Below the pieces are notes generated by a model that saw nothing but the letters and a program-made list of their open reading frames with translations, was not told the DNA's origin and did not search any database. 64,000 nucleotides of DNA, taken from NCBI GenBank assembly GCA_021774625.1, contig JAJFIV010000007.1:1-64000 (forward strand), given 5' to 3'. The DNA is from Alphaproteobacteria bacterium. Lineage in GTDB: Bacteria > Pseudomonadota > Alphaproteobacteria > Sphingomonadales > JAKSBY01. Shown here one piece after another: positions 1 through 64,000 of this stretch. How positions within the stretch are numbered: position 1 is the stretch's first letter; each line of letters starts with the position of its first letter. The position numbers and the translations under genes were made by a program.

Positions 1-69
1 ATGTGTAAACTCCGGAAAAGAGAAAGTTCGCCTTCGGCTCTGACTTTCTCTTTTCCGGAGTTTACACAT
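1..69. repeat. Perfect 27-bp inverted repeat (large hairpin)
   Basis: Bases 1-27 are the exact reverse complement of 43-69, with a 15-base loop between. A 27-bp perfect stem is longer than a usual terminator and has no T-tract, so it may be the end of a mobile or palindromic element that continues left of the window. A short reading frame begins at base 1 but looks like an artefact of the palindrome. Confidence 0.8.
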
Positions 70-135
70 CATCCTTCTTTCAAGCCTGCTGAAGCTGTCC
101 GTCTGAAGACGGAGGATCTGACCCTATGCGAGGAT

Positions 136-404
136 ATTAGAGTCTTTTCTGATCAGGTTGACCCATTTGACCGGGATGATTTTGCTCTGTGGCAAGGCGA
201 CTTCCGCCGGTCGATGCGGCGCATCGACCAAGGAAGGCAACGCGGGCCACAGAACAAAAGCACCCGGCCTTCGGTGACCGGAGGTGGCTGACCGGCTGCG
301 TTGCGGCCTTTGCCTGATGCGCCGCATCGCACTGCAGGCCGCGCCTGTCCGGACGCCACCTCAAGTCATCAAATTGCGTCAACCTGATCAGAAAAGACTC
401 TAAT
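136..404. mobile_element. MITE-like element with 27-bp terminal inverted repeats
   Basis: Bases 136-162 and 378-404 are perfect 27-bp inverted repeats (outer part ATTAGAGTCTTTTCTGAT). The interior is an imperfect extended palindrome: GATGCGGCGCATC-type cores occur in both halves. The element is 269 bp and encodes nothing recognisable. TA lies just inside each end, which would fit a TA target duplication. The right end overlaps the stop codon of the MscS gene at 400-402. A 15-base copy of the terminal sequence recurs at 12552-12566. The transposase family that moves it is not visible here. Confidence 0.7.
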
Positions 405-1776
405 CCCCAGACTTCTTGCCAAAGGGTTCGGGCGGCGAAGCCGCTGGTTCACTTTTTTCGGCTTTCGTTGCCGGTGGCTTCTGCTTTTCATCGCCCTCAT
501 CGTCGCCATTGGCAAAATGCACCACCCGCTGCGGAAAGGGGAATTCTACGCCGGCTTCATGGAATTTATCCCAGATGCCGAGCAGGACATCACTGGCCAC
601 ATTGGAGACGCCATTTTGCGGATCATTGATCCACATACGCAATTCAAGATCAACGCCGTTATCGCCAAAGCCTTTCAGCAATGTCCGCGGCTCGGGGCTT
701 GAAATAACCCTGGGATGATCGACCGCCACCTCATTCATTAGATCCATCGCCTTTCTGAGGTCTGAATTATAGGAGACATTAATCGGGATGCGCCGCCGGA
801 CTTCGGTCGAGGAATGGGACCAGTTGATCACCGGCTGGGTGATAATGTCCTCATTGGGGATCAGGAATTCCGTGCCGTCGCGGGTGATGATGGAGGTATA
901 ACGGGCGGCCAGCTTGTTGATTTCGCCATAGGTATTCTGGGTTTCGATCACATCGCCGGGTTTGATCGAACGATCCAGCAGCAGAATCACCCCCGAAATA
1001 AAGTTCGCCACGACCTTCTGCAGGCCGAAACCGATACCAACACCCAGCGCACCGCCAAAGACCGCAAGCGCCGTCAGATCAAACCCCATACTGGTCACCG
1101 CCATAGTGAGCGCAATGGAGATCAGGACAATCTTAACAATCTTGGCGATCAAAACGCGGGCCGAGGGTGTGATCACATAGAAGGTTTTGAGCCGGTCTTC
1201 CACTAGCCTCGAAACAACCAGGGCGATCCATATAAGAAGCATGAGCGTGAGAAGTCCGCTGATAATACCGAACAGGGAAATTCTCAATTTACCGACCGAA
1301 AATGCCGCAGCTTGGAGAACGTTTATCAGGGGATCGAGCACTCCGACAATATTCAGCGCCGCGATGGACCAGGCAATGACCGCCACCAGACGGGCAATAG
1401 ACTGGTTGGTGATGAAATTGGTGGCCAGCCGGATCACAATCCAGGCAGACAGCAGACTGAGCGCAATATCCAGCAGATAGACCGGCTGTTCCAGTTGAAC
1501 CAGCGCAATACGGCCGATCAACAGCAGCAGAACAAACAATATGGGCCGGTAAAGGGGAGCCACAAAATCCGAGTATTTGCGGTAAATCTTGATATTCTCG
1601 CAGGCCTTGTCCAGCCCCCGCTTGACCCAGCGGGCCACGATGTGGCCGATCAGAAGCGCCGCCAGAATGATCGCAATCTGGGTCAGGCTGGCCGGTGACC
1701 ACACCGCTTCCTCAGACCAGGCGAGCGCCTGTTCCCAATATTCCAGCAGCTTTTCCTTGGAAAAAAATTCGTTCAT
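400..1776 (-). CDS. MscS-family mechanosensitive ion channel
   Basis: The 458-residue membrane protein probably opens under membrane tension to release solutes during hypo-osmotic shock. The N-terminal half holds several hydrophobic helices. The MscS core follows at about residues 225-300, with a glycine- and alanine-rich pore helix (GGALGVGIGFGLQ) and the beta-domain motif RSIKPGDVIE. A C-terminal alpha/beta domain ends in a charged tail. Extra helices before the pore make it larger than E. coli MscS. The stop codon lies inside the right arm of the MITE-like element, so the original C-terminus may have been changed. It lies 9 bases downstream of tadA on the same strand. Confidence 0.9.
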   Translation of the reverse strand: MNEFFSKEKLLEYWEQALAWSEEAVWSPASLTQIAIILAALLIGHIVARWVKRGLDKACENIKIYRKYSDFVAPLYRPILFVLLLLIGRIALVQLEQPVYLLDIALSLLSAWIVIRLATNFITNQSIARLVAVIAWSIAALNIVGVLDPLINVLQAAAFSVGKLRISLFGIISGLLTLMLLIWIALVVSRLVEDRLKTFYVITPSARVLIAKIVKIVLISIALTMAVTSMGFDLTALAVFGGALGVGIGFGLQKVVANFISGVILLLDRSIKPGDVIETQNTYGEINKLAARYTSIITRDGTEFLIPNEDIITQPVINWSHSSTEVRRRIPINVSYNSDLRKAMDLMNEVAVDHPRVISSPEPRTLLKGFGDNGVDLELRMWINDPQNGVSNVASDVLLGIWDKFHEAGVEFPFPQRVVHFANGDDEGDEKQKPPATKAEKSEPAASPPEPFGKKSGD

Positions 1777-1785
1777 AATATGAGT

Positions 1786-2238
1786 CTAACGCCGCTCCGC
1801 AAAAAAATCCCGCAATAACTGCGTGGATTGTTCCTCCCCAAGACCCCCGTAAACATCCGGCCTGTGGTGACAGGTGGGCTGGGCATAAATGCGCGGGCCA
1901 TGATCCACGCCGCCGCCCTTGGGGTCGGGGGCAGCATAATAGACCCTGCGGATGCGCGCAAATGAAATGGCCTGCGCGCACATCGGGCAGGGTTCAAGCG
2001 TCACATAAAGATCACAGTCGCTCAGGCGCTCATTCCCGGTCTTTTCGCAGGCAGCGCGGATTGCAAGCAACTCCGCATGGGCGGTCGGGTCCTTTAATTC
2101 CAGAACCCGGTTGCCGGCTGCCGCCAGCATTTCCCCGCCGGCGATAATGACACAACCGATGGGAACTTCCCCCCGTTCGGCGGCGCGGCGGGCCCCGCAA
2201 AACGCCTTTTCCATCCATTTTGACTGTAAAACCGGCAT
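1786..2238 (-). CDS. tadA: tRNA-specific adenosine deaminase TadA
   Basis: The 150-residue zinc deaminase converts adenosine 34 to inosine in tRNA-Arg(ACG), which lets one tRNA read several CGN codons. The catalytic signature is clear: H54-A-E56 (zinc ligand and proton shuttle) and P83-C84-P-M-C87 (the two cysteine ligands). The length matches bacterial TadA. It is divergent from the pseudouridine synthase gene at 2321, leaving 82 bases for both promoters, and precedes the MscS gene on the same strand. A nucleoside or guanine deaminase of the same fold is less likely given the TadA-like C-terminus. Confidence 0.92.
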   Translation of the reverse strand: MPVLQSKWMEKAFCGARRAAERGEVPIGCVIIAGGEMLAAAGNRVLELKDPTAHAELLAIRAACEKTGNERLSDCDLYVTLEPCPMCAQAISFARIRRVYYAAPDPKGGGVDHGPRIYAQPTCHHRPDVYGGLGEEQSTQLLRDFFAERR

Positions 2239-2320
2239 GGCCTGACCTTGGGCAAGGAAATTCGCGCGGTCAAGGGGAATGCGGATTGCTATAGGGCCGC
2301 GCGGGACTTAAAGTGCGGCC

Positions 2321-3145
2321 ATGACAGACCGGCCAGATAAGCCCAAGGGGGAGCGCATTGCCAAAATTCTGGCGCGGGCCGGTGTCGCGTCCCGCCGGGA
2401 AGTGGAGCGCATGATTGCCGATGGCCGCATTGCCCTGAACGGCAAAATCCTTGAAACCCCGGCTACATTGGTGAGGAATGCCAAAGGCATCACCGTCGAT
2501 GGCAATCCGGTGCAAAAGACCGAAGCGGCGCGGCTCTGGCGCTATTATAAGCCCAAAGGCCTGGTCACCACGCACCGCGACCCGCGGGGGCGGCCAACGG
2601 TTTTCGAAAAGCTGCCGCAAAATATGCCACGGGTGGTTTCCGTAGGCCGGCTGGATATCAATTCCGAGGGGCTTTTGTTGCTGACCAACGATGGCGGGCT
2701 GGCCCGGTATCTGGAACTTCCCGCCAATGGCTGGGACCGCACCTACCGCGCCCGCGCCTATGGCAGGGCAACAACGGAGACGCTCGCGCCGCTGGCAGGG
2801 GGCGTGGAAATCGAGGGCGTGCGCTACGGTCCGGTGCAGGCCGCCATCGATACAAACCAGGCCGGCAATCTCTGGCTGACGGTCACCATCCAGGAAGGGA
2901 AAAACCGCGAAGTCCGCAAAGTGCTGGAACATGTGGGGTTGACGGTCAACCGCCTGATCCGCATCGGCTATGGTCCTTTCAAGCTGGGCGAACTGAACCC
3001 GGAACAATTGATGGAAATGAAAAGCCTGCATCAGTTTTTGCCGGGCTATTTCAAGCAGCCGGCCGCTGCGGAAAAGCGAAAGCCGGCCGGGCATAAAGGT
3101 CCCAACCGGAATAAACATAATGCGCATCATCGGCGGAAAATATAA
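2321..3145 (+). CDS. rluB: Pseudouridine synthase, RluB/RsuA family
   Basis: This 274-residue enzyme isomerises a uridine in rRNA, most likely 23S rRNA at the RluB site. An N-terminal S4 RNA-binding domain (about residues 10-60) is followed by the catalytic domain with VGRLDINSEG, whose aspartate is the nucleophile, and GKNREVRK near residue 190. The last 35 residues are a basic, histidine-rich tail. Its end overlaps the start of rsmD by 26 bases, so the two rRNA-modifying enzymes are probably co-translated. The choice between RluB, RluE and RsuA rests on general resemblance only. Confidence 0.88.
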   Translation: MTDRPDKPKGERIAKILARAGVASRREVERMIADGRIALNGKILETPATLVRNAKGITVDGNPVQKTEAARLWRYYKPKGLVTTHRDPRGRPTVFEKLPQNMPRVVSVGRLDINSEGLLLLTNDGGLARYLELPANGWDRTYRARAYGRATTETLAPLAGGVEIEGVRYGPVQAAIDTNQAGNLWLTVTIQEGKNREVRKVLEHVGLTVNRLIRIGYGPFKLGELNPEQLMEMKSLHQFLPGYFKQPAAAEKRKPAGHKGPNRNKHNAHHRRKI

Positions 3146-3674
3146 AGGCAAACGGCTTTTTACGCCGGCTAGCGCCGATATCCGCCCGACCGGCGACCGG
3201 CTGCGGGAACGGCTGTTCAATATCATCGAACATGGGGACGGCCCGCCCTTAAGGGGCGCAAACATCGCCGATATTTTTGCCGGCACCGGCGCCATTGGCC
3301 TGGAAGCCCTGTCCCGTGGCGCGCAGTATGTCACCTTTGTCGAACAAAATGCCGCTGCCTGCCGGTTGATTGAACGGAATATCGAAAACCTGAAGGCGGG
3401 AGATTACTGCCGGATTTTAAGGCGGGATGCCACGCATATCCCAGAGGCGCCCGCAGCTTACGATTATATCTTTTTAGACCCGCCTTACGGAAATGGATTG
3501 ATTGCGCCTGTGCTCTCCGCCCTCCAATCCCGGCAATGGCGCCATGACCAGACCCTGGTTATTGTTGAAAGCGACAAGGCTGAAATGGCCGCCATACCCG
3601 ACGGCTGGACTATCATCGACCAGCGCGCGCAAGGCAAAACTCTTCTGAGCATGCTAAAATGCACTTTTAAGTAG
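3120..3674 (+). CDS. rsmD: 16S rRNA (guanine(966)-N2)-methyltransferase RsmD
   Basis: This 184-residue SAM-dependent methyltransferase modifies G966 of 16S rRNA. Visible motifs are RIIGGKYKG at the N-terminus, the SAM-binding DIFAGTGAIG at 51-60 and the catalytic DPPY at 120-123. The length is normal for the family. It starts inside the 3' end of the pseudouridine synthase gene and is followed by an AT-rich, gene-free stretch of about 100 bases without a convincing terminator. Confidence 0.93.
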   Translation: MRIIGGKYKGKRLFTPASADIRPTGDRLRERLFNIIEHGDGPPLRGANIADIFAGTGAIGLEALSRGAQYVTFVEQNAAACRLIERNIENLKAGDYCRILRRDATHIPEAPAAYDYIFLDPPYGNGLIAPVLSALQSRQWRHDQTLVIVESDKAEMAAIPDGWTIIDQRAQGKTLLSMLKCTFK

Positions 3675-3778
3675 AATTATTTATATAATAATCTTTTTAA
3701 TTGTATATTTATAAATATCTAATTAAGTTAGTGAGATTAGACAATACACGTTATAGATGCTAATTAAGGGAATGCAAC

Positions 3779-3991
3779 ATGGAACCGAATCAGGTGGAAG
3801 CGCCAACCGCTATCCGGCATTGTCTGTCCTATCTTCTGGCAGACGCCAAGGATGCCGGCCTGCATCTTGTGGCACTTCATATCAAACTTGCCATTATGGA
3901 ACTGGACGATGAAATCGGGACAGATGACACCGGTTTTGATGACGGACCGGCAATCGAACAACCGCTCCCGGAACTCATGCTGGCGGAATAA
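3779..3991 (+). CDS. Small acidic hypothetical protein
   Basis: A 70-residue acidic protein with no family I recognise. It has a helical N-terminal half (IRHCLSYLLADAKDAGLHLV) and an acidic C-terminal half (ELDDEIGTDD). There is no signal peptide or membrane segment. It is preceded by an AT-rich leader (3675-3778), and GGGA lies 8 bases before the ATG. It converges on mutL, with 9 bases between the stop codons. A role in signalling or as a small adaptor is possible but unsupported. Confidence 0.6.
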   Translation: MEPNQVEAPTAIRHCLSYLLADAKDAGLHLVALHIKLAIMELDDEIGTDDTGFDDGPAIEQPLPELMLAE

Positions 3992-4000
3992 CCAGATATA

Positions 4001-5818
4001 TTACCGCCGGCCGAACAGGCGCTCAATATCGGCCAGCTTCAGTTCCACATAGGTGGGACGGCCGTGATTGCACTGCCCGGAATGGGGGGTTGCCTCCATT
4101 TCCCGTAAAAGGGCATTCATCTCCTCGGCCGTTAGCCGTCGTCCGGCGCGCACACTGCCATGGCAGGCCATGGTGGAAGACACTTCCTCCAACCTCTCTT
4201 TCAGGCTGAGCGCCTGATCAAATGTTCCGATTTCGTCGGCAAGATCCCGCACCAGCGCCTTCACATCCATCGATTTCAGCAGCCCTGGCACTTCGCGCAC
4301 AATGACAGCATCCGCGCCAAACGCTTCGATGACAAGACCGAACTGTTCCAGTTCAGCCGACCGGGAAAGCAGAGACGCGGCCGCATCCGCTTCCAGTTCG
4401 ACCACTTCGGGCAGCAACAGAAGCTGGCGCTTGACACCGCCTTCCTCCATCGCCTGCTTCATCCGTTCATAAACCAGCCGTTCGTGCGCCGCATGCTGAT
4501 CGACAATCACGATGCCATCCCGGGTCTGGGAAACGATATAGGTGGCATGCACCTGTCCGCGGGCGACGCCAAGCGGATAATTCTCGGATGAAACATCCTC
4601 CGGCTTGCCAGCCCCAAGCCGGGCCGAAGGCCGGGAAAGCGGGCCGCTTTGGTCAAGTTCCGCCTGAAAATGCGCGCGGCCTGGATCGGACATGGCCTGC
4701 CGGTATCCCTGGGGAAGCGTTGGATAGGAGCGTTGACCATAGGGCAGGCCGGGATACGGGGCCGTTCCCGGTCTTATGGCGCCAAGGGCGGCATTTGCAA
4801 CGGTGGTCGAGGCCCGGTGACCGGCTTCCGCAAGTCCATGCTTCAGCGCACTGACGATCAGCCCCCGAACCAGACCGGCATCCTGGAAACGCACTTCCGC
4901 CTTGGCCGGATGCACATTGACATCGACAAATTCCGCCGGGACCTCAAGAAACAGGACAAGAACCGGATGGCGGTTCCGCGCCAGAAAATCCATATAGGCG
5001 CCACGAACGGCCCCCGTCAGCAGCCGGTCCCTAACCGGACGGCCATTGACAAACAGATACTGATGCTGGGCAAGCCCGCGATTGAAGGTGGGAAGCCCGG
5101 CAAGACCGGTCAGGCGCAAGCCCTGCCGGTCCGCATTGATATCAAGGGCATTCTCGACAAAGTCCTGGCCCAGAATAATGGCCGCCCGCCGGCGCCGGGA
5201 CCGGGACAGGTCTTCGCCGGATTTTGCCGCCTGAAACAGGGTTCTGTCACCTTCCCGCAAAGAAAAGCCGATACCGGGGTGTGCCAGTGCCAGCCGGCGC
5301 AGGCTGTCCAGGATATGGCTGCGTTCCGTCCGCTCGCTTTTAAGGAATTTCAGCCGGGCCGGGGTGGCAAAAAACAAATCCCGCACCTCAACCCGTGTTC
5401 CCCTGGTGAGGGACGCCGGGGCAATCGGCAGCTTCTTGCCGGCCTCAATCGAAAGCGCCCAGGCGTCAGGCGCGCCGTCGCTGCGGCTGATCAGGCGAAA
5501 GCGGCTGACCGACGCAATGGACGGCAGCGCCTCGCCGCGGAAACCCATGGTGCGGATATCGGCCAGATCATCATCATTCAGTTTGGATGTGGCATGGCGC
5601 TCAACCGCCAGCGACAATTCATCCGCCGTCATGCCGCAACCGTTATCGGTGATGGTGATCCGTTTGCGCCCGCCATCCTCAATCACCACATCAATCTGGT
5701 CTGCGCCCGCATCGATGGCGTTTTCCACCAGTTCCTTGACGGCGCTGGCCGGACGCTCAACGACCTCACCGGCGGCGATGCGGTTGACGATCTGTTCCGG
5801 CAAAAGACGGATGGTCAC
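4001..5818 (-). CDS. mutL: DNA mismatch repair protein MutL
   Basis: This 605-residue protein links mismatch recognition by MutS to strand removal. The N-terminal GHKL ATPase shows [13 protein letters not shown] and GFRGEALPS. The C-terminal dimerisation domain carries [12 protein letters not shown], which fits the metal-binding endonuclease motif DQHA(X)2E(X)4E, plus ACHGSVRAG and CNHGRP. This MutL should therefore nick DNA itself, as expected for a lineage without MutH. The centre (about residues 330-400) is a low-complexity linker. It is convergent with the small gene at 3779 and lies downstream of the DUF3035 gene on the same strand. Confidence 0.97.
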
Positions 5819-5908
5819 AGACAGGCCCCTAACATATTTATTGTTCGGCCAAACCTAGCAAATAGCGGTACGGACCACCAGCGATGATAAGAAAAAGGGG
5901 GCCGTTTT

Positions 5909-6373
5909 TTAACGGTTCGGAACGGGCCGCGACGCTATCCGTTCGATCTGGATGCCATCCGTCGCAAGCTCCCGCTCGCCGGTTGCCAGCACATCGCGCA
6001 GCAAAACACCCTTATCGACGACAATGGTCGCATCGTCGCCCACATTGGAGCGAACACCGGTTTCCGACGACGTCCTGGTCTGGAGAGCGGCCAGCAGGGC
6101 CCGTTCGCCCTGCGACGATGGCGGCGGGACGCTGGTGCGGCCGGGGAAGAGCGCGGCGATCGCCTGCGCCGTAGTGCCCAGTTCCTGCGGGCGCGGTTCA
6201 CCGGGCTTTGGCGGGCGGAGATTATATTCCGGCGGCATGGCGAGCGGCGCTTTTTTGACGATAATGAATTCATCGGGGCTGTTTTTACCGCCGCCAAAAA
6301 CGCCGCATCCGGCTAATATCATCAATGGAAAAGCACACAGGGCGAAGTTACGGGTGGTCTTTACTCTCAGCAT
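5909..6373 (-). CDS. DUF3035 lipoprotein (BamF-like)
   Basis: A 154-residue lipoprotein. The signal sequence ends in the lipobox LILAGC (Cys at about 23), followed by proline-rich sequence (PPEYNLRPPKPGEPRPQE) and a short helical C-terminal part. This matches DUF3035, which in alphaproteobacteria includes the BamF subunit of the outer-membrane beta-barrel assembly machine. It lies 45 bases downstream of lspA, the gene for the signal peptidase that processes lipoproteins. The family assignment is firm; the BamF role is by analogy. Confidence 0.8.
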   Translation of the reverse strand: MLRVKTTRNFALCAFPLMILAGCGVFGGGKNSPDEFIIVKKAPLAMPPEYNLRPPKPGEPRPQELGTTAQAIAALFPGRTSVPPPSSQGERALLAALQTRTSSETGVRSNVGDDATIVVDKGVLLRDVLATGERELATDGIQIERIASRPVPNR

Positions 6374-6418
6374 TCTTACTTTCCGTTCATTTTTACGACA
6401 ACGGTGCCCGCCGTTCTG

Positions 6419-6928
6419 TCAGTTTTCCGTCGCTGCCTCGCCCGCTTTTACCTTACGCTCGCGCCGCCAGTCAAGATATGCATCCAATATCAGAAACCCG
6501 ACGCCAACTGAAATCCCCATGTCGGCGACATTGAAGACATAAAAGGAATGGCCGAAGGCATAAAAATGCAGGAAATCAGCAACCGCGCCATACTCAAAAC
6601 GGTCCCAGAGATTTCCGAAGGCGCCGGCAATAATCAGCCCGAGCGCTACCGCGACCAGACGATTGGCGCCTCTGAACAGCCAGATCAGAAGGCCAATGGC
6701 AATCAGGCTTGTCAGCGCGATGAGAACATAGCGGCCCGTCTCACTGCCTGCCGGGAAAAGGCCAAAGCTGATGCCCCGGTTCCAGACCATACTCAGATTA
6801 AAGAACGGCAGGATGGCATAGGTCCCCCGGCTCGGCAGATCAAAAAGATCGACAATCCAGTATTTGGAAAGACGGTCTGCGAGAAAGACACAAGCAGCGA
6901 TCAGCAGGCCAAGGGTCGGGTTTTTCAT
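6419..6928 (-). CDS. lspA: Lipoprotein signal peptidase (signal peptidase II)
   Basis: This 169-residue inner-membrane aspartic protease removes signal peptides from lipidated prolipoproteins. Four hydrophobic segments are visible. The catalytic aspartates lie in [14 protein letters not shown] and FNVADMGI. I chose the ATG at 6928, giving MKNPTLGLL: it overlaps the ileS stop codon in ATGA, so translation is coupled. An upstream start would extend deep into ileS. The ileS-lspA pair is common in bacteria, and the DUF3035 lipoprotein downstream is a probable substrate. Confidence 0.95.
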
Positions 6929-9831
6929 TCGGCGGCCTTCCGGTCCGAGTGATCCACGGCATCCGCACAACGATTGCAGATATCAGAATGGGTTGCATGA
7001 CTGCCGACTTCCGGCAGAACCATCCAGCAGCGCTGACACTTTTCGCCTTCGGCCTTTCCGACAACAACGTTGATACCGGGCATGTCGGACATGCGGGACG
7101 CCGTGGGAGGCGCTGGTTCGATTGAAAGCTTCACGCCAGATGTGATAAATATCTCGGTCGCATCAACGCCTTCGAATGCGGCGCAATCCTCTTCTCCGAG
7201 ATAGACCGTAGGCATGGCCTGCAGACTGGAGCCAATCATCTTTTCGCGGCGCTTAATCTCGAGTGCACCAGTGACGCCCCGCCGAACTTCGCGGATCTTT
7301 ACCCATTTGGTGGCGAGCGCATCGTCGCGCCAGTCCGCAGGCGCCGGTGTGATGGTTTGCAGGTGAATGCTGTCCGTTTCATCAAAGAAACGCGCCTGCC
7401 AGACTTCTTCCGCAGTAAAGGTCAAAATGGGGGCGAACCAGCGGGTCAGATAATGGAATAGATGATCGAGCACTGTCCGTGCCGCCCGGCGGCGGGTTGA
7501 GCCGCGTGGATCGCAATAGAGGCTGTCCTTGCGGATATCGAAATAAAAGGCGGAGAGATCAACAATGCAGAACTGGTAGAGTGCCTGATAAATCTCATTG
7601 AAATCAAAATCATTGCCACATTGCCGCACCAGCGCATCCATCCGGTGGATATGGTGCAGCATCAGGCGTTCCAGTTCCGGCATCTCGGTGATGTCCAGCC
7701 GTTCCTCATCCTGAAACCCGGCGAGATTGCCTAGCAGGAAGCGGAGCGTGTTGCGGATTTTCCGGTAGGCATCGATCTGGCCCTTGAGGATTTCCCCACC
7801 GATCCTGACATCCTCATAATAATCTGTGGAAACCACCCACAGCCGGAGAATATCGGCGCCATTCTGCTCAATGATTTTGTGGGGCGAGACCACATTGCCG
7901 ATGGATTTGGACATTTTCCGGCCGTCCCCGTCCTGCACAAAGCCATGGGTCACAACGGCTTTATAGGGCGCCCGGCCGCGCGTGCCGCAGGCTTCCAGCA
8001 GGCTCGACTGAAACCAGCCGCGATGCTGGTCCGACCCTTCGATATAAAGATCGGCGGGCCATGAAAGATCATCCCGGTTTTCCAGAACAAAGCTGTGGGT
8101 CGATCCGGAATCAAACCACACATCGAGAATATCCGTGACCTGTTCATAATCTTCGGCGTTATATTGATCGCCAAGAAACTCCGCCGGGCTGTGGGTCACC
8201 CAGGCATCGGCGCCGCTCTCTTCCACTGCCGCCACAATGCGCTCATTGACCGCCTCGTCCCGCAGGATTTCCCCACTTTCCTTATGAACAAAAACGGTGA
8301 TCGGCACGCCCCAGGCCCGCTGGCGGGAAATCACCCAGTCGGGACGGTCGGCGACCATGGCCCGAATGCGGTTTTTACTCTGCGCGGGCACCCAGCGCAC
8401 CGCGTCAATAGCTTTCAGCGCCTTGTCCCGCAGGCCCGTGCCCGACATGGTGATGAACCACTGAGCCGTGTTGCGGAAAATCAGCGGCGCCTTCGACCGC
8501 CAGGAATGGGGATAGCTGTGCTCCAGCTTGCCCTTGCTGAGCAGACAGCCGGCCTCGCGCAGCAGATCGCAGACCTTGTCATGAACCTTATAGACATGAT
8601 CGCCGGCCACCAGCGGCACATGGTCGAAATAGCGGCCGTCCGGCCCCACCGTATGCGGCACTTCAATGGCGAATTTCATGCCGACCTCGTAATCTTCCTG
8701 ACCATGGCCGGGGGCGGTGTGCACAAAGCCCGTGCCCTGCTCCACCGTCACATGATCGCCGGGGATCAGCGGCACTTCGAAATCATAGCCCTGCCCACGC
8801 CAGGGATGGGCGCAGACGGTGTGTTCAAAATCTCTCCCTTTGAACTTATCAAGTTCCTTAGGATGGAAACTAATATTCCAATCTAATTCCTCAGAAGCCG
8901 CCTTACTAAGACGAGCTAGAAATTCCGATTTCAATTTAGTAGCAACAATTATTTTCTTATTGGCCACATGTCGAACGATAGAGGACTTTGTGTCATCTAG
9001 TGGTGCAACAGCAGGTTTATTATCGATAACCATATTAGGTTGACCAAAGTCCAACACAAGATAATCGATATCTTCGCCGTAGGAGATGGCGCGGTTGCCG
9101 GGGATGGTCCAGGGGGTTGTCGTCCAGATCGCGACCGACGCCTCTTTCAGCTGCGGCTGATCCGTTTCGATCACCGGGAAGGCGACATCGATCATGGTCG
9201 ATGTAACATCCTTGTATTCCACTTCGGCTTCGGCCAGCGCGGTTTTTTCCACCGGCGACCACATGACCGGCTTGGATCCGAGGTAAAGGCTGCCATCCAT
9301 GGCGAATTTCAGAAGCTCGCGGACAATCTGCGCCTCGGCGTCAAAGGCCATGGTGGTGTATGGATTATCCCAGTCGCCGGTGATGCCGAGCCGCTTGAAC
9401 TGCTCTTTCTGAACCTCAATCCATTTGGCGGCAAAGTCCCGGCATTCCTGCCGGAATTCCTTTTGCGGCACTTCGTCCTTGGATTTTCCGGCCTTGCGGT
9501 ATTTTTCCTCTATCTTCCATTCAATAGGCAGGCCATGGCAGTCCCAGCCCGGTACGTAGGGCGCATCCCGGCCCATCATCTGTTGCGAGCGGACAATCAC
9601 ATCCTTGAGGATTTTATTCATCGCATGGCCGATATGAATATCGCCATTGGCATAAGGCGGGCCGTCATGCAGGATGAATTTTTCCTTGCCCGTGCCGGCT
9701 TCGCGCAGCCGGGCATAGAGATCCATTTTTTCCCAGTGTTTCAGAACATCGGGCTCGCGCACGGGCAAATTGCCGCGCATGGGAAAATCGGTTTGGGGCA
9801 GAAAGAGAGTGGAACGGTAATCGGTCGTCAT
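6925..9831 (-). CDS. ileS: Isoleucyl-tRNA synthetase
   Basis: This class I synthetase of 968 residues charges tRNA-Ile. It has HIGH at 66-69, a CP1 editing domain in the middle, KMSKS at about 638, an anticodon-binding domain, and a C-terminal zinc finger with CQRCW and CNRC. I start at the ATG at 9831 (MTTDYRS), with AAGGA 10 bases upstream; a TTG at 9852 is the alternative. DNA for residues about 256-336 (8822-9064), in the editing domain, is strikingly AT-rich with AGA, TTA and T-ending codons, unlike its flanks. The frame stays open there. This suggests recombination from a low-GC donor. Confidence 0.97.
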
Positions 9832-10018
9832 CGGAATTCTATCCTTGAGCAAAATTTATGGCGGATCGCAAAGCTTCCCGGTCCCTTCAACGAAGAGCCG
9901 GGCCCATAATTCGCGCCTGACCGCAAGACCGATGCGGCGGAACCCGTAAGCCATCCATGTTCAAGGTTTTTATCATGCCCGCCTTTTAGCAAGCCGGAAC
10001 AGGCCTGTCGAGACACAT

Positions 10019-11041
10019 TTACCAGCGCATGGGCGGCGGCGCGGGGTGCGCATCCAGATAATCCTCAAGAGTTGGGTCCGGGAAAAGACCCCTGTCATAT
10101 TCCGGATCCTTTAAAAGAGAACGGGCGGTATCGCTGTCCCGCGCAATCTGATCCTTCAGTGCCGTGATGCCGGTAAATTTTTGTTCCGGCCGGATAAAGG
10201 ATACCAGTTCGATACCGACGAATTTATCATAGATATCTTCCGAAAAATCAAACAGATGAGCTTCCAGTAGGATATCGTCTTTGGCGAAGGTCGGTCTGCG
10301 GCCCACATTCGCCACCCCGCCGAAAGCCCGATCCCCGGCACCGTCGATAAAGGCGCGCACGGCGTACACGCCGTGCGCCGGAATAAGATGCTCGCCCAAA
10401 GGAATATTCGCCGTGGGAAAACCGATTGTGCGGCCGCGGCGGTCCCCGGCCTGAACCATGCCCCCGATCCGCCACCAATGGCCAAGCTGCTGCGTCGCCT
10501 CTCTGATATTCCCCGCCCGCAGCAATTCCCTGATTGTCGTTGATGAATAGACTTCCTTCCCGCCGTCGGAGCTGACCGGATTAATGACGGCCACGCCAAA
10601 ATTCTCCTCCACCCCCATCCAGCGCAGCATGTTAACGCCGCCGCCCCGGTCTTTGCCAAACCGGTAATCATAGCCGACAATAACCGACATGACGTCAAGC
10701 GCGCCCTTGAGAACAGAGACAACAAAATCCTGCGCCGCGAGGTTGGCGAGCGCCTGATCAAATGGCAGCGAAATCAGCGCATCGACAGCAAAATTGTCCA
10801 AAAGCCTTTCCCGTTCAGCGGCCGGGGTCAGACGAAAGGCGGGTTGACCGGGCTTGAAAAAGCTTCGCGGATGCGGCTCGGTGGTGATCACAACACAGGG
10901 CACGCCCATTTCCCGGGCCAGTCTTCCGGCCTCACCGATAATGACCTGATGGCCGCGATGAAAGCCGTCAAAATTACCGAGGGCCGCCAGACAGCCCTTC
11001 ACCCCAACAGGGATTTCCCCAATCCGTTCTATAAACCGCAT
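10019..11041 (-). CDS. ribF: Bifunctional riboflavin kinase / FAD synthetase
   Basis: This 340-residue enzyme makes FMN from riboflavin and then FAD. The N-terminal nucleotidyltransferase domain shows GNFDGFHRGHQ (nucleotide binding) and the conserved SSTTIRELLRAGN. The C-terminal riboflavin kinase domain has GFPTANI, GVYAV and the motif ending in LEAHLFDF. The length is slightly above average, through a C-terminal extension. It lies upstream of ileS on the same strand, separated by 187 bases in which I see no gene. Confidence 0.95.
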   Translation of the reverse strand: MRFIERIGEIPVGVKGCLAALGNFDGFHRGHQVIIGEAGRLAREMGVPCVVITTEPHPRSFFKPGQPAFRLTPAAERERLLDNFAVDALISLPFDQALANLAAQDFVVSVLKGALDVMSVIVGYDYRFGKDRGGGVNMLRWMGVEENFGVAVINPVSSDGGKEVYSSTTIRELLRAGNIREATQQLGHWWRIGGMVQAGDRRGRTIGFPTANIPLGEHLIPAHGVYAVRAFIDGAGDRAFGGVANVGRRPTFAKDDILLEAHLFDFSEDIYDKFVGIELVSFIRPEQKFTGITALKDQIARDSDTARSLLKDPEYDRGLFPDPTLEDYLDAHPAPPPMRW

Positions 11042-11287
11042 CTGTTAATTGCTCCACCGCCCCAGGCATCCATTGGCCGCGCGACTATAAACAGGCAAAA
11101 AGCAGCCAGGCAAGCAGTGAAACAAGATGCCATCGAACCGATTGGCGCATTCAATATGAGAACTACGATTTCCCTGTTCCCTGTTAACCATTTTTTCACG
11201 GGGGCTGGCTTAGTTTCTATGGATAACCCGATGTGCATTCCAAAGCACATATAATATTAATTCAAAATTTTTGGAAATGGGATAGCC

Positions 11288-11674
11288 ATGGCCGTAGACA
11301 AATCAATGCAGATTTTGATCGTCGATGATTACAAGACGATGTTGCGCATTGTCCGCAACCTTCTTAAACAACTGGGGTTCAATAATGTGGACGAAGCCAC
11401 GGACGGCTCTCAGGCCCTGAGCAAGATGCGCGGCAAAGACTATGGATTGGTTATCTCGGACTGGAATATGGAACCGATGACCGGATACGAGCTTTTGAAG
11501 GAGGTTCGTTCCGACGATCATCTGAAAGCCACGCCCTTTATTATGGTAACGGCGGAATCCAAAACCGATAACGTGATCGCCGCCAAAAAAGCCGGGGTCA
11601 ACAACTATATCGTCAAACCCTTCAACGCCGCAACGCTCAAAACAAAAATGGCCGCAGTCATCGGAGATTTCTAA
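11288..11674 (+). CDS. cheY: CheY-type chemotaxis response regulator
   Basis: A stand-alone 128-residue receiver domain that, once phosphorylated, should bind the flagellar switch protein FliM and change motor rotation. All key residues are present: acidic pair D13-D14, phospho-acceptor D58 (SDWNM), T88 and K110 (VKPF). GGAAATGGG precedes the ATG. The stop codon overlaps the start of the CheZ gene (TAATG), so the regulator and its phosphatase are translationally coupled. No other chemotaxis genes are in the window. The 246 bases between it and divergent ribF hold the promoter region. Confidence 0.92.
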   Translation: MAVDKSMQILIVDDYKTMLRIVRNLLKQLGFNNVDEATDGSQALSKMRGKDYGLVISDWNMEPMTGYELLKEVRSDDHLKATPFIMVTAESKTDNVIAAKKAGVNNYIVKPFNAATLKTKMAAVIGDF

Positions 11675-12552
11675 TGGACGGCAACGAGCTTCCGAGGCAA
11701 ATCGAGAAGCTGGTCGATCATCTCCGGGAAACCAAAGAAGCAAAAATGTCCCTGACGGACATCGCGTCCGTTACCGAGGTGCTGATCGCAACCATGCAAT
11801 CCTATTTCCAGTCGATCGATACATCGATCTACCGGGAATGCCGGGCGCTGTCGGATTATATCGGCAATGCGCGCCTTGAGATCGCGGCACTGACCCCAAA
11901 GGAGACGGACGACGAAAATGCCCGCATTCCCCGGGCCGGCCTGGAACTTGACGCCATTGTCCAGGCCACCGAAGATGCGACCAATAGCATTATGGAAGCC
12001 GCAGAAGAGATCATGAGCGCCGATCCGGCTGAAACCGAAGCTTACCAGAATACGGTCAATGATGCGGTCATGCGTATCTTCGAGGCCTGTTCCTTCCAGG
12101 ATATCACCGGCCAGCGCATCAGCAAGGTGGTGGAAACCCTGACCTATATCGAGAGCCGGGTGGAGGATCTCAAAAATCTACTGGGAATTACGTCGGATGA
12201 TATCGATGCCGCCCGCATCGAAGATGATAAGACCGGCGACGAAAAATACCTGCGTGGGCCGGCCCTTGAAGGGGAAGGGATTGATCAGTCGGAAGTTGAC
12301 GCCCTGATGGATACGGGCGGCATGCCGCCGGCGCCGGCTTCTTCGGCTGCGGAAGAAGCGTCAGAACCGGTGTCAACGCCCGCGCCAAAATCCGTGCCAA
12401 AAACGGAAGCAGTGGAGAATTCAAACGACGATATAGACGCCCTGATGGCGGAAGAAAGTGAATGCGTGGTCGATCAGGAGGGCCCCGTAGAGGAAGAAGA
12501 GCCGGAAGGGAAAACCACGACTCAGGCCGATATCGACGCCCTCTTCGGCTAG
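11674..12552 (+). CDS. cheZ: CheZ-family protein phosphatase with repeated DIDALM motifs
   Basis: This 292-residue protein should dephosphorylate CheY-P. A long helical N-terminal part carries the CheZ active-site motif FQDITGQR at 141-148. The C-terminal third is acidic and disordered-looking. It contains three copies of a short motif: QSEVDALM (205-212), NDDIDALM (251-258) and QADIDALF at the very end (284-291); SDDIDAA at about 174 is a fourth, partial one. These resemble the N-terminal CheY-P-binding peptide of FliM (EIDALL). The stop codon merges with a 15-base fragment matching the MITE end at 136. Confidence 0.88.
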   Translation: MDGNELPRQIEKLVDHLRETKEAKMSLTDIASVTEVLIATMQSYFQSIDTSIYRECRALSDYIGNARLEIAALTPKETDDENARIPRAGLELDAIVQATEDATNSIMEAAEEIMSADPAETEAYQNTVNDAVMRIFEACSFQDITGQRISKVVETLTYIESRVEDLKNLLGITSDDIDAARIEDDKTGDEKYLRGPALEGEGIDQSEVDALMDTGGMPPAPASSAAEEASEPVSTPAPKSVPKTEAVENSNDDIDALMAEESECVVDQEGPVEEEEPEGKTTTQADIDALFG

Positions 12553-12566
12553 AGTCTTTTCTGATT
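12552..12566. repeat. 15-base remnant of the MITE terminal repeat
   Basis: AGAGTCTTTTCTGAT fills the gap between the convergent stop codons of cheZ and the HAD hydrolase gene. It is identical to bases 139-153 at the end of the 136-404 element. In both places the TAG stop of a gene is formed where the motif begins. It could be the relic of an excised copy or a preferred target sequence; chance cannot be ruled out for 15 bases. Confidence 0.45.
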
Positions 12567-13449
12567 ACCATTTCAGGTGACTGATCACCGCATCCGGGAT
12601 CGTTTCCGCGTTTTCCTGGAACCAGTTTTTTTGCTGGAACGCGTCCCTGCCCGCCAATTCATCCTGGTGAATGCCGGAATTAACAAAGGCGCTGGTCATC
12701 CCCGAAAGGGCAGCCCCTTTGATATCTGTTGCCAGACTATCGCCAATGACCAGTGTTTCCCCGGCCGTAAATTCTTTTCCGGTTTTTTCCTGAAGACACT
12801 TCAGTGCATGCCCGTAGGCTGAAGGATCCGGCTTGCCGAACCGGACGACGGCGCCGCCAAGTTGCTCATACCGTTCCGCCAGTGCGCCTGCGCAACAGGT
12901 CAGGCGGTCACCGATTTTCACCACCCGGTCCGGATTGGCGCACACTAGGGTGAGATTCCCTGTAAGAGCCTCTTTTAAAATCTGGTCATGATAAGCCAGA
13001 TCATCTTCATGATCTTCCAGCAGGCCGCTGCACAATATGGCTTCGGCCCGGTTCATATCCCGTGTAATTTCATTGGGAATACAGTCGGCCAGGGCCTGAT
13101 CGCGGGGCGGACCGAGATGGAACAGCGGACCTTTTGGCCCTTCGGCCAGCAAATAAGCCCGCGTCAGATCACCGGAGGTCACAATCGCATCCCGGCAGTC
13201 CCGGGAAACGCCGAGGCTGTCGAGTTGTGGAATAATGACGGCATGGGGTCTTGGCGCATTGGTAAGAAGAGCAACGGCCTGTCCCCTCGCCCGCATCCGG
13301 CGGAGGCAGTCCACGGCCGGCTCAAACGCCGCCACACCATTATGCAGCACCCCCCACAAATCACAAATAACGGCGGGAAAGGGAGCGGAAAAATCCTTCA
13401 GCCCATCCAGAACAAGAGGCCGGGCGGAGTCACTTGGGGAGGAATTCAT
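12565..13449 (-). CDS. HAD-superfamily class IIA hydrolase
   Basis: A 294-residue phosphatase-like enzyme of the group containing NagD and the TIGR01459 family. Motif I is ICDLWGVLHNG near residue 30, motif II is LLTNAPRP, and motif III is VIGDSLATDIKGA near 240. The C2 cap lies between. The substrate is unknown; relatives dephosphorylate small sugar phosphates or nucleotides. I start at the ATG at 13449; a TTG immediately before it is possible. It is convergent with cheZ, with 12 bases between the stop codons. Confidence 0.88.
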   Translation of the reverse strand: MNSSPSDSARPLVLDGLKDFSAPFPAVICDLWGVLHNGVAAFEPAVDCLRRMRARGQAVALLTNAPRPHAVIIPQLDSLGVSRDCRDAIVTSGDLTRAYLLAEGPKGPLFHLGPPRDQALADCIPNEITRDMNRAEAILCSGLLEDHEDDLAYHDQILKEALTGNLTLVCANPDRVVKIGDRLTCCAGALAERYEQLGGAVVRFGKPDPSAYGHALKCLQEKTGKEFTAGETLVIGDSLATDIKGAALSGMTSAFVNSGIHQDELAGRDAFQQKNWFQENAETIPDAVISHLKW

Positions 13450-13511
13450 CAATTGTCCATTGGCTATGAAAGCCGGAATTATGCGAACCCGCGGATAACG
13501 TCAAGCGCCGA

Positions 13512-14789
13512 TCAATGTTTGAAACCCGCCGGCTGAGCAGCTGCGGTTTCTTTCTTGTCATTCCCGGAAGAGGTTTCGCGGCTCGGCTTTGGTTCGCCGA
13601 ACAGATAGCCCTGTCCGAAATCGACATTAAAATCGAGAATATCAACTACGGTGCGCTCATCCTCGATTTTTGATACGATCATGGAGATATCATGCCGTTT
13701 GAAGGCATCCTTCATGTCCGCGGGATGAATGTCGCTTGATCCGGCCATCAGAATATCGGCATCAATCTTGATATAGCCAAAATGTTTTTTGGCGAGGCCG
13801 GGGATATCCAACCCCGGTTTTGCCACCTGATCCAGAGAAAAACGGAAGCCCCGGCGCCCCAGTGACGCCAATGTCCGTTCAATCTGTTTATCCATCTCGT
13901 CCACATCGGCCTGGGCAAACTCGAAAACCAGACGTCCCGCCAGATCCTGATGGTTGGCCATATATTCAACAAATTGCGGGAAGAATTCCTCGTCATGCAG
14001 CGAGGCTGAGGAAATATTGCAAAAGAACCGCACTTCCGGCCGCCGGTTGCCAAGACGGCGGATCAACTGAATGCAACGGAAAAGCAGGAGATTATCCAGC
14101 GTGCCGACAAGACCGGACTCCTCGACCATCGGCAGATACTGGCGGGGAAAAATGATATCACCGTCGCCGTCCCTGACCCTGGAAAAGCACTCATAATGAA
14201 CGGTGCGCCGCGCTGGCAGGCTGACAACGGGCTGCAAATAAAGATCCACCCTGTTTTCCTTCAGCGCATTCTGGATGATGCTGAATATTTCCCCGCTGTC
14301 GGGACGGATGCCGGTCCGGCGGCCTTTTGACGAAACTGTGCGGCGGTCCTTGCCCTTGGCTTTTTTGTTTGCTGCGCCAACCTTATCCGCTTTGCCAAGG
14401 GCAGCGGAGGCGTGCGCCGGGCTTTTACTGATAATCTGTGTCAGCAGGGTTTGCAGGACCTTCAGTTCGGACACAATATGTTTATTTTCTTCCTCGATCC
14501 GTTCGGCAATCCGGTCATCGACATTGTCAAGCCCCTGTCCCAACCGGTCAGATTCACTGGTGACATTTTGCATTTTTTTATGCAACAGCGCCAGCTTGGT
14601 CTCAAGCGTCCTGACTTCCTGTTTGCTGAGAAAAACGCCGGCTATATGGAGGGCAAGAACAAAAAGAAGGACGGCGGCCCCATAGGCGTAAACCGGCTCA
14701 ACGCCCAGCAGACCGGGCGCCACCAAACCAAGGGCCGCCGCAATGATTGCGAACGAAGCCGCCAATAATAAATACCCCATCCATTTCAT
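13512..14789 (-). CDS. Membrane-anchored degenerate EAL-domain protein
   Basis: This 425-residue protein has two N-terminal transmembrane helices (about 5-27 and 33-53), a coiled coil at about 55-120, a basic linker and a C-terminal EAL fold from about 165. The EAL signature reads YECFSRV in place of E-A-L-x-R, and the loop-6 region reads FSLDQVAKPG in place of DDFGTG. Several metal-binding residues are therefore missing, and c-di-GMP hydrolysis is unlikely. It is more likely a c-di-GMP receptor or a protein-protein scaffold. It lies 104 bases downstream of the histidine kinase gene on the same strand. Confidence 0.85.
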   Translation of the reverse strand: MKWMGYLLLAASFAIIAAALGLVAPGLLGVEPVYAYGAAVLLFVLALHIAGVFLSKQEVRTLETKLALLHKKMQNVTSESDRLGQGLDNVDDRIAERIEEENKHIVSELKVLQTLLTQIISKSPAHASAALGKADKVGAANKKAKGKDRRTVSSKGRRTGIRPDSGEIFSIIQNALKENRVDLYLQPVVSLPARRTVHYECFSRVRDGDGDIIFPRQYLPMVEESGLVGTLDNLLLFRCIQLIRRLGNRRPEVRFFCNISSASLHDEEFFPQFVEYMANHQDLAGRLVFEFAQADVDEMDKQIERTLASLGRRGFRFSLDQVAKPGLDIPGLAKKHFGYIKIDADILMAGSSDIHPADMKDAFKRHDISMIVSKIEDERTVVDILDFNVDFGQGYLFGEPKPSRETSSGNDKKETAAAQPAGFKH

Positions 14790-14893
14790 ATCTTTTCTTC
14801 AGAATTCTGTTTCAGGTAAAAAGTGCCATGGGTTTACGATCCAGTATGGTGACCCAGCCCTTGATATATCGTTAACTGATGGTTGCGTTTCAC

Positions 14894-16027
14894 TTAAATT
14901 TTAATGGTTCGGTCCCGCGGGATGGTTATGGACGTGATGTGTCCGCCATCGGCCCCAGGAGAAGTTTCGAGCAGGCAGCCGGTCTTTTGACAAAGCGCGC
15001 GCAGCAAATCCTGTGAGGCGAGGCTTCTGTTCGGAGCTCTGAGATGTTTTTCGCCGCCCGCGAAAGCCATCGTAAAAATATCTGCAACCGGAGAATCCGG
15101 CGGCAATCCCTGGTCTTTAATCATCAGATTTATGCAGCCATCCTGTTCAGCGGAAACAATGGAAATACGGCTCTTGGGAGGGGCGGCCTGAATGGCGTTC
15201 TCTATAACAACCGCAATCAGCCGGGCGAAACTCTGTTTATCGCCGGAAATATCGGACAAAGCTTCCGCCGGGCCGATCCGGATATCGATGGCTTTCTCTT
15301 CGGCCGCGGCCAGGCTTTTATCGGCAATCGCGTTTAACAGGGACGCAAATGAGCAGGAAGCAACTTCCGCCGGCCGCGCCAGCAAATTGTTGATTTCGAG
15401 CAATTCGTCTATTTTTTGCTTAAGATCCAGGCCCGCCTCATAGATATCCGAAGCATAGCCGCGATACTGATCATGCTCGATTTCACCGAATATTCCTTTT
15501 TGCATAATCTCGGAAAAACCGAGAATACCGTTGAGCGGGGTCCGCAAATCATGATTGACCCGGGCAAAAAAATCTTTGCAGGCATTTTCAGCGGCGGTCT
15601 TTTCTTCAAGTGCCCTGGCGAGCTGGCGCTGCATATTGTCCTGCCGCCGGACAAAGGCCAGAACAATGCTGTCATCGGCAGGTATTTTCTGCAGCGTGAC
15701 ATCGACCGGTATTTCCGGACCCGAGGGACCTTTCAGGACAGCGGCCCCCGACCAATCTGAGGCTGATGTTTCACCCTGCCGCCGTAAAAAGGATGCAAGG
15801 CCCCGCCCGCATATCTGGTCTTTATGAATTCTGGTCCAATGCTCAATACTGTGGCTCACATCAACAATAACCGGGTTATTTTTATGGCCTTCCGCCGCCA
15901 GCAGAAAGATGCCGTCGCTCACGCTCTCCAGCAATATATCCAGCCAGACCCGCGCGCTTGCCTTATAGCTTGCGTCCGCCTCGGGATGGCCCCCATCCAT
16001 GGCCGCTACTGCAGATTTTTTTAGCAT
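14894..16027 (-). CDS. PAS-containing sensor histidine kinase
   Basis: A 377-residue soluble histidine kinase. A PAS-like sensor lies at about 30-130. It is followed by a HisKA domain with H-box FFARVNHDLRTPLNG and an HATPase_c domain with N-box VIENAIQAAP. The G1 box is weak (IKDQGLPPDS), so ATP binding may be altered. I start at the ATG at 16027 with GGGAG upstream; a GTG at 16054 is the alternative. No partner response regulator is adjacent. CheY/CheZ and the EAL protein are nearby, so a signalling neighbourhood is plausible. Confidence 0.87.
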   Translation of the reverse strand: MLKKSAVAAMDGGHPEADASYKASARVWLDILLESVSDGIFLLAAEGHKNNPVIVDVSHSIEHWTRIHKDQICGRGLASFLRRQGETSASDWSGAAVLKGPSGPEIPVDVTLQKIPADDSIVLAFVRRQDNMQRQLARALEEKTAAENACKDFFARVNHDLRTPLNGILGFSEIMQKGIFGEIEHDQYRGYASDIYEAGLDLKQKIDELLEINNLLARPAEVASCSFASLLNAIADKSLAAAEEKAIDIRIGPAEALSDISGDKQSFARLIAVVIENAIQAAPPKSRISIVSAEQDGCINLMIKDQGLPPDSPVADIFTMAFAGGEKHLRAPNRSLASQDLLRALCQKTGCLLETSPGADGGHITSITIPRDRTIKI

Positions 16028-16244
16028 CGTCTGTTTGCTCCCTTCCCAGTGCACCGAATCATCCTACAAGCGGAATCTGGGATCAATCCTTTTCTTCAAT
16101 AAAAATAAAATTGCGCAAACCGCCGGGATCAGGGTGTTTGAAGGGGATGGAGTGTGCAGAATTTTGCAACGGGCGAGACTGGTGTATAGTTTGCTGGCAA
16201 ATATCGCCACCGGGGGAGCGGCAAAAAACATAAAGGAGCCATCC

Positions 16245-17054
16245 ATGGCTGGTATCTTAAAAAAGGGCCTGATTCTTATTCTTCTGCTGATTGTTATTGC
16301 GGCGGGATTCTTATATTTTCGCGGCAGTTCCCTCATCAAATCCGCCGTTGAAACCTATGGACCGGAAGTCACCGGAACCGCAGTCTCGCTGGGAAGCGTC
16401 GGATTTTCGCCGTTCAGCGGCGCGGCCGTACTCTCCGATTTTGTTATCGGCAATCCTGAGGGATTCGAAAGCGAAAATGCTTTCCGGTTCGATACTGTAA
16501 GCGTGAAGATCGAACCCTCCACTCTGCTGTCCGATCATGTCCATATCAATGAAATCCGTATTGAAGCGCCGGTGATCGTGTTTGAGGCGGGCAAAGGCGG
16601 ATCGAATATCCAGCAACTGCAAAAGAATTTGCAGGAAGCAGCCGCCAGATTCGCGCCGGAGGAGGAAGCCGCCGCAACCCAGGTGACAATCGATGATTTT
16701 TACCTGACCGGGGCAAAGGCCACCCTTGCCGCAGGTCAACTGGGGCTTGGCGAAAAAACCGTGACGCTCCCCGATATTCACTTGCGCGGTATCGGCAGCG
16801 ATGGTGAATCCGTCACCATGGCCGAGGCGTCAGAGCAGATTATGTCAGCGGTGATGCCCTATATCATGCAGGCTGTTTCGGGCGAACTGCTCGGCGGCGT
16901 CAAAGATGCCGCCACCGAAAAAGGCCAGGAATTGCTCGATAAGGCCAAAGACAAAGTGGATAAAGAGCTTGGGGACGGTGCGGGTGAAAAATTAAAGGAA
17001 GGACTCGACGGATTATTGGGAAAGAAGAAAAAGAAAGAAGAAGACAATAATTAG
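16245..17054 (+). CDS. AsmA-like membrane-anchored protein
   Basis: This 269-residue protein has one N-terminal transmembrane helix (about 7-27) followed by a beta-rich periplasmic region. That region resembles the N-terminal part of AsmA-family proteins (LGSVGFSPFSGAAVLSDF, VHINEIRIEAPVIVFE). The C-terminal 60 residues form a lysine- and glutamate-rich amphipathic stretch ending in KKKKKEEDNN. AsmA proteins are linked to lipid transport and outer-membrane biogenesis. The ATG follows AAAGGAG by 7 bases. The SCP2 and DUF1499 genes follow closely in the same direction. Confidence 0.75.
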   Translation: MAGILKKGLILILLLIVIAAGFLYFRGSSLIKSAVETYGPEVTGTAVSLGSVGFSPFSGAAVLSDFVIGNPEGFESENAFRFDTVSVKIEPSTLLSDHVHINEIRIEAPVIVFEAGKGGSNIQQLQKNLQEAAARFAPEEEAAATQVTIDDFYLTGAKATLAAGQLGLGEKTVTLPDIHLRGIGSDGESVTMAEASEQIMSAVMPYIMQAVSGELLGGVKDAATEKGQELLDKAKDKVDKELGDGAGEKLKEGLDGLLGKKKKKEEDNN

Positions 17055-17078
17055 CAACAATGGAAGGGTGGAAGCACG

Positions 17079-17378
17079 ATGACACTGGAAGAGGCGACGG
17101 ATGTCATAAGGAACAAGGTCGACGGCGCATCACCGGTTGCCGCGGTGATTGCATTCGATTTTGAAGATGACGGGATCATATCTGTCGATGGCACGGTTAC
17201 GCCGCCCGTTATCAACAATGCGCGTGGTGAGACGGACTGCACGGTTCTTATATCCCTTTCAGACTTCGAAAACTTTCTCAACGGAAGTGACAGTCCACAA
17301 ATGGCCTTTATGATGGGGCGGCTTCGCATTGAGGGGGATATGGGGATAGCCCTGCAATTATCGTCCATTCTAGGCTAG
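17079..17378 (+). CDS. SCP2 sterol-binding domain protein
   Basis: A 99-residue single-domain protein of the SCP2 type, which holds a lipid or acyl chain in a hydrophobic pocket. Typical features are VAAVIAFDFEDDG, the strand DCTVLISLSDFENFLNG and the C-terminal GRLRIEGDMGIALQL. It lies 24 bases after the AsmA-like gene and 30 before the DUF1499 gene, so the three may be one operon. AGGGTGG precedes the start. The ligand cannot be told from the sequence. Confidence 0.88.
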   Translation: MTLEEATDVIRNKVDGASPVAAVIAFDFEDDGIISVDGTVTPPVINNARGETDCTVLISLSDFENFLNGSDSPQMAFMMGRLRIEGDMGIALQLSSILG

Positions 17379-17408
17379 GCCTCGGTCCGGACATTCAAAG
17401 GTAAATCT

Positions 17409-17933
17409 ATGAAAGCGTTTGATTTTCTAAGATATGGCGCAATAATACTCAGCGTAGCGGTTATGATCGCGGGCATCGTTCTGCTTTACCCAGGCGCGGC
17501 AAATTTTATCACCGGTTCCACTGGCCGGGGAACACTTGAAGAGATCGACTTTGAGACCCTGGTCCTTGCCGGCGAAGGCGAAGAGTATCTGGTCTGCCCG
17601 GTCACCTTCTGCCGTCAGGCGGAACCCCATGAGGGGCCAGGAATTTACGCTGTTCCGGCCTCCCGCATGCGGGATATTTTACTGAATTATGTGGATTCCC
17701 AGCCGGATGTGGAAATCCGCAAACTTGATATAATTAACCGCCAATTCGAATTTATCGAACGCTCCCCGAACCTGCGCATACCGGATTTAATTGCGGTTCA
17801 AATAATTGATTTAGGGGAAAACCGGTCAACCCTTGCCATTTACGCACGCTCATTTGACGGCGCTGTCGCGCCCGGCCACAATGAAAGCAAGATCCGGCGC
17901 TGGCTACAGGTCATAGCCCCTGGCCAATCATAA
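17409..17933 (+). CDS. DUF1499 family membrane protein
   Basis: A 174-residue protein with one N-terminal hydrophobic helix (about 10-30) and a DUF1499-like soluble domain (YAVPASRMRDILLNYV, RIPDLIAVQIIDLG, STLAIYARSFDG). The family occurs in many proteobacteria without a settled function. It is the third gene of the AsmA-like/SCP2/DUF1499 run. After it come 148 bases without a gene, then another secreted protein. Confidence 0.78.
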   Translation: MKAFDFLRYGAIILSVAVMIAGIVLLYPGAANFITGSTGRGTLEEIDFETLVLAGEGEEYLVCPVTFCRQAEPHEGPGIYAVPASRMRDILLNYVDSQPDVEIRKLDIINRQFEFIERSPNLRIPDLIAVQIIDLGENRSTLAIYARSFDGAVAPGHNESKIRRWLQVIAPGQS

Positions 17934-18081
17934 CAAGGAGTATAAGCGCGCTGTTAACTGTGTTATTTAAAGATTTGTTCAGGCATTTGGGAGACTCTCG
18001 TCACCGGCCGCGCAACCACGAAAAAAGGCCACACTTGTGTTTTGCAAGGGGAATCAAAAACCACCGGTTGATGGAGGATAA

Positions 18082-18594
18082 ATGATGACTTTGCGTTTTT
18101 CGAAAGTTTTACCGGCGCTTGCCTTTTCGCTTGCCTTGACGGGCGAGGCGCATGCCGCGGCCTGTTTGTCCGCGCAGGAAGCCGCCGCCGAGCAAATCAG
18201 GCTGCTGCAAACTCAAATGATGGTTGGCGCTCTGCAGTGCCGCGGTCAGTCGGACCGTGGTCAGCGTGTGATCTACAATCAGTTCATCAAACAGTTCGGA
18301 CCAGAACTGATTGCCAGCAATGACACACTCATAGCCTATTTCCAGCGCGTCTATGGTGTGGGTTTTCGGCGGCAGATGGACAGCCATGTCACAGCCATGG
18401 CGAATCGCATTTCATCGGAAAGCTATAAGATCCGTGATTATTGCGGTCAGATTGCTACTCTTGGCCAGACTGTTCTCAAAAGCAACCTCAAGGATCTGAA
18501 ACACATAGCAGCCAGCGCTCCTTTATCGCACGCTTTGGCGAGTGAATCCTGCGATGCCGCTGGCGCTGCCAACCGAGTAATTTCGACCGATTAA
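18082..18594 (+). CDS. Secreted hypothetical protein
   Basis: A 170-residue protein with a clear Sec signal peptide ending at AHA-A (about 27). The mature part is mostly helical and has four cysteines in 1-2 and 3-4 spacing that could form disulfides in the periplasm. I do not recognise the family. Two adjacent ATG codons (18082 and 18085) follow GGAGG. A strong terminator follows at 18626. It converges on the OmpA-family gene. Confidence 0.75.
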   Translation: MMTLRFSKVLPALAFSLALTGEAHAAACLSAQEAAAEQIRLLQTQMMVGALQCRGQSDRGQRVIYNQFIKQFGPELIASNDTLIAYFQRVYGVGFRRQMDSHVTAMANRISSESYKIRDYCGQIATLGQTVLKSNLKDLKHIAASAPLSHALASESCDAAGAANRVISTD

Positions 18595-18625
18595 AGCGGA
18601 AGAATAATATTTTGCCGAAAGCATA

Positions 18626-18660
18626 AAGGGGCGCGGGCTATCCTGCGCCCCTTATTTTTT
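18626..18660 (+). terminator. Rho-independent terminator
   Basis: AAGGGGCGCGGG and CCTGCGCCCCTT form a 12-bp stem with one G-T pair and a CTAT loop, followed by ATTTTTT. It lies 31 bases after the stop of the secreted protein gene and just before the end of the convergent OmpA gene. It may serve both directions. Confidence 0.85.
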
Positions 18661-18675
18661 GTTCCGTCCGGCTGC

Positions 18676-19821
18676 CTATTCAACCAGATTGATCTCCACG
18701 CGCCGGTTTTGCGGTTCGCGCACACCATCCAGTGTCGCAATGAGCGGCGCATTTTCGCCGCTGCCCGTTACAACCACATCGTTTGCGCCGACACCCAGCC
18801 GGATCAGCGCCGCGCGAACCGATTCGGCACGGCGAAGCGAAAGGCTGTCATTATACCAGACAGGACCCGAAGTATCCGTATGTCCAACCGCATCGATACG
18901 GGCAACGCCAAAATCCTTATAGGCCTGGGCTGCCTGCCGCAGAATATCCATCGCCTGTGGACTCAGTTCCGCACTGTCCCAATCAAAAAAGATAATGAAG
19001 GGGCCTGGAATAACCACTGGCACGGGCTCAGGTTCGGGCTGAGGGGGTGGGGGTGGCGGCGGGGCCGGCTCGACCTTTGCCGGCGGAGGCGGAGGCGGCG
19101 CGGGTCTTGGTTCCTGCCGCGCCGGCTGTTTTTTGGATCCGCCAAACTTAAAGGTCATCCCGAGGAAAAGGCCATGCGACCGATAAAAGGTTTCGCCGAT
19201 ATTTCCATTGGCGAGCCGCACATCTGATTCACCAGCCAGCAAAAAACGATAACTTGCATTTAAATCAATATTTTTAGTGACCGCGCGGCGGGCGCCCACG
19301 ATAAACTGGCCCGCGAAGTTGGTGTCTTTTTGATCCGCCAGAGTGACACCTGACGCGGCCAGGTCGTCAAAATTCAACCGGGCCAGGCCGACTCCTACTC
19401 CCAAAAAGGGTTTCCAGGGACCGCTATTCGTGAAATCCTTAATAAAATTTATTGTCGCGCTATTGGCGGCTATTTTGCCGGTTGTCGCGTCAAATGTTCC
19501 TGTCGCCGGGGTAAATGCAGCGAGATCAAGGTTAGTGGTAACAGTATAGTCGTCAAATTTGGCTTGACGCCTTGCCAGATCCAACTCGATACGGAAGCCA
19601 CCGAAATCATGGCCCAAAACGCCCCCGGCTCCCCATCCGATATTCGTATTTCCTTTAAATTCTAATCTACTGCCGGTTCGATCAAAGTCCATATCGGACG
19701 GGTAATTTGCACCGCCATATGCACCGATATACCAACCGTCCTCTTGAGCCCTGGCTGAAACCGCCACCATGGAAACAGCCGCCACGCCCGCCAATAACGA
19801 AACATAGTTTTTCCGTTGCAC
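18676..19821 (-). CDS. OmpA-family outer membrane protein
   Basis: A 381-residue outer membrane protein. A signal peptide (about 1-25) is followed by an eight-stranded beta-barrel domain (about 28-225, start DGWYIGAYGGANYP). Then come a proline-rich linker with long runs of proline (about 235-270) and a C-terminal OmpA domain (FFDWDSAELSPQA, AVGHTDTSGP, NDSLSLRRAESVRAAL) that binds peptidoglycan. It anchors the outer membrane to the cell wall. It is monocistronic, with a terminator at its 3' side and 141 bases of AT-rich sequence upstream. Confidence 0.93.
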   Translation of the reverse strand: MQRKNYVSLLAGVAAVSMVAVSARAQEDGWYIGAYGGANYPSDMDFDRTGSRLEFKGNTNIGWGAGGVLGHDFGGFRIELDLARRQAKFDDYTVTTNLDLAAFTPATGTFDATTGKIAANSATINFIKDFTNSGPWKPFLGVGVGLARLNFDDLAASGVTLADQKDTNFAGQFIVGARRAVTKNIDLNASYRFLLAGESDVRLANGNIGETFYRSHGLFLGMTFKFGGSKKQPARQEPRPAPPPPPPAKVEPAPPPPPPPQPEPEPVPVVIPGPFIIFFDWDSAELSPQAMDILRQAAQAYKDFGVARIDAVGHTDTSGPVWYNDSLSLRRAESVRAALIRLGVGANDVVVTGSGENAPLIATLDGVREPQNRRVEINLVE

Positions 19822-19871
19822 CCCGTATCTCCTTTTCTTTCCTGGATAGACAGGAAAATTAAAATATAATC

Positions 19872-19934
19872 AAAAAACTCTGGACACCTACCGCTATCAA
19901 CTAAATAAATTTTCTAAAAGTTCCAGAGTTTTTT
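19872..19934. repeat. 13-bp perfect inverted repeat with 37-base spacer
   Basis: AAAAAACTCTGGA at 19872-19884 is the reverse complement of TCCAGAGTTTTTT at 19922-19934. Each arm ends in an A or T run on its outer side, so the folded RNA would look like a bidirectional terminator with an overlong loop. It lies between the divergent OmpA and acetyltransferase genes, where a terminator has no obvious job. A regulator site or a transposon relic are other possibilities. Confidence 0.5.
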
Positions 19935-20049
19935 ATTTATTTCGGAACGCCGTGGCTAAAATGTGACAGTATTGGGGCGTAGCGCCACAATTATGGAGGC
20001 CTCCAGCAGAAAATTCATCGGCACAGTCAAGAATAAAGCCTATAAATCA

Positions 20050-20577
20050 ATGATGATCATGCAGAACGGGATAATTTTGCGGACCGGACGTCTTACCCTG
20101 CGACCATTCAGCGTAAAAGACAGCCGCTTCATCCTGCGCCTTCTGAATGAACCTTCTTTCATCCGCTATATCGGCGACAGAGGGGTAAGAAGCTTAAAAG
20201 ACAGCCAAAATTATATCGAAGAAAAACTGCTCTCAAGTTATAATCGTTGCGGGTTTGGACTGTATCGGGTGGAATTGACGAAGACATCCGAGCCAGTCGG
20301 CATATGCGGGCTGGTTCAAAGGGATTATCTGCCGAACGCAGATTTGGGCTTTGCCTTTTTACCGGAATTCTGCGGCAAAGGTTATGCCTTCGAGGCCGCA
20401 TCCGCCAGCGTACAATACGCAAAAGCCGATTTCGCCCTGAACCGGCTGCTTGCCACCACCGCGCAGGAAAATAAGAAGTCTATCCAGCTCCTCAAAAAAC
20501 TCGGATTTGAGTTTGATAAAATGATAAGGCCGCCTTCGGAGAAAAAGAAGATCAGGCTTTATGCCATAAACATTTAG
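20050..20577 (+). CDS. GNAT family N-acetyltransferase
   Basis: An acetyl-CoA-dependent acetyltransferase of the RimJ/RimL-like group. Motifs are LRTGRLTLRPF at the start, FLPEFCGKGYAFEAA (acetyl-CoA pyrophosphate loop, Q/R-x-x-G-x-G/A-like) and NRLLATTAQENKKSIQLLKKLGF near the end. The frame is open from a GTG at 19963. I place the start at the cluster of ATG codons at 20050-20061 because family similarity begins right after; no good ribosome binding site decides it. The substrate is unknown. Confidence 0.8.
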   Translation: MMIMQNGIILRTGRLTLRPFSVKDSRFILRLLNEPSFIRYIGDRGVRSLKDSQNYIEEKLLSSYNRCGFGLYRVELTKTSEPVGICGLVQRDYLPNADLGFAFLPEFCGKGYAFEAASASVQYAKADFALNRLLATTAQENKKSIQLLKKLGFEFDKMIRPPSEKKKIRLYAINI

Positions 20578-21006
20578 CCGGACGCGGCTAAGACTGGATG
20601 TCGAGCCGGGGCGAGGCGCGCTTAGTCCCTGTTTTATTGTAGACTGCAGCGGCTTGGACAGAAGGAGAAACGGAATAATCAAGGTGGGAGTTTTGCGCAA
20701 GATATCCCTGATAACGGGACAGATGAAAGGAGGTCAGGCCGTCAATTAACTGATGGGAGGGTCTGGAAATTTTATCCAGTGGCGCTGTTGTCTCAACGGC
20801 AGGCTCAGACTTCAGGGAATAATCGGTAATAGCAACCGGCAAACGGGCGTTGGCATGCTCCGCCTGCCTGTGCCGTGGCCGGGCTCTGACTGCTGTTACA
20901 GCTGGAAGAGAATGAATAATCAAAAAATCCAAAAAAATAATATAGTTAACAACTTGTTAAATTATATCACAATTTTCATTAAAATAAATTCATTTTTTAC
21001 TTATGG
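20578..21006. other. Intergenic region without a supported gene
   Basis: This 429-base stretch lies between the acetyltransferase gene and the last gene of the GTA cluster. The right part (20921-21006) is very AT-rich. A leftward frame at 20588-20932 can be read only from a TTG and resembles no family I know. No terminator-like hairpin is evident for the GTA operon, whose transcripts would run into this region. Confidence 0.5.
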
Positions 21007-21504
21007 TTAATTTGAAATCAGGCCATGTGCCTGCAATGCCGCCAGAATGTCATTAATCGCCGACCGTGCTTCGGTATCGATGATACTGCCGCCTGACGGA
21101 TTTAAAATTGCCGGCTGCTGACCGCCCAGAACCTGTACACCGCTCACCAACACCTGATTGGCGGTTACTTTCCCTACGCGCCAGACACTGCCCTCAAAGC
21201 GGATCTCCATACCCGCCGGTTTCAGCCAGGCTCGAAAGCCTTCGTAAGGGGTATGGAAAACCCATGCACCGCCAATCCATTGCGCGATTTTTCCATCCTC
21301 GCCAAGCCAGGCTCCCGTGGCGGCATTTGCCGCCACCCACAGCCCCCCGTCCAAAGGATCAGCCGGCGGCGCGGTCAAACCATTATCCTCAATCACCGGC
21401 CCCACCCATGTATCAAGCGCATTCAAGGCCAAATTATGGGTGACTTCTTTTTGTGATTGATTGGACAGAATATAGGGAAGGGATAATCGGGGTGTTTGTG
21501 TCAT
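21007..21504 (-). CDS. DUF2793 tail-associated protein of the GTA cluster
   Basis: A 165-residue protein of the DUF2793 family (RLSLPYILSNQSQKEVTHN, GWVGP-type region, AWVFHTPYEGFRAWLK). These proteins are common at the distal end of alphaproteobacterial prophage and GTA clusters, where they probably form fibre-like or receptor-binding appendages. It is the last gene of the leftward cluster, 12 bases after gp15. A C-terminal helix follows the DUF2793 domain. The function is inferred from position. Confidence 0.8.
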   Translation of the reverse strand: MTQTPRLSLPYILSNQSQKEVTHNLALNALDTWVGPVIEDNGLTAPPADPLDGGLWVAANAATGAWLGEDGKIAQWIGGAWVFHTPYEGFRAWLKPAGMEIRFEGSVWRVGKVTANQVLVSGVQVLGGQQPAILNPSGGSIIDTEARSAINDILAALQAHGLISN

Positions 21505-21516
21505 TTCGTTTCCATT

Positions 21517-23775
21517 TTATAATAGACCAATCCATGGATCGCCGCGGCCTATGGCGGTACTGAGCTGATAAATCCTCACATTGAGGACACTTTGGACCAT
21601 TCCAAAATCATTTATTTGCTCCCCGGCGCCATAGACTGCGCTTGATATGGCGGACGTCAGTGTACGGACGGAATTGCCACCGGAGACGATATCGACCTCA
21701 TAAGCCTCGGTCTCTTCCCCAAGCGGCACATCCACCCCGTCTATCCATTCCCCGTTAAAGCGGGCCCGCCTGATCCAGCTTATTGTCACATCCCCCGTCC
21801 CGTTTCGTCTTGCACTGACATGGACCGGGGAAAATGGTTTCAGATTATTGGCCCGGAAAATAAAGTTCTGGGGATCGGTCTCATCTATGGACTGATTGAC
21901 GGAAACCGCTTTCAGCAAAACAGTTTTCCCGACATCTGAAAGTGTTCCGCTTAAGGCAAAAACGGATCCTGGACTCAAAAAGACGAACCGTTCGCCCCCG
22001 GCATGGCTGCCCACAAATGTTTCCGTGCCACGACGGCCGCGCAGCAGACCTGAGAGACGGTAGGAACCATCAGGCTCCAGCACTGCAGAGCGAAACTGAA
22101 GAATTTCATCCCCCAGAACCGCCGCATTCGCCCCGTTGTAAATGGCCAGCTCCGGTCTTGATTCCAGTTCCTGATCGCCGCGCAATAAAGCAATGCGAAC
22201 ACTGTTGCCCTCATCCCAATAGGCGGTGGGGCCCGCCGCCAGACTCTCCAGGGCCGCGCCAATGATGGACGGGGCATTCCAGGATGCCAGAGCTTGATAA
22301 GAGACTCCCTCATCACGGGAGATAAAAGCCACACCGCCTTTCCAACCGGCGCTTTCTCCCCCGGCTGCGGCATAAATGTTTGGCGATATAGCATCCGCCG
22401 CCTGCAACGGCGGCAGGTCCAGCGCATGAAGCACCGTATCACCTACCGGGAGGACGGCCTGGCCCGGGAAACTACCGGAATCACCCTGCGCCACGGATTC
22501 AAATAAGCCGGAATCAAAGGAAACGCCCTCGCACCGGAAAAATCCCAGATCGTAATCAATGGCCTCTACCAGCAGATCAACCGGCCTGCCCTGTGACATC
22601 AGTTGGACGCGATCCCCGGGGTCGATTCCGGTCAAAGACACCGGCAGCGAAAAACTGATTTTATCCCGCCTCGACCAGGAAAACGCCAGGCTGGTCTCGG
22701 CGATTTTTTTTGCATCCGTCGCCGTCAGAACCATTGGCAATTCCTGCACTTCCGACAGAAGCGCCGTGGTTTGCAAACGGCGGGCCCGCTGGACGCCGGG
22801 CTGATAGTCGCGGTCCAGATCAAAATACTGAACCGACAATTCCCGCATTTGTTCCAGTTCCTGACCCCGCCGCCACTCCATCCGGGCCCGTCTTTTCTCT
22901 TCAAAAGGCCGGGCTCCAAGCTCTTCGGCGCCGATAGTCACGGGCACGCCTGCGGCCGGCACGGAATACAGAATTTTGCTGCCGGCCTCTCCGGCGGCAA
23001 ATGGCAAGGCATTGGATAAGGCTTCCAGAGCCTGCCGGGCCGGCATGGGGCGGGTAATCACAAAGCCGGTCACGCTGGTTGAAAATCCGGATGCCACAGC
23101 GGTCTCGCCGGATCGTGAACTGATATCGACAATGACGCTGTCCAGACCTTCGCTGCCCTCGGATACAGCAAAAAGCTCAAAGGTCAGATTGGGAATCCGA
23201 TTGGCGAATTCCGCAAGCGCCAGCCCCTCGAATACAATATAGGCAAGTCCGCGGTGCGCCGGCACCTGCCCGGCGCCCCTGTCCGCTTCAATCAGCGGGT
23301 CCGGGCTCTGAATTTCATCTCCGGGATAAAACCGCATCTCGCCAGGCGCTGAAAGCGCCCCCGCGGAATCCCTCAAAAGTTTGCCATCGGCCCAGATCCG
23401 GCCAACAGAATGCACGGAACGCCCGGACAGGGCGACGGCAAAAGAGGAAGAATAAAGGAAACTGACGGTGTTTGTCGTCTGCCGGGGCGCCCCTTTGCCG
23501 CCCGATGTCGCGGTCGATTCTTCGCGGCTTTCGATCAGGCCGGTCGACCAGATGATATTTCCGGCGATCCGCGCCTGGCCATATAAAATTGGAATTGGGG
23601 AACCGTATGCCGAACTCTGAACGGCGAGATCCTTTAATCTGGGCCCTTCTACGGTGCGTGCCGGACTGCCGCCAAAGATGGCATTGTCTATGGCCGAGCC
23701 CGCAAAATGGCCGACAGCGCCGCCAATTGGCCCGCCAAAAATATTCCCGACCGCCGCGAGAACCAGGGTTGCCAT
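21517..23775 (-). CDS. GTA gp15-like tail tip protein (phage_tail_3), lacking the TIM barrel
   Basis: A 752-residue tail-tip or host-recognition protein related to gp15 of the Rhodobacter capsulatus GTA. The N-terminus has a glycine-rich helix typical of the family (VGNIFGGPIGGAVGHFAG), then LKDLAVQSSAYGSPIPILYG and RIWADGK, then long beta-rich tail regions. Gp15 in R. capsulatus is about 1,300 residues and carries a glycoside-hydrolase-like TIM barrel; here that part is absent, and a similar domain appears on gp12 instead. The gene abuts the peptidase gene (stop 23776, start 23775). Confidence 0.87.
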   Translation of the reverse strand: MATLVLAAVGNIFGGPIGGAVGHFAGSAIDNAIFGGSPARTVEGPRLKDLAVQSSAYGSPIPILYGQARIAGNIIWSTGLIESREESTATSGGKGAPRQTTNTVSFLYSSSFAVALSGRSVHSVGRIWADGKLLRDSAGALSAPGEMRFYPGDEIQSPDPLIEADRGAGQVPAHRGLAYIVFEGLALAEFANRIPNLTFELFAVSEGSEGLDSVIVDISSRSGETAVASGFSTSVTGFVITRPMPARQALEALSNALPFAAGEAGSKILYSVPAAGVPVTIGAEELGARPFEEKRRARMEWRRGQELEQMRELSVQYFDLDRDYQPGVQRARRLQTTALLSEVQELPMVLTATDAKKIAETSLAFSWSRRDKISFSLPVSLTGIDPGDRVQLMSQGRPVDLLVEAIDYDLGFFRCEGVSFDSGLFESVAQGDSGSFPGQAVLPVGDTVLHALDLPPLQAADAISPNIYAAAGGESAGWKGGVAFISRDEGVSYQALASWNAPSIIGAALESLAAGPTAYWDEGNSVRIALLRGDQELESRPELAIYNGANAAVLGDEILQFRSAVLEPDGSYRLSGLLRGRRGTETFVGSHAGGERFVFLSPGSVFALSGTLSDVGKTVLLKAVSVNQSIDETDPQNFIFRANNLKPFSPVHVSARRNGTGDVTISWIRRARFNGEWIDGVDVPLGEETEAYEVDIVSGGNSVRTLTSAISSAVYGAGEQINDFGMVQSVLNVRIYQLSTAIGRGDPWIGLL

Positions 23776-24225
23776 TCAACGGACTCCGGGAAATTGATAG
23801 GCTGCTATAATCCGCTGCCGCCAGTAGGCAGTGACGCCATGCTCCACAACGCCAAAGGCCCGGATATAGGCGTGCAGCATGCCCCGGTCCGTGACAATTG
23901 CCGTATGTTGCGGCAGTTTTCGGAAGCGAATCAGCAGGACATCTCCCGGATGCGCCTCTTCAAACGATATCTCTCTAAATCCGGCGGCATTGATATGCCG
24001 TTCCAGTTCACCCTTTTTGGGCAGCCGCCCATAACCGGCAAAATCATAGTCAAACAATCCCAGCTCATGGCCGACACAGGCTATCACCCCGACACAATCC
24101 AGCCCCTTTCCCGGAATCCGGCCCTGATGTCTGAAAGGGGTTCCAATGCAAAAACGGGCCCGGGTTACAATCTGCCTGCGCAGCGATAAATCCGTTTCTT
24201 CAATGCTGGTCAGCGTCGATGGCAT
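23776..24225 (-). CDS. GTA gp14-like NlpC/P60 cell-wall peptidase
   Basis: A 149-residue peptidase of the NlpC/P60 fold found in GTA and phage tails, which opens peptidoglycan for DNA entry. The catalytic Cys44 lies in GLDCVG and His107 in PQHTAIV. The protein starts at MPSTLTS and has the expected family length. It follows the gp13 gene in cluster order, but about 980 bases of rightward DNA (the histone-like gene) separate the two, so transcription must cross an antisense gene to reach it. Confidence 0.9.
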   Translation of the reverse strand: MPSTLTSIEETDLSLRRQIVTRARFCIGTPFRHQGRIPGKGLDCVGVIACVGHELGLFDYDFAGYGRLPKKGELERHINAAGFREISFEEAHPGDVLLIRFRKLPQHTAIVTDRGMLHAYIRAFGVVEHGVTAYWRQRIIAAYQFPGVR

Positions 24226-24274
24226 ATGCTATCGCTTTGCGTCGGTTGTAAATTTTAAAGGTGAGCGGAGAAAA

Positions 24275-25204
24275 ATGGACACCAATTCACTGGCACTCTT
24301 TATTCATGAACTGCGCAATCAGTGTCTCTATACGGAAACGGCGCTTAAGCTTTTCAATCAGGCTCTGCAGCAAAATGCCCCGACAGCGGTGTTTTTCTCC
24401 GCTCAGGCCACTCTGACCTCAGCCAGCCATATTGCAAATCTCTTATGGCCGCCGCGCGCCCGTTCTAAGTCGCGGGGGGAACAGTTGAGAAAAGTCCTGC
24501 AACTGCCGGAAAAACATCCCCTGAATGACCGGCGGATCACCGCGCTTTGGGACCATGCTGACGAAAAAACCGAAGAATGGGTCATGCGCACCAAGGGGGT
24601 GGGGATCGCCATGGATTATGTCGGTCCCAAACGCAACCTGGCGCAGGAAGGCATCCCGGACGCCAATATCTACCGGCTGTTCGATACGGACGCTGTCACA
24701 TTCTATTACCGGGGCGATGGTTTCAGCCTGCAGGCCGTTGCCAAAGCCATAGCCGATATATCGGTCCGGGTTGCGGCTGTTCACCAGAAGCTTTTTGTCC
24801 AAAACTCCCCGCAGGGTCAGCCACAGCCCGCCGCTGCGGCTCAAACTGCACCGCAGGAAACAGCCAAAGAGCAAAAACCGAAGAAAACATCGACCCGAAA
24901 ACCGGCGGCGAAAAAGACGGCTCCGGCAAAAAAGACTCGGCCCGCAAAAAAAGCGGCAGCACAGCCCAAAACCACAGCCGTTAAAAAAGCGGCGGCTGCG
25001 AAAAAAGCGTCTCCTGCCAAACGGCCAGCGGCCGGGAGAAAACCGGCGGCCGCAAAGAAACCCGCCGCCCCAGCCAAAAAGACGGGGTCCGTCGGGAAAG
25101 CGGCAGCACAACCAAAAACAACGGCGGTTAAAAAGGCCGCGGCCGCAAAGAAATCTGCCGCGCCTCGAAAAAAGCCGGCCGCCAGAAAAAAAACAGCAAA
25201 ATAG
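24275..25204 (+). CDS. Protein with histone H1-like lysine-alanine tail, antisense inside the GTA cluster
   Basis: A 309-residue protein on the strand opposite the GTA genes. The N-terminal 180 residues are a helical domain I do not recognise. From about 200 to the end the sequence is built of K, A and P repeats like bacterial H1 homologues, with an 18-residue block (AAAQPKTTAVKKAAAAKK) present twice at the protein level but diverged at synonymous DNA sites. It probably binds DNA or another polyanion. The ATG at 24275 follows GGAG. It ends 5 bases from the convergent end of gp13 and splits gp13 from gp14. Confidence 0.78.
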   Translation: MDTNSLALFIHELRNQCLYTETALKLFNQALQQNAPTAVFFSAQATLTSASHIANLLWPPRARSKSRGEQLRKVLQLPEKHPLNDRRITALWDHADEKTEEWVMRTKGVGIAMDYVGPKRNLAQEGIPDANIYRLFDTDAVTFYYRGDGFSLQAVAKAIADISVRVAAVHQKLFVQNSPQGQPQPAAAAQTAPQETAKEQKPKKTSTRKPAAKKTAPAKKTRPAKKAAAQPKTTAVKKAAAAKKASPAKRPAAGRKPAAAKKPAAPAKKTGSVGKAAAQPKTTAVKKAAAAKKSAAPRKKPAARKKTAK

Positions 25205-25209
25205 GGAAG

Positions 25210-26052
25210 CTATCGCAGGCCCGGATAATCCAGCACTGAATCCGATCCTGGAACGAAGGGCTCCCCGCGGAAATTTTCCACATTGGCGAACTTGTTGATA
25301 CAGGTGGTCAGGCGCTTGTCACAGCCCGCCGTCATTTCATAAAGATCGCCTGCGGCCAGGGGATGGATCATGGGCTGATAAAGTGTCACCTGATCCCCTG
25401 CGGACTTTTTTACTTCCATGGCCAGTCCGGCATTTTCACCTGTGATCCAGTGCAAAATCCCGTAATCAAACCAGCCATCCGGCGGTGTCAGGCTGGTGTC
25501 GGAAAAGGAAGATTGCCCCAGAACAGCCATAACGCGTCCTAAATGGCGAAAGCCAGACAGCGCCACTTTACAGCGATTATCACCAAGATCGGCCCGGCAT
25601 TCGGGGGAATAAACCTCGCCGATGGTCTGTTGCAATGATTGCAGCAGGCCCCTGACCTCGGCATTGAAAGACCCCTCCCCGGTTTCCACTTCCCCGAGAT
25701 AACCGGATTTCAGGATAATTTTTCCCTGGTCCACATCCTGCCAGTTGACAAGAAAAATCTCGATACGGGCGCGGTCAAATCGGCCCTCTCTTAAATCCCG
25801 CTCCTCAATGCTGGCCGAAGATAAAGCACCCGAAATATCGAGATTGTCGACATTAAATCCTATGGACGAGGAAATCATCGACGGCGTAAACCCGCCGCCT
25901 GCCCGGTAAACGACGGTGTCGATCACAAGATCCCGGTCATGGGTTGTCAGTCCGAGCACAATGCCATCCTGGCGGCGGATGCGCCAGCACATGGCAAGAT
26001 TCGTCACGTTTCCGGCAATATGGCCGGAAAGTGCCGGCGGTATGGATTTCAT
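25210..26052 (-). CDS. GTA gp13-like tail hub protein (DUF2163)
   Basis: A 280-residue hub protein of the DUF2163 / phage BR0599 type at the tip of the tail. The DUF2163 core is at about 15-170 (GLTTHDRDLVIDTVVYRAGGG), followed by the C-terminal domain. Cysteines in CRADLGDNRC and AGCDKRLTTC match the iron-sulfur ligands of GTA and lambda-type tail hubs. The order gp12-gp13-gp14-gp15 is kept. It converges on the histone-like gene, with 5 bases between. Confidence 0.9.
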   Translation of the reverse strand: MKSIPPALSGHIAGNVTNLAMCWRIRRQDGIVLGLTTHDRDLVIDTVVYRAGGGFTPSMISSSIGFNVDNLDISGALSSASIEERDLREGRFDRARIEIFLVNWQDVDQGKIILKSGYLGEVETGEGSFNAEVRGLLQSLQQTIGEVYSPECRADLGDNRCKVALSGFRHLGRVMAVLGQSSFSDTSLTPPDGWFDYGILHWITGENAGLAMEVKKSAGDQVTLYQPMIHPLAAGDLYEMTAGCDKRLTTCINKFANVENFRGEPFVPGSDSVLDYPGLR

Positions 26053-26067
26053 TCTCTTAAATCCGGC

Positions 26068-28434
26068 TTATAATTTCAATTCGACAAGGCCGATGGACGG
26101 GGCCTGTCCGGCGCGGAACGTCTCCAGACTGATATCAAGCGTATCGTTCAAAAAACGAACTGGCACATCGAATTCAAACCCGGCAGTGATTGAAACCCCA
26201 CTGCCCGGCGGAACATCGAAAACCACTTCCCCGGTGATGTTATCGAGCAGCCAGCCGGCCGCCTGTTCGATTCCATCAAGCGCTATATTAACGCTGCCAA
26301 TGACCGGTTTATGGATAGGCCGCACAGTGGCTTCGCCGCCACTGGTATAGGTTTTGGTGAGCGGGAAGCGGGCAGTCACGCCGTCCCCCGTTCCGATAGT
26401 CTGGTCCAAAGCCGACGGCGCCGCCGCCGGCAGGGATGATTTAAAATCGCTCCAATCCTTGAAGCGAAAGCCGAAGGCCCTGCCCTGCCGTGCCCGGAAG
26501 AAACTCAGCAGCAGGGCGACATCCTCTTCCGAACGCAAACCGCTTCCGGCATCATAGCGGGCGCGGGCCTCGCTCCAGTTGATATTTCTGCTTTCGAATC
26601 CTGAGGCCGTCTCAATTACATTGGTCGAAAATTCCGGCCCGCCCGAAGACCCGAAAGCAATATCGGTCGGAAAGCGCACCTCATGAAAACCGTTCACATC
26701 GTCTTCCTTCAATCGAAAATAAACAAACCCGTCGCGGGAAACCTGCGGATAGGCCCAGACCAGAATTTCGTCATACTGGCGGGCAAGTCCATCGCTGATT
26801 GACCGGTCGATATTGGCCCACACAAAAAGCGTTTCCGGCAACAGATTGAACCCGGCAAAATACTGGCTGTCGGCGGGTCCATACCCCAGCTCAACCGCAA
26901 CCTGATCAAGGCCTTTTTCATGGGCCGCCCAGTTCCCCTCAACCACATGATCATAATCTTCGATCTGCAGAAAGTCGAAGGCGGGAAACGACCACTGGTC
27001 CACCGGCATATTCACAGTTTTCAACATAGGCGCCGCTGCATTCAGAACCTGCGGCGTAAAAAACAGAAGCGTAACCTTTGCTCCGGCATGAACAGCCTTC
27101 AGTTCATCCCTCAGCCACAGAGTCGCTTCACCAAGCTTGTCGCCGAGCCAGTCGAGATAAGCCTGCTGCACCGTGTCGGGGGTTTCAAAAATGGAGATAT
27201 GCCTTGCCGGCACCGGCTGCCCGGTTTCCGACAGATAGCGCGCCTCCGTCGTGGTGTCGTAAAAACAAGGTTCCGGCTCGCCGGAAAGCTGATACCACCA
27301 CCAGGGTTCCCCGATCTGAAAGACCGGATCGTAACCGAGCCCCTGCTGCAGATCCGCAAGCGCAAGATAAACGTCCCTGATATAGGTCAGGGCGTCCAGA
27401 TTGGTCGGCGCGATCAGGCTTGAAGGCGGCGACCAGCCGGTCAGCGCCGGGTCGCCGTCATGGGTCCTTTGCTGCCAGTCAAACGGCACATCGGCGGCAA
27501 AAAGCTCAAATGACAGCGAAAGGATGACTTTGAAATCATAAGCGGCAAAGCGGGAAAAATAATCCTGATGCCAGGCTGCAGTCGCCGGATTGAGTTTCGG
27601 TTTTGCCGTATCAATGACGAACCGTGCCTCGCCGGGATCCCAGCTGAGGCTGTAATAATGGCTCATCCCGGCATAATGGGTGACCAGGCCTCGATAGCCG
27701 AGCTGCACAACATTGCGCACCACCCGTTCCGGCGTCAGATTGAAGACATCGTCATAGCCATTGGCAATTTTCAGGTCATGCGGCTTCACATAATCATCGC
27801 CGATGGGCAGGCTGGACCGCGCGCCGGTGATTTGAATCCCGGTGAGGGTTACATCCGCGATCACATCTTGGAACCCCCCGCCGCCATCCTCAATCGGCCC
27901 GTCCGATGCCCCATCAAAATCCGGCGGCACCAGGCTTAAAAACAGACGGTCGATATCGCCCGCATAGACCGGGTCCGCTTCACCCGGCAGTAGAAAACCG
28001 CCATCAAGATTATCAAAATCAAGTGTAATCACAGCATCTTCCGGTGTCCCGGACGCATAATTCCACAGCCGCACGAACCATGACCGCGTCATGCCGCCGC
28101 TATCCCGCCCCTCAATGGTAAGCGTCGGGCCGTGCACTTGATCCAATGCCTTCACATTGCTGCTTTGCCAGCGAAAACTAAGAACAAGACCGCGATAATC
28201 CTTTTCCGTCTCATAGGCCAGAAGCGAATGATCAAAATGATCCTCTGATTCCCAGATCAGGCCTGCCAGATCATTTTTACGATAAAAAACCAGTTTGCAG
28301 GCAAGGGCATCGCTGCCCGTCGTCGTCAAAGCGCCCACCATTGGCCGCGGAAAATTAAGGGTCCAGAAACGCGGGTCGAAGCGGCTGATATGCCGCCTGT
28401 CCCAGGCGTCCCCGTCTTTTGCCAGCCAGTACAT
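26068..28434 (-). CDS. Fusion of a TIM-barrel-like domain with GTA gp12 (DUF2460 distal tail protein)
   Basis: A 788-residue protein. The last 210 residues (about 580-788; FPTDIAFGSSGGPEFSTNV, FRARQGRAFGFRFKDWSDF) are DUF2460, the distal tail protein gp12, which is normally the whole protein. The first 580 residues contain a beta-rich start and a glycoside-hydrolase-like barrel with strands such as KVILSLSFELFA, FQIGEPWWWY and FLQIEDYDHV. The start codon overlaps the stop of the shifted tape-measure frame (TGATG), a sign of coupling. In R. capsulatus a barrel of this kind is on gp15. Confidence 0.85.
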   Translation of the reverse strand: MYWLAKDGDAWDRRHISRFDPRFWTLNFPRPMVGALTTTGSDALACKLVFYRKNDLAGLIWESEDHFDHSLLAYETEKDYRGLVLSFRWQSSNVKALDQVHGPTLTIEGRDSGGMTRSWFVRLWNYASGTPEDAVITLDFDNLDGGFLLPGEADPVYAGDIDRLFLSLVPPDFDGASDGPIEDGGGGFQDVIADVTLTGIQITGARSSLPIGDDYVKPHDLKIANGYDDVFNLTPERVVRNVVQLGYRGLVTHYAGMSHYYSLSWDPGEARFVIDTAKPKLNPATAAWHQDYFSRFAAYDFKVILSLSFELFAADVPFDWQQRTHDGDPALTGWSPPSSLIAPTNLDALTYIRDVYLALADLQQGLGYDPVFQIGEPWWWYQLSGEPEPCFYDTTTEARYLSETGQPVPARHISIFETPDTVQQAYLDWLGDKLGEATLWLRDELKAVHAGAKVTLLFFTPQVLNAAAPMLKTVNMPVDQWSFPAFDFLQIEDYDHVVEGNWAAHEKGLDQVAVELGYGPADSQYFAGFNLLPETLFVWANIDRSISDGLARQYDEILVWAYPQVSRDGFVYFRLKEDDVNGFHEVRFPTDIAFGSSGGPEFSTNVIETASGFESRNINWSEARARYDAGSGLRSEEDVALLLSFFRARQGRAFGFRFKDWSDFKSSLPAAAPSALDQTIGTGDGVTARFPLTKTYTSGGEATVRPIHKPVIGSVNIALDGIEQAAGWLLDNITGEVVFDVPPGSGVSITAGFEFDVPVRFLNDTLDISLETFRAGQAPSIGLVELKL

Positions 28435-29092
28435 CAGGCGTTTCTCTCTGCCCGGATCATGGCCTTGCGCACCGCCAGCGCCACCTGGCCGGCGCTTTGG
28501 CGCACTTGCCCGGCATCGCTGACGCCTGAAATATTGATGGTGATATTTGTTGCGCGCGGACTGCCCCCGCTCAGGCTGCGGGAAGGAACGATGCGGCCTT
28601 CGGTGTTTGGCACAAACAATTCCGGCCCGCGTTCGCCAACCAGAAACGGCTTTCCGGGAAAAACCGGCCCGCCGGCGGCGCGTCCGGGAAAAAAACTGCC
28701 GGCGATACTTTGAAAGAAGGAGCCAAAAAACCCCCGCTCCCGCCGGACTTTCGGCCGGAAAACAGGGAATTCAGCCCCGACTGCAAAGCCGAGGCCGCAA
28801 TATCGCTGAAAGTTGAAAGCGCGGTATCCCTGAGGCTGCCAAATGACAGCCGCCCGCTTTGCGCCAGCCGCTGCAATGATCCGCTCATCCGTTCTATGGC
28901 GCTTTCGGCGGCGCCGGCAATATCGTTATTTGCCGTGCGGCCCACTTCGCCCACTTCCTGCAAAACGCCTGTGGTCGATGCGGTCAGCGATTTAAGATTG
29001 AAAAGGCTGTTTTGCATACCGCCCAGATCGCGGCGCAGACCGGAACTGTCCGCCCGCAGGCGGACCACCAGGGAATCGAGAACCGTTTCCAT
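28434..29092 (-). CDS. GTA gp11-like tail tape measure protein, needs a -1 frameshift
   Basis: The tape measure sets tail length and lines the tube. The first frame starts at 29092 (METVLDSLVVRLRAD) and runs helical to residue 121. It then leaves the family sequence and stops at 28571 (173 residues). The -1 frame from the same point encodes FGSFFQSIAG, AGGPVFPGKPFLVGERGPELFVP and the conserved C-terminus, ending at 28434 on the gp12 start. The switch falls on GGGTTTT (28733 down to 28727), a classical X-XXY-YYZ slippery heptamer. The combined product is 219 residues, the usual GTA size. A sequencing or mutational indel in the A6/C5 run is the alternative. Confidence 0.75.
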
Positions 29093-29122
29093 GAAAAACC
29101 TGTAGAAGCTTGTGTTGAATGC

Positions 29123-29461
29123 TTATCGGGTGAACAAGGCGAGGCCGAACTGGATCAGCCGGCCGGTAAAAAAGATGGCCACGTAAATGGCGATCTTTGT
29201 ATAATTGACATCGATAAAATTAGTGCCGATCAGCAGATAAATTTCAATCACGACGAGAATCAGGGCGATCACCTGGAAAGAAAGCGCCAGCCAGCGCAGC
29301 CACACCATCCAGGAAGGCGGGGCTTCATCCGTCTCGACATATTCGGACTGGCCGCGTTTTCGGGCTTCAACCCGCTCGCGCAATCTTTTCCGCCTCCGGT
29401 ACGTCATGCCCTGTTTATGCCGGGAATAAGCCGAGGCGTCAATCATCGGGAAACCGGTCAA
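29123..29461 (-). CDS. Small membrane protein between tail chaperone and tape measure genes
   Basis: A 112-residue protein with a basic N-terminal half (YRRRKRLRERVEARKRG) and two transmembrane helices (about 55-77 and 88-108). It overlaps the end of the gp10.1-like gene by 23 bases; an inner ATG at 29446 is an alternative start. I know of no membrane protein at this place in the R. capsulatus GTA. It could be a moron gene, or act at the inner membrane during assembly or release. No family is recognised. Confidence 0.65.
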   Translation of the reverse strand: MTGFPMIDASAYSRHKQGMTYRRRKRLRERVEARKRGQSEYVETDEAPPSWMVWLRWLALSFQVIALILVVIEIYLLIGTNFIDVNYTKIAIYVAIFFTGRLIQFGLALFTR

Positions 29462-29642
29462 GCAGCATGGCCATTTCCTCCCGTTTTAGCGGAATGACGG
29501 ATGCGGCCCCCTGCCTGAAAGATTGCCAGCCCTTGAGCGCCACGCGGAATTCTTCCGGGGTAGACGCCCAGAATATATCCGGGCTCCAGCCCAGAAGACC
29601 CGTTGCGACTTCCGCATACATGCGCCAATTAACATCCGCCAC
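29439..29642 (-). CDS. GTA gp10.1-like tail assembly chaperone (rcc01693 family)
   Basis: A 67-residue protein with MYAEVATGLLGWSPDIFWASTPEEFRVALKGW, matching the small phage tail assembly chaperone family found between gp10 and the tape measure in GTA clusters. It starts 2 bases after the gp10 stop codon. The signature WSPD-FW-TP-E is typical. Its likely job is to keep the tape measure soluble before the tail tube assembles round it. Confidence 0.85.
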   Translation of the reverse strand: MADVNWRMYAEVATGLLGWSPDIFWASTPEEFRVALKGWQSFRQGAASVIPLKREEMAMLLDRFPDD

Positions 29643-29644
29643 GG

Positions 29645-29959
29645 CTATTCCGCCGGACCGTTCAGAATCAAGGTCAGCATGTCACGAAAGATTTCCGCCG
29701 TCCGGGCCACGCCCTCCTGCAGAAGATACCGCCCAAACAAATCCCGGGACAGTCGCTCATCCGCCGGTGTTTCAATTAAATGCCATAAAAATATAACCAT
29801 TTGGGAAAAACCGACCTTGCCATCCGCTGCATTTACAGCCAATCCGACGACACCGCCAAGCTCTTTCTCCGCCATGACAATGGCCTCGAATGTTGGTCTG
29901 AGACAGTAGCTTTTACCAGCTACAACCAGCTCCATTTCGCCACGGTAAGGGTTGCCCAT
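29645..29959 (-). CDS. GTA gp10-family protein
   Basis: A 104-residue protein of the gene transfer agent gp10 family (MGNPYRGEMELVVAGKSYCLRPTFEAIVMAEKEL-type start, split here for brevity: key features are GKSYCLRPTFEAI and the following acidic helix). It is placed between the tail tube (gp9) and gp10.1, as in R. capsulatus. It is probably a tail assembly chaperone. It is separated from gp9 by 2 bases. Confidence 0.87.
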   Translation of the reverse strand: MGNPYRGEMELVVAGKSYCLRPTFEAIVMAEKELGGVVGLAVNAADGKVGFSQMVIFLWHLIETPADERLSRDLFGRYLLQEGVARTAEIFRDMLTLILNGPAE

Positions 29960-29961
29960 AA

Positions 29962-30375
29962 TCAGGCCGCTGCAAAAATGACGGAACCGGAGCTTTCAAG
30001 GCTCAGGCTATAGGTGCGCTCGCCGTTAAAATCACCGGCATAATCCAGGTTCACCACCTGAAAGGCGCCGGAGAATTTATCGGCATTTTCAAACACAATT
30101 TCGTAATTGTCGATGGAACCCGTAAGCGCTTTGTCCCGCACCGCCGTCTCGCTGGCAGCATTGGTGAAAACACCCGATCCCGCCACCGTAATCCGGCGAA
30201 TACCGGCGCCGCCCAGCAATTCCCGCCAGCCGCCGGACTCCTTGTTGGTGATGTCCACCGTATCATTATTGACGGTCAAAGTTGTCGAGCGTAGACCAGC
30301 CACCGTCGCGAATATTTCGGGACTGCCGCCATCGCCAATTTTCACCAAAAATCCGCTGCCTTTTTCGGCTACCAT
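29962..30375 (-). CDS. GTA gp9-like major tail tube protein
   Basis: A 137-residue tail tube protein of the TP901-1 / GTA type (GLRSTTLTVNNDTVDITNKESGGWRE, split here; key motif VDITNKESGGWRELL). The beta-sandwich sequence continues with DNYEIVFENADKFSG and ends in a short alanine tail. Position and length match gp9. Many copies would stack to form the tail tube. It lies 23 bases after the DUF3168 gene. Confidence 0.9.
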   Translation of the reverse strand: MVAEKGSGFLVKIGDGGSPEIFATVAGLRSTTLTVNNDTVDITNKESGGWRELLGGAGIRRITVAGSGVFTNAASETAVRDKALTGSIDNYEIVFENADKFSGAFQVVNLDYAGDFNGERTYSLSLESSGSVIFAAA

Positions 30376-30398
30376 TTCCGTCTCCTTTGTTTCAGAAA

Positions 30399-30797
30399 TT
30401 ATGCGTGAGTAAGGGCCCTAAACCGCATAATGCCATGATGGGTTTCCCCATCGACATCCAGCAGAGTTTCGGAAAAATCGAAGCGGAACAGCACCAGAAC
30501 GCCATTTTCCAGCGCCAGATCCGCATCGTTTAGAATATCATAGAGCCGCGCCATGATCGTCCTGGCTTCAGAACGGCCCCGGCTTTTCTCCCAGATATGC
30601 AGGGTCACCGTATGACGCTGGCCATTGATACCCTTTGCCGACCAGTCCGCCGCCGTTGCTTCGCCAATCACTATATAGGGAAGCTTTGCACCGCCCGGCA
30701 CGTGATCGAAGATCCCGCTGATCATGCTGGCCAGCTGCGGATCAGCCATAAGCAGCGCATAAATGGACCGCTGCAATGCAAGACTGGCATCAGCCAT
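30399..30797 (-). CDS. GTA gp8-like tail terminator (DUF3168)
   Basis: A 132-residue DUF3168 protein (LQRSIYALLMADPQLASM, ISGIFDHVP, LPYIVIGEA, HTVTLHIWE). In GTA particles this protein caps the tail tube and joins it to the head completion proteins. It overlaps the upstream HK97-gp10-like gene by 8 bases, so translation is coupled. Length and order fit gp8. Confidence 0.9.
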   Translation of the reverse strand: MADASLALQRSIYALLMADPQLASMISGIFDHVPGGAKLPYIVIGEATAADWSAKGINGQRHTVTLHIWEKSRGRSEARTIMARLYDILNDADLALENGVLVLFRFDFSETLLDVDGETHHGIMRFRALTHA

Positions 30798-31164
30798 TTG
30801 CCACCTTTTCTATTTTGACCGATTGAAGAGCTGCCTGAATATCGCCAACATTCTGCTCGAAGGTAGGATGTAAAAATGGCTCTGCCGGAGCCCGCAGCGT
30901 GCCGAATTCCACAAATTTCGCATAAAATAAATCTGTTGTGACATCGCTGCCATTGGCGTGAAGATGAACAATGATGCTGTCCGCAAGAGGGCTTCTTGCT
31001 GACCGCCCGGCATCCCGCTGCTGCATCACCCGGCTTTTGGCATCAACGGCAATCTGCCGGCCACCGGCGGATAGAATCCTAACAGCGCCCGAATGCAGGG
31101 TATTAAACGCTGCATTCAGTTCCTTTTCCAGATCATCAAGACCGCTGACGCTCACCCGGATCAT
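30790..31164 (-). CDS. HK97 gp10-like head-tail protein
   Basis: A 124-residue protein of the HK97-gp10 family (VSGLDDLEKELNAAFN, FYAKFVEFGT, AEPFLHPTFEQN). The FVEFGT motif is characteristic. It helps join head to tail. Many phages and some GTA clusters have it between the adaptor and the tail terminator. It overlaps gp7 by 4 bases (ATGA) and the DUF3168 gene by 8. Confidence 0.87.
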   Translation of the reverse strand: MIRVSVSGLDDLEKELNAAFNTLHSGAVRILSAGGRQIAVDAKSRVMQQRDAGRSARSPLADSIIVHLHANGSDVTTDLFYAKFVEFGTLRAPAEPFLHPTFEQNVGDIQAALQSVKIEKVANG

Positions 31165-31490
31165 GTTTCTTCCTTGCAGGCCAGCAGCAAAAATTTGCCC
31201 CGTTCCTCAAAATTCAGAACGCCGGTTATCGCCAGAATTCGCTCTCCAAAGCGTAGTCGCATGCCGGCCGTAATGTTGCTCCGGAAGCGGAGCCACACCC
31301 GATGGCTGGTTTCCTGCCTCAGACGATCCGCATGCAGACCGAACCGCGATGTCACCGGCTCAACCGCTGCCCAGACCTCATCCTGCAGTACCCAGTTCAG
31401 TCCCTGCCCTCCCGCGCCGTCCGCCGGACCCAATTCGGATCTTTCAACAATCAGCCGGTGCCTCAGGGTCCCTATGTCTGGCTTTTCCAT
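31161..31490 (-). CDS. GTA gp7-like head closure (stopper) protein
   Basis: A 109-residue head-tail adaptor of the SPP1 gp16 / HK97 type (IGTLRHRLIVERSEL, EVWAAVEPV, RVWLRFRSNITAGMRL). It seals the portal after DNA packaging. The frame shares one base with the end of gp6 and four with the next gene, typical of tight translational coupling in this operon. Confidence 0.87.
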   Translation of the reverse strand: MEKPDIGTLRHRLIVERSELGPADGAGGQGLNWVLQDEVWAAVEPVTSRFGLHADRLRQETSHRVWLRFRSNITAGMRLRFGERILAITGVLNFEERGKFLLLACKEET

Positions 31491-32053
31491 TATGCGAGCC
31501 GCATCACTTTAAAGGGCTGCCAGATATGCAGCACATTGCCCGGAATATCGCCTTCGGCCCCGCGCGTTTCATAAAAATGGGCTATCCGTTGTAGCAGACC
31601 CTGCCGGATGGCGGCGGGAACGTCATTCCAGCTGTCGCCATAACCTGCTGTAAAATCAATTTCGATGCCGGCGATTTTTTGCCCCGGGCGCGGCCACAAA
31701 GCGCCTGACTTCAGCACCATCAGACCCGGTTCCGCATGGCTGTTGACGATGAAGATATCCGGGGCAAGTATCTGAAAGTCACCCGCAGCATCTGCAACCC
31801 TAACGGCATCGACAGCGATCAGCGGCGCAAAGGGGAAGCGCAGCGCTCCCGCCGGCCATTGATCGCGGACCATGCGCCATTGTTGTCTGACCAGAGCCCG
31901 GTTCAGGTGTTTTTCAGCGATCTCTCTGGCACTGACGATCAGGGCGGCGATCAGCCCATCATCCTGATCGCCATCGACCCTGAGATGCAATTTGGCTTCT
32001 TCCAGGGAAACCGGCTCCGTGTCGGGGCCGGAAAGGCGAACCAGTCCGCTCAT
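31490..32053 (-). CDS. GTA gp6-like head-tail connector protein
   Basis: A 187-residue connector of the phage gp6 / phiE125 gp8 type. Motifs are VSLEEAKLHLRVDGDQDD at the N-terminus and IEIDFTAGYGDSWNDVP in the C-terminal half. It docks on the portal to continue the DNA channel. It overlaps the preceding small gene by 4 bases and is coupled to gp7. Confidence 0.9.
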   Translation of the reverse strand: MSGLVRLSGPDTEPVSLEEAKLHLRVDGDQDDGLIAALIVSAREIAEKHLNRALVRQQWRMVRDQWPAGALRFPFAPLIAVDAVRVADAAGDFQILAPDIFIVNSHAEPGLMVLKSGALWPRPGQKIAGIEIDFTAGYGDSWNDVPAAIRQGLLQRIAHFYETRGAEGDIPGNVLHIWQPFKVMRLA

Positions 32054-32331
32054 CTTTCAATAATCCTTATAAGAAGGCTGCGGTCATCCTGCCGGCCTGC
32101 CGAAGTGGTAATCCGGTTGGTCACACGGTATAAATGACCTTTCAGCCCGCCCGTCAGTGTCACATTTGTCCCGGTATCGGAGGCGGTATCCGCCAAAAGC
32201 TCTATACCGCCCGCCTCTGCGGGATCGACGGACCAGTTGCTTGCCGTGACTGTCTCGCCGGACAAATATCCGCCCGACCAGTCGATGGTGTAATCCACCG
32301 ATGCGTCCGGGTCTTTGATGAAAATGCTCAT
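32050..32331 (-). CDS. Small beta-rich virion-associated protein
   Basis: A 93-residue protein with a beta-sandwich look (DASVDYTIDWSGGYLSG, TNVTLTGGLKGHLYRVTNRI). This matches a small phage fibre-like protein often coded beside head genes; it is absent from the R. capsulatus cluster as I know it. I start at the ATG at 32331 (MSIFIKDPD), 7 bases after the previous stop and with AAGG upstream; the frame can be extended to 32373, into the previous gene. The function is unproven. Confidence 0.72.
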   Translation of the reverse strand: MSIFIKDPDASVDYTIDWSGGYLSGETVTASNWSVDPAEAGGIELLADTASDTGTNVTLTGGLKGHLYRVTNRITTSAGRQDDRSLLIRIIER

Positions 32332-32338
32332 GATTGCC

Positions 32339-32713
32339 TTACGCCGGATCAGCGATTTCAATATCCCATGCATTGAATGTCATGGTATTTCCGGCGGTCA
32401 GCACTTGTGCCGTTGCCGTGGTCACATAGAGAAGCTTCGATGTGACAGTATCCAGAAGCGCTACATGGTTGGCAGTGCCGGTTGCATCAACGGCCACGCC
32501 GCTTTTCTGGCCGACCGTGACCTTGCGGCCGGAGGCATCGCCGTCGGTAATCGTAAAATCACTCAAAGCCATCGCCGCACCGGCCAGGGCAAAGGCGGCG
32601 TTCGCTTCGGTAAAGCTGGTCGGTTCCGCCGAACAGGCGGTCATTTTATCGCAGTTATTTCTGATGATATTAAGTGCGCCGTCAAGCACGTCATTGTGAA
32701 CGGATTTGGCCAT
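32339..32713 (-). CDS. Putative capsid-associated protein
   Basis: A 124-residue protein of a type seen beside head genes in marine phages (NIIRNNCDKMTACSAEPTSF, then beta-rich AVDATGTANHVALLDT and TGNT-like repeats near the end). No signal peptide. It lies 2 bases after the 390-residue gene and 7 before the small beta-rich gene, all in the GTA operon. A head decoration or fibre role is inferred from the position between the capsid and connector genes. Confidence 0.65.
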   Translation of the reverse strand: MAKSVHNDVLDGALNIIRNNCDKMTACSAEPTSFTEANAAFALAGAAMALSDFTITDGDASGRKVTVGQKSGVAVDATGTANHVALLDTVTSKLLYVTTATAQVLTAGNTMTFNAWDIEIADPA

Positions 32714-32715
32714 AT

Positions 32716-33888
32716 TTAACCTCCTTTGATGCTGTGTGTCCGATTGGATGGTTTGATCGTCAATGCGTGGTGCGGCGCAGGCACTGAAATTCGCCTGACC
32801 GTCAGGGGAAGCGTTCCCGCCTGTGATAAAAACAGCGTGCCCGCTGCATGGCCCAGCACGTAGCCGTGTACAATGTAGAACTGGTTCTGAACAAAACCGG
32901 CAACTGTTGAAGCGTGCAGCAGCGGGCTGTTATGAGGGCCGAAAACACCGGCGATTAAAAATTGCGCCCCGTCCGCAACAAGTCCGTGGCCGGCGTCTTC
33001 CGTCGTCAACACTGCAAATTGCGAAAGCACTGCCGCATCTGCGCTATTGGCATGTCCGCAGGGATGGGCAGCAATCTGATGAACTTGCGACAGGCTGATC
33101 GCATCACCCATATGCAGATGGCCCGAAGACCCGATATTCGCCTTGTGGCTTTGCGCGAACACGGGTACGTCCGGGGTGTTTCCATGCGCAGTCTCATTCG
33201 CGCCCAATTCTTCGGAACCGGCTCCTGCGCCCTGCCTGATTTCAACAGCGACTGCATTCATGGCCGCCAGATTTGAAGTCAGCGTCCCCGGACAGTCGTC
33301 ATAGGTTCCAACAGGGTCAGGCCCCCGGAAACCGGCATAAGCTCTAATCCCGTTATTCCCTATGGATGAGGTCCGGATATCTTGAGATAGAGCCCAGCCT
33401 GGTGTTAAATCCAATGTGCTGGAAGAGCGGACCGACGTATTCACGGCAAGGATCAGGCTGCCGGCATTCCCGGTGGTGATGGACGCACCCTCGAATGTCG
33501 ATAAACTGCTGCGGGTCCCTGTAGCGCCTGTCGGCGTATTTTGAGGCACATCGTCGAACTGGAACAGCGCCAATGCGACGTCATTATTTCCGCTTCCCCA
33601 ATCGGCCGCCACCGCCGTACCTGCCGGAATATCGGCTTCCTTGATAATTCCCGCCCAGTGGTCCTCGTGGAACTCCGAACCATCCGTTCCTTCAGGGTAA
33701 TACAATATTTGCGTAAAAGCCTGTCCACCCAGTGTAACAGCCGGCAGCCCTCTTGCCGGACTGTCCTTTTCCCCAATTGCCAGAGCGACAATCAGCCGGT
33801 TGTTGCCGGGATCGACTGAGAAACTGGTATTCAGAACGCCATTGACCGGCACTTCTGCAAAGGCGGATTGTGACTTCACGAAAGCCAT
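32716..33888 (-). CDS. Putative capsid decoration or head-fibre protein with histidine-rich repeats
   Basis: A 390-residue protein inserted between capsid and connector genes. The first 215 residues are beta-rich with no family I can name. The rest has degenerate repeats of about 20 residues built on H-x-H or GHA and LSQ (SSGHLHMGDAISLSQVHQI, GHANSADAAVLSQF, LGHAAGTLFLSQAG). Such repeats are typical of phage surface or fibre proteins. No export signal. It may decorate the GTA head; the R. capsulatus head spikes are coded outside its main cluster. Confidence 0.65.
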   Translation of the reverse strand: MAFVKSQSAFAEVPVNGVLNTSFSVDPGNNRLIVALAIGEKDSPARGLPAVTLGGQAFTQILYYPEGTDGSEFHEDHWAGIIKEADIPAGTAVAADWGSGNNDVALALFQFDDVPQNTPTGATGTRSSLSTFEGASITTGNAGSLILAVNTSVRSSSTLDLTPGWALSQDIRTSSIGNNGIRAYAGFRGPDPVGTYDDCPGTLTSNLAAMNAVAVEIRQGAGAGSEELGANETAHGNTPDVPVFAQSHKANIGSSGHLHMGDAISLSQVHQIAAHPCGHANSADAAVLSQFAVLTTEDAGHGLVADGAQFLIAGVFGPHNSPLLHASTVAGFVQNQFYIVHGYVLGHAAGTLFLSQAGTLPLTVRRISVPAPHHALTIKPSNRTHSIKGG

Positions 33889-33943
33889 AATGCTTCCTGT
33901 AAGATATTAGAAGGTTCGGTAAGTTCCGCGAGGAAAGGGCCGG

Positions 33944-35191
33944 TTAGGAAAGCGAGAATTTCAGCAGCTTGATGGCTTCCGAATTCACCACGCCGCCGCC
34001 GACCCGTTTGGTGGCATAAAAATGCACAAACGGCTTGTTGGAGAATGGATCCCGTAAAATCCGCGTTCCCGTCCGGTCGGTGACGATATAGCCGCGATTG
34101 AAATTGCCGAATGCAACGGAAGAACTGCCCGAGGCGCGGTCCGGCATATCTTCCGCCTCAATGACCGGGTAGCCCAGCAAGGTTGCCGGGGCATTTTCCG
34201 CGAAGCCCGGACGCCACAGATAATTACCGTCCGCATCCTTGAATTTGCGGATTTCCGCCACCAGATTGGTGTTCATGACAAAGCTGGCGCCCGCCCGGTA
34301 AACGGGCCTGAGACTGTAAACCAGATCAACCAGAATATCGGCCGGATCAGCCCCGGAAAATGCCCCGTCCACTCCGGTCGCCACATGCTGCAGAGTTCCG
34401 AAAGCCCGGCCTGTATCCTCACTCGCCGATGTGGCATAATCGAGGAAACCACGTGGCTTGTTCACACCATCGCCATTGACGAAGGCCGTCCCCTCTTTCT
34501 GACCGAATTCATTGGCCAGTTCCCCGGCAAGCCATTCCTCCACATTGAAAAAGGCGTCATCCAGCATGGCCTGACTGGCCGCAGGATTGGCGTATAACTC
34601 GCCAAGCGGCGGCACCACCTCGGCAAATTGCGGGCTATCGGTCTCAAGCCGTGCGCCGGTCTCGGAAGCCCAGCCGGAGGCTGTATCGCTCAGATTGACC
34701 AGCTTGCGGTAATTGGCGGTCCCGATCTGCACCACATTGGCGATGCTGCGGATCGGTGAAATATCCTTCAGCAGGCTTTCGATGCTGTGATCCAGTTCCT
34801 CCGGCACTGTATACCCGCCTTCCGCATCGACACCGATAGAAAGCGCCTTTTGCTCCAGATCGCCAAGACCGCTTTCATAGCCTTTGCGCACATACCGGTC
34901 ATAAAAGGCGGTCTTATGCGCCTTCTGTTCCGGCACTTCCAACCCGCCCTTGCCAAGATAGGGGCGGTTCGAAGCGATCTGCAGCTTATCGATGCGGCTT
35001 TGCAGACCGCTTACATCCTGATTGATCCGGGCCAGTTTTTCTTCCAGCACGGTGTCCACATAGCCGCGGGAACGGCGTTCGATATCCGCCGCATTATTGG
35101 CGGATTTAAATTCTTCAAAAGTACGGCCCAGATTTTCTACGGCCGCTTTTACTTCATAGGCCGAGGGCGTTTGGCGTGACGCGTGTTTCAC
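33944..35191 (-). CDS. GTA gp5-like major capsid protein (HK97 fold)
   Basis: A 415-residue capsid precursor. Residues 1-100 are charged and coiled-coil forming, the scaffold part normally removed by the protease. The HK97-fold core starts near 115 (SIGVDAEGGYTVPEEL) and includes GTANYRKLVN and FVNGDGVNKPRGFL. A GTG start overlaps the protease stop codon (GTGA) and is preceded by GGAGACA. This is the most abundant virion protein. Confidence 0.95.
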   Translation of the reverse strand: MKHASRQTPSAYEVKAAVENLGRTFEEFKSANNAADIERRSRGYVDTVLEEKLARINQDVSGLQSRIDKLQIASNRPYLGKGGLEVPEQKAHKTAFYDRYVRKGYESGLGDLEQKALSIGVDAEGGYTVPEELDHSIESLLKDISPIRSIANVVQIGTANYRKLVNLSDTASGWASETGARLETDSPQFAEVVPPLGELYANPAASQAMLDDAFFNVEEWLAGELANEFGQKEGTAFVNGDGVNKPRGFLDYATSASEDTGRAFGTLQHVATGVDGAFSGADPADILVDLVYSLRPVYRAGASFVMNTNLVAEIRKFKDADGNYLWRPGFAENAPATLLGYPVIEAEDMPDRASGSSSVAFGNFNRGYIVTDRTGTRILRDPFSNKPFVHFYATKRVGGGVVNSEAIKLLKFSLS

Positions 35192-35850
35192 AATGTGTCT
35201 CCTGTTGATGATTTGAGTTTGTTCTCTAATGTGCGGATGGCTGTCACCACCGCCGGCCAGCCATCCCCGGCATCCCGCCGGGTGCTCAGCCCTGAAAATC
35301 CCTGTGCCGCGACCGCCTTGGCCCCGGCACGGGAGAGCCCGCCTGCTTCCCGCAGAAAGGTCTCTAACTGTCGGATGGTTGGAAAATCAGACGCCTTGAA
35401 AGCACTGATCCGCGCCTCCGGCTGCATCGGGAAGGTCACCAGGGACACCTCCCACAAATCCACATACAGCAGGATCCGTATTCCTCCGGTTTCATCCATC
35501 CGAGATTTGACCGTATGAAAGCCGATGGAAAGGCCATCAAGGGCCCCTGCCCGCATCAGGCGCAGCGCTTCTTCCGCTTTTTTCACGCCCGGCAACAAAT
35601 GGCCTTTGACGAAAAGACCGCGCCGGTCTTCAAAAATATCCTCAATAGTGCCGATGGGTTCGGTCGGGTCATGCTGCCATAAAAGTTTGATGCCTTTCGC
35701 GCCCCGTTCCAGAATGGACCGGCTGAAAGCTCCGGGGGCGACAATATCCCGTCCCTGATCAACGGCTCCAAACAGGCTGGCATAGCCCTCAAAGCTCCCG
35801 TCGGCGCCCACCGCCTTCACTTCAAAACGCGCATCGAACTGGTGTGACAT
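35188..35850 (-). CDS. GTA gp4-like HK97 prohead protease
   Basis: A 220-residue serine protease that matures the head. The start is the ATG at 35850 (MSHQFDARFEVK). The fold motifs GYASLFGAVDQGRDIV, LLWQHDPTEPIG (catalytic His) and LSIGFHTV (catalytic Ser) are present. The C-terminal 60 residues form a helical tail. The frame stays open further upstream, but that extension runs through DUF6127 and has no family resemblance. It overlaps the capsid gene by 4 bases. Confidence 0.93.
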   Translation of the reverse strand: MSHQFDARFEVKAVGADGSFEGYASLFGAVDQGRDIVAPGAFSRSILERGAKGIKLLWQHDPTEPIGTIEDIFEDRRGLFVKGHLLPGVKKAEEALRLMRAGALDGLSIGFHTVKSRMDETGGIRILLYVDLWEVSLVTFPMQPEARISAFKASDFPTIRQLETFLREAGGLSRAGAKAVAAQGFSGLSTRRDAGDGWPAVVTAIRTLENKLKSSTGDTL

Positions 35851-35879
35851 GGAACGTCCTTTAAAGAGGTTTAGAGTCT

Positions 35880-36215
35880 CTAACCGGAAAAGGGCGGGGC
35901 TTTGAGACGAACGGCGATCCCCGCCAAAATCACCAAAATCAGCACGGTCGTCGCCCAGCGGATGATCGTGCGAAAAGCCGTCCTGCGGGCATCCCGCCAG
36001 GCTTCCAGAAGATTCCGGAGTGCACGTATATCCTCGCCCGCCGCCCGGTCCTGCAAACCGCAGTGAGCCAGGGCCCGCGCCGCGCCCAATTCGCACGCCT
36101 CCTCCACCAGGGCTCTGAGGGTGGCAATATCGTTCCCCTGCAGCCGCGCCTGTTCGACCAGGCCGGTCAGGATTGCCGAGCGGCCAGGAAATGGATCGTC
36201 TGTCATGAGGCTCAT
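35880..36215 (-). CDS. DUF6127 protein (GTA gp3.5 position)
   Basis: A 111-residue protein with a helical, charged N-terminal part (DIATLRALVEEACELGAAR) and one C-terminal transmembrane helix (about 86-105). This resembles the DUF6127 family coded between portal and protease in GTA clusters. The ATG at 36215 is preferred over a TTG at 36221. The role is unknown. It is on the operon side of the cargo block that separates it from the intact portal gene. Confidence 0.75.
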   Translation of the reverse strand: MSLMTDDPFPGRSAILTGLVEQARLQGNDIATLRALVEEACELGAARALAHCGLQDRAAGEDIRALRNLLEAWRDARRTAFRTIIRWATTVLILVILAGIAVRLKAPPFSG

Positions 36216-36303
36216 GTCCAAAAGGAAAGGGCGGACCCTTTTTCAAAGGCCCGCCCAGGGTGGTTAGGGTGGGGTAAACTTATCGTGTCAATTCAACGCG
36301 CCA

Positions 36304-36528
36304 TCAGCACCATTGCAGAATAATCGTTGGGCCGTCATCTTCATTCTGATCGACCAGAGGCTCAATATTGACAGTCGTATCCGCTGGCAGTTCAAGGGTT
36401 TCGGCTTGAACCTTAAGGTCTTTTTCTTCCACCGAATAAGCGGGCTGCGCCGCAGCCGCAAATGCCATCAATACGGAGAAAACGAATAACAATCTACGCG
36501 ATACCTTATCCTGAACCACTGTCATCAT
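36304..36528 (-). CDS. Small secreted hypothetical protein
   Basis: A 74-residue protein. A signal peptide (about 1-30, ending QPAYS-V) is followed by an acidic mature part of about 44 residues (EEKDLKVQAETLELP) ending in LQWC. No family is recognised. GAGG lies 8 bases before the ATG at 36528. It is not a known GTA component and lies in the foreign block between DUF6127 and the portal gene. Confidence 0.55.
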   Translation of the reverse strand: MMTVVQDKVSRRLLFVFSVLMAFAAAAQPAYSVEEKDLKVQAETLELPADTTVNIEPLVDQNEDDGPTIILQWC

Positions 36529-36708
36529 GTGCCTGTCCTCGGTTCGTTTCAATTCATCCCTGACCGAGCAAACAACATGCCAGTTTTTCATTTCCTTATT
36601 TTTCAATGAGTTAGAGAGAAGACGTCCAAATTCGCGACACCCAGACCATGAAATTTCCGTCCCAATTTGAGACACGCCCCAAATCGGGACAGATGAACCA
36701 GGCTCACC

Positions 36709-36805
36709 ATACTCAGCGCCGGGATCGCATACCGGTCCACGTCAAGGCGGGTATCCGCGCCGAATTTGGGGGACAGCCAGTTATTCAGCGCCGCCGTATT
36801 TTCGA
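36709..36805 (-). pseudogene. Fragment of a second portal gene
   Basis: The minus strand here encodes TAALNNWLSPKFGADTRLDV and DRYAIPALS, matching residues of the intact portal protein. Aligned by eye, 36709-36795 matches 38814-38900 at about 74 of 87 bases, and the match continues to about 36805 after a 3-base gap. It is a 3' portion only. The DNA has diverged, so it is a leftover of another portal allele, not a recent copy. The remainder of 36529-36881 holds no gene I can support. Confidence 0.8.
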
Positions 36806-36881
36806 CTTGCGCCGGGGATCTGGTCGCGATTATACACATCCTTGAGTGGTATTCAGTGAAAATGAACTATTAAAGTATTCC

Positions 36882-37985
36882 ATGCGCCGTTGGCTTTTAT
36901 TTTTCTTTGTCTCTTTATTCTTAACGCAATGCGCGAAAGAACACCTTCTGCATGACACTGAAAATCAACCAACCAGGGAAACCGAATGGGAAAAGCGAGC
37001 AGAAAAATTAAATCCAGCCAGTGCTAACATACATACAAAATACACCCGCATATTGGACGACCTACACAATGGGCGATGCGAATCAGCTTTAAAAGCCCTG
37101 AAGATAAAGGACAAAACCGAACAGCAAGTGAGGCTGTATGAAGCAGCAGGTCTTTTTCTAGCCGGTCTTTGTGTAGAACGTGACACCGGGCTCGCCGCAG
37201 ACCTCCTCAGGCAATATCTTGATAATAACCCCTGGAATCCCTGGGCGCTGGCCCGTCTCGTCGATCTATACTGGCGCGGTGACGGCATCCTACAGGACCG
37301 CACTCAAGCAAAGCGCTTGTTCCGTCGTGCGGTGATCGCTCTTGGTCCCCGCGACCCTCATCCCGATGAAATCAGATTGCAACCCCATTTTTATTGGGCA
37401 ATTCCTCGGGAAGAAATGAATCGAAGATTTTATCACCTGCAAGTTGGCTCTTGGGATATTCCGGCCCCTTTACAGAACGAACTAGCCTGGCTTAAAGAAG
37501 CCGAGACGCAAGGTGGCCCCAAAATTATGGGAATCGCCGAACATCTCCTCGCAGGCACTGGCGGTTTTGAAAAAGACGAAGAAGCCGCCTATTATTGGTT
37601 CCAAGATGCCGTCCATTTATACGATTATATACCAGCAGCCTACACCTACTTTCATTTGTCCAAGCGCCTGGGTAAAAATCCCAAATCAGCGTTTTGGGCT
37701 TTCACTGAACTTGCGCTCAAAGATGACGTCCGAACTCAAAAGGAAATACTCTCCATTCTAGAGAATGGTGATGATTATCCTAAACGGGACTGGGCGCTTT
37801 ATTACTGGATGCAACGTCTGAAAAAAAACGGCATCCCCATAAACGAGAGACGACTGCAGGAAATATCCTGGAAACTCACAGCAGACGAGCGGCGGATTTT
37901 GGACCATTGGGACCTGGGAACATCCGCTTCAACCACTCCACCTTTTACCTTTTATCATGAAAATTTTAAAAAGCGCGGAAAATGA
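36882..37985 (+). CDS. Sel1/TPR-like repeat protein, probable lipoprotein
   Basis: A 367-residue protein on the strand opposite the GTA genes. A hydrophobic N-terminus (RRWLLFFFVSLFLTQC) resembles a lipoprotein signal, though the residue before Cys is not usual. The rest is helical with Sel1-like units (LVDLYWRGDGILQDRTQAKRLF is trimmed here to key parts YWRGDGI and AKRLFRRAV; AEHLLAGTGGFEKDEEAAYYWF, key part GTGGFEKDEEAAYYWF). Sel1 proteins mediate protein contacts. It is flanked by portal sequence on both sides and overlaps the next, convergent gene by 31 bases. Confidence 0.72.
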   Translation: MRRWLLFFFVSLFLTQCAKEHLLHDTENQPTRETEWEKRAEKLNPASANIHTKYTRILDDLHNGRCESALKALKIKDKTEQQVRLYEAAGLFLAGLCVERDTGLAADLLRQYLDNNPWNPWALARLVDLYWRGDGILQDRTQAKRLFRRAVIALGPRDPHPDEIRLQPHFYWAIPREEMNRRFYHLQVGSWDIPAPLQNELAWLKEAETQGGPKIMGIAEHLLAGTGGFEKDEEAAYYWFQDAVHLYDYIPAAYTYFHLSKRLGKNPKSAFWAFTELALKDDVRTQKEILSILENGDDYPKRDWALYYWMQRLKKNGIPINERRLQEISWKLTADERRILDHWDLGTSASTTPPFTFYHENFKKRGK

Positions 37986-38458
37986 AGAGGGCAACCCAGT
38001 CCCCGCCTTTGTTCCACGAGTTTAATCTGTTCTTCTTTTGATTTTTGGATTTTTTCGTCTAATTGTTTCATCAGAGTAAATTTTCCTTGAACAATTTGAC
38101 TCACTGCGCTGAATTCATCATTCACCGCAGCAAGGTCACTCAGCGCTTTTACGAAAGCACCTGTCACATCCAACATCCGGTTAATCGCTTTTTTTGCCCG
38201 CCCAATGGGTAGTAAGGACAAAACCCCCTCAAGAATATCAACGAAGATTGATCGTTCCTCAAGTTTGATCCGTTTGTTTAACTCTACCGTCTCTTCTGTA
38301 ATCTCCTGGCCCAGCACTACAATACGTTTTCGATCGAGTTCCTGAAGTTGATCCTCAATCTGTATTTGCGTGAGCAGCCTATCGCATTTTTCTTTTTTGA
38401 GCCGCTCAAATTCTTTCCGTTCCTGTCCCTGCAATTCACTGAGTGGTTTCACTTCCAT
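37955..38458 (-). CDS. Coiled-coil hypothetical protein
   Basis: A 167-residue helical protein, rich in charged heptad-like sequence at both ends (QERKEFERLKKEKCDRLL and LMKQLDEKIQKSKEEQIKL), with a more hydrophobic middle (SIFVDILEGVLSLLPIG). No signal peptide. I recognise no family. It lies between portal and the Sel1-like gene, whose 3' end it overlaps by 31 bases in convergent arrangement. Together they form the cargo block bracketed by portal sequences. Confidence 0.6.
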   Translation of the reverse strand: MEVKPLSELQGQERKEFERLKKEKCDRLLTQIQIEDQLQELDRKRIVVLGQEITEETVELNKRIKLEERSIFVDILEGVLSLLPIGRAKKAINRMLDVTGAFVKALSDLAAVNDEFSAVSQIVQGKFTLMKQLDEKIQKSKEEQIKLVEQRRGLGCPLHFPRFLKFS

Positions 38459-38560
38459 CAGGCAGCGGCAGTTGACCGTTTCCTCCGTTGGACCGTCGGG
38501 ATCGCGGGGTTCCTGAAGAGGGATGCCTCCGATATCGAATGGCTCGCCTAATAAGCGAAG

Positions 38561-39934
38561 CTAGCCGTTTGCTTTCCTGTGGCTATCCCGCACCTTCCCG
38601 TCATCCGCCGTCCGCCAGATTTTGACCTTGGGCTCTTCCGCCATTTTCCGGTGCAGGGCGCCGCTCGATTTAAAAGGGCCCGGCGGGGCGACCGCCGGCG
38701 CCCATGTCAGATCATCACCGCCCTCGACCGGCTCCAGCCCCACCGTCCGGCGCTTCTCATTTGGTGTCAGGAAGGGGGCGCTGCCGATGCGGTTCCACAA
38801 GGCTTCCCGCTCGATACTCAATGCCGGAATCGCGTCACGGTCCACATCAAGCCGCAGGTCCGCGCCGAATTTGGGGGCCAGCCAGTTATTCAGCGCCGCC
38901 GCCGTCTTGTCGATCAAAGGCAGCAGCGTCAGCCGCCATAACGCCCGGTTCGCCTCCTGATAATTGGCGAAAGTGTTATCGCCGGGAATGCCCAGCAGCA
39001 TCGGCGGCACCCCGAAAGCCAGGGCAATTTCCCTGGCCGCCACATGCTTCGACTGGATAAATTCCATATCCGCCGGGGAAAAGGCAATCTGCTGCCATTT
39101 CAGGCCGCCCTCCAGCAGAAACGGCCGCCCGGCATTTTGCGCCCCCTGATAATGGGCCTCCATCTCGTCTTTTAAACGCTCGAACTGGGTTTCGCTCAAT
39201 GATCCGGGTGCGCCGTCTTTCGGCTCGAACACCAGTGCGCCCGAAGGCCGCGCCGCATTGTCCAGCAGAGCCTTGTTCCAGCCTGCCGCGGCATTGTGAA
39301 TATCAATGGAACAGGCCGCCGCCTCCAGCGGGCTCAGACCATAATAATCATCCGCAGGGTGAAAGGTCTTCAGATGCAGAACCGGCGAAGCGCCGCTCAC
39401 ATCATCCACCGGGAAGGCCACCGTCCGGCCGCTCACCGTAAAATCATACCGCGCGGGCCAGCCCTTCGGCCCCGGAATAATCTTCATCCGGTCCGGTCTT
39501 AAGCCATAAAGTTCGCCGGGCTGACCATCCGCCCGTTCGACCGCCTCCAAAAAACTGTTGCCGGAAATCTGCAAATGGGCATAGGCCGCTTCCAGAAGCT
39601 CGTTTCCGCCCTGAAACGGATTGGGTCTGGCCAGCAGGTCCAGAAGCGGATGCCGCAACAGCCGCTCATCCCCCCGCCAGAGAAGCAGCGGCACAGAGGC
39701 GGCACATTCGGCAATCAGTTTGACCGAGCGATGGGCAATGACATTTTTGCGAAATCCCTCGCGCATCAATGCCTCGTGCGACCTCGCGGACCAGCTTGGC
39801 CCGCCAAAGCCCAACCAGAAACCTCCGGACTTCCCCGTTAACGGACCTGCGGCGCTGTATTTCTTTTCCGGTGCGGAAAACCAGTTGTCCAGCATGCGGC
39901 GTAATCGCGCCATGCCCATACTCCCATTTTGCAT
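38561..39934 (-). CDS. GTA gp3-like portal protein (HK97 family)
   Basis: A 457-residue portal through which DNA is packaged. Typical motifs are HRSVKLIAECAASVPLLLW, LLARPNPFQGG, GLRPDRMKIIPGP, GLSPLEAA and FGVPPMLLGIPGDNTFANYQEA. The C-terminal 60 residues are a variable tail. It appears intact. A diverged duplicate of residues about 345-375 is at 36709-36805, beyond the cargo block. Confidence 0.94.
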   Translation of the reverse strand: MQNGSMGMARLRRMLDNWFSAPEKKYSAAGPLTGKSGGFWLGFGGPSWSARSHEALMREGFRKNVIAHRSVKLIAECAASVPLLLWRGDERLLRHPLLDLLARPNPFQGGNELLEAAYAHLQISGNSFLEAVERADGQPGELYGLRPDRMKIIPGPKGWPARYDFTVSGRTVAFPVDDVSGASPVLHLKTFHPADDYYGLSPLEAAACSIDIHNAAAGWNKALLDNAARPSGALVFEPKDGAPGSLSETQFERLKDEMEAHYQGAQNAGRPFLLEGGLKWQQIAFSPADMEFIQSKHVAAREIALAFGVPPMLLGIPGDNTFANYQEANRALWRLTLLPLIDKTAAALNNWLAPKFGADLRLDVDRDAIPALSIEREALWNRIGSAPFLTPNEKRRTVGLEPVEGGDDLTWAPAVAPPGPFKSSGALHRKMAEEPKVKIWRTADDGKVRDSHRKANG

Positions 39935-39993
39935 TTTCGATTGCCTTTGCTATGATCAGAACAGTATTATTCCGGCAAAGGAGTTGCCATATT

Positions 39994-40386
39994 ATGTTTC
40001 GAAGAATGGCCCTCGGTCTGTTTGGCCGCACAGGTTTGGTTCTGGCGGCGTTTTTTATTCTTGTCTCTGGCGCTCAGGCGCAGGATTGCGGAATTCCGCC
40101 ACAGGTAGCGCCTGTTATTCCCGATGGCGAGACCATCAGCAGGGACGAACTTGTTGCGGCCATTGCGGAGGTTAAACAATATAGTGCCGATGTGAACGCC
40201 TATCTCGACTGTATGGACGAGCGGGAAAAACTGCTTTTCATTCATCTGACCGAACAACAGCGTGCCCGCTGGACCGAGGATATCCAGGCGGTGCTTGATG
40301 ATCTGGCTGCCATTGAGGTCGGGATGAACAAAGAAATCGAAAAATATAATGCCCGCATAAAAAAAGACGATAACGAGTCGCCCTGA
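39994..40386 (+). CDS. Secreted hypothetical protein between terminase and portal genes
   Basis: A 130-residue protein on the opposite strand to the GTA genes. A signal peptide ends at AQA-Q (about 30). The mature part is helical and acidic (SRDELVAAIAEVKQYSADV, AYLDCMDEREKLLFIHL) with two cysteines. AAAGGAG lies 11 bases before the ATG. I do not recognise the family. It is a cargo gene read antisense to the operon. Confidence 0.65.
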   Translation: MFRRMALGLFGRTGLVLAAFFILVSGAQAQDCGIPPQVAPVIPDGETISRDELVAAIAEVKQYSADVNAYLDCMDEREKLLFIHLTEQQRARWTEDIQAVLDDLAAIEVGMNKEIEKYNARIKKDDNESP

Positions 40387-40468
40387 CCAACCATCTTCCC
40401 GTTTGTTGCCACTCTTCGCTCGCGTCGAACAAGGCCGGCGACCTGTACCAACGTTTGCGGCCACACAC

Positions 40469-41815
40469 TCAAATCATTCTGATTCTCGGGGGCGCCCTTC
40501 CCTGTAGAACCAATTCAGTAACTGCCCAGACCAGGGCGTCAAGCCGGTCCGGACTTTTCTCGCTCACATCCCCGGTGTAACCGCTAAGCTGATCCTCCAG
40601 CGCGGAAAATGCGCCCACATGATGGACCAGCCCCCGTTCATAGAGGGCCGCCACCGGTTCGGCCCGGGCAATTTTACCGCGGCTCGCCCGCAGGGCCTTG
40701 TAACTGATATCCGGCGCAATCTGACGCATCAGGGTTTCCACCAGATCGCCGCCATTATTGACCTCGGCGACAATCCGGTCGGCCCGCCAGTCCTGATAGG
40801 CGGCAATCGCCTTTTGCGCCCAGCGGTTGGGTGTTAGTCCCTGCTCGGTCAGATCATCCAGTATGTAGACATGACCGCCCGCAGCCAGACCCGCAACAAT
40901 GATCCCGCAGGCATCCGCATCAGGCCCATGACTTACCGGCGGATCCACCGCGACGACGATGCGCGCCAGGTCCACCGCGCAGGCTGCACGATGCCGGTCA
41001 ATCACATCCCGTGACCACAGGGCGCCCGGAATATCCTCCAGAAACTCGCCTTCCAGCTCCTGTCTGCCAAGCCGCGATCCTTCATAAAGCGCCCGCACCT
41101 GATCGAGAAACCGGCCTGAAAGATTCCTTTTGTTTTCAAATGTGCTGCCGCGGGTCATCACAGTCCCAGGCTCCGCCATCAGCCTTTTTAAAAGCGGGAT
41201 GGGCCGAGGGGTTGTGGTCACTGTTATTTGCGGTTTTGCGCCCTGCCGCAGACCCAGAATAAGATTGGACCAGGCTTTTTCGCCGTTTTTCCATTTGGCA
41301 AGCTCATCCGCCCAGGCCGCGCCATGCTGCGGTCCCCTGAGCTGATCCGGTTCGTCCGCCGAGTAGAGAAAACCCTGAATGCCGTTGGGCCAGATCAACC
41401 GGCGCCGCGACGGTTCGTAATGCGGCCTGAAATCCGGATGAGAAACCGGCAGGAGGCCGGATTCCCCGGCCAGCATCACCTCCCTGGCATCGCTTGCAGT
41501 CTGACTGATCAGCGCGATCCGGCCCGGCGCAAGCGGCGGCGCCAGAAACGGGCTTTGTCCTTCAGCAAGGGTGCGGATCCATTCGGCACCCATGCGGGTT
41601 TTGCCAAAACCGCGACCCGCAAGAATCAGCCAGCAAAACCACTCACCTTCCGGAGCAATCTGCTTTGGACGGGCCCAAAAACCCCAGTCATGCAAAAGCG
41701 CGGCACATTCTTCATCACTCAGGCCTTCTATAGCCGCCGATACTCTGTCCAGCTCGATGGAAAGAAGCGAGTCCGCAAGCGACAGCTCCGGGTCAGGACC
41801 AGGGACAGGGCACAT
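40469..41815 (-). CDS. GTA gp2-like large terminase
   Basis: This 448-residue motor packages DNA and cuts it. The ATPase part shows Walker A GRGFGKT (67-73), a Walker B region ending in ADE (AAWADELAKW) and the coupling motif VTTTPRPIPLL. The C-terminal RNase H-like nuclease begins with IVVAVDPPVSHGPDA. I start at the ATG at 41815 (MCPVPGP), 7 bases after the TerS stop; a TTG 39 bases upstream is possible. GTA terminases package random chromosomal DNA by headful. Confidence 0.95.
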   Translation of the reverse strand: MCPVPGPDPELSLADSLLSIELDRVSAAIEGLSDEECAALLHDWGFWARPKQIAPEGEWFCWLILAGRGFGKTRMGAEWIRTLAEGQSPFLAPPLAPGRIALISQTASDAREVMLAGESGLLPVSHPDFRPHYEPSRRRLIWPNGIQGFLYSADEPDQLRGPQHGAAWADELAKWKNGEKAWSNLILGLRQGAKPQITVTTTPRPIPLLKRLMAEPGTVMTRGSTFENKRNLSGRFLDQVRALYEGSRLGRQELEGEFLEDIPGALWSRDVIDRHRAACAVDLARIVVAVDPPVSHGPDADACGIIVAGLAAGGHVYILDDLTEQGLTPNRWAQKAIAAYQDWRADRIVAEVNNGGDLVETLMRQIAPDISYKALRASRGKIARAEPVAALYERGLVHHVGAFSALEDQLSGYTGDVSEKSPDRLDALVWAVTELVLQGRAPPRIRMI

Positions 41816-41822
41816 GAGTAAT

Positions 41823-42269
41823 TTACTGCGTTTCCTTATGGCGAAGCTCTGCAAGACGGGTCAAAAGTTTGCCCCGGGCGCTTTCCTTTTCAGCCCTGCC
41901 TGTTTCAGCGATATCTGACTCGTCGGCCCGGACAAACAGGTTTTCCTCGCCGCGGTGGCGCTTCAACAGAAATATGCCCAATTGATCGCTGTAGGTTTTA
42001 AAGGCGCCGCACTCCTTGCCGCCAAAATAAACCGGTTTTTCGACCCCTTCCATGGCGCGGCGGCGCAGTTCCGCCTCCAGGTCATCCATTGCCTCTTGCA
42101 AGGCCAATTCCCAGCCTGCGCGAAATTCATCATCCTTTTTGCGAAGCTCATAGACTTTGTTTTTGGGAGCACCAACGGCCCGCGCCGCAGCACTGACATT
42201 TGCCGTTCTGCTCAGCACATCGAAAAACATCGCTTTCTTACGCTGCGTCCAATATTTGCGCCGCGCCAT
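41823..42269 (-). CDS. GTA gp1-like small terminase subunit
   Basis: A 148-residue protein with a helix-turn-helix at about 20-45 (TANVSAAARAVGAPKNKVYELRKKD; key parts NVSAAARAVG and VYELRKKD) and an acidic/arginine-rich middle (DDLEAELRRRAMEGVEKPVYFGG). This matches TerS-like proteins that bind DNA and stimulate the large terminase. It is the first gene of the cluster, 84 bases after the promoter -10. The ribosome binding site is weak. Confidence 0.85.
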   Translation of the reverse strand: MARRKYWTQRKKAMFFDVLSRTANVSAAARAVGAPKNKVYELRKKDDEFRAGWELALQEAMDDLEAELRRRAMEGVEKPVYFGGKECGAFKTYSDQLGIFLLKRHRGEENLFVRADESDIAETGRAEKESARGKLLTRLAELRHKETQ

Positions 42270-42581
42270 AATGCGTTACACTTGTTCCATAATGATCAGA
42301 AGAAAATTTAAGGAGGACACCGTCCCGAGCCCAATTTCGGAGCATGCCAAGATTTATACAGGAGAGCGGGACGCTTGTCAATATATATTTACCTATATGG
42401 CACTTTATAGCTTTACTCCTTTACAAATTATCTTGTGAAATATTATTTCATAAAATTTTATTATTAAATAAATATAATTAATTAACAATACTATATAAAT
42501 ATAGAAATACTATTTTCTTGACTAATATCAATATTACTGCGACTATTATTTAATTATTTATTTTCCAAATGGAACAATAAA
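42270..42581. promoter_or_regulatory. GTA upstream region with near-consensus sigma-70 promoter (42353-42381, minus strand)
   Basis: On the minus strand TTGACA (42381-42376) and TATAAA (42358-42353) are separated by exactly 17 bases, so transcription would start near 42346 and enter TerS. Just upstream of the -35, at 42391-42400, is ACCTATATGG, which partly resembles the ACCTA-N-TAGGT sites at 44702-44736. The remaining bases to 42581 are strongly AT-rich and hold no gene. They also carry the upstream signals of the rightward gene at 42582. Confidence 0.75.
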
Positions 42582-42881
42582 ATGAAACGGCTTCTTCTAA
42601 CCTCAGGCATATTTCTTGCGCTTTGCCAGACGGTCGGCGCGGCGGACGAAAAACAGTCAGATCCACCTGCCGTGAAAAATACAGCTTCTTTTCGGGGCAT
42701 TGAAATGAAGGCTCTCAATGCGAATAAGGGCGTTACCGATTGTCTGGCAGAAGAGCCCTGCAGGGATGCGAAAACGGTGCAGCGGACAAAAATGGCCCTT
42801 GCTCTGCTTTATTTGGGCATTCGCAATAATTGCGGCCAGCAGACCTGCAAGCTTCACGTCACAACGGTGAAACAGGAATAG
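42582..42881 (+). CDS. Small secreted hypothetical protein
   Basis: A 99-residue protein. A signal peptide (ending VGA-A, about 21) is followed by about 78 residues with four cysteines (CLAEEPC and CGQQTC), likely to form two disulfides in the periplasm. No family is recognised. It is divergent from the GTA operon and followed by a terminator at 42924. The upstream DNA is AT-rich; no classical promoter stands out. Confidence 0.65.
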   Translation: MKRLLLTSGIFLALCQTVGAADEKQSDPPAVKNTASFRGIEMKALNANKGVTDCLAEEPCRDAKTVQRTKMALALLYLGIRNNCGQQTCKLHVTTVKQE

Positions 42882-42923
42882 CCCGGCATCAGTCCCATGA
42901 AATTACTGGCGTCCCCTTGCCTT

Positions 42924-42950
42924 GAGAGCGCCTTCGGGCGCTCTTTTTTT
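42924..42950 (+). terminator. Rho-independent terminator
   Basis: GAGCGCC (926-932) and GGCGCTC (937-943) form a stem with a TTCG tetraloop, followed by seven T. It ends the rightward gene at 42582 and lies over the last codons of the frame-restored DUF6456 gene. Confidence 0.88.
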
Positions 42951-43670
42951 GCCCTCATAATGCTCCCGCAACCTCTGCAGTGCGATTCTCAACACAATTT
43001 TCGCCGAACCGTGATGGCCAGCCGAGCGTACGCTCGGCCTCTTCCAGCCCTTCTAGATGACAGCAGACCCTGATCAAAATATCGGACAGGTCGCTTCCCA
43101 CTGTCTGAACGGCCTTATCGAAGCGGCACTTGGCTGATATCTGCGTTTCCGTGGGATCCGCCTTTACAAATTGCCCCTTTTTTCCTGCCAACGAGGGAAG
43201 GGCGGTGTAGTTGCGCGTAACACTGGGTGCCAACTGCGCCAGTTCGAAATCAGTGCGCAGCCGCTCGCCGGCATCATAATAATCCTGGCTGATCAAAGGC
43301 TCACCGTCACGGCCTTTCCTTTTCAACAGCCATCCAAGGGGCGTTTCCGCAACATTTTTCCTCACCTTTTGCCAGGACCGTCCCTCTTTGATTTCAGTGG
43401 TGACAACCCGCCGATGCTGTTCGGCAAAAGGATTGACTATCACCCCGCCGCCCGGCCCGGCCGCCGTCTGCCTGGCATCCAGCCGCCGCATATAGGCACG
43501 GCCCATATCAGTCGCCACAAGCGCACCTTCACCCGCCTCAGCGACCAGTTCCATTCTCTGCAGTTGTTGAATCACATTTTCCGGAACGGCGAGGCTTCCT
43601 ATATAAACGCAGTCATCCCTGCGCCGAGTCGCCGCTTTTTGGGCTATAAGTTTGCGCAGGCACTTGTGAG

Positions 43671-44602
43671 TGTCCAACCCGAAACTAATTGAGTGATATC
43701 AGTGGTTTGTGATTCAATCGGATTGTCTATAATTCGAAGGAGATCACAATGGTCTGGACTGATATCACCCGCCCCCGATATGAACGCAAAACGGGACGTT
43801 ATGCAAGTGATTGCAGCGACAGGGAATGGCAATTAATTGAACCGTTTCTGCCGCTGGCGAAGCACATTGGCCGCCCGCGCACGACGCAGTTAAGGAATGT
43901 GTGGGATGCGATCCAGTATATGGCTTCCACGGGCTGCCAATGGGGTATGATCCCCAATGATTTTCCCCCGCCCTCCACGGTGCAGCGCTATTTCTATGAC
44001 TGGCGTGACAATGGCCTATTGCACCAGATCAATCATGCCCTGGTGATGGCGGCGCGTGAAGCGGGGGGCCGGGAGGCCTCACCAAGCGCTGGTGTCATTG
44101 ACAGCCAGAGCGTTAAAACCACGGAAAGCGGCGGCGTTTCGGGCTATGATGCCGGTAAGAAGATCAAGGGCCGCAAACGCCATATCGTCACCGATACGAT
44201 TGGTTTGCTGATCGGATTTGTCATTCATGCCGCCGACATCCAGGACCGTGACGGGGCAGTTCACGTGCTCCATTCAATCCGCCGCACACACCCGTGGCTG
44301 CGCCATGTCTTTGCGGATGGAGGTTATGCCGGGCCAAAACTGCGCGGAGTATTGGAAAAGATCGGTTGCTGGACAATGGAAATCGTCAAGCGATCCGATG
44401 CGGCAAACGGATTTGAAATCATCCCCCGCCGCTGGGTTGTCGAGCGCACTTTTGCCTGGCTCGGCCGGTGCCGCAGACTGGCAAAAGACTGGGAAAAATC
44501 AATCCTCTCAGCCGAAAGCTGGCTCCTCATCGCTCACATCAGGCTGGTAACAAGGCGCCTGGCAAGGTATTGAATCTATAGAAATAGTTTCGAGTCAGAC
44601 TC
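43671..44602 (+). mobile_element. IS5-family insertion sequence
   Basis: The 932-bp element carries one transposase gene. Inner ends are imperfect inverted repeats: GTCCAACCCGAAACTA at 43672-43687 and the reverse complement of 44585-44600 (GTCTGACTCGAAACTA), 13 of 16 matching. TGAG occurs just outside both ends (43667-43670 and 44603-44606), a likely target duplication; because both ends can also be read as GAG, the edges are uncertain by 3 bases. It interrupts the DUF6456 gene. No second copy is in the window. Confidence 0.87.
43749..44573 (+). CDS. IS5-family DDE transposase
   Basis: A 274-residue single-frame transposase. The N-terminus is a DUF4096-like segment (SDREWQLIEPFLP, GCQWGMIPNDFPPPSTV). 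The catalytic triad is visible: D in GVIDSQSVK, D in VFADGGYAG and E in WVVERTFAWL. AAGGAG lies about 7 bases before the ATG. It appears intact, so the element may still move. It reads opposite to the interrupted DUF6456 gene. Confidence 0.95.
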   Translation: MVWTDITRPRYERKTGRYASDCSDREWQLIEPFLPLAKHIGRPRTTQLRNVWDAIQYMASTGCQWGMIPNDFPPPSTVQRYFYDWRDNGLLHQINHALVMAAREAGGREASPSAGVIDSQSVKTTESGGVSGYDAGKKIKGRKRHIVTDTIGLLIGFVIHAADIQDRDGAVHVLHSIRRTHPWLRHVFADGGYAGPKLRGVLEKIGCWTMEIVKRSDAANGFEIIPRRWVVERTFAWLGRCRRLAKDWEKSILSAESWLLIAHIRLVTRRLARY

Positions 44603-44701
44603 TGAGAAAATGCAGATAATTTTTCATCATTACTTTGTTTTATTGAGTGTTTATTTACCATGCAGACTCCGTTTTTATCAATCATTAGGATCGTAAATTT
44701 A

Positions 44702-44736
44702 ACCTAATAGGTTATATATAAAATAACCCATTAGGT
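44702..44736. promoter_or_regulatory. Paired operator-like dyads
   Basis: Two sites of the form ACCTA-N-TAGGT lie at 44702-44712 (ACCTAATAGGT) and 44726-44736 (ACCCATTAGGT), their centres 24 bases apart. The larger segment is itself an inverted repeat (14 positions, 13 matching). It sits between the divergent DUF6456 start (44661) and the XRE gene (44803), in TA-rich DNA suited to overlapping promoters. It is the likely binding site of the XRE protein. Confidence 0.75.
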
Positions 44737-44802
44737 AAACCTCTTTTATTATCAGCTGAATTATGGTACTTCGCCCGAGAGTAAAATCGTTAGGATGGTG
44801 AT

Positions 44803-45378
44803 ATGCTGCAAAGCCGCTTAAGAGAAATCCGCAAAGCCAAGGGCCTGACCCTGCAGGAAGTTGCGGACAGGATCAAACCCCATGGCACAACCGCACAGAC
44901 CATCGGCCGCCTGGAAACGGGCCGGCGGACGCTGTCCGTCGAATGGATTGAACGGATTGCCGATGCACTTGACTGCGATCCATCAGCGCTTCTTGCTTTG
45001 CCCGAGGGCGGAGACCTGGAAATATCAGGTGATGTGTCCAAGGGTGGCTGTTTCGAAAAAAAAACCATGGGCACTCTTGCCTTGCGCCTCACCGCCAAGG
45101 ATTCTATCGCGCTTTATATTTCCGATGGCATGGGTCAATACCGGCCCGGTGATATTGTGGTCTGCAACCGTCTTGCTGAGGCTGATTTTTCCAAGGCGGA
45201 GGGTAGTGACAGCCTGATAATGACGGAAGGCGGCCGGCAGTATTTTGCCAAAATTGCCCGGGGTGGCAAAAAAGGCACATTCACTTTGTTGCCCCTCGCG
45301 GCATCGGGCAAGGTCATTCCCGACCGGATCCTGACAATGATTGCCCCGGCTGTCATGCTGTACCGGGACTTGTGCTAA
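44803..45378 (+). CDS. XRE-family regulator with S24-like domain lacking the catalytic serine
   Basis: A 191-residue CI-like regulator. An XRE helix-turn-helix is at 5-60 (LTLQEVADRIKPH, TIGRLETGRRTLS). The C-terminal S24/LexA-like domain has the fold signature SDGMGQYRPGDIVV at 107-120, where peptidases read GDSM: the serine is replaced by glycine (G109), so self-cleavage is unlikely. Lys150 is kept. It is divergent from the DUF6456 gene over the paired operators, and is the best candidate for a GTA repressor, possibly like Caulobacter RogA. That role is inferred. Confidence 0.82.
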   Translation: MLQSRLREIRKAKGLTLQEVADRIKPHGTTAQTIGRLETGRRTLSVEWIERIADALDCDPSALLALPEGGDLEISGDVSKGGCFEKKTMGTLALRLTAKDSIALYISDGMGQYRPGDIVVCNRLAEADFSKAEGSDSLIMTEGGRQYFAKIARGGKKGTFTLLPLAASGKVIPDRILTMIAPAVMLYRDLC

Positions 45379-45490
45379 CCTTTGGTGGAAAAGCCCGGCC
45401 TTGTCCGCAAATCCTGAGCACGCCACCCCTTTAGATCGCTTTACGCCGGGTTTGATTTACGATAGAAATAGAAGCGCAGGAGATGAGCGG

Positions 45491-47005
45491 ATGGTCGCCG
45501 ATATTGCCGCGCTATGTAAATTTATCCACGCCGCCCAGTGTGAACGGGGGCTTTCCGTCCTGTATCTGCAAGGCAAAAGGGCCGGTAACCTTAGAAAATT
45601 TGCCAACCAATCGCATGAAATGGATGATGCGTGGCAAAGAACCGAGAATAATTCAAACGGCCCCGGTCCTTTGGCTCAGATTGGCGCTCAGCTTCCTAAA
45701 ATCAGGGATTATCGCGCAAAGATTGCCGATGGAACCGCTGATCTTGCTGAGACATTCCGTTTTTATTCCGGCGAAATCATTGGCCCGGCAATAGACGCCG
45801 TGGCGGCCTATGCCTCCACCAACCCGGCCTACGATCCCGCACGGGTCAGTGCTTTCATCAATTTGCTGCACTGGAAGGAAAGGGCCGGCCAGGAACGCGC
45901 AGTGGGTGTTCTGATCGCGGACGGCGCCCAAGCCCCCAACGAAAATAACCGGCTGATTCACCTTATTTCGGAAATGGCCGGTTATGAACGCATGTTCCTC
46001 GCTCTGGCTGACGATACGCTCCGGCAGCATTATGAACGGTCTATTGGCGCGAAGCCGGCTTTTAAACAAATAGCCGGGATCGAGGAAGCTGTTTCCCGCG
46101 GCGGTACTGATAAGGTTTTGGCTGGAATTACGGCTGATGACTGGTTCGACCTTTTAAGCGCCAGAATGGATCTTTTGCAGACCCTTGCACTGGAATTTAT
46201 CACGCATTTGCCCGTACAATCCGGCCTGGCCGCAGCTGCCATCGACCCCGCCCTTTCACCAAACGTCACCGCACGGCTGGAGGATTTGAAAGCCCTGCCT
46301 TTGTTAAAGGGGTTGAATGCGGAATGCCTCCTCGCCGTATTGCAGGAAGCACGCCTGAATATTTATGACCGAGGCGCATTGATATTTATGCAGGGGGAGC
46401 CAGCGGATCGTTTTTATGTGGTTCTGGAAGGCTGGGTCAAGCTTTTGAAAGGCAATGCGGACGGCGACGAATCGGTGATTGAAGTGTTGACGTCCGGTGA
46501 TGGTCTCAGCGAAGTCGCAATTTTCCGCGACAGCTTTTACCCGGTCACCGCCGAGGCCGTGGAAAAGGCGGTCCTGATGTCCCTGCCTGCACACTGGGTC
46601 CGGGCCAGGATCAAGAAGGATAAGGATTTCGCCATCAATATGCTGGCCGCCGCCGCCAACCGGTCAAAATCCCTGATCAGCCAGTTTGAACAACTGACTC
46701 TGAAAAATGTCACCCAGAGGGTCGGCCGTTTTTTATTGAAGCAGTTTCTGGAAAGCGGCGCCGAAAAAACCCAGCTGAAGCTGCCGCTGGAAAAGTCGGT
46801 GATTGCCGCTTATCTCGGCATGAAGCCGGAAACCTTCTCCCGCACGTTGCAGGCGCTGCGCAATCAGGGCATTTCCATTGAAAAAAATGTGGTGACGCTT
46901 CCGGATGCGCTGGCGCTTTGCACCTATTGCGATATGGAACTGGCCGGGCGCTGCCCGCGCAGCAATACAGATGCCTGTCCTGATCCTGATTGCGCTTACA
47001 GTTAG
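45491..47005 (+). CDS. NIT-domain Crp/Fnr-type regulator with C-terminal cysteine cluster
   Basis: A 504-residue one-component regulator. Residues about 1-260 resemble the NIT nitrate/nitrite-sensing domain (FIHAAQCERGLSVLYLQG, ALLHWKERAGQERAVG-type motif LHWKERAGQERAVG). Then come a cyclic-nucleotide-binding fold (about 265-385) and a Crp helix-turn-helix (VIAAYLGMKPETFSRTLQAL). The last 30 residues hold six cysteines (CTYCDMELAGRC, CPDPDC), possibly a metal or iron-sulfur site. I start at the ATG at 45491 with AGGAGA 7 bases upstream. No nitrate genes are nearby. Confidence 0.85.
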   Translation: MVADIAALCKFIHAAQCERGLSVLYLQGKRAGNLRKFANQSHEMDDAWQRTENNSNGPGPLAQIGAQLPKIRDYRAKIADGTADLAETFRFYSGEIIGPAIDAVAAYASTNPAYDPARVSAFINLLHWKERAGQERAVGVLIADGAQAPNENNRLIHLISEMAGYERMFLALADDTLRQHYERSIGAKPAFKQIAGIEEAVSRGGTDKVLAGITADDWFDLLSARMDLLQTLALEFITHLPVQSGLAAAAIDPALSPNVTARLEDLKALPLLKGLNAECLLAVLQEARLNIYDRGALIFMQGEPADRFYVVLEGWVKLLKGNADGDESVIEVLTSGDGLSEVAIFRDSFYPVTAEAVEKAVLMSLPAHWVRARIKKDKDFAINMLAAAANRSKSLISQFEQLTLKNVTQRVGRFLLKQFLESGAEKTQLKLPLEKSVIAAYLGMKPETFSRTLQALRNQGISIEKNVVTLPDALALCTYCDMELAGRCPRSNTDACPDPDCAYS

Positions 47006-47263
47006 AGTATCCGTATTGAAGAACATGGCGACGAGGGTCGGCATATCCTCCGTTTTGCATTCCTGGCTCCGGACATCATCAAGCCACTCTCAACGGCCGG
47101 CAGCCAATCGGTCTGACGGCGGAGAAAATCGCAGGCAAACAGGAGAATTGCGCCGAAAACCGGCCAATCCGGTTCCCTTTCCGGCTCCAATATCCTGCCA
47201 ACCCTTTGAAATAAAAACACTCTTCCAGTGACCCGCGTAGTCTCCGGAAAGAGATGGACTGGG
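47006..47263. other. Gene-free interval before the tRNA
   Basis: These 258 bases lie between the NIT-Crp/Fnr gene and the convergent tRNA-Ser gene. I see no coding frame with family resemblance and no clear terminator. Short open frames on both strands overlap the tRNA and are not credible. Confidence 0.5.
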
Positions 47264-47353
47264 TGGCGGAGGGAGAGGGATTCGAACCCTCGGTACTGTT
47301 GCCAGTACAACGGTTTTCGAGACCGCCCCGTTCGACCACTCCGGCATCCCTCC
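47264..47353 (-). tRNA. tRNA-Ser (anticodon CGA)
   Basis: The minus strand folds as a 90-base class II tRNA. The acceptor stem is GGAGGGA with TCCCTCC, followed by G and an encoded CCA at 47264. The anticodon loop CTCGAAA gives CGA, reading UCG. A long variable arm (GTACTGGCAACAGTAC) marks a serine tRNA, and the T-arm reads GAGGGTTCGAATCCCTC. It converges on the NIT-Crp/Fnr gene and is divergent from rplU. Confidence 0.97.
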
Positions 47354-47475
47354 TTATCAGATGTCGCGGCAGAAAAGTCTGGCTCGAACGCGGGGCGGAC
47401 CCTACCTTAAGCGGTGTGGAATGCGCAAGGGCATATCGCAGCCCCCCTCGCCATGCAAAAAGCCTTGAAAACCGA

Positions 47476-47503
47476 TTGACAGCGGCAGTGCAATGGGTAT
47501 AGT
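47476..47503 (+). promoter_or_regulatory. Sigma-70 promoter of rplU-rpmA
   Basis: TTGACA (47476-47481) and TATAGT (47498-47503) are separated by 16 bases. Transcription would start near 47510 and give a leader of about 90 bases with a possible GGCGGGCGG / CCGCCC hairpin. A ribosomal protein operon with such a strong promoter fits expectation. Confidence 0.8.
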
Positions 47504-47602
47504 GCGCCCACTTTGGCGGGCGGAATTTCCGTGCCGCCCATTAGGTATTAAGGCCCGGCCGGTTGAAAGATCGGAGCCGGCACTAGCAAAACAGGTTGAG
47601 CC

Positions 47603-48193
47603 ATGTTCGCAGTCGTCAAAACAGGCGGTAAACAGTATAAGGTTGCCGAAAACGATATTATCGCCGTGGAAAAACTGGATGCCGAAACCGGCTCCACGGT
47701 TGAACTGAGCGATGTGCTGATGATAGGCGACGGCGACAAACCGAAGGTCGGCAGCGCCGCCCTGGATGGCATGAAGGTTTTTGCCGAAGTTCTGGAGCAG
47801 AAAAAAGACAAGAAGGTCATTGTTTTCAAGAAACAGCGCCGCCAGAATTACCGCCGCAAAAACGGCCACCGTCAGGCATTGACGGTTCTCAAAATCACCG
47901 GTATCGGCAGCGCCAAAAAGGCAGCGCCTAAAGCCACGGCGAAAAAAGACGCCGTAAAGCCTGACGCAAAGACAGCCGCAACGAAGGCCGCCGCCAAGCC
48001 GGCCACAAAGAAAGCAGAACCGAAAAAAGCCGCGCCCCCCAAAATGGCGGCGAAAAAACCGGCAGCGGTAAAAGCCAAAGCCCCGGCTAAAAAAGCCGCC
48101 GCCAAGAAACCGGCGGCAGCGGCGAAGGCAAAGACAGCAGCCAAACCCAAAGCGGCGGCAAAGCCTAAAACCAAGTCGAAGACGAAGGAGTAA
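47603..48193 (+). CDS. rplU: Ribosomal protein L21 with lysine-alanine tail
   Basis: A 196-residue 50S protein. The first 103 residues are a normal L21 ([33 protein letters not shown]). The remaining 90 are a repetitive K/A/P tail ([26 protein letters not shown]). Tails like this occur in some alphaproteobacteria and may contact rRNA or other polyanions. The GTA-embedded gene at 24275 has a similar tail, though the two proteins are otherwise unrelated. rpmA follows 5 bases later. Confidence 0.97.
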
Positions 48194-48198
48194 GGGAA

Positions 48199-48456
48199 AT
48201 GGCGCATAAAAAAGCCGGCGGCAGTTCAAGAAACGGCCGTGATTCAGCCGGACGCCGTTTGGGCGTCAAGAAGTATGGCGGCGAGCATGTCATTCCCGGC
48301 AATATCATTGTCCGCCAGCGCGGCACCAAATATTACGCCGGCGCCAATGTGGGCATGGGCAGGGATCATACGCTGTTTGCGCTGAGCGAAGGCAAGATCA
48401 AGTTTTCCAAGGGCCGGCAGGGCCGCTCCTTTGTGAATGTAGAGCCGTTGAACTAG
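48199..48456 (+). CDS. rpmA: Ribosomal protein L27
   Basis: An 85-residue L27 with the normal start [16 protein letters not shown], whose N-terminus reaches the peptidyl transferase centre, and [24 protein letters not shown] (key parts GVKKYGGE and IIVRQRGT). No N-terminal cleavage extension is visible. It is co-transcribed with rplU and ends at a terminator. Confidence 0.98.
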
Positions 48457-48490
48457 CGAAGACACTCGCACCGGCTGGGACAGTTTGAGA

Positions 48491-48520
48491 AGGGAATGGT
48501 GCGCCATTCCCTTTTTGTTT
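48491..48520 (+). terminator. Rho-independent terminator after rpmA
   Basis: AGGGAATGG (491-499) and CCATTCCCT (504-512) form a 9-bp stem with a TGCG loop, followed by TTTTGTTT. It separates rplU-rpmA from obgE, which needs its own promoter or read-through. Confidence 0.85.
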
Positions 48521-48549
48521 AGGCTTGGTATGACTGGAAATGCAGGATC

Positions 48550-49596
48550 ATGAAATTTCTCGATGAAGCAAAAATTTTTATCAAGTCCGGGCCGGGCGGT
48601 CAGGGCTGCATGAGCTTCCGGCGCGAGAAATATGTCGAGTTCGGCGGGCCCGATGGCGGTGATGGCGGGCGCGGCGGCCATATCTATGTGGAATGCGTCA
48701 ACAATCTTAACACCCTGATCGATTACCGTTACCAGCAGCATTTCAAGGCGCAGAAGGGCCGCCCGGGCATGGGCGCCAACTGTGCCGGCGCCGCGGGCAA
48801 GGATATTGTGCTGAAAGCCCCGGTCGGCACCCAGATTTTTGATGAAAGCCGGGAGTTTCTGCTGGCCGACCTGACGACCCCAGGCGAAAAAATTCTACTG
48901 CTGGAAGGCGGCCAAAGCGGGGCCGGCAACACCCGGTTCAAATCTTCCACAAACCGGGCGCCGCGCAAAACAACTCCAGGCGGCGAGGGTAAGGAAATGT
49001 GGATCTGGCTGAAGCTGAAGCTGATCGCCGATGCCGGCCTGGTCGGTCTGCCTAATGCCGGAAAATCGACCTTTCTTGCCGCCACCAGCCGGGCGCGGCC
49101 GAAAATCGCCGATTATCCCTTCACCACCCTGAAGCCCCAACTGGGCGTGGTCGGCGTCAATGACCGGGAATTTGTCCTGGCCGACATTCCCGGCCTGATC
49201 GAAGGCGCTCATCAGGGGATTGGCATCGGTGACAAATTTCTCGGCCATGTCGAGCGCTGTTCGGTTCTGTTCCATCTGGTCGATGCCACCTCGGAAGATG
49301 TTGCAGCGGATTATCAGACCGTACTGGGCGAAATGCAGGCTTACGGCATGGGACTGACCGATAAGCCGCAAATTATCGGCCTTAATAAATGTGACGCCCT
49401 GGCCGATGAGGAAATTGCAGAAAAGCTGGCGGTTTTGAAAGCGGCGGCGGATCATCCGGTCCTGCCCTTGTCCGGGGTCAGCAAAAAAGGTGTGCCTGAA
49501 GTGCTTTCGGCGCTTATCGGCTTCATCGAACAGCCGGAGAAAGCCGTTGAAGAAACGGCAATCCAGAAAGCCGACGCACCCTGGTCACCGCTATGA
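48550..49596 (+). CDS. obgE: GTPase ObgE/CgtA
   Basis: A 348-residue GTPase acting in 50S assembly and growth control. The Obg glycine-rich fold lies at 1-158 ([13 protein letters not shown]). The G domain has G1 [11 protein letters not shown]3 [11 protein letters not shown]4 NKCD and a G5 region. The C-terminal extension is short. It overlaps the proB start by 4 bases (ATGA), as in many proteobacteria. Confidence 0.98.
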
Positions 49597-50726
49597 AACC
49601 CGCCCTTTTGTTGCGCGGTCCGGAACGCTGCCGCCGGATCGTGATCAAGGCCGGCTCCGCTCTGCTGGTGGACCGGGACACAAGAGGTCTGAAGGAGGAC
49701 TGGCTCGCAGCCCTGGCCATTGATATCGCAGAACTGATGGCGCGCCGGCAGGAAGTACTGATCGTTTCCTCCGGCGCCATCGGACTGGGTCTGGCCGGGA
49801 TTGAACTTGCAGGCTCAAAACCGCGGCTGGAAGACCGCCAGGCCGCGGCGGCGATTGGCCAGATCAGGCTGGCCCATGCCTACCAGACGGCTTTTGCCAC
49901 GCATGATATCAAGGTCGCGCAGATCCTGCTGACCATTGAGGATATGGAAGACCGCAGACGTTATCTCAATGCCCGCAACACTATTGAGACGCTCCTGAAA
50001 AACGGAATCCTGCCAGTGATCAATGAAAATGATACGGTCGCAACCTCTGAAATCCGTTTTGGCGATAATGACCGGCTGGCGGCCCGGGTTGCGCAGATGG
50101 CCGGTGCGGACTGCCTGATATTGCTCTCGGATATTGACGGGCTGTATACCGCCGATCCCAATCTTGACGCGAATGCGAAAAGAATAGAGCAGATTGAGGC
50201 CATTACCCGGGAAATTGAAATTCTGGCGGGGGCGCCATTTGAGGGCTCTATCGGATCCGGGGGCATGATAACCAAAATTTCCGCCGCAAAAACGGCCACG
50301 CAGGCGGGCTGCCAGATGGTAATCACCGATGGCAGGGCGCCCCACCCGATCCGGCGCTATCAAGAAAGCGGCATCGGCACGGTGTTTCTCGCCGCTAATG
50401 CCGCGGCCAGTAAACGCAAACAATGGCTAAGCGCACGATTATCGCCGGCAGGCGCGATCCTGATCGATCCTGGCGCGGTGCAGGCGCTGACAACAGGCGC
50501 CAGCCTTTTGCCGGCAGGAGTGAACGGGGTAGAGGGCGTTTTTTCCCCGGGCGATCTGATCCAGATACTGGATGCTGAAAAAAACCCGGTCGGTCAGGGC
50601 ATAACGGCTTATTCCAGCGAGGCGCTTGGCCGTATAAAAGGTCACAAAACCCATGAAATTCCGACGATCCTTGGCTATGCTGGCCGCGAAGCGGTCATTC
50701 ACCGGGACGATCTGGTATTGATATGA
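49593..50726 (+). CDS. proB: Glutamate 5-kinase
   Basis: This 377-residue kinase phosphorylates glutamate, the first step of proline synthesis, and is feedback-inhibited by proline. The amino-acid kinase domain (to about 265) shows [37 protein letters not shown] and [10 protein letters not shown]-terminal PUA domain follows from about 280 ([12 protein letters not shown]). It is coupled to obgE upstream and to proA downstream by 4-base overlaps. Confidence 0.97.
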
Positions 50727-52006
50727 TGTTGGCGCAAAGCAAGAGCAAAGATCAGTCCATCAAAGACCTGATGCAAAATATGGGTCAGGCGGCCCGGACC
50801 GCTGCCAAATGTCTGATGACGGCGGATACCGCCGCTAAAAATGCAGCGCTGATCGAATCCGCGAGTGCGATCCGGGCCAATGCGTCCACCATTCTTACGG
50901 CCAACAATAAGGATATCGCCGCAGCAAAGACCCGGCAACTGACGCCTGCCCTGATTGACCGGCTGTATCTGGACCCGGATCGCCTTGAAATGATGGCCGC
51001 CGGTTTGCAAGCCATCGCCGCCCTGCCGGACCCTGTCGGCAGTGTGATTTCCAGCCGGGAAAGACCCAACGGGTTGCGCATCGAAAAAATCCGCATCCCG
51101 CTGGGCGTGATCGGCATCATTTATGAAAGCCGGCCCAATGTCACCGCCGATGCCGGGGCGCTGGCGCTGAAATCCGGCAACGGGGTTATTCTGCGCGGCG
51201 GCTCGGAAAGCTTTCTCACCAATCAGACGATCCAATCCTGTCTCAAAACCGGGCTCCGGAAAGCCGGGCTGCCGGAAGACGCTATTCAGCTTGTGCCGGT
51301 AACGGAGCGGGAGGCGGTCGGTGAAATGCTGCAAATGACCGGTCTGATCGATGTGATTATCCCGCGCGGCGGACAATCCCTGGTGAAGCGCGTTCAAAAG
51401 GAAAGCCGGTTGCCGGTGCTGGCCCATCTTGCCGGGCTCTGTCATGTGTATATCGATGGCGCCGCCGATGCGAAAAAGGCAATCGCCATCACGCTCAATG
51501 CCAAAATGCGCCGGCCCGGAATTTGCGGCGCGGCGGAAACTCTACTGGTGGACCGGAAAGCATTTCATATATTGCCTGCGCTTCTTACCGAACTTATAGC
51601 AAATGGATGCGAGATACGCGGCGATGAACAGGTCCGGGCGCTCGATCCGAAGATCAGGGCCGCTTCGCCGGCAGACTGGGAAACCGAATATCTTGATGCC
51701 ATCCTGTCCGTCAAAATGGTGGACGGGGTGGACGGGGCCGTCACCCATATTACCCGCTATGGGTCCGGCCATACGGACTGCATCGTCACCGAGGACGCCA
51801 TGGTCGCCGACCGGTTCCTGCGCGAAGTGGACAGCGCCATTGTCCTGCACAATGCATCGACCCAGTTTGCAGACGGCGGAGAATTCGGCATGGGTGCGGA
51901 AATTGGCATCGCTACCGGACGATTGCATGCGCGGGGGCCGGTGGGACTTGAGGAACTGACCACATACAAATATGTGGTCCGTGGCGATGGGCAGACCCGC
52001 CCTTGA
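50723..52006 (+). CDS. proA: Gamma-glutamyl phosphate reductase
   Basis: A 427-residue NADPH-dependent enzyme, the second step of proline synthesis. Conserved sequences are [32 protein letters not shown], the catalytic-cysteine region [14 protein letters not shown] and [20 protein letters not shown] (key part [14 protein letters not shown]). It starts inside the proB stop and its own stop overlaps the TTG start of nadD. Confidence 0.97.
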
Positions 52007-52641
52007 CCGGTTTTCCCCCATCCGTCCCCGGCGTCGATCTTTGGCGCGGATTGAAAATCGGCCTCATGGGCGGCTCGTTCAATCCGGCCCATGAAGGGCA
52101 TCTGCATATCAGTCTGGATGCGCTGAAACGTCTGGATCTCGACCATATCTGGTGGCTGGTTTCGCCGCAAAATCCCCTGAAGTCGGAAAAGAATATGGCG
52201 GCCTTCGACCAAAGACTGGCAAGCGCCCGCGAGACGGCCCGCCATCCCCGCATCCATGCCACGGACCTGGAACGCCGCCTCGGCACCCGCTATACCATTG
52301 ATACCGTCACCACGCTTCAGAGCAGAATGCCCGCAACCCGCTTTGTCTGGCTGATGGGCGCTGACAATTTTTCCACTTTCACGAAATGGAAAGACTGGCA
52401 GGGAATAATGAACAGTATTCCCGTTGCGGTTTTCGACCGCCCGGGATATGCTTTGCAGGGCTTAACAGGAAAGGTGGCCGTGCGATATAAAGAGTGGCGG
52501 TTTTTATCCCATCGATTTCAGACGCTTGCAGCAGCCGACCCGCCTGCCTGGGCCTTTATTTTTTGCAACCGTCATTTTCAGTCATCGACTGCGCTTCGGA
52601 AATCCGGCGAGGCTTTTTCTGCCGGGCAACCTTTATTATGA
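52003..52641 (+). CDS. nadD: Nicotinate-nucleotide adenylyltransferase
   Basis: A 212-residue enzyme of NAD synthesis. It has the nucleotidyltransferase motif [29 protein letters not shown] and the C-terminal ISSTxIR-like segment, here [10 protein letters not shown]. The start is a TTG overlapping the proA stop (TTGA). An ATG at 52066 is too deep in the nucleotide-binding motif to be the start. It is followed by rsfS, the usual order. Confidence 0.93.
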
Positions 52642-52660
52642 AAAGAAGGAGTAATATTTT

Positions 52661-53062
52661 TTGCAGCTAACCGAAGATAAGCCTGCCAGCGGCAGCACCC
52701 CAAAAAAGGCCCTTCCCGCCGACCAGCTTTTGAAGATCGCACTGGATACGCTGAACGATAACAAGGCGGAAGAGATTGCAACCATCGAACTTTCAGGAAA
52801 AACCAGCATCGCCGATTACATGGTGATTGCCAACGGCCGCTCCCAGCGTCAGGTCGGCGCTCTTGCCAATTATCTGACCGAAGCCATTAAAAAAGCCGGG
52901 CACACTTATTGTCAGGTTGAAGGCCTGCCTCAGGCGGACTGGGTGCTGATTGATGCAGGCGACGTGATTATCCATGTCTTCCGCCCGGAAGTCCGCAGCT
53001 TTTATAATCTCGAAAAAATGTGGTCGGTGGATCTTTCGGATAACGAAACGGCACAACCCTGA
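52661..53062 (+). CDS. rsfS: Ribosome silencing factor RsfS
   Basis: A 133-residue protein that binds L14 and blocks subunit joining in starvation. Typical sequence: IADYMVIANGRSQRQVGALA, DWVLIDAGDVIIHVF and FYNLEKMW. The start is a TTG at 52661, set by AGAAGGAG about 9 bases upstream; there is no ATG in the N-terminal part. It is followed by rlmH after 15 bases. Confidence 0.95.
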   Translation: MQLTEDKPASGSTPKKALPADQLLKIALDTLNDNKAEEIATIELSGKTSIADYMVIANGRSQRQVGALANYLTEAIKKAGHTYCQVEGLPQADWVLIDAGDVIIHVFRPEVRSFYNLEKMWSVDLSDNETAQP

Positions 53063-53077
53063 TCCGGGCGGCGGTAT

Positions 53078-53536
53078 ATGAAAATCATCATTGCTGCTGT
53101 TGGCCGTATGGGAAAGGGCCCTGAAAAGCAGTTGATCGAAACCTACAGCCGCCGCATCGCCTGGCCCTTTAAGATTATTGAGGTCGAGGAAAGGCGTTCG
53201 ATCAAAGGGAAAGAGCGGCAAAAATCAGAAGCGGAGAAGCTGCGCGCGGCCATCCCTAAAGGCGCGAAAATCATTATGCTTGATGAAAGGGGCAAAGCAC
53301 TTTCCAGTGAGGCCTTCGCAAAAACCATTGAAGGATTTCATGAGCAGGCTATTAACACTTTATGTTTTATCATCGGCGGGGCCGATGGCCTGGATGCAGG
53401 GCTGAAGCATGAAGCGGATATGGTTCTGTCTTTTGGTCCGCAGACCTGGCCCCATATGATGGTGAGGGCGATGCTGACCGAGCAGGTGTACAGGGCCATG
53501 ACAATCTTGACCGGGCACCCCTATCACCGGAGCTAG
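53078..53536 (+). CDS. rlmH: 23S rRNA (pseudouridine(1915)-N3)-methyltransferase RlmH
   Basis: A 152-residue SPOUT-fold methyltransferase acting on pseudouridine 1915. The knot region shows LDERGKALSSEAFA, FIIGGADG and FGPQTWPHMMVRAMLTEQVYRA (key parts WPHMMVR and LTEQVYRA). The length matches the family. GGGCGG lies upstream of the start. It belongs to the rsfS-rlmH pair common to most bacteria. Confidence 0.96.
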   Translation: MKIIIAAVGRMGKGPEKQLIETYSRRIAWPFKIIEVEERRSIKGKERQKSEAEKLRAAIPKGAKIIMLDERGKALSSEAFAKTIEGFHEQAINTLCFIIGGADGLDAGLKHEADMVLSFGPQTWPHMMVRAMLTEQVYRAMTILTGHPYHRS

Positions 53537-53557
53537 GAAAAAGGAACGACAGAGAGC

Positions 53558-55120
53558 ATGAGCAACGCACCTAAACCGGTTCTTCTCTGTATCCTGGATG
53601 GCTGGGGCCATCGGGAAGAGGCGGCGGATAATGCCATCAGGCTTGCCGCCACACCGGTTTATGATCATCTCTGGCAGACGTCCCCCCATGCCTTGCTGGC
53701 AACATCGGGCGCTGCCGTTGGCCTGCCCGATGGTCAGATGGGAAATTCCGAAGTCGGACATATGAATCTGGGCGCCGGCCGCATTGTATTGCAGGATCTG
53801 CCGAAAATAGATCGGGCTTTTTCCGAAGGCGGGCCGGAGGACAACCCGGCGTTTGAGGATATGATCGCAAAGCTGGAACAGTCGGGCGGGACCTGTCATT
53901 TGATGGGATTGCTGTCACCAGGCGGGGTCCACAGCCATCAGGCCCATATGGCGCAGCTTGCCAAGGCTGTCGCGGAAAATGGCGTGCTGGTTCAAATCCA
54001 TATGTTTCTGGACGGGCGGGATACGCCGCCGAAAAGCGCCCTGCAATATATTGCGGCCTTTGAAAAAGCCGTCAGGGGGGCCGGTGATATCCGTATGGCA
54101 ACGGTTTCAGGGCGCTATTATGCCATGGACCGCGATCAACGCTGGGACCGGGTGGAAAAGGCTTATCGGGCGCTGGTCTCGGGCGAAGGACAGACGGCGG
54201 CGACGGCAAAAGAAGCCGTTGAGCATGCTTACGCCCGGGACGAAAGCGACGAATTTGTCCTGCCCACAGTTATTGACGCATATGACGGCATGAAGGACGG
54301 CGATGGCGTCCTGATGGCCAATTTCCGGGCGGACCGGGCGCGGGAGATTCTGACTGCGCTTGCGGACCCGGACTTTGACGGATTCCCGCGGAAGGCCGTG
54401 ATTGATTTTGCGGCAAGGACCGGCATGACGGACTATTCCAGCGTTCTGAACCAATGGTTTACCAGCCTGTTTCCGCCGGAAGCGGTCGAGGCGAGCCTCG
54501 GCGAAGTGATTTCCAAAGCGGGCCTCAAGCAATTACGCATCGCCGAGACGGAGAAATACGCCCATGTCACTTTCTTCTTCAATGGCGGAGAAGAAAAGGT
54601 TTCTGACGGGGAAGACCGGGAACTGATCCCTTCGCCCAAAGTCGCCACCTATGATTTAAAGCCGGAAATGTCCGCCTATGAGGTCACCGATAAACTGGTG
54701 GCCGCCATTGGTTCCGGCAAATATGATCTGATCGTCGCCAATTATGCCAATCCCGACATGGTTGGCCACACCGGTATTATGGCAGCGGCCATCAAAGCGG
54801 TGGAATGTATCGATGCCTGCCTGGGCCGTCTGAAATCAGCCATCGGGGCCGCGGGCGGCGTCATGCTGATTACTGCCGATCATGGCAATGTCGAATTGAT
54901 GCGGGACCACCAAACGCAACAGGCCCACACCGCCCACACCACGCTGGAGGTGCCTATCCTGCTGGTCAACAGTGACATTCCCTTGTCGAACGGACGCCTT
55001 GCCGATGTCGCCCCGACCGTGCTTGCCCTGATGGGTCTTGAAAAGCCGCCGCAAATGACCGGCCGGTCGTTGCTGGACTATGCCGGAGCAGAAAAAGGGG
55101 TGCGCCATGCGTCTCTTTAA
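53558..55120 (+). CDS. gpmI: 2,3-bisphosphoglycerate-independent phosphoglycerate mutase
   Basis: A 520-residue manganese enzyme of glycolysis that converts 3- to 2-phosphoglycerate. The alkaline-phosphatase-like motif includes the phosphoserine in GNSEVGHMNLG; metal ligands lie in LDGWG, GRDTPP and ITADHGNVE with HTTLEVP. The length is usual. The 3' end overlaps the EnvC-like gene by 14 bases. Confidence 0.97.
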   Translation: MSNAPKPVLLCILDGWGHREEAADNAIRLAATPVYDHLWQTSPHALLATSGAAVGLPDGQMGNSEVGHMNLGAGRIVLQDLPKIDRAFSEGGPEDNPAFEDMIAKLEQSGGTCHLMGLLSPGGVHSHQAHMAQLAKAVAENGVLVQIHMFLDGRDTPPKSALQYIAAFEKAVRGAGDIRMATVSGRYYAMDRDQRWDRVEKAYRALVSGEGQTAATAKEAVEHAYARDESDEFVLPTVIDAYDGMKDGDGVLMANFRADRAREILTALADPDFDGFPRKAVIDFAARTGMTDYSSVLNQWFTSLFPPEAVEASLGEVISKAGLKQLRIAETEKYAHVTFFFNGGEEKVSDGEDRELIPSPKVATYDLKPEMSAYEVTDKLVAAIGSGKYDLIVANYANPDMVGHTGIMAAAIKAVECIDACLGRLKSAIGAAGGVMLITADHGNVELMRDHQTQQAHTAHTTLEVPILLVNSDIPLSNGRLADVAPTVLALMGLEKPPQMTGRSLLDYAGAEKGVRHASL

Positions 55121-56336
55121 GGTCATATTTGTCTGCTTCCCTGTTCTTGCGCTGATGGCCGCGCAACAGCCGGATGAGAATGAGAAACTGCGCAATATTG
55201 AAAATCAGATCGAAAAAAGTGAAAATCGCCGTCAGGACCTGACCCGGCAGGCGGAAGAGGCCGCAGCGGAAATCACCCGATTGTCGGAACAGCTGGTTGC
55301 CCTGGCGTCCCGTGTACAGGCGTATGAGGAACAGGCCACCACACTTGAGGCTGATATCATCAGGCTTGATGCGGACCGTTTGGAAAAAGAGACCGTGCTT
55401 GAGACCAAAAAACTACAATTGATGGAAACGCTGGCAGCGCTGGAACGGTTGAGCCAGACCCCGCCGGAACTTCTTCTGGCGCGGCCTGCAGAGGCAACCG
55501 ATACGGTCAGAAGCGCCGGCCTTCTGGCCACGGTCCTGCCGGAAATCAAGGACCGCGCCGATGAAATAAAAATGGATATTTCAGCACTGAAACAAGTCCG
55601 GAGCGAACTGGAAAGGGACAGAAAGGCGCTTGCCGACGCGCTGACCGGGCTCAACCAGGATCAGCGGTCCATGGACAGTATCCGCTTGGCCCGGCAGGAA
55701 CAGCGTAAACGCTATCTGGCTGATGCCGACAATGAACAGGCGCGAATCGCTAAACTGGCGACCGAGGCAAAGGACCTGCGTTCCCTGCTCGAAAAACTCG
55801 AAACGGAAAGAAACCGGCGCGCCCAGGCGGCGGCAGATGCCGCAAAACGTCTTGGCAAGCCGTCCCAAGAGCGAAAATTCGCCAGCCTTCCGTCTCCGTC
55901 AAAATCATTTTCCGGCGCCAGAGGCAACCTGCCTCTCCCGGTGCGCGGATCGATTGTGGAACGGTTTGGCGCCGCAACGGATGCCGGAAAATCTAAGGGA
56001 ATCCGCATTGCAACGCGGGAGGGCGCACAGGTGATTGCCCCCCATGATGGCGAAGTGGTTTTTGCCGGACCGTTCCGGGCTTACGGCCAGCTCTTGATCA
56101 TTGCCCATGGAGAGGGGTATTATACGCTGCTTGCCGGAATGAAAAGGATCGACGGATCGGTCGGTCAAACGTTTCTTGCCGGTGAGCCGGTGGGCGTTAT
56201 GGGGAATGCCACCAAGGCGGTGGGCGGCGCTACGAATGCCTCCACGGCGCCGGAGCTTTATGTTGAAATCCGGCGCGGAGGAGAACCAGTTGACCCAGTA
56301 CCATGGCTTCAGGCCGCAAACAGAAAGGTAAGTTGA
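55107..56336 (+). CDS. envC: EnvC-like murein hydrolase activator (degenerate LytM domain)
   Basis: A 409-residue periplasmic protein. A signal peptide is followed by a coiled coil at about 25-260. A C-terminal LytM/M23 domain follows (about 285-400), starting LPVRGSIVERFGAATDAG. The metal ligands are lost: the HxxxD region reads KGIRIATREG and the HxH site reads ELYVEIR. It should therefore not cut peptidoglycan but activate amidases during division, as EnvC does. I start at the ATG at 55107 (MRLFKVIF). The stop overlaps the ctpA start. Confidence 0.9.
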   Translation: MRLFKVIFVCFPVLALMAAQQPDENEKLRNIENQIEKSENRRQDLTRQAEEAAAEITRLSEQLVALASRVQAYEEQATTLEADIIRLDADRLEKETVLETKKLQLMETLAALERLSQTPPELLLARPAEATDTVRSAGLLATVLPEIKDRADEIKMDISALKQVRSELERDRKALADALTGLNQDQRSMDSIRLARQEQRKRYLADADNEQARIAKLATEAKDLRSLLEKLETERNRRAQAAADAAKRLGKPSQERKFASLPSPSKSFSGARGNLPLPVRGSIVERFGAATDAGKSKGIRIATREGAQVIAPHDGEVVFAGPFRAYGQLLIIAHGEGYYTLLAGMKRIDGSVGQTFLAGEPVGVMGNATKAVGGATNASTAPELYVEIRRGGEPVDPVPWLQAANRKVS

Positions 56337-57643
56337 TGTTAAAAAAAATAATCCTTGCAGCGGGTTTTTCAGTATCGCTTTTGATGGCGGGAAGTGTAAC
56401 AGCCGCTTCCAATTCCGACACTTACCGGCAGCTTGAGCTGTTGATGGATGTGTTTGAACGCATTCGCGCCGAATATGTCGAGGGCGTTGAAGATGAAGAA
56501 CTGATCGAAGCGGCCATTAACGGCATGCTGTCGTCGCTCGATCCCCATTCCAGTTATATGGGTCCCGATAATTTCCGGCAGATGCAGGTTCAGACCCGCG
56601 GGGAATATGGCGGGCTCGGAATGGAAGTCACGATGGAAAATGGTGTGGTCAAGGTGATTGCGCCGATTGACGATACCCCGGCGTCAAGAGCGGGTATATT
56701 GAGCGGTGATTATATCACACATATTAATGGGGAGCCGATTCTCGGCCTTACCCTTGATGACGCTCTGGAAAAAATGAAGGGACCGGCCGATACAAACGTG
56801 AATATTACGGTTGTCCGGGAAGGGCTGGATGAACCGATGGAGCTTGACCTCACCCGCGCCATGGTACGTTTGCGGTCCGTTCTGAACAGGATTGAGCGGG
56901 ATAATATCGGTTATGTCCGCATTACCACCTTTAACGAACAGGCCACCCGGGGTCTGCGCAAAGCCATCCGCGAAATGCAGGAGGAGCTTGGCGATGATAT
57001 GCAGGGTCTGATCCTTGACCTTCGCAACAATCCCGGCGGTCTGCTGGATGAAGCGATCGGCGTATCCGATACGTTCCTCGGGCGGGGCGAGGTAGTTTCC
57101 ACCCGTGGCCGCCGCGAGAGGGACCATGAACGCTATAACGCCCAGACCGGCGATTTAACCGACGGTCTGCCGGTGATTGTTCTGGTCAATGCCGGGTCTG
57201 CCTCGGCTTCAGAAATCGTTGCCGGCGCCCTGCAGGATCATAAGCGGGCCATTGTTGTCGGCGAGCAGAGTTTTGGTAAAGGCACGGTGCAGACGGTAAT
57301 CCCGCTGAGCGCCGAGTCCGCCATGCGGCTGACCACATCGCGCTATTATACCCCAGCCGGCCGGTCAATCCAGGAAGAGGGGATTGAGCCGGACATTGAA
57401 GTTATACAGCCGCTGCGGCGGCCGGACGGTTCGGAATTCACGCCCCGGCGGGAACGCGACCTGCGCGGCCACCTTGCCAACGGCTCGGTCAATCCGTATC
57501 CGGAAGAATATGATGATGTGGAAGCCACCGGCCACATGCCGCCGGCGCTGGAGGATGAAGACGGCAATTTGATCGACTTTCAGCTCCAGTATGCTCTGGA
57601 TCTGCTCAAGGGAATTTCCATTGCAGATGCGACCATAAACTAG
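56336..57643 (+). CDS. ctpA: Carboxy-terminal processing protease (S41 family)
   Basis: A 435-residue periplasmic serine protease. A signal peptide (about 1-24), a PDZ domain (about 85-165, GLGMEVTMENGVV) and the S41 catalytic domain are visible, with the nucleophile in NAGSASASEIVAGAL and lysine in GEQSFGKGTVQ. The C-terminal 70 residues are a helical tail. I start at the ATG at 56336, which overlaps the EnvC-like stop (TGATG). The EnvC-CtpA pair works in cell envelope maintenance. Confidence 0.95.
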   Translation: MLKKIILAAGFSVSLLMAGSVTAASNSDTYRQLELLMDVFERIRAEYVEGVEDEELIEAAINGMLSSLDPHSSYMGPDNFRQMQVQTRGEYGGLGMEVTMENGVVKVIAPIDDTPASRAGILSGDYITHINGEPILGLTLDDALEKMKGPADTNVNITVVREGLDEPMELDLTRAMVRLRSVLNRIERDNIGYVRITTFNEQATRGLRKAIREMQEELGDDMQGLILDLRNNPGGLLDEAIGVSDTFLGRGEVVSTRGRRERDHERYNAQTGDLTDGLPVIVLVNAGSASASEIVAGALQDHKRAIVVGEQSFGKGTVQTVIPLSAESAMRLTTSRYYTPAGRSIQEEGIEPDIEVIQPLRRPDGSEFTPRRERDLRGHLANGSVNPYPEEYDDVEATGHMPPALEDEDGNLIDFQLQYALDLLKGISIADATIN

Positions 57644-57676
57644 CGGACTGGCGTTTACATACGGGAGCGCCAATAG

Positions 57677-58804
57677 GTGGCACAACGTCCATCAAATAAA
57701 ATTTCCGGTGAAAAAATCAGCGTGTCCAAAAAGGGCGCGCTGATTGCCGCCTGGGCCGGAACGGTCACTGTGCTTGCGGTCATTATTCTGTGGCTGCAGC
57801 TAAGTTACGGACCGGACCCCGTGATCACGGAAAACCATACCAGCGCGCCCGGTCCCGCGACCGAGACAGCGGGATCACCGGGTGCCGCCGAGGGTGAAAC
57901 GCAGACAGTCAGCGTCGCGCAGAAAGACAGTCCGCCCCCGCAGGTTGCCCCTGCTCCGCAGGAAACCGCACAGGCGGCGGAACAGACATCCCCGCCCCGG
58001 CAATTGGCCGGGCTTGATCCGGCGCTGGTGGAAAACGGACCCTATGGCCCAATCCCGAAAAGGGCGGCGGACGGCCGGGAACCGTGGCGGACCTACGCTG
58101 CGCCCTTCACGCCGGGTGTTGATACGCCACTGATATCCATCGTCATTGTCGGTCTGGGTCTCAACCACAATGTGACGCAAACCGCGATAGATAGCCTGCC
58201 GCCGGCGGTGACATTGGCATTTTCCCCTTATGGCCGGGATCTCGAAAGCTGGGTGGCGAAAGCGCGTTCGGCAGGTCACGAGGTTTTGGTCATGCTGCCC
58301 ACGGAACCCCTGGATTATCCCACCAATGATCCGGGACCGCACACCTTGCTGACGTCCCTGCCGACAGAAGATAATCTCGACCGGCTTTATTATGTGCTGA
58401 GCCGTTTTCAGGGTTATGTGGGACTGGTCAATGACATGGGCTCCAAATATACGGCGTCTGCCGAGGCCATCCGTCCGTTGATGGAGGAGTTGCGGGACCG
58501 CGGCCTGCTTTTTCTCGACAGCAGGACCACCCGTTATACAGTGGGCGCGCAGCAGGCGCGGACCGTCGGCACCGCGCGGGCGATCAACAACCGCTATATC
58601 GATAACCAGGCCATTGCCGGTGAGATCGACCAGCATCTGACCGATTTGCAGACAACAGCGGAAGGGCTGGGCGTGGCCGTCGGTATCGGGCGGCCCTATC
58701 CGGTCACTTTTGAGCGGATTGCCGCCTTTGCCGAACGGCTGCAAGGCAGCAATGTCCGCCTTGCGCCAGTCACCGCCGTCGCCAATAAACAGGCCATCCA
58801 GTAA
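57677..58804 (+). CDS. Divergent polysaccharide deacetylase family protein (YibQ-like)
   Basis: A 375-residue protein with an N-terminal membrane anchor (about 24-45), a proline- and glutamine-rich linker (about 55-115) and a divergent polysaccharide deacetylase domain from about 140 ([48 protein letters not shown]). The pattern differs from true deacetylases, so a metal-dependent activity is not certain. It starts with GTG. The EnvC-CtpA-YibQ order is common in proteobacteria. rppH follows directly. Confidence 0.88.
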
Positions 58805-58806
58805 TC

Positions 58807-59295
58807 ATGACTAATCCGCAAACGCTCCCTTACCGGCCCTGTGTCGGGATGATGGTAATCAACCGGGACGGCCTTGTTTTTGCCGGTCAGCGCATCGACA
58901 CCACCATGGAAGCCTGGCAGATGCCCCAGGGCGGAGTTGATGACGGCGAGAATCTGGAAACCGCGGCGCTTCGCGAACTGGAAGAAGAAATCGGCACCGG
59001 GAATGTGGATATTCTGGGCCGGACGCCGGACTGGCTGACCTATGATCTGCCACCGGAATTGGTAGGCAAAGTATGGAAAGGCCGATATCGCGGTCAAAAG
59101 CAGATATGGTTTGCCATGCGGTTTTTGGGAGAGGATTCCGAAATCAATATCACAACGGCGCATCCGGAATTTTGTGAATGGCGATGGATAAGCGCAAATG
59201 CGCTCCCGGGATTGATCGTCCCCTTCAAACGAAAATTATACCAGGACGTGATGAACCAGCTTGGTCATCATATTCCTAAATCGCGGCGCGTTTAA
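58807..59295 (+). CDS. rppH: RNA pyrophosphohydrolase RppH
   Basis: A 162-residue Nudix hydrolase that removes pyrophosphate from the 5' end of mRNA and starts decay. It begins [12 protein letters not shown]. The Nudix box is [22 protein letters not shown] (key residues G-x5-E-x7-REx2EExG). [19 protein letters not shown] is typical near the end. It overlaps the convergent ferritin-like gene by 20 bases. Confidence 0.95.
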
Positions 59296-60103
59296 GTCTA
59301 GCGGTGCGGAACCGGACCACCCACCAGGCGGCTTTGGCGGAAAGTTTGCCAAGCCAGCCTTCAGATTTCAGATCGGCCGCGCGCAGGATCATCTTGGCAG
59401 CCGTTTCAATATGGGCAAAACGATAGAGCGACATGGCCCGCCGCCAATAGGCCAGGGCGAATTTCTTGCGGTCGTAAGGATTGGCGGCCTGATCTGTCAC
59501 ATTGGCCGCATAGAAGGCATAGGCCAGTTCATCATCTTCCGCTTCCGCAACCCGGCCAAACGCCACCTTCAGCCGCTGGCGGATGGAGAGCCTGCGGCCA
59601 TTGGTATAGCGCTGGCGATGTTTTTCAAACAGCCGGTAATGGAAAAACTCATCAGTGGCGATCTGGCGGCAGATTTCCTTGAGAACCGGTTCTTCCGTGG
59701 CGTCCCGAATCGCAGAATAGAAGGACGATGTGCCGGTTTCCACCACACAGCGGGCGATCAGTTCGCCGACTTCGGACCCCCGCACCGACTGAGTGGCCTC
59801 CAGCGGCAATTGATATCCTTCGCGAAAGCGTTCGAGGCTTTTTCCAAAGGAAAATTCCGGGTCCGCCAGTTCCGCCCAACGGCCAAGCGCATCGCCATGC
59901 TGGGCTTCTTCCACACCCCAGACTTCAATCGCCTTTTGGAAATCCGGATCGTCAGTGAAAATATTGCAGAGATAGGTAACATAATCGCCGCTGTTGGCTT
60001 CCACTAGGGCGGCGGCCTTAACCGTCTGCAACAGTTCGGGATCGACCTTTTCAGGGTCGAACCGGTCCCAGGGGATTTTATCCAGTGTCCAGCGTGACGA
60101 CAT
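59276..60103 (-). CDS. Ferritin-like domain protein
   Basis: A 275-residue helical protein with a four-helix ferritin-like fold. Likely di-iron ligands are E in [11 protein letters not shown] and H in [12 protein letters not shown] in [13 protein letters not shown] and D/E-x-x-H in [10 protein letters not shown]. The substrate and reaction are unknown. I start at the ATG at 60103; an upstream frame to 60166 is open but lacks family sequence. Its last 20 bases overlap rppH in convergent arrangement. It lies beyond the end of the ATP synthase operon. Confidence 0.82.
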
Positions 60104-60196
60104 TCTTCGCACTCCACAAGCAGGGGAGTATACGGAATGTGACGTCTTTATGTCAAAGACGATCACTTCGTAATTTATTTACCCACAAGGAAAAAG

Positions 60197-60601
60197 TCAG
60201 TTCATCGCAGACAGAATAGCCGAAAACTGCGCGAGTTCCGCCACAAGACGCACACGATCATCATCGTTTTCCACATCCTCGATATCTTCCTTAAGATCGG
60301 CGATTTTCTGTTCTACATCGCCGCGGTCCAGATCTTTCAGAAAAAGCGCCTGTTCCGCAAGGATCACCAGGCCTTCCGGGGTCACTTCCGCAAAGCCGCC
60401 GGCAACATAAATCCGGTCGATCTCCCCGCCGTCCGTCTGATAGACATCAATGATCCCGGGCCGGATGGTCGACATGACCGGAGCATGGTGCGCCATGACA
60501 CCGAAATCGCCTTCGCTTCCCGGCACCACAACCATATGGACCGATGCATCCATCAACAGGTGTTCGGGTGAAACAAGCTCGAAGCGGAGGCTGTCCGTCA
60601 T
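60197..60601 (-). CDS. atpC: ATP synthase F1 epsilon subunit
   Basis: A 134-residue epsilon subunit that couples the rotor and limits ATP hydrolysis. The beta-barrel part has LVSPEHLLMDASVHMVVVPG (key part SPEHLLMD) and GDFGVMAHHAPVMS. The C-terminal helical part is short. It follows atpD by 17 bases and ends the operon. No clear hairpin terminator lies in the next 90 bases. Confidence 0.97.
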   Translation of the reverse strand: MTDSLRFELVSPEHLLMDASVHMVVVPGSEGDFGVMAHHAPVMSTIRPGIIDVYQTDGGEIDRIYVAGGFAEVTPEGLVILAEQALFLKDLDRGDVEQKIADLKEDIEDVENDDDRVRLVAELAQFSAILSAMN

Positions 60602-60618
60602 GGGTTTTTCCTAAATCC

Positions 60619-62067
<1,449 letters not shown>

Positions 62068-62100
62068 CTAAACTCCTCGTTCCTTGTGAGCCCACTGGCC

Positions 62101-62994
62101 CTATAGCGCTTCCGCGCCCGAAATAATTTCAATCAGTTCCTTGGTGATGGCGGCCTGCCGCGACCGGTTATAGGTCAGGGTCAGCCGATCAATCATATCG
62201 CCCGCATTACGGGTTGCATTATCCATCGCCGTCATGCGCGCGCCCTGCTCGCTGGCGGCATTCTCCAGAAGCGCCCGGAAGACCTGCACCGCGATATTGC
62301 GCGGCAAAAGCGCTTTCAGAATTTCTTCTTCACCGGGCTCATATTCATAAGCCGCACCCTTGAGATCGGGCCCGGCCTGCTCCACACCGGCATCATCCGT
62401 GATGGAAGCCGGGATCAGCTGCTGACCGGTAACGACCTGGGTCAGCGCCGACTGGAAGCGGGCATAAAACAAGGTGCAGACATCAAGCTCGCCATCCTCA
62501 AACATCGAGAGAAGCCGCTCGGCGATGGGCGCCACGTCACCAAAGGCAAGCCTTTTGGCATGGCTCATATCGAAGGTATCGAGAATCATGGACCGGTAAT
62601 CCCGGCGCAGCAGGGCGAGGCCTTTTTTCCCGATACAGAGAATTTTGACCGTCTTGCCTTCCTTCAGCAACGCCTCAATTCTCACTCTCGCCGCCTTGAC
62701 GATAGAGGTATTGAAGCCGCCGCAAAGGCCGCGTTCCGATGTTGCCACCACAATCAGATGCACATCGTCCCTGCCCGTCCCCGCCAACAGCGGTGGCGCC
62801 CCGGCATTGACGCCGACATTGGATGCAAGGCCGGAAAGAACCCGTTCCATCCGCTCCGCATAGGGCCGGGCCGCCTCGGCCGCTTCCTGGGCGCGGCGCA
62901 GTTTCGACGCCGCGACCATTTTCATGGCCTTGGTGATCTTCTGCGTGGACTTCACGCTGTTGATGCGGATTTTTAGGTCCTTAAGAGACGGCAT
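62101..62994 (-). CDS. atpG: ATP synthase F1 gamma subunit
   Basis: A 297-residue rotor shaft protein. The N-terminal helix begins [20 protein letters not shown]. The conserved GLCGGFN lies near 80, and the C-terminal helix carries [19 protein letters not shown]. The sequence is of full length for the family. It is coded between atpA and atpD in the usual order. Confidence 0.98.
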
Positions 62995-63020
62995 GATCTG
63001 ATCCGGTTCTTATCCTGTGT

Positions 63021-64000
63021 TTACGCAAAAGCCTTGGCAAATCCGTCCAGGATTTCCTTGAGTTTCGCTTCAGTCTCATCAGAAACTTTTTTCTCGGCGC
63101 GGATGCTATCCAGAATATCTGTGTGCTTGCCGCGGACTTCCGTCAAAAAGGCCCGCTCAAAGCGGGTCACATCTCGGGGTTTGACGCCATCCAGATAACC
63201 GTTCACCCCGGCAAAGATGGAAACCACCTGTTCTTCCACCGGCATCGGGGAATATTGATTCTGTTTAAGGAGTTCGGTCAGACGTTCGCCACGGGCCAGC
63301 AGCTTCTGGGTCGCCGCATCAAGGTCGGAACCAAACTGGGCAAAGGCCGCCATTTCGCGGTACTGCGCCAGTTCAAGCTTGATGGAACCAGCCACCTGTT
63401 TCATCGCCTTGATCTGCGCGGCGGAGCCCACACGGGACACCGACAGGCCCACGTTAATGGCCGGCCGGATACCCTGATAGAATAGCTCGGTTTCCAAAAA
63501 TATCTGACCGTCGGTGATGGAAATCACGTTGGTCGGGATATAGGCGGAAACGTCGCCGGCCTGGGTTTCAATGATCGGCAGCGCCGTCAGCGAACCGGCC
63601 CCGTTATCATCATTCATCTTGGCGGCGCGTTCCAGCAGCCGGGAATGAAGATAGAAAACGTCCCCGGGATAGGCTTCACGGCCCGGCGGGCGGCGCAGCA
63701 ACAGCGACATCTGGCGGTAAGCCACGGCCTGTTTGGAAAGATCATCATAAATGATCACGGCATGCATGCCATTATCACGAAAATATTCGCCCATGGTGCA
63801 GCCCGTATAAGGCGCCAGGAACTGCAACGGCGCCGGCTCGGATGCGGTGGCCGCCACAACGATGGAATATTCCATGGCGCCCTGGTCTTCCAGCGTCTTG
63901 ACAATCTGGGCCACGGTGGAGCGTTTCTGGCCGACTGCAACGTAAATGCAATAGAGTTTTTCGCTTTCATCACCGCCGGCATTGGTATGTTTCTGATTAA
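63021..64000 (-). CDS. atpA: ATP synthase F1 alpha subunit (5' part outside the window)
   Basis: The C-terminal 326 residues or so of the alpha subunit. The frame is open to the window edge and reads [19 protein letters not shown], then [32 protein letters not shown] and [20 protein letters not shown]. The P-loop lies beyond the edge. A GTG at 63914 is an internal valine, not the start. atpH and the rest of the operon are presumably further right. Confidence 0.98.

Follow-up and report, generated by a model that had tools for sequence, protein, structure and literature searches.

Here, we propose that the 191-residue XRE protein encoded at 44803-45378 (plus strand) of a 64,000-nucleotide stretch of a Sphingomonadales genome (the window) is likely to act as a dedicated, cis-linked repressor of the transcription of gafZ, the GTA activator gene, or of gafYZ in other orders. 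An earlier note on this DNA had described a CI-like repressor with paired operators at a GTA locus. This description holds in that a CI/LexA-like protein with a probably dead S24-like domain adjoins gafZ, and it needs amending in that the degeneracy of the domain is a property of the whole family.

The XRE open reading frame is intact. Its product carries an N-terminal HTH (approximately residues 1-66; HTH_31, E=2.4e-12), which is the sole domain detected by the Pfam search, with no S24 match in the C-terminal half. The call of a degenerate S24/LexA-like domain at approximately residues 70-190 is therefore made from the predicted structure and the family alignment. The AlphaFold model, built with 30 homologues as input, is confident (mean pLDDT 89.6), and residues ~70-190 superpose in VIA-align on LexA C-terminal domains with Z of about 11 (3k2z, 1jhe, and 8gms; 10.8-11.5 over several entries), with 108-114 residues aligned at an rmsd of 2.7-2.9. 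The protein thus has the N-terminal HTH and LexA-like C-terminal domain of the S24/LexA-CI repressor fold, and the S24-like domain claimed for it earlier is confirmed by structure, as the HTH is by Pfam. A phage or plasmid origin was considered and rejected, the matches being distant (one Sphingomonas plasmid at 37.5%, and phage hits to the HTH only).

By homology, the DUF6456 gene beside the XRE gene is gafZ, the gene for a GTA activator/antiterminator. The remnant in the window matches PF20057 (E=1.7e-38, Pfam), and Caulobacter GafZ matches the same remnant at E=1e-21, so that the broken gene encodes the DUF6456 domain, homologous to that of Caulobacter GafZ, by which GafZ/GafA proteins are recognised. 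In Caulobacter genomes (named records), a 123-residue GafY is followed by a 222-residue DUF6456 protein (loci L082/L083), as in the known gafYZ arrangement. GafA homologues are likewise annotated as DUF6456 proteins in the literature (PMC9638019, PMC9765227). No GafY was found in the extended loci of the window's order, and a PF08299 search of the window genome returned DnaA and weak matches only; a divergent GafY may lie elsewhere in genomes of this order.

The earlier note had called the DUF6456 gene broken, and it is so twice over. Its 5' remnant (44606-44661, minus strand), which starts with an ATG at 44661 (MVNKHSIKQSNDEKLSAFS) and has a KLSAF motif in common with an intact homologue (L008), is cut off after about 20 codons by an IS4/IS5-type IS element (43670-44602, plus strand) with a DDE transposase at 43749-44573, imperfect terminal inverted repeats, and TGA target duplications at 43667-43669 and 44603-44605. 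The 3' remnant lies in an open reading frame at 42955-43677 (minus strand), the first few codons of which are IS sequence, and a separate frameshift near 43000 leaves the last ~18 profile positions in another frame. Relatives keep intact copies of gafZ, and in this genome the activator looks dead.

Given these lesions, is the repressor still at work? One reading is that the whole module is already decaying in this genome and that the XRE gene no longer serves any function, which we hold to be possible but rather doubtful. The two gafZ lesions favour it, as does the lack of an XRE match in G001, the one same-family genome searched. However, the XRE open reading frame and its operators are intact, and the GTA head genes examined in the window have long open reading frames and match their domains in full. 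As a statement on this strain only, decay is also compatible with the repressor explanation. With gafZ doubly broken, the GTA switch is probably locked in its off state, and the repressor would at most regulate itself; it has probably outlived its target here, and its deletion in this strain is not expected to switch the GTA on.

The association of the repressor with gafZ is conserved well beyond the window. In 26 of the 29 loci of the window's order that carry the XRE protein, its gene is divergent from the DUF6456 gene, and in 14 of 20 extended loci of the order gafZ runs straight into the small and large terminase genes and usually portal. The window is arranged alike, with the GTA small terminase (41823-42269; phrog_4044), large terminase (40469-41854; Pfam), and portal protein (38561-39934) followed by the prohead protease and major capsid protein (35188-36246 and 33944-35191, together 33944-36246), all on the minus strand, the two terminases being assigned also by synteny within the order. 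Outside the order, the XRE protein faces DUF6456 in all 16 full-length loci, with a gafY homologue between them in 13. Distances among XRE proteins correlate with those among TerL proteins (Mantel r=0.73, 0 of 2000 permutations), which is consistent with vertical co-inheritance of the two and may reflect only shared vertical descent. Several IMG/VR contigs hold the same XRE/DUF6456 module, some with TerL and portal. Four of these, labelled viral (L118, L119, L125, and L126), have repressor, DUF6456, and terminase in GTA order and are probably GTA loci mistaken for viruses.

Between the XRE gene and the broken DUF6456 gene lie two dyads, which we predict to be operators. O1 (44701-44713, AACCTAATAGGTT) is a perfect AACC-N5-GGTT, and O2 (44725-44737, AACCCATTAGGTA) follows at a spacing of 24 bp. 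The earlier note had described two copies of ACCTANTAGGT 24 bases apart; the two dyads and their spacing stand, and the second is not an exact copy, with one mismatch in its core (44726-44736, ACCCATTAGGT) vs none in that of O1 (44702-44712, ACCTAATAGGT). Within the window, the excess of such dyads is by itself only moderate (2 at up to one mismatch vs 0.32 expected, with 4 of 100 shuffles reaching 2), and it is the comparative evidence that makes them strong candidates. When gapped palindromes were counted de novo in the 250 bp preceding the XRE gene at 30 loci of the window's order, with 200 shuffles, AACC-N5-GGTT ranked first, being exact in 18 of the 30 regions vs a shuffle maximum of 5 for any palindrome. 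The operator is thus better written in this form, ACCTANTAGGT being a local version of a motif whose centre varies. The 24-bp spacing recurs in 5 near loci, whereas no spacing exceeded 4 in the shuffles. At up to one mismatch, six of 60 genomes have the combined pattern ACC-N5-GGTTAT-N8-TAACC-N5-GGTAA, each at a single place that is always just upstream of the XRE gene; the pattern was derived from 5 of these 6 loci, so that it adds genome-wide specificity and is not an independent discovery. At 2 mismatches, further matches appear which are background-like, as in the control.

Many other carriers have a single dyad ~30 bp from the XRE start, and the AACC-N5-GGTT motif was not found in every carrier. 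Outside the window's order, no palindrome upstream of the XRE gene stood clearly above shuffles. At four loci there (L053, L060, L062, and L063), TTAC/TACG-type dyads that are likewise not clearly above shuffles precede the repressor gene, which suggests that the operator has shifted along with a change in the recognition helix. A search for sigma-70-like promoters between the XRE gene and gafZ found none. The scan of the window genome for further operators, which the earlier note had advised, gave no second regulon: the other two ACCYANTRGGT sites lie inside open reading frames, and the total is not above that of the reversed control.

Could the dyads belong to GafZ or to another factor, with the XRE protein acting elsewhere or only on itself? 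At the GTA promoter of Caulobacter, GafZ does depend on a near-palindromic element (PMC11150451). However, that element (GCGCCCG-CTGGCGC) is unlike AACC-N5-GGTT, and the dyads precede the XRE gene in every one of the six paired-site genomes, persist in the window despite the broken gafZ, and, where single, keep close to the XRE start; we therefore think this assignment unlikely.

A repressor of this kind has been described in Caulobacter. RogA (CCNA_00080) is a 213-residue protein with an HTH and a LexA/CI-like domain missing key residues, and it directly represses gafYZ (PMC9632790). A six-frame S24 search of four Caulobacter genomes returned LexA, one 214-residue protein with an HTH and degenerate S24 residues, and noise; the sequence used here as RogA is this 214-residue protein, chosen by elimination as the only clear S24 protein besides LexA and not by locus tag, and we refer to it and its relatives as RogA-type. 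The window XRE protein has no meaningful BLASTP match to it (E>1), the XRE family profile matches it weakly (11 bits) and over the C-terminal fold only, and its HTH differs. RogA-type proteins are absent from the window genome, give three weak hits only among 60 relatives in the window's order, and are common elsewhere in the class (126 of 387), where most of the copies inspected have kept the dyad intact. As a side observation, those of other alphaproteobacteria (L106-L117) mostly retain GDSM and AK, unlike the Caulobacter copies, and Caulobacter RogA may thus have lost self-cleavage secondarily.

Might the XRE protein then be the RogA orthologue of this lineage, moved beside its target? It resembles RogA in pairing an HTH with a LexA/CI-like domain that probably has no working catalytic residues, and its presumed target is that established for RogA (PMC9632790). 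Against this stand the sequence comparisons above, the GDSM and AK kept by most RogA-type relatives outside Caulobacter, and the presence of both families in 13 of the 16 XRE carriers outside the window's order. The last of these makes them distinct families and also disposes of the idea that they exclude one another. Orthology by sequence is accordingly rejected, and we give the relocated-orthologue reading very little chance. The equivalence to RogA proposed in the earlier note thus fails as a matter of descent (E>1, a different HTH, and no RogA-type protein here). As a matter of function it remains the best inference, the XRE protein probably working as RogA does, in repressing gafZ/gafYZ. 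The two also differ in their setting: rogA and gafYZ have locus tags far apart (CCNA_00080 and CCNA_01111/01112), while the XRE gene adjoins the GTA cluster and is transcribed divergently from gafZ.

LexA and UmuD have a serine, then eight residues, then a conserved GD. In the register anchored on this GD, S107 of the XRE protein falls at the LexA serine position, G109 two residues later, and K150 at the lysine position, so that a Ser/Lys dyad is formally present. The earlier reading, which aligned SDGM with GDSM and took the catalytic serine to have become glycine, is insecure, since this register puts S107 and not G109 at the serine position. The lysine that it held to be retained is present as K150 and is not conserved, position 150 being K in 14 of 46 homologues and R in 30. 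Position 107 is S in 9 of the 46, and both residues occur together in 3, of which the window protein is one. In addition, neither Ala-Gly nor Cys-Gly occurs in the window linker, whereas self-cleaving S24 repressors have a conserved Ser/Lys dyad and a cleavage site of this kind. With the Ser/Lys pair unconserved over the 46 homologues and the linker lacking either dipeptide, self-cleavage is unlikely. The earlier claim that the protein cannot self-cleave is to this extent upheld, as a feature of the family and not as a mutation of this copy: the S24-like domain appears degenerate across the whole XRE family and is probably dead. That the protein is a normal, self-cleaving CI repressor of the SOS type, with S107 and K150 as a working dyad as the GD-anchored register would allow, is highly improbable given how rarely the two residues co-occur, the arginine in 30 homologues, and the linker.

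How, then, might the proposed repressor of gafZ work? An XRE dimer would bind each AACC-N5-GGTT dyad through its N-terminal HTH, and the degenerate LexA/CI-like C-terminal domain would serve in dimerisation or would bring together the dimers on the two sites, which are 24 bp apart. From its place between the two divergent genes, the protein would block the gafZ promoter and probably tune its own. Since GafY and GafZ are activators of the GTA cluster, as shown in Caulobacter, holding gafZ off would keep GTA particles off. Release of the repressor would probably not be by RecA-stimulated self-cleavage, the Ser/Lys pair having been lost.

The XRE locus has likenesses to several known systems. With lambda CI and LexA the protein shares its domain order and predicted C-terminal fold (Z 10.2 for the lambda CI fragment 2hnf), and with phage immunity regions the locus shares paired operators in a divergent control region. 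It differs from the former in its unconserved Ser/Lys pair and its linker without a cleavage dipeptide, and in that its gene stands at a GTA activator and not in a replicating phage. The locus has a DUF6456 (GafZ) activator gene in common with the GafA/GafYZ loci of RcGTA and CcGTA; gafA and gafYZ, however, are separate from the structural cluster in R. capsulatus and C. crescentus, whereas gafZ of the window type is followed at once by TerS-TerL and has a dedicated repressor gene beside it. The Caulobacter XRE proteins RtrA, RtrB, CdxA, and CdxB are able to repress gafYZ (PMC10688885), and CdxB, of 132 residues, has a short dimerisation domain at its C-terminus (PMC13236601). These proteins have many chromosomal sites, unlike the 191-residue window protein with its LexA-like domain and the one paired site found for it.

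GTA production kills the producing cell, so keeping the GTA off is a central question. In the literature that we consulted, direct experiments support a dedicated GTA repressor in one case only, that of Caulobacter RogA, and RogA homologues are reported to be enriched in orders that do not include Sphingomonadales. The XRE family is a second, sequence-distinct candidate family of GTA repressors, for which a precise operator can be predicted; gene order links it to gafZ/gafYZ throughout the class and, within the window's order, to the GTA structural cluster as well. The kind of protein, a dead-S24 XRE repressor of GTA activators, is known; this family is set apart by its descent, its linkage, and a defined operator. 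Our literature search, which was incomplete, found no published description of the linked family. The family offers a testable route to how GTAs are switched on in lineages with no known production signal, and it bears on the domestication of a prophage switch. Tentatively, and with less than even confidence, we suggest that RcGTA-like GTAs of several alphaproteobacterial orders retain a relic of the immunity region of the ancestral prophage. This relic would consist of a CI-like repressor and its paired operators, facing away from the activator and, within the window's order, placed immediately upstream of the terminase genes; the repressor would have lost self-cleavage and so become uncoupled from SOS. 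Were this so, RogA would be a separate, unlinked layer of control, and it is the scattered gene order of Rhodobacter and Caulobacter that would be derived.

Three further open reading frames of the window may be recorded. A plus-strand frame at 36846-37985, which lies within the GTA cluster between the portal and protease genes and runs opposite to the cluster, encodes Sel1/TPR-like repeats; L143 has a distant match to it downstream of portal. A 99-residue frame at 42582-42881 (plus strand), located between gafZ and the small terminase, has a signal-peptide-like start and no family match. Downstream of the repressor, at 45491-47005, a Crp-family regulator is fused to a NIT (nitrate/nitrite sensing) domain.
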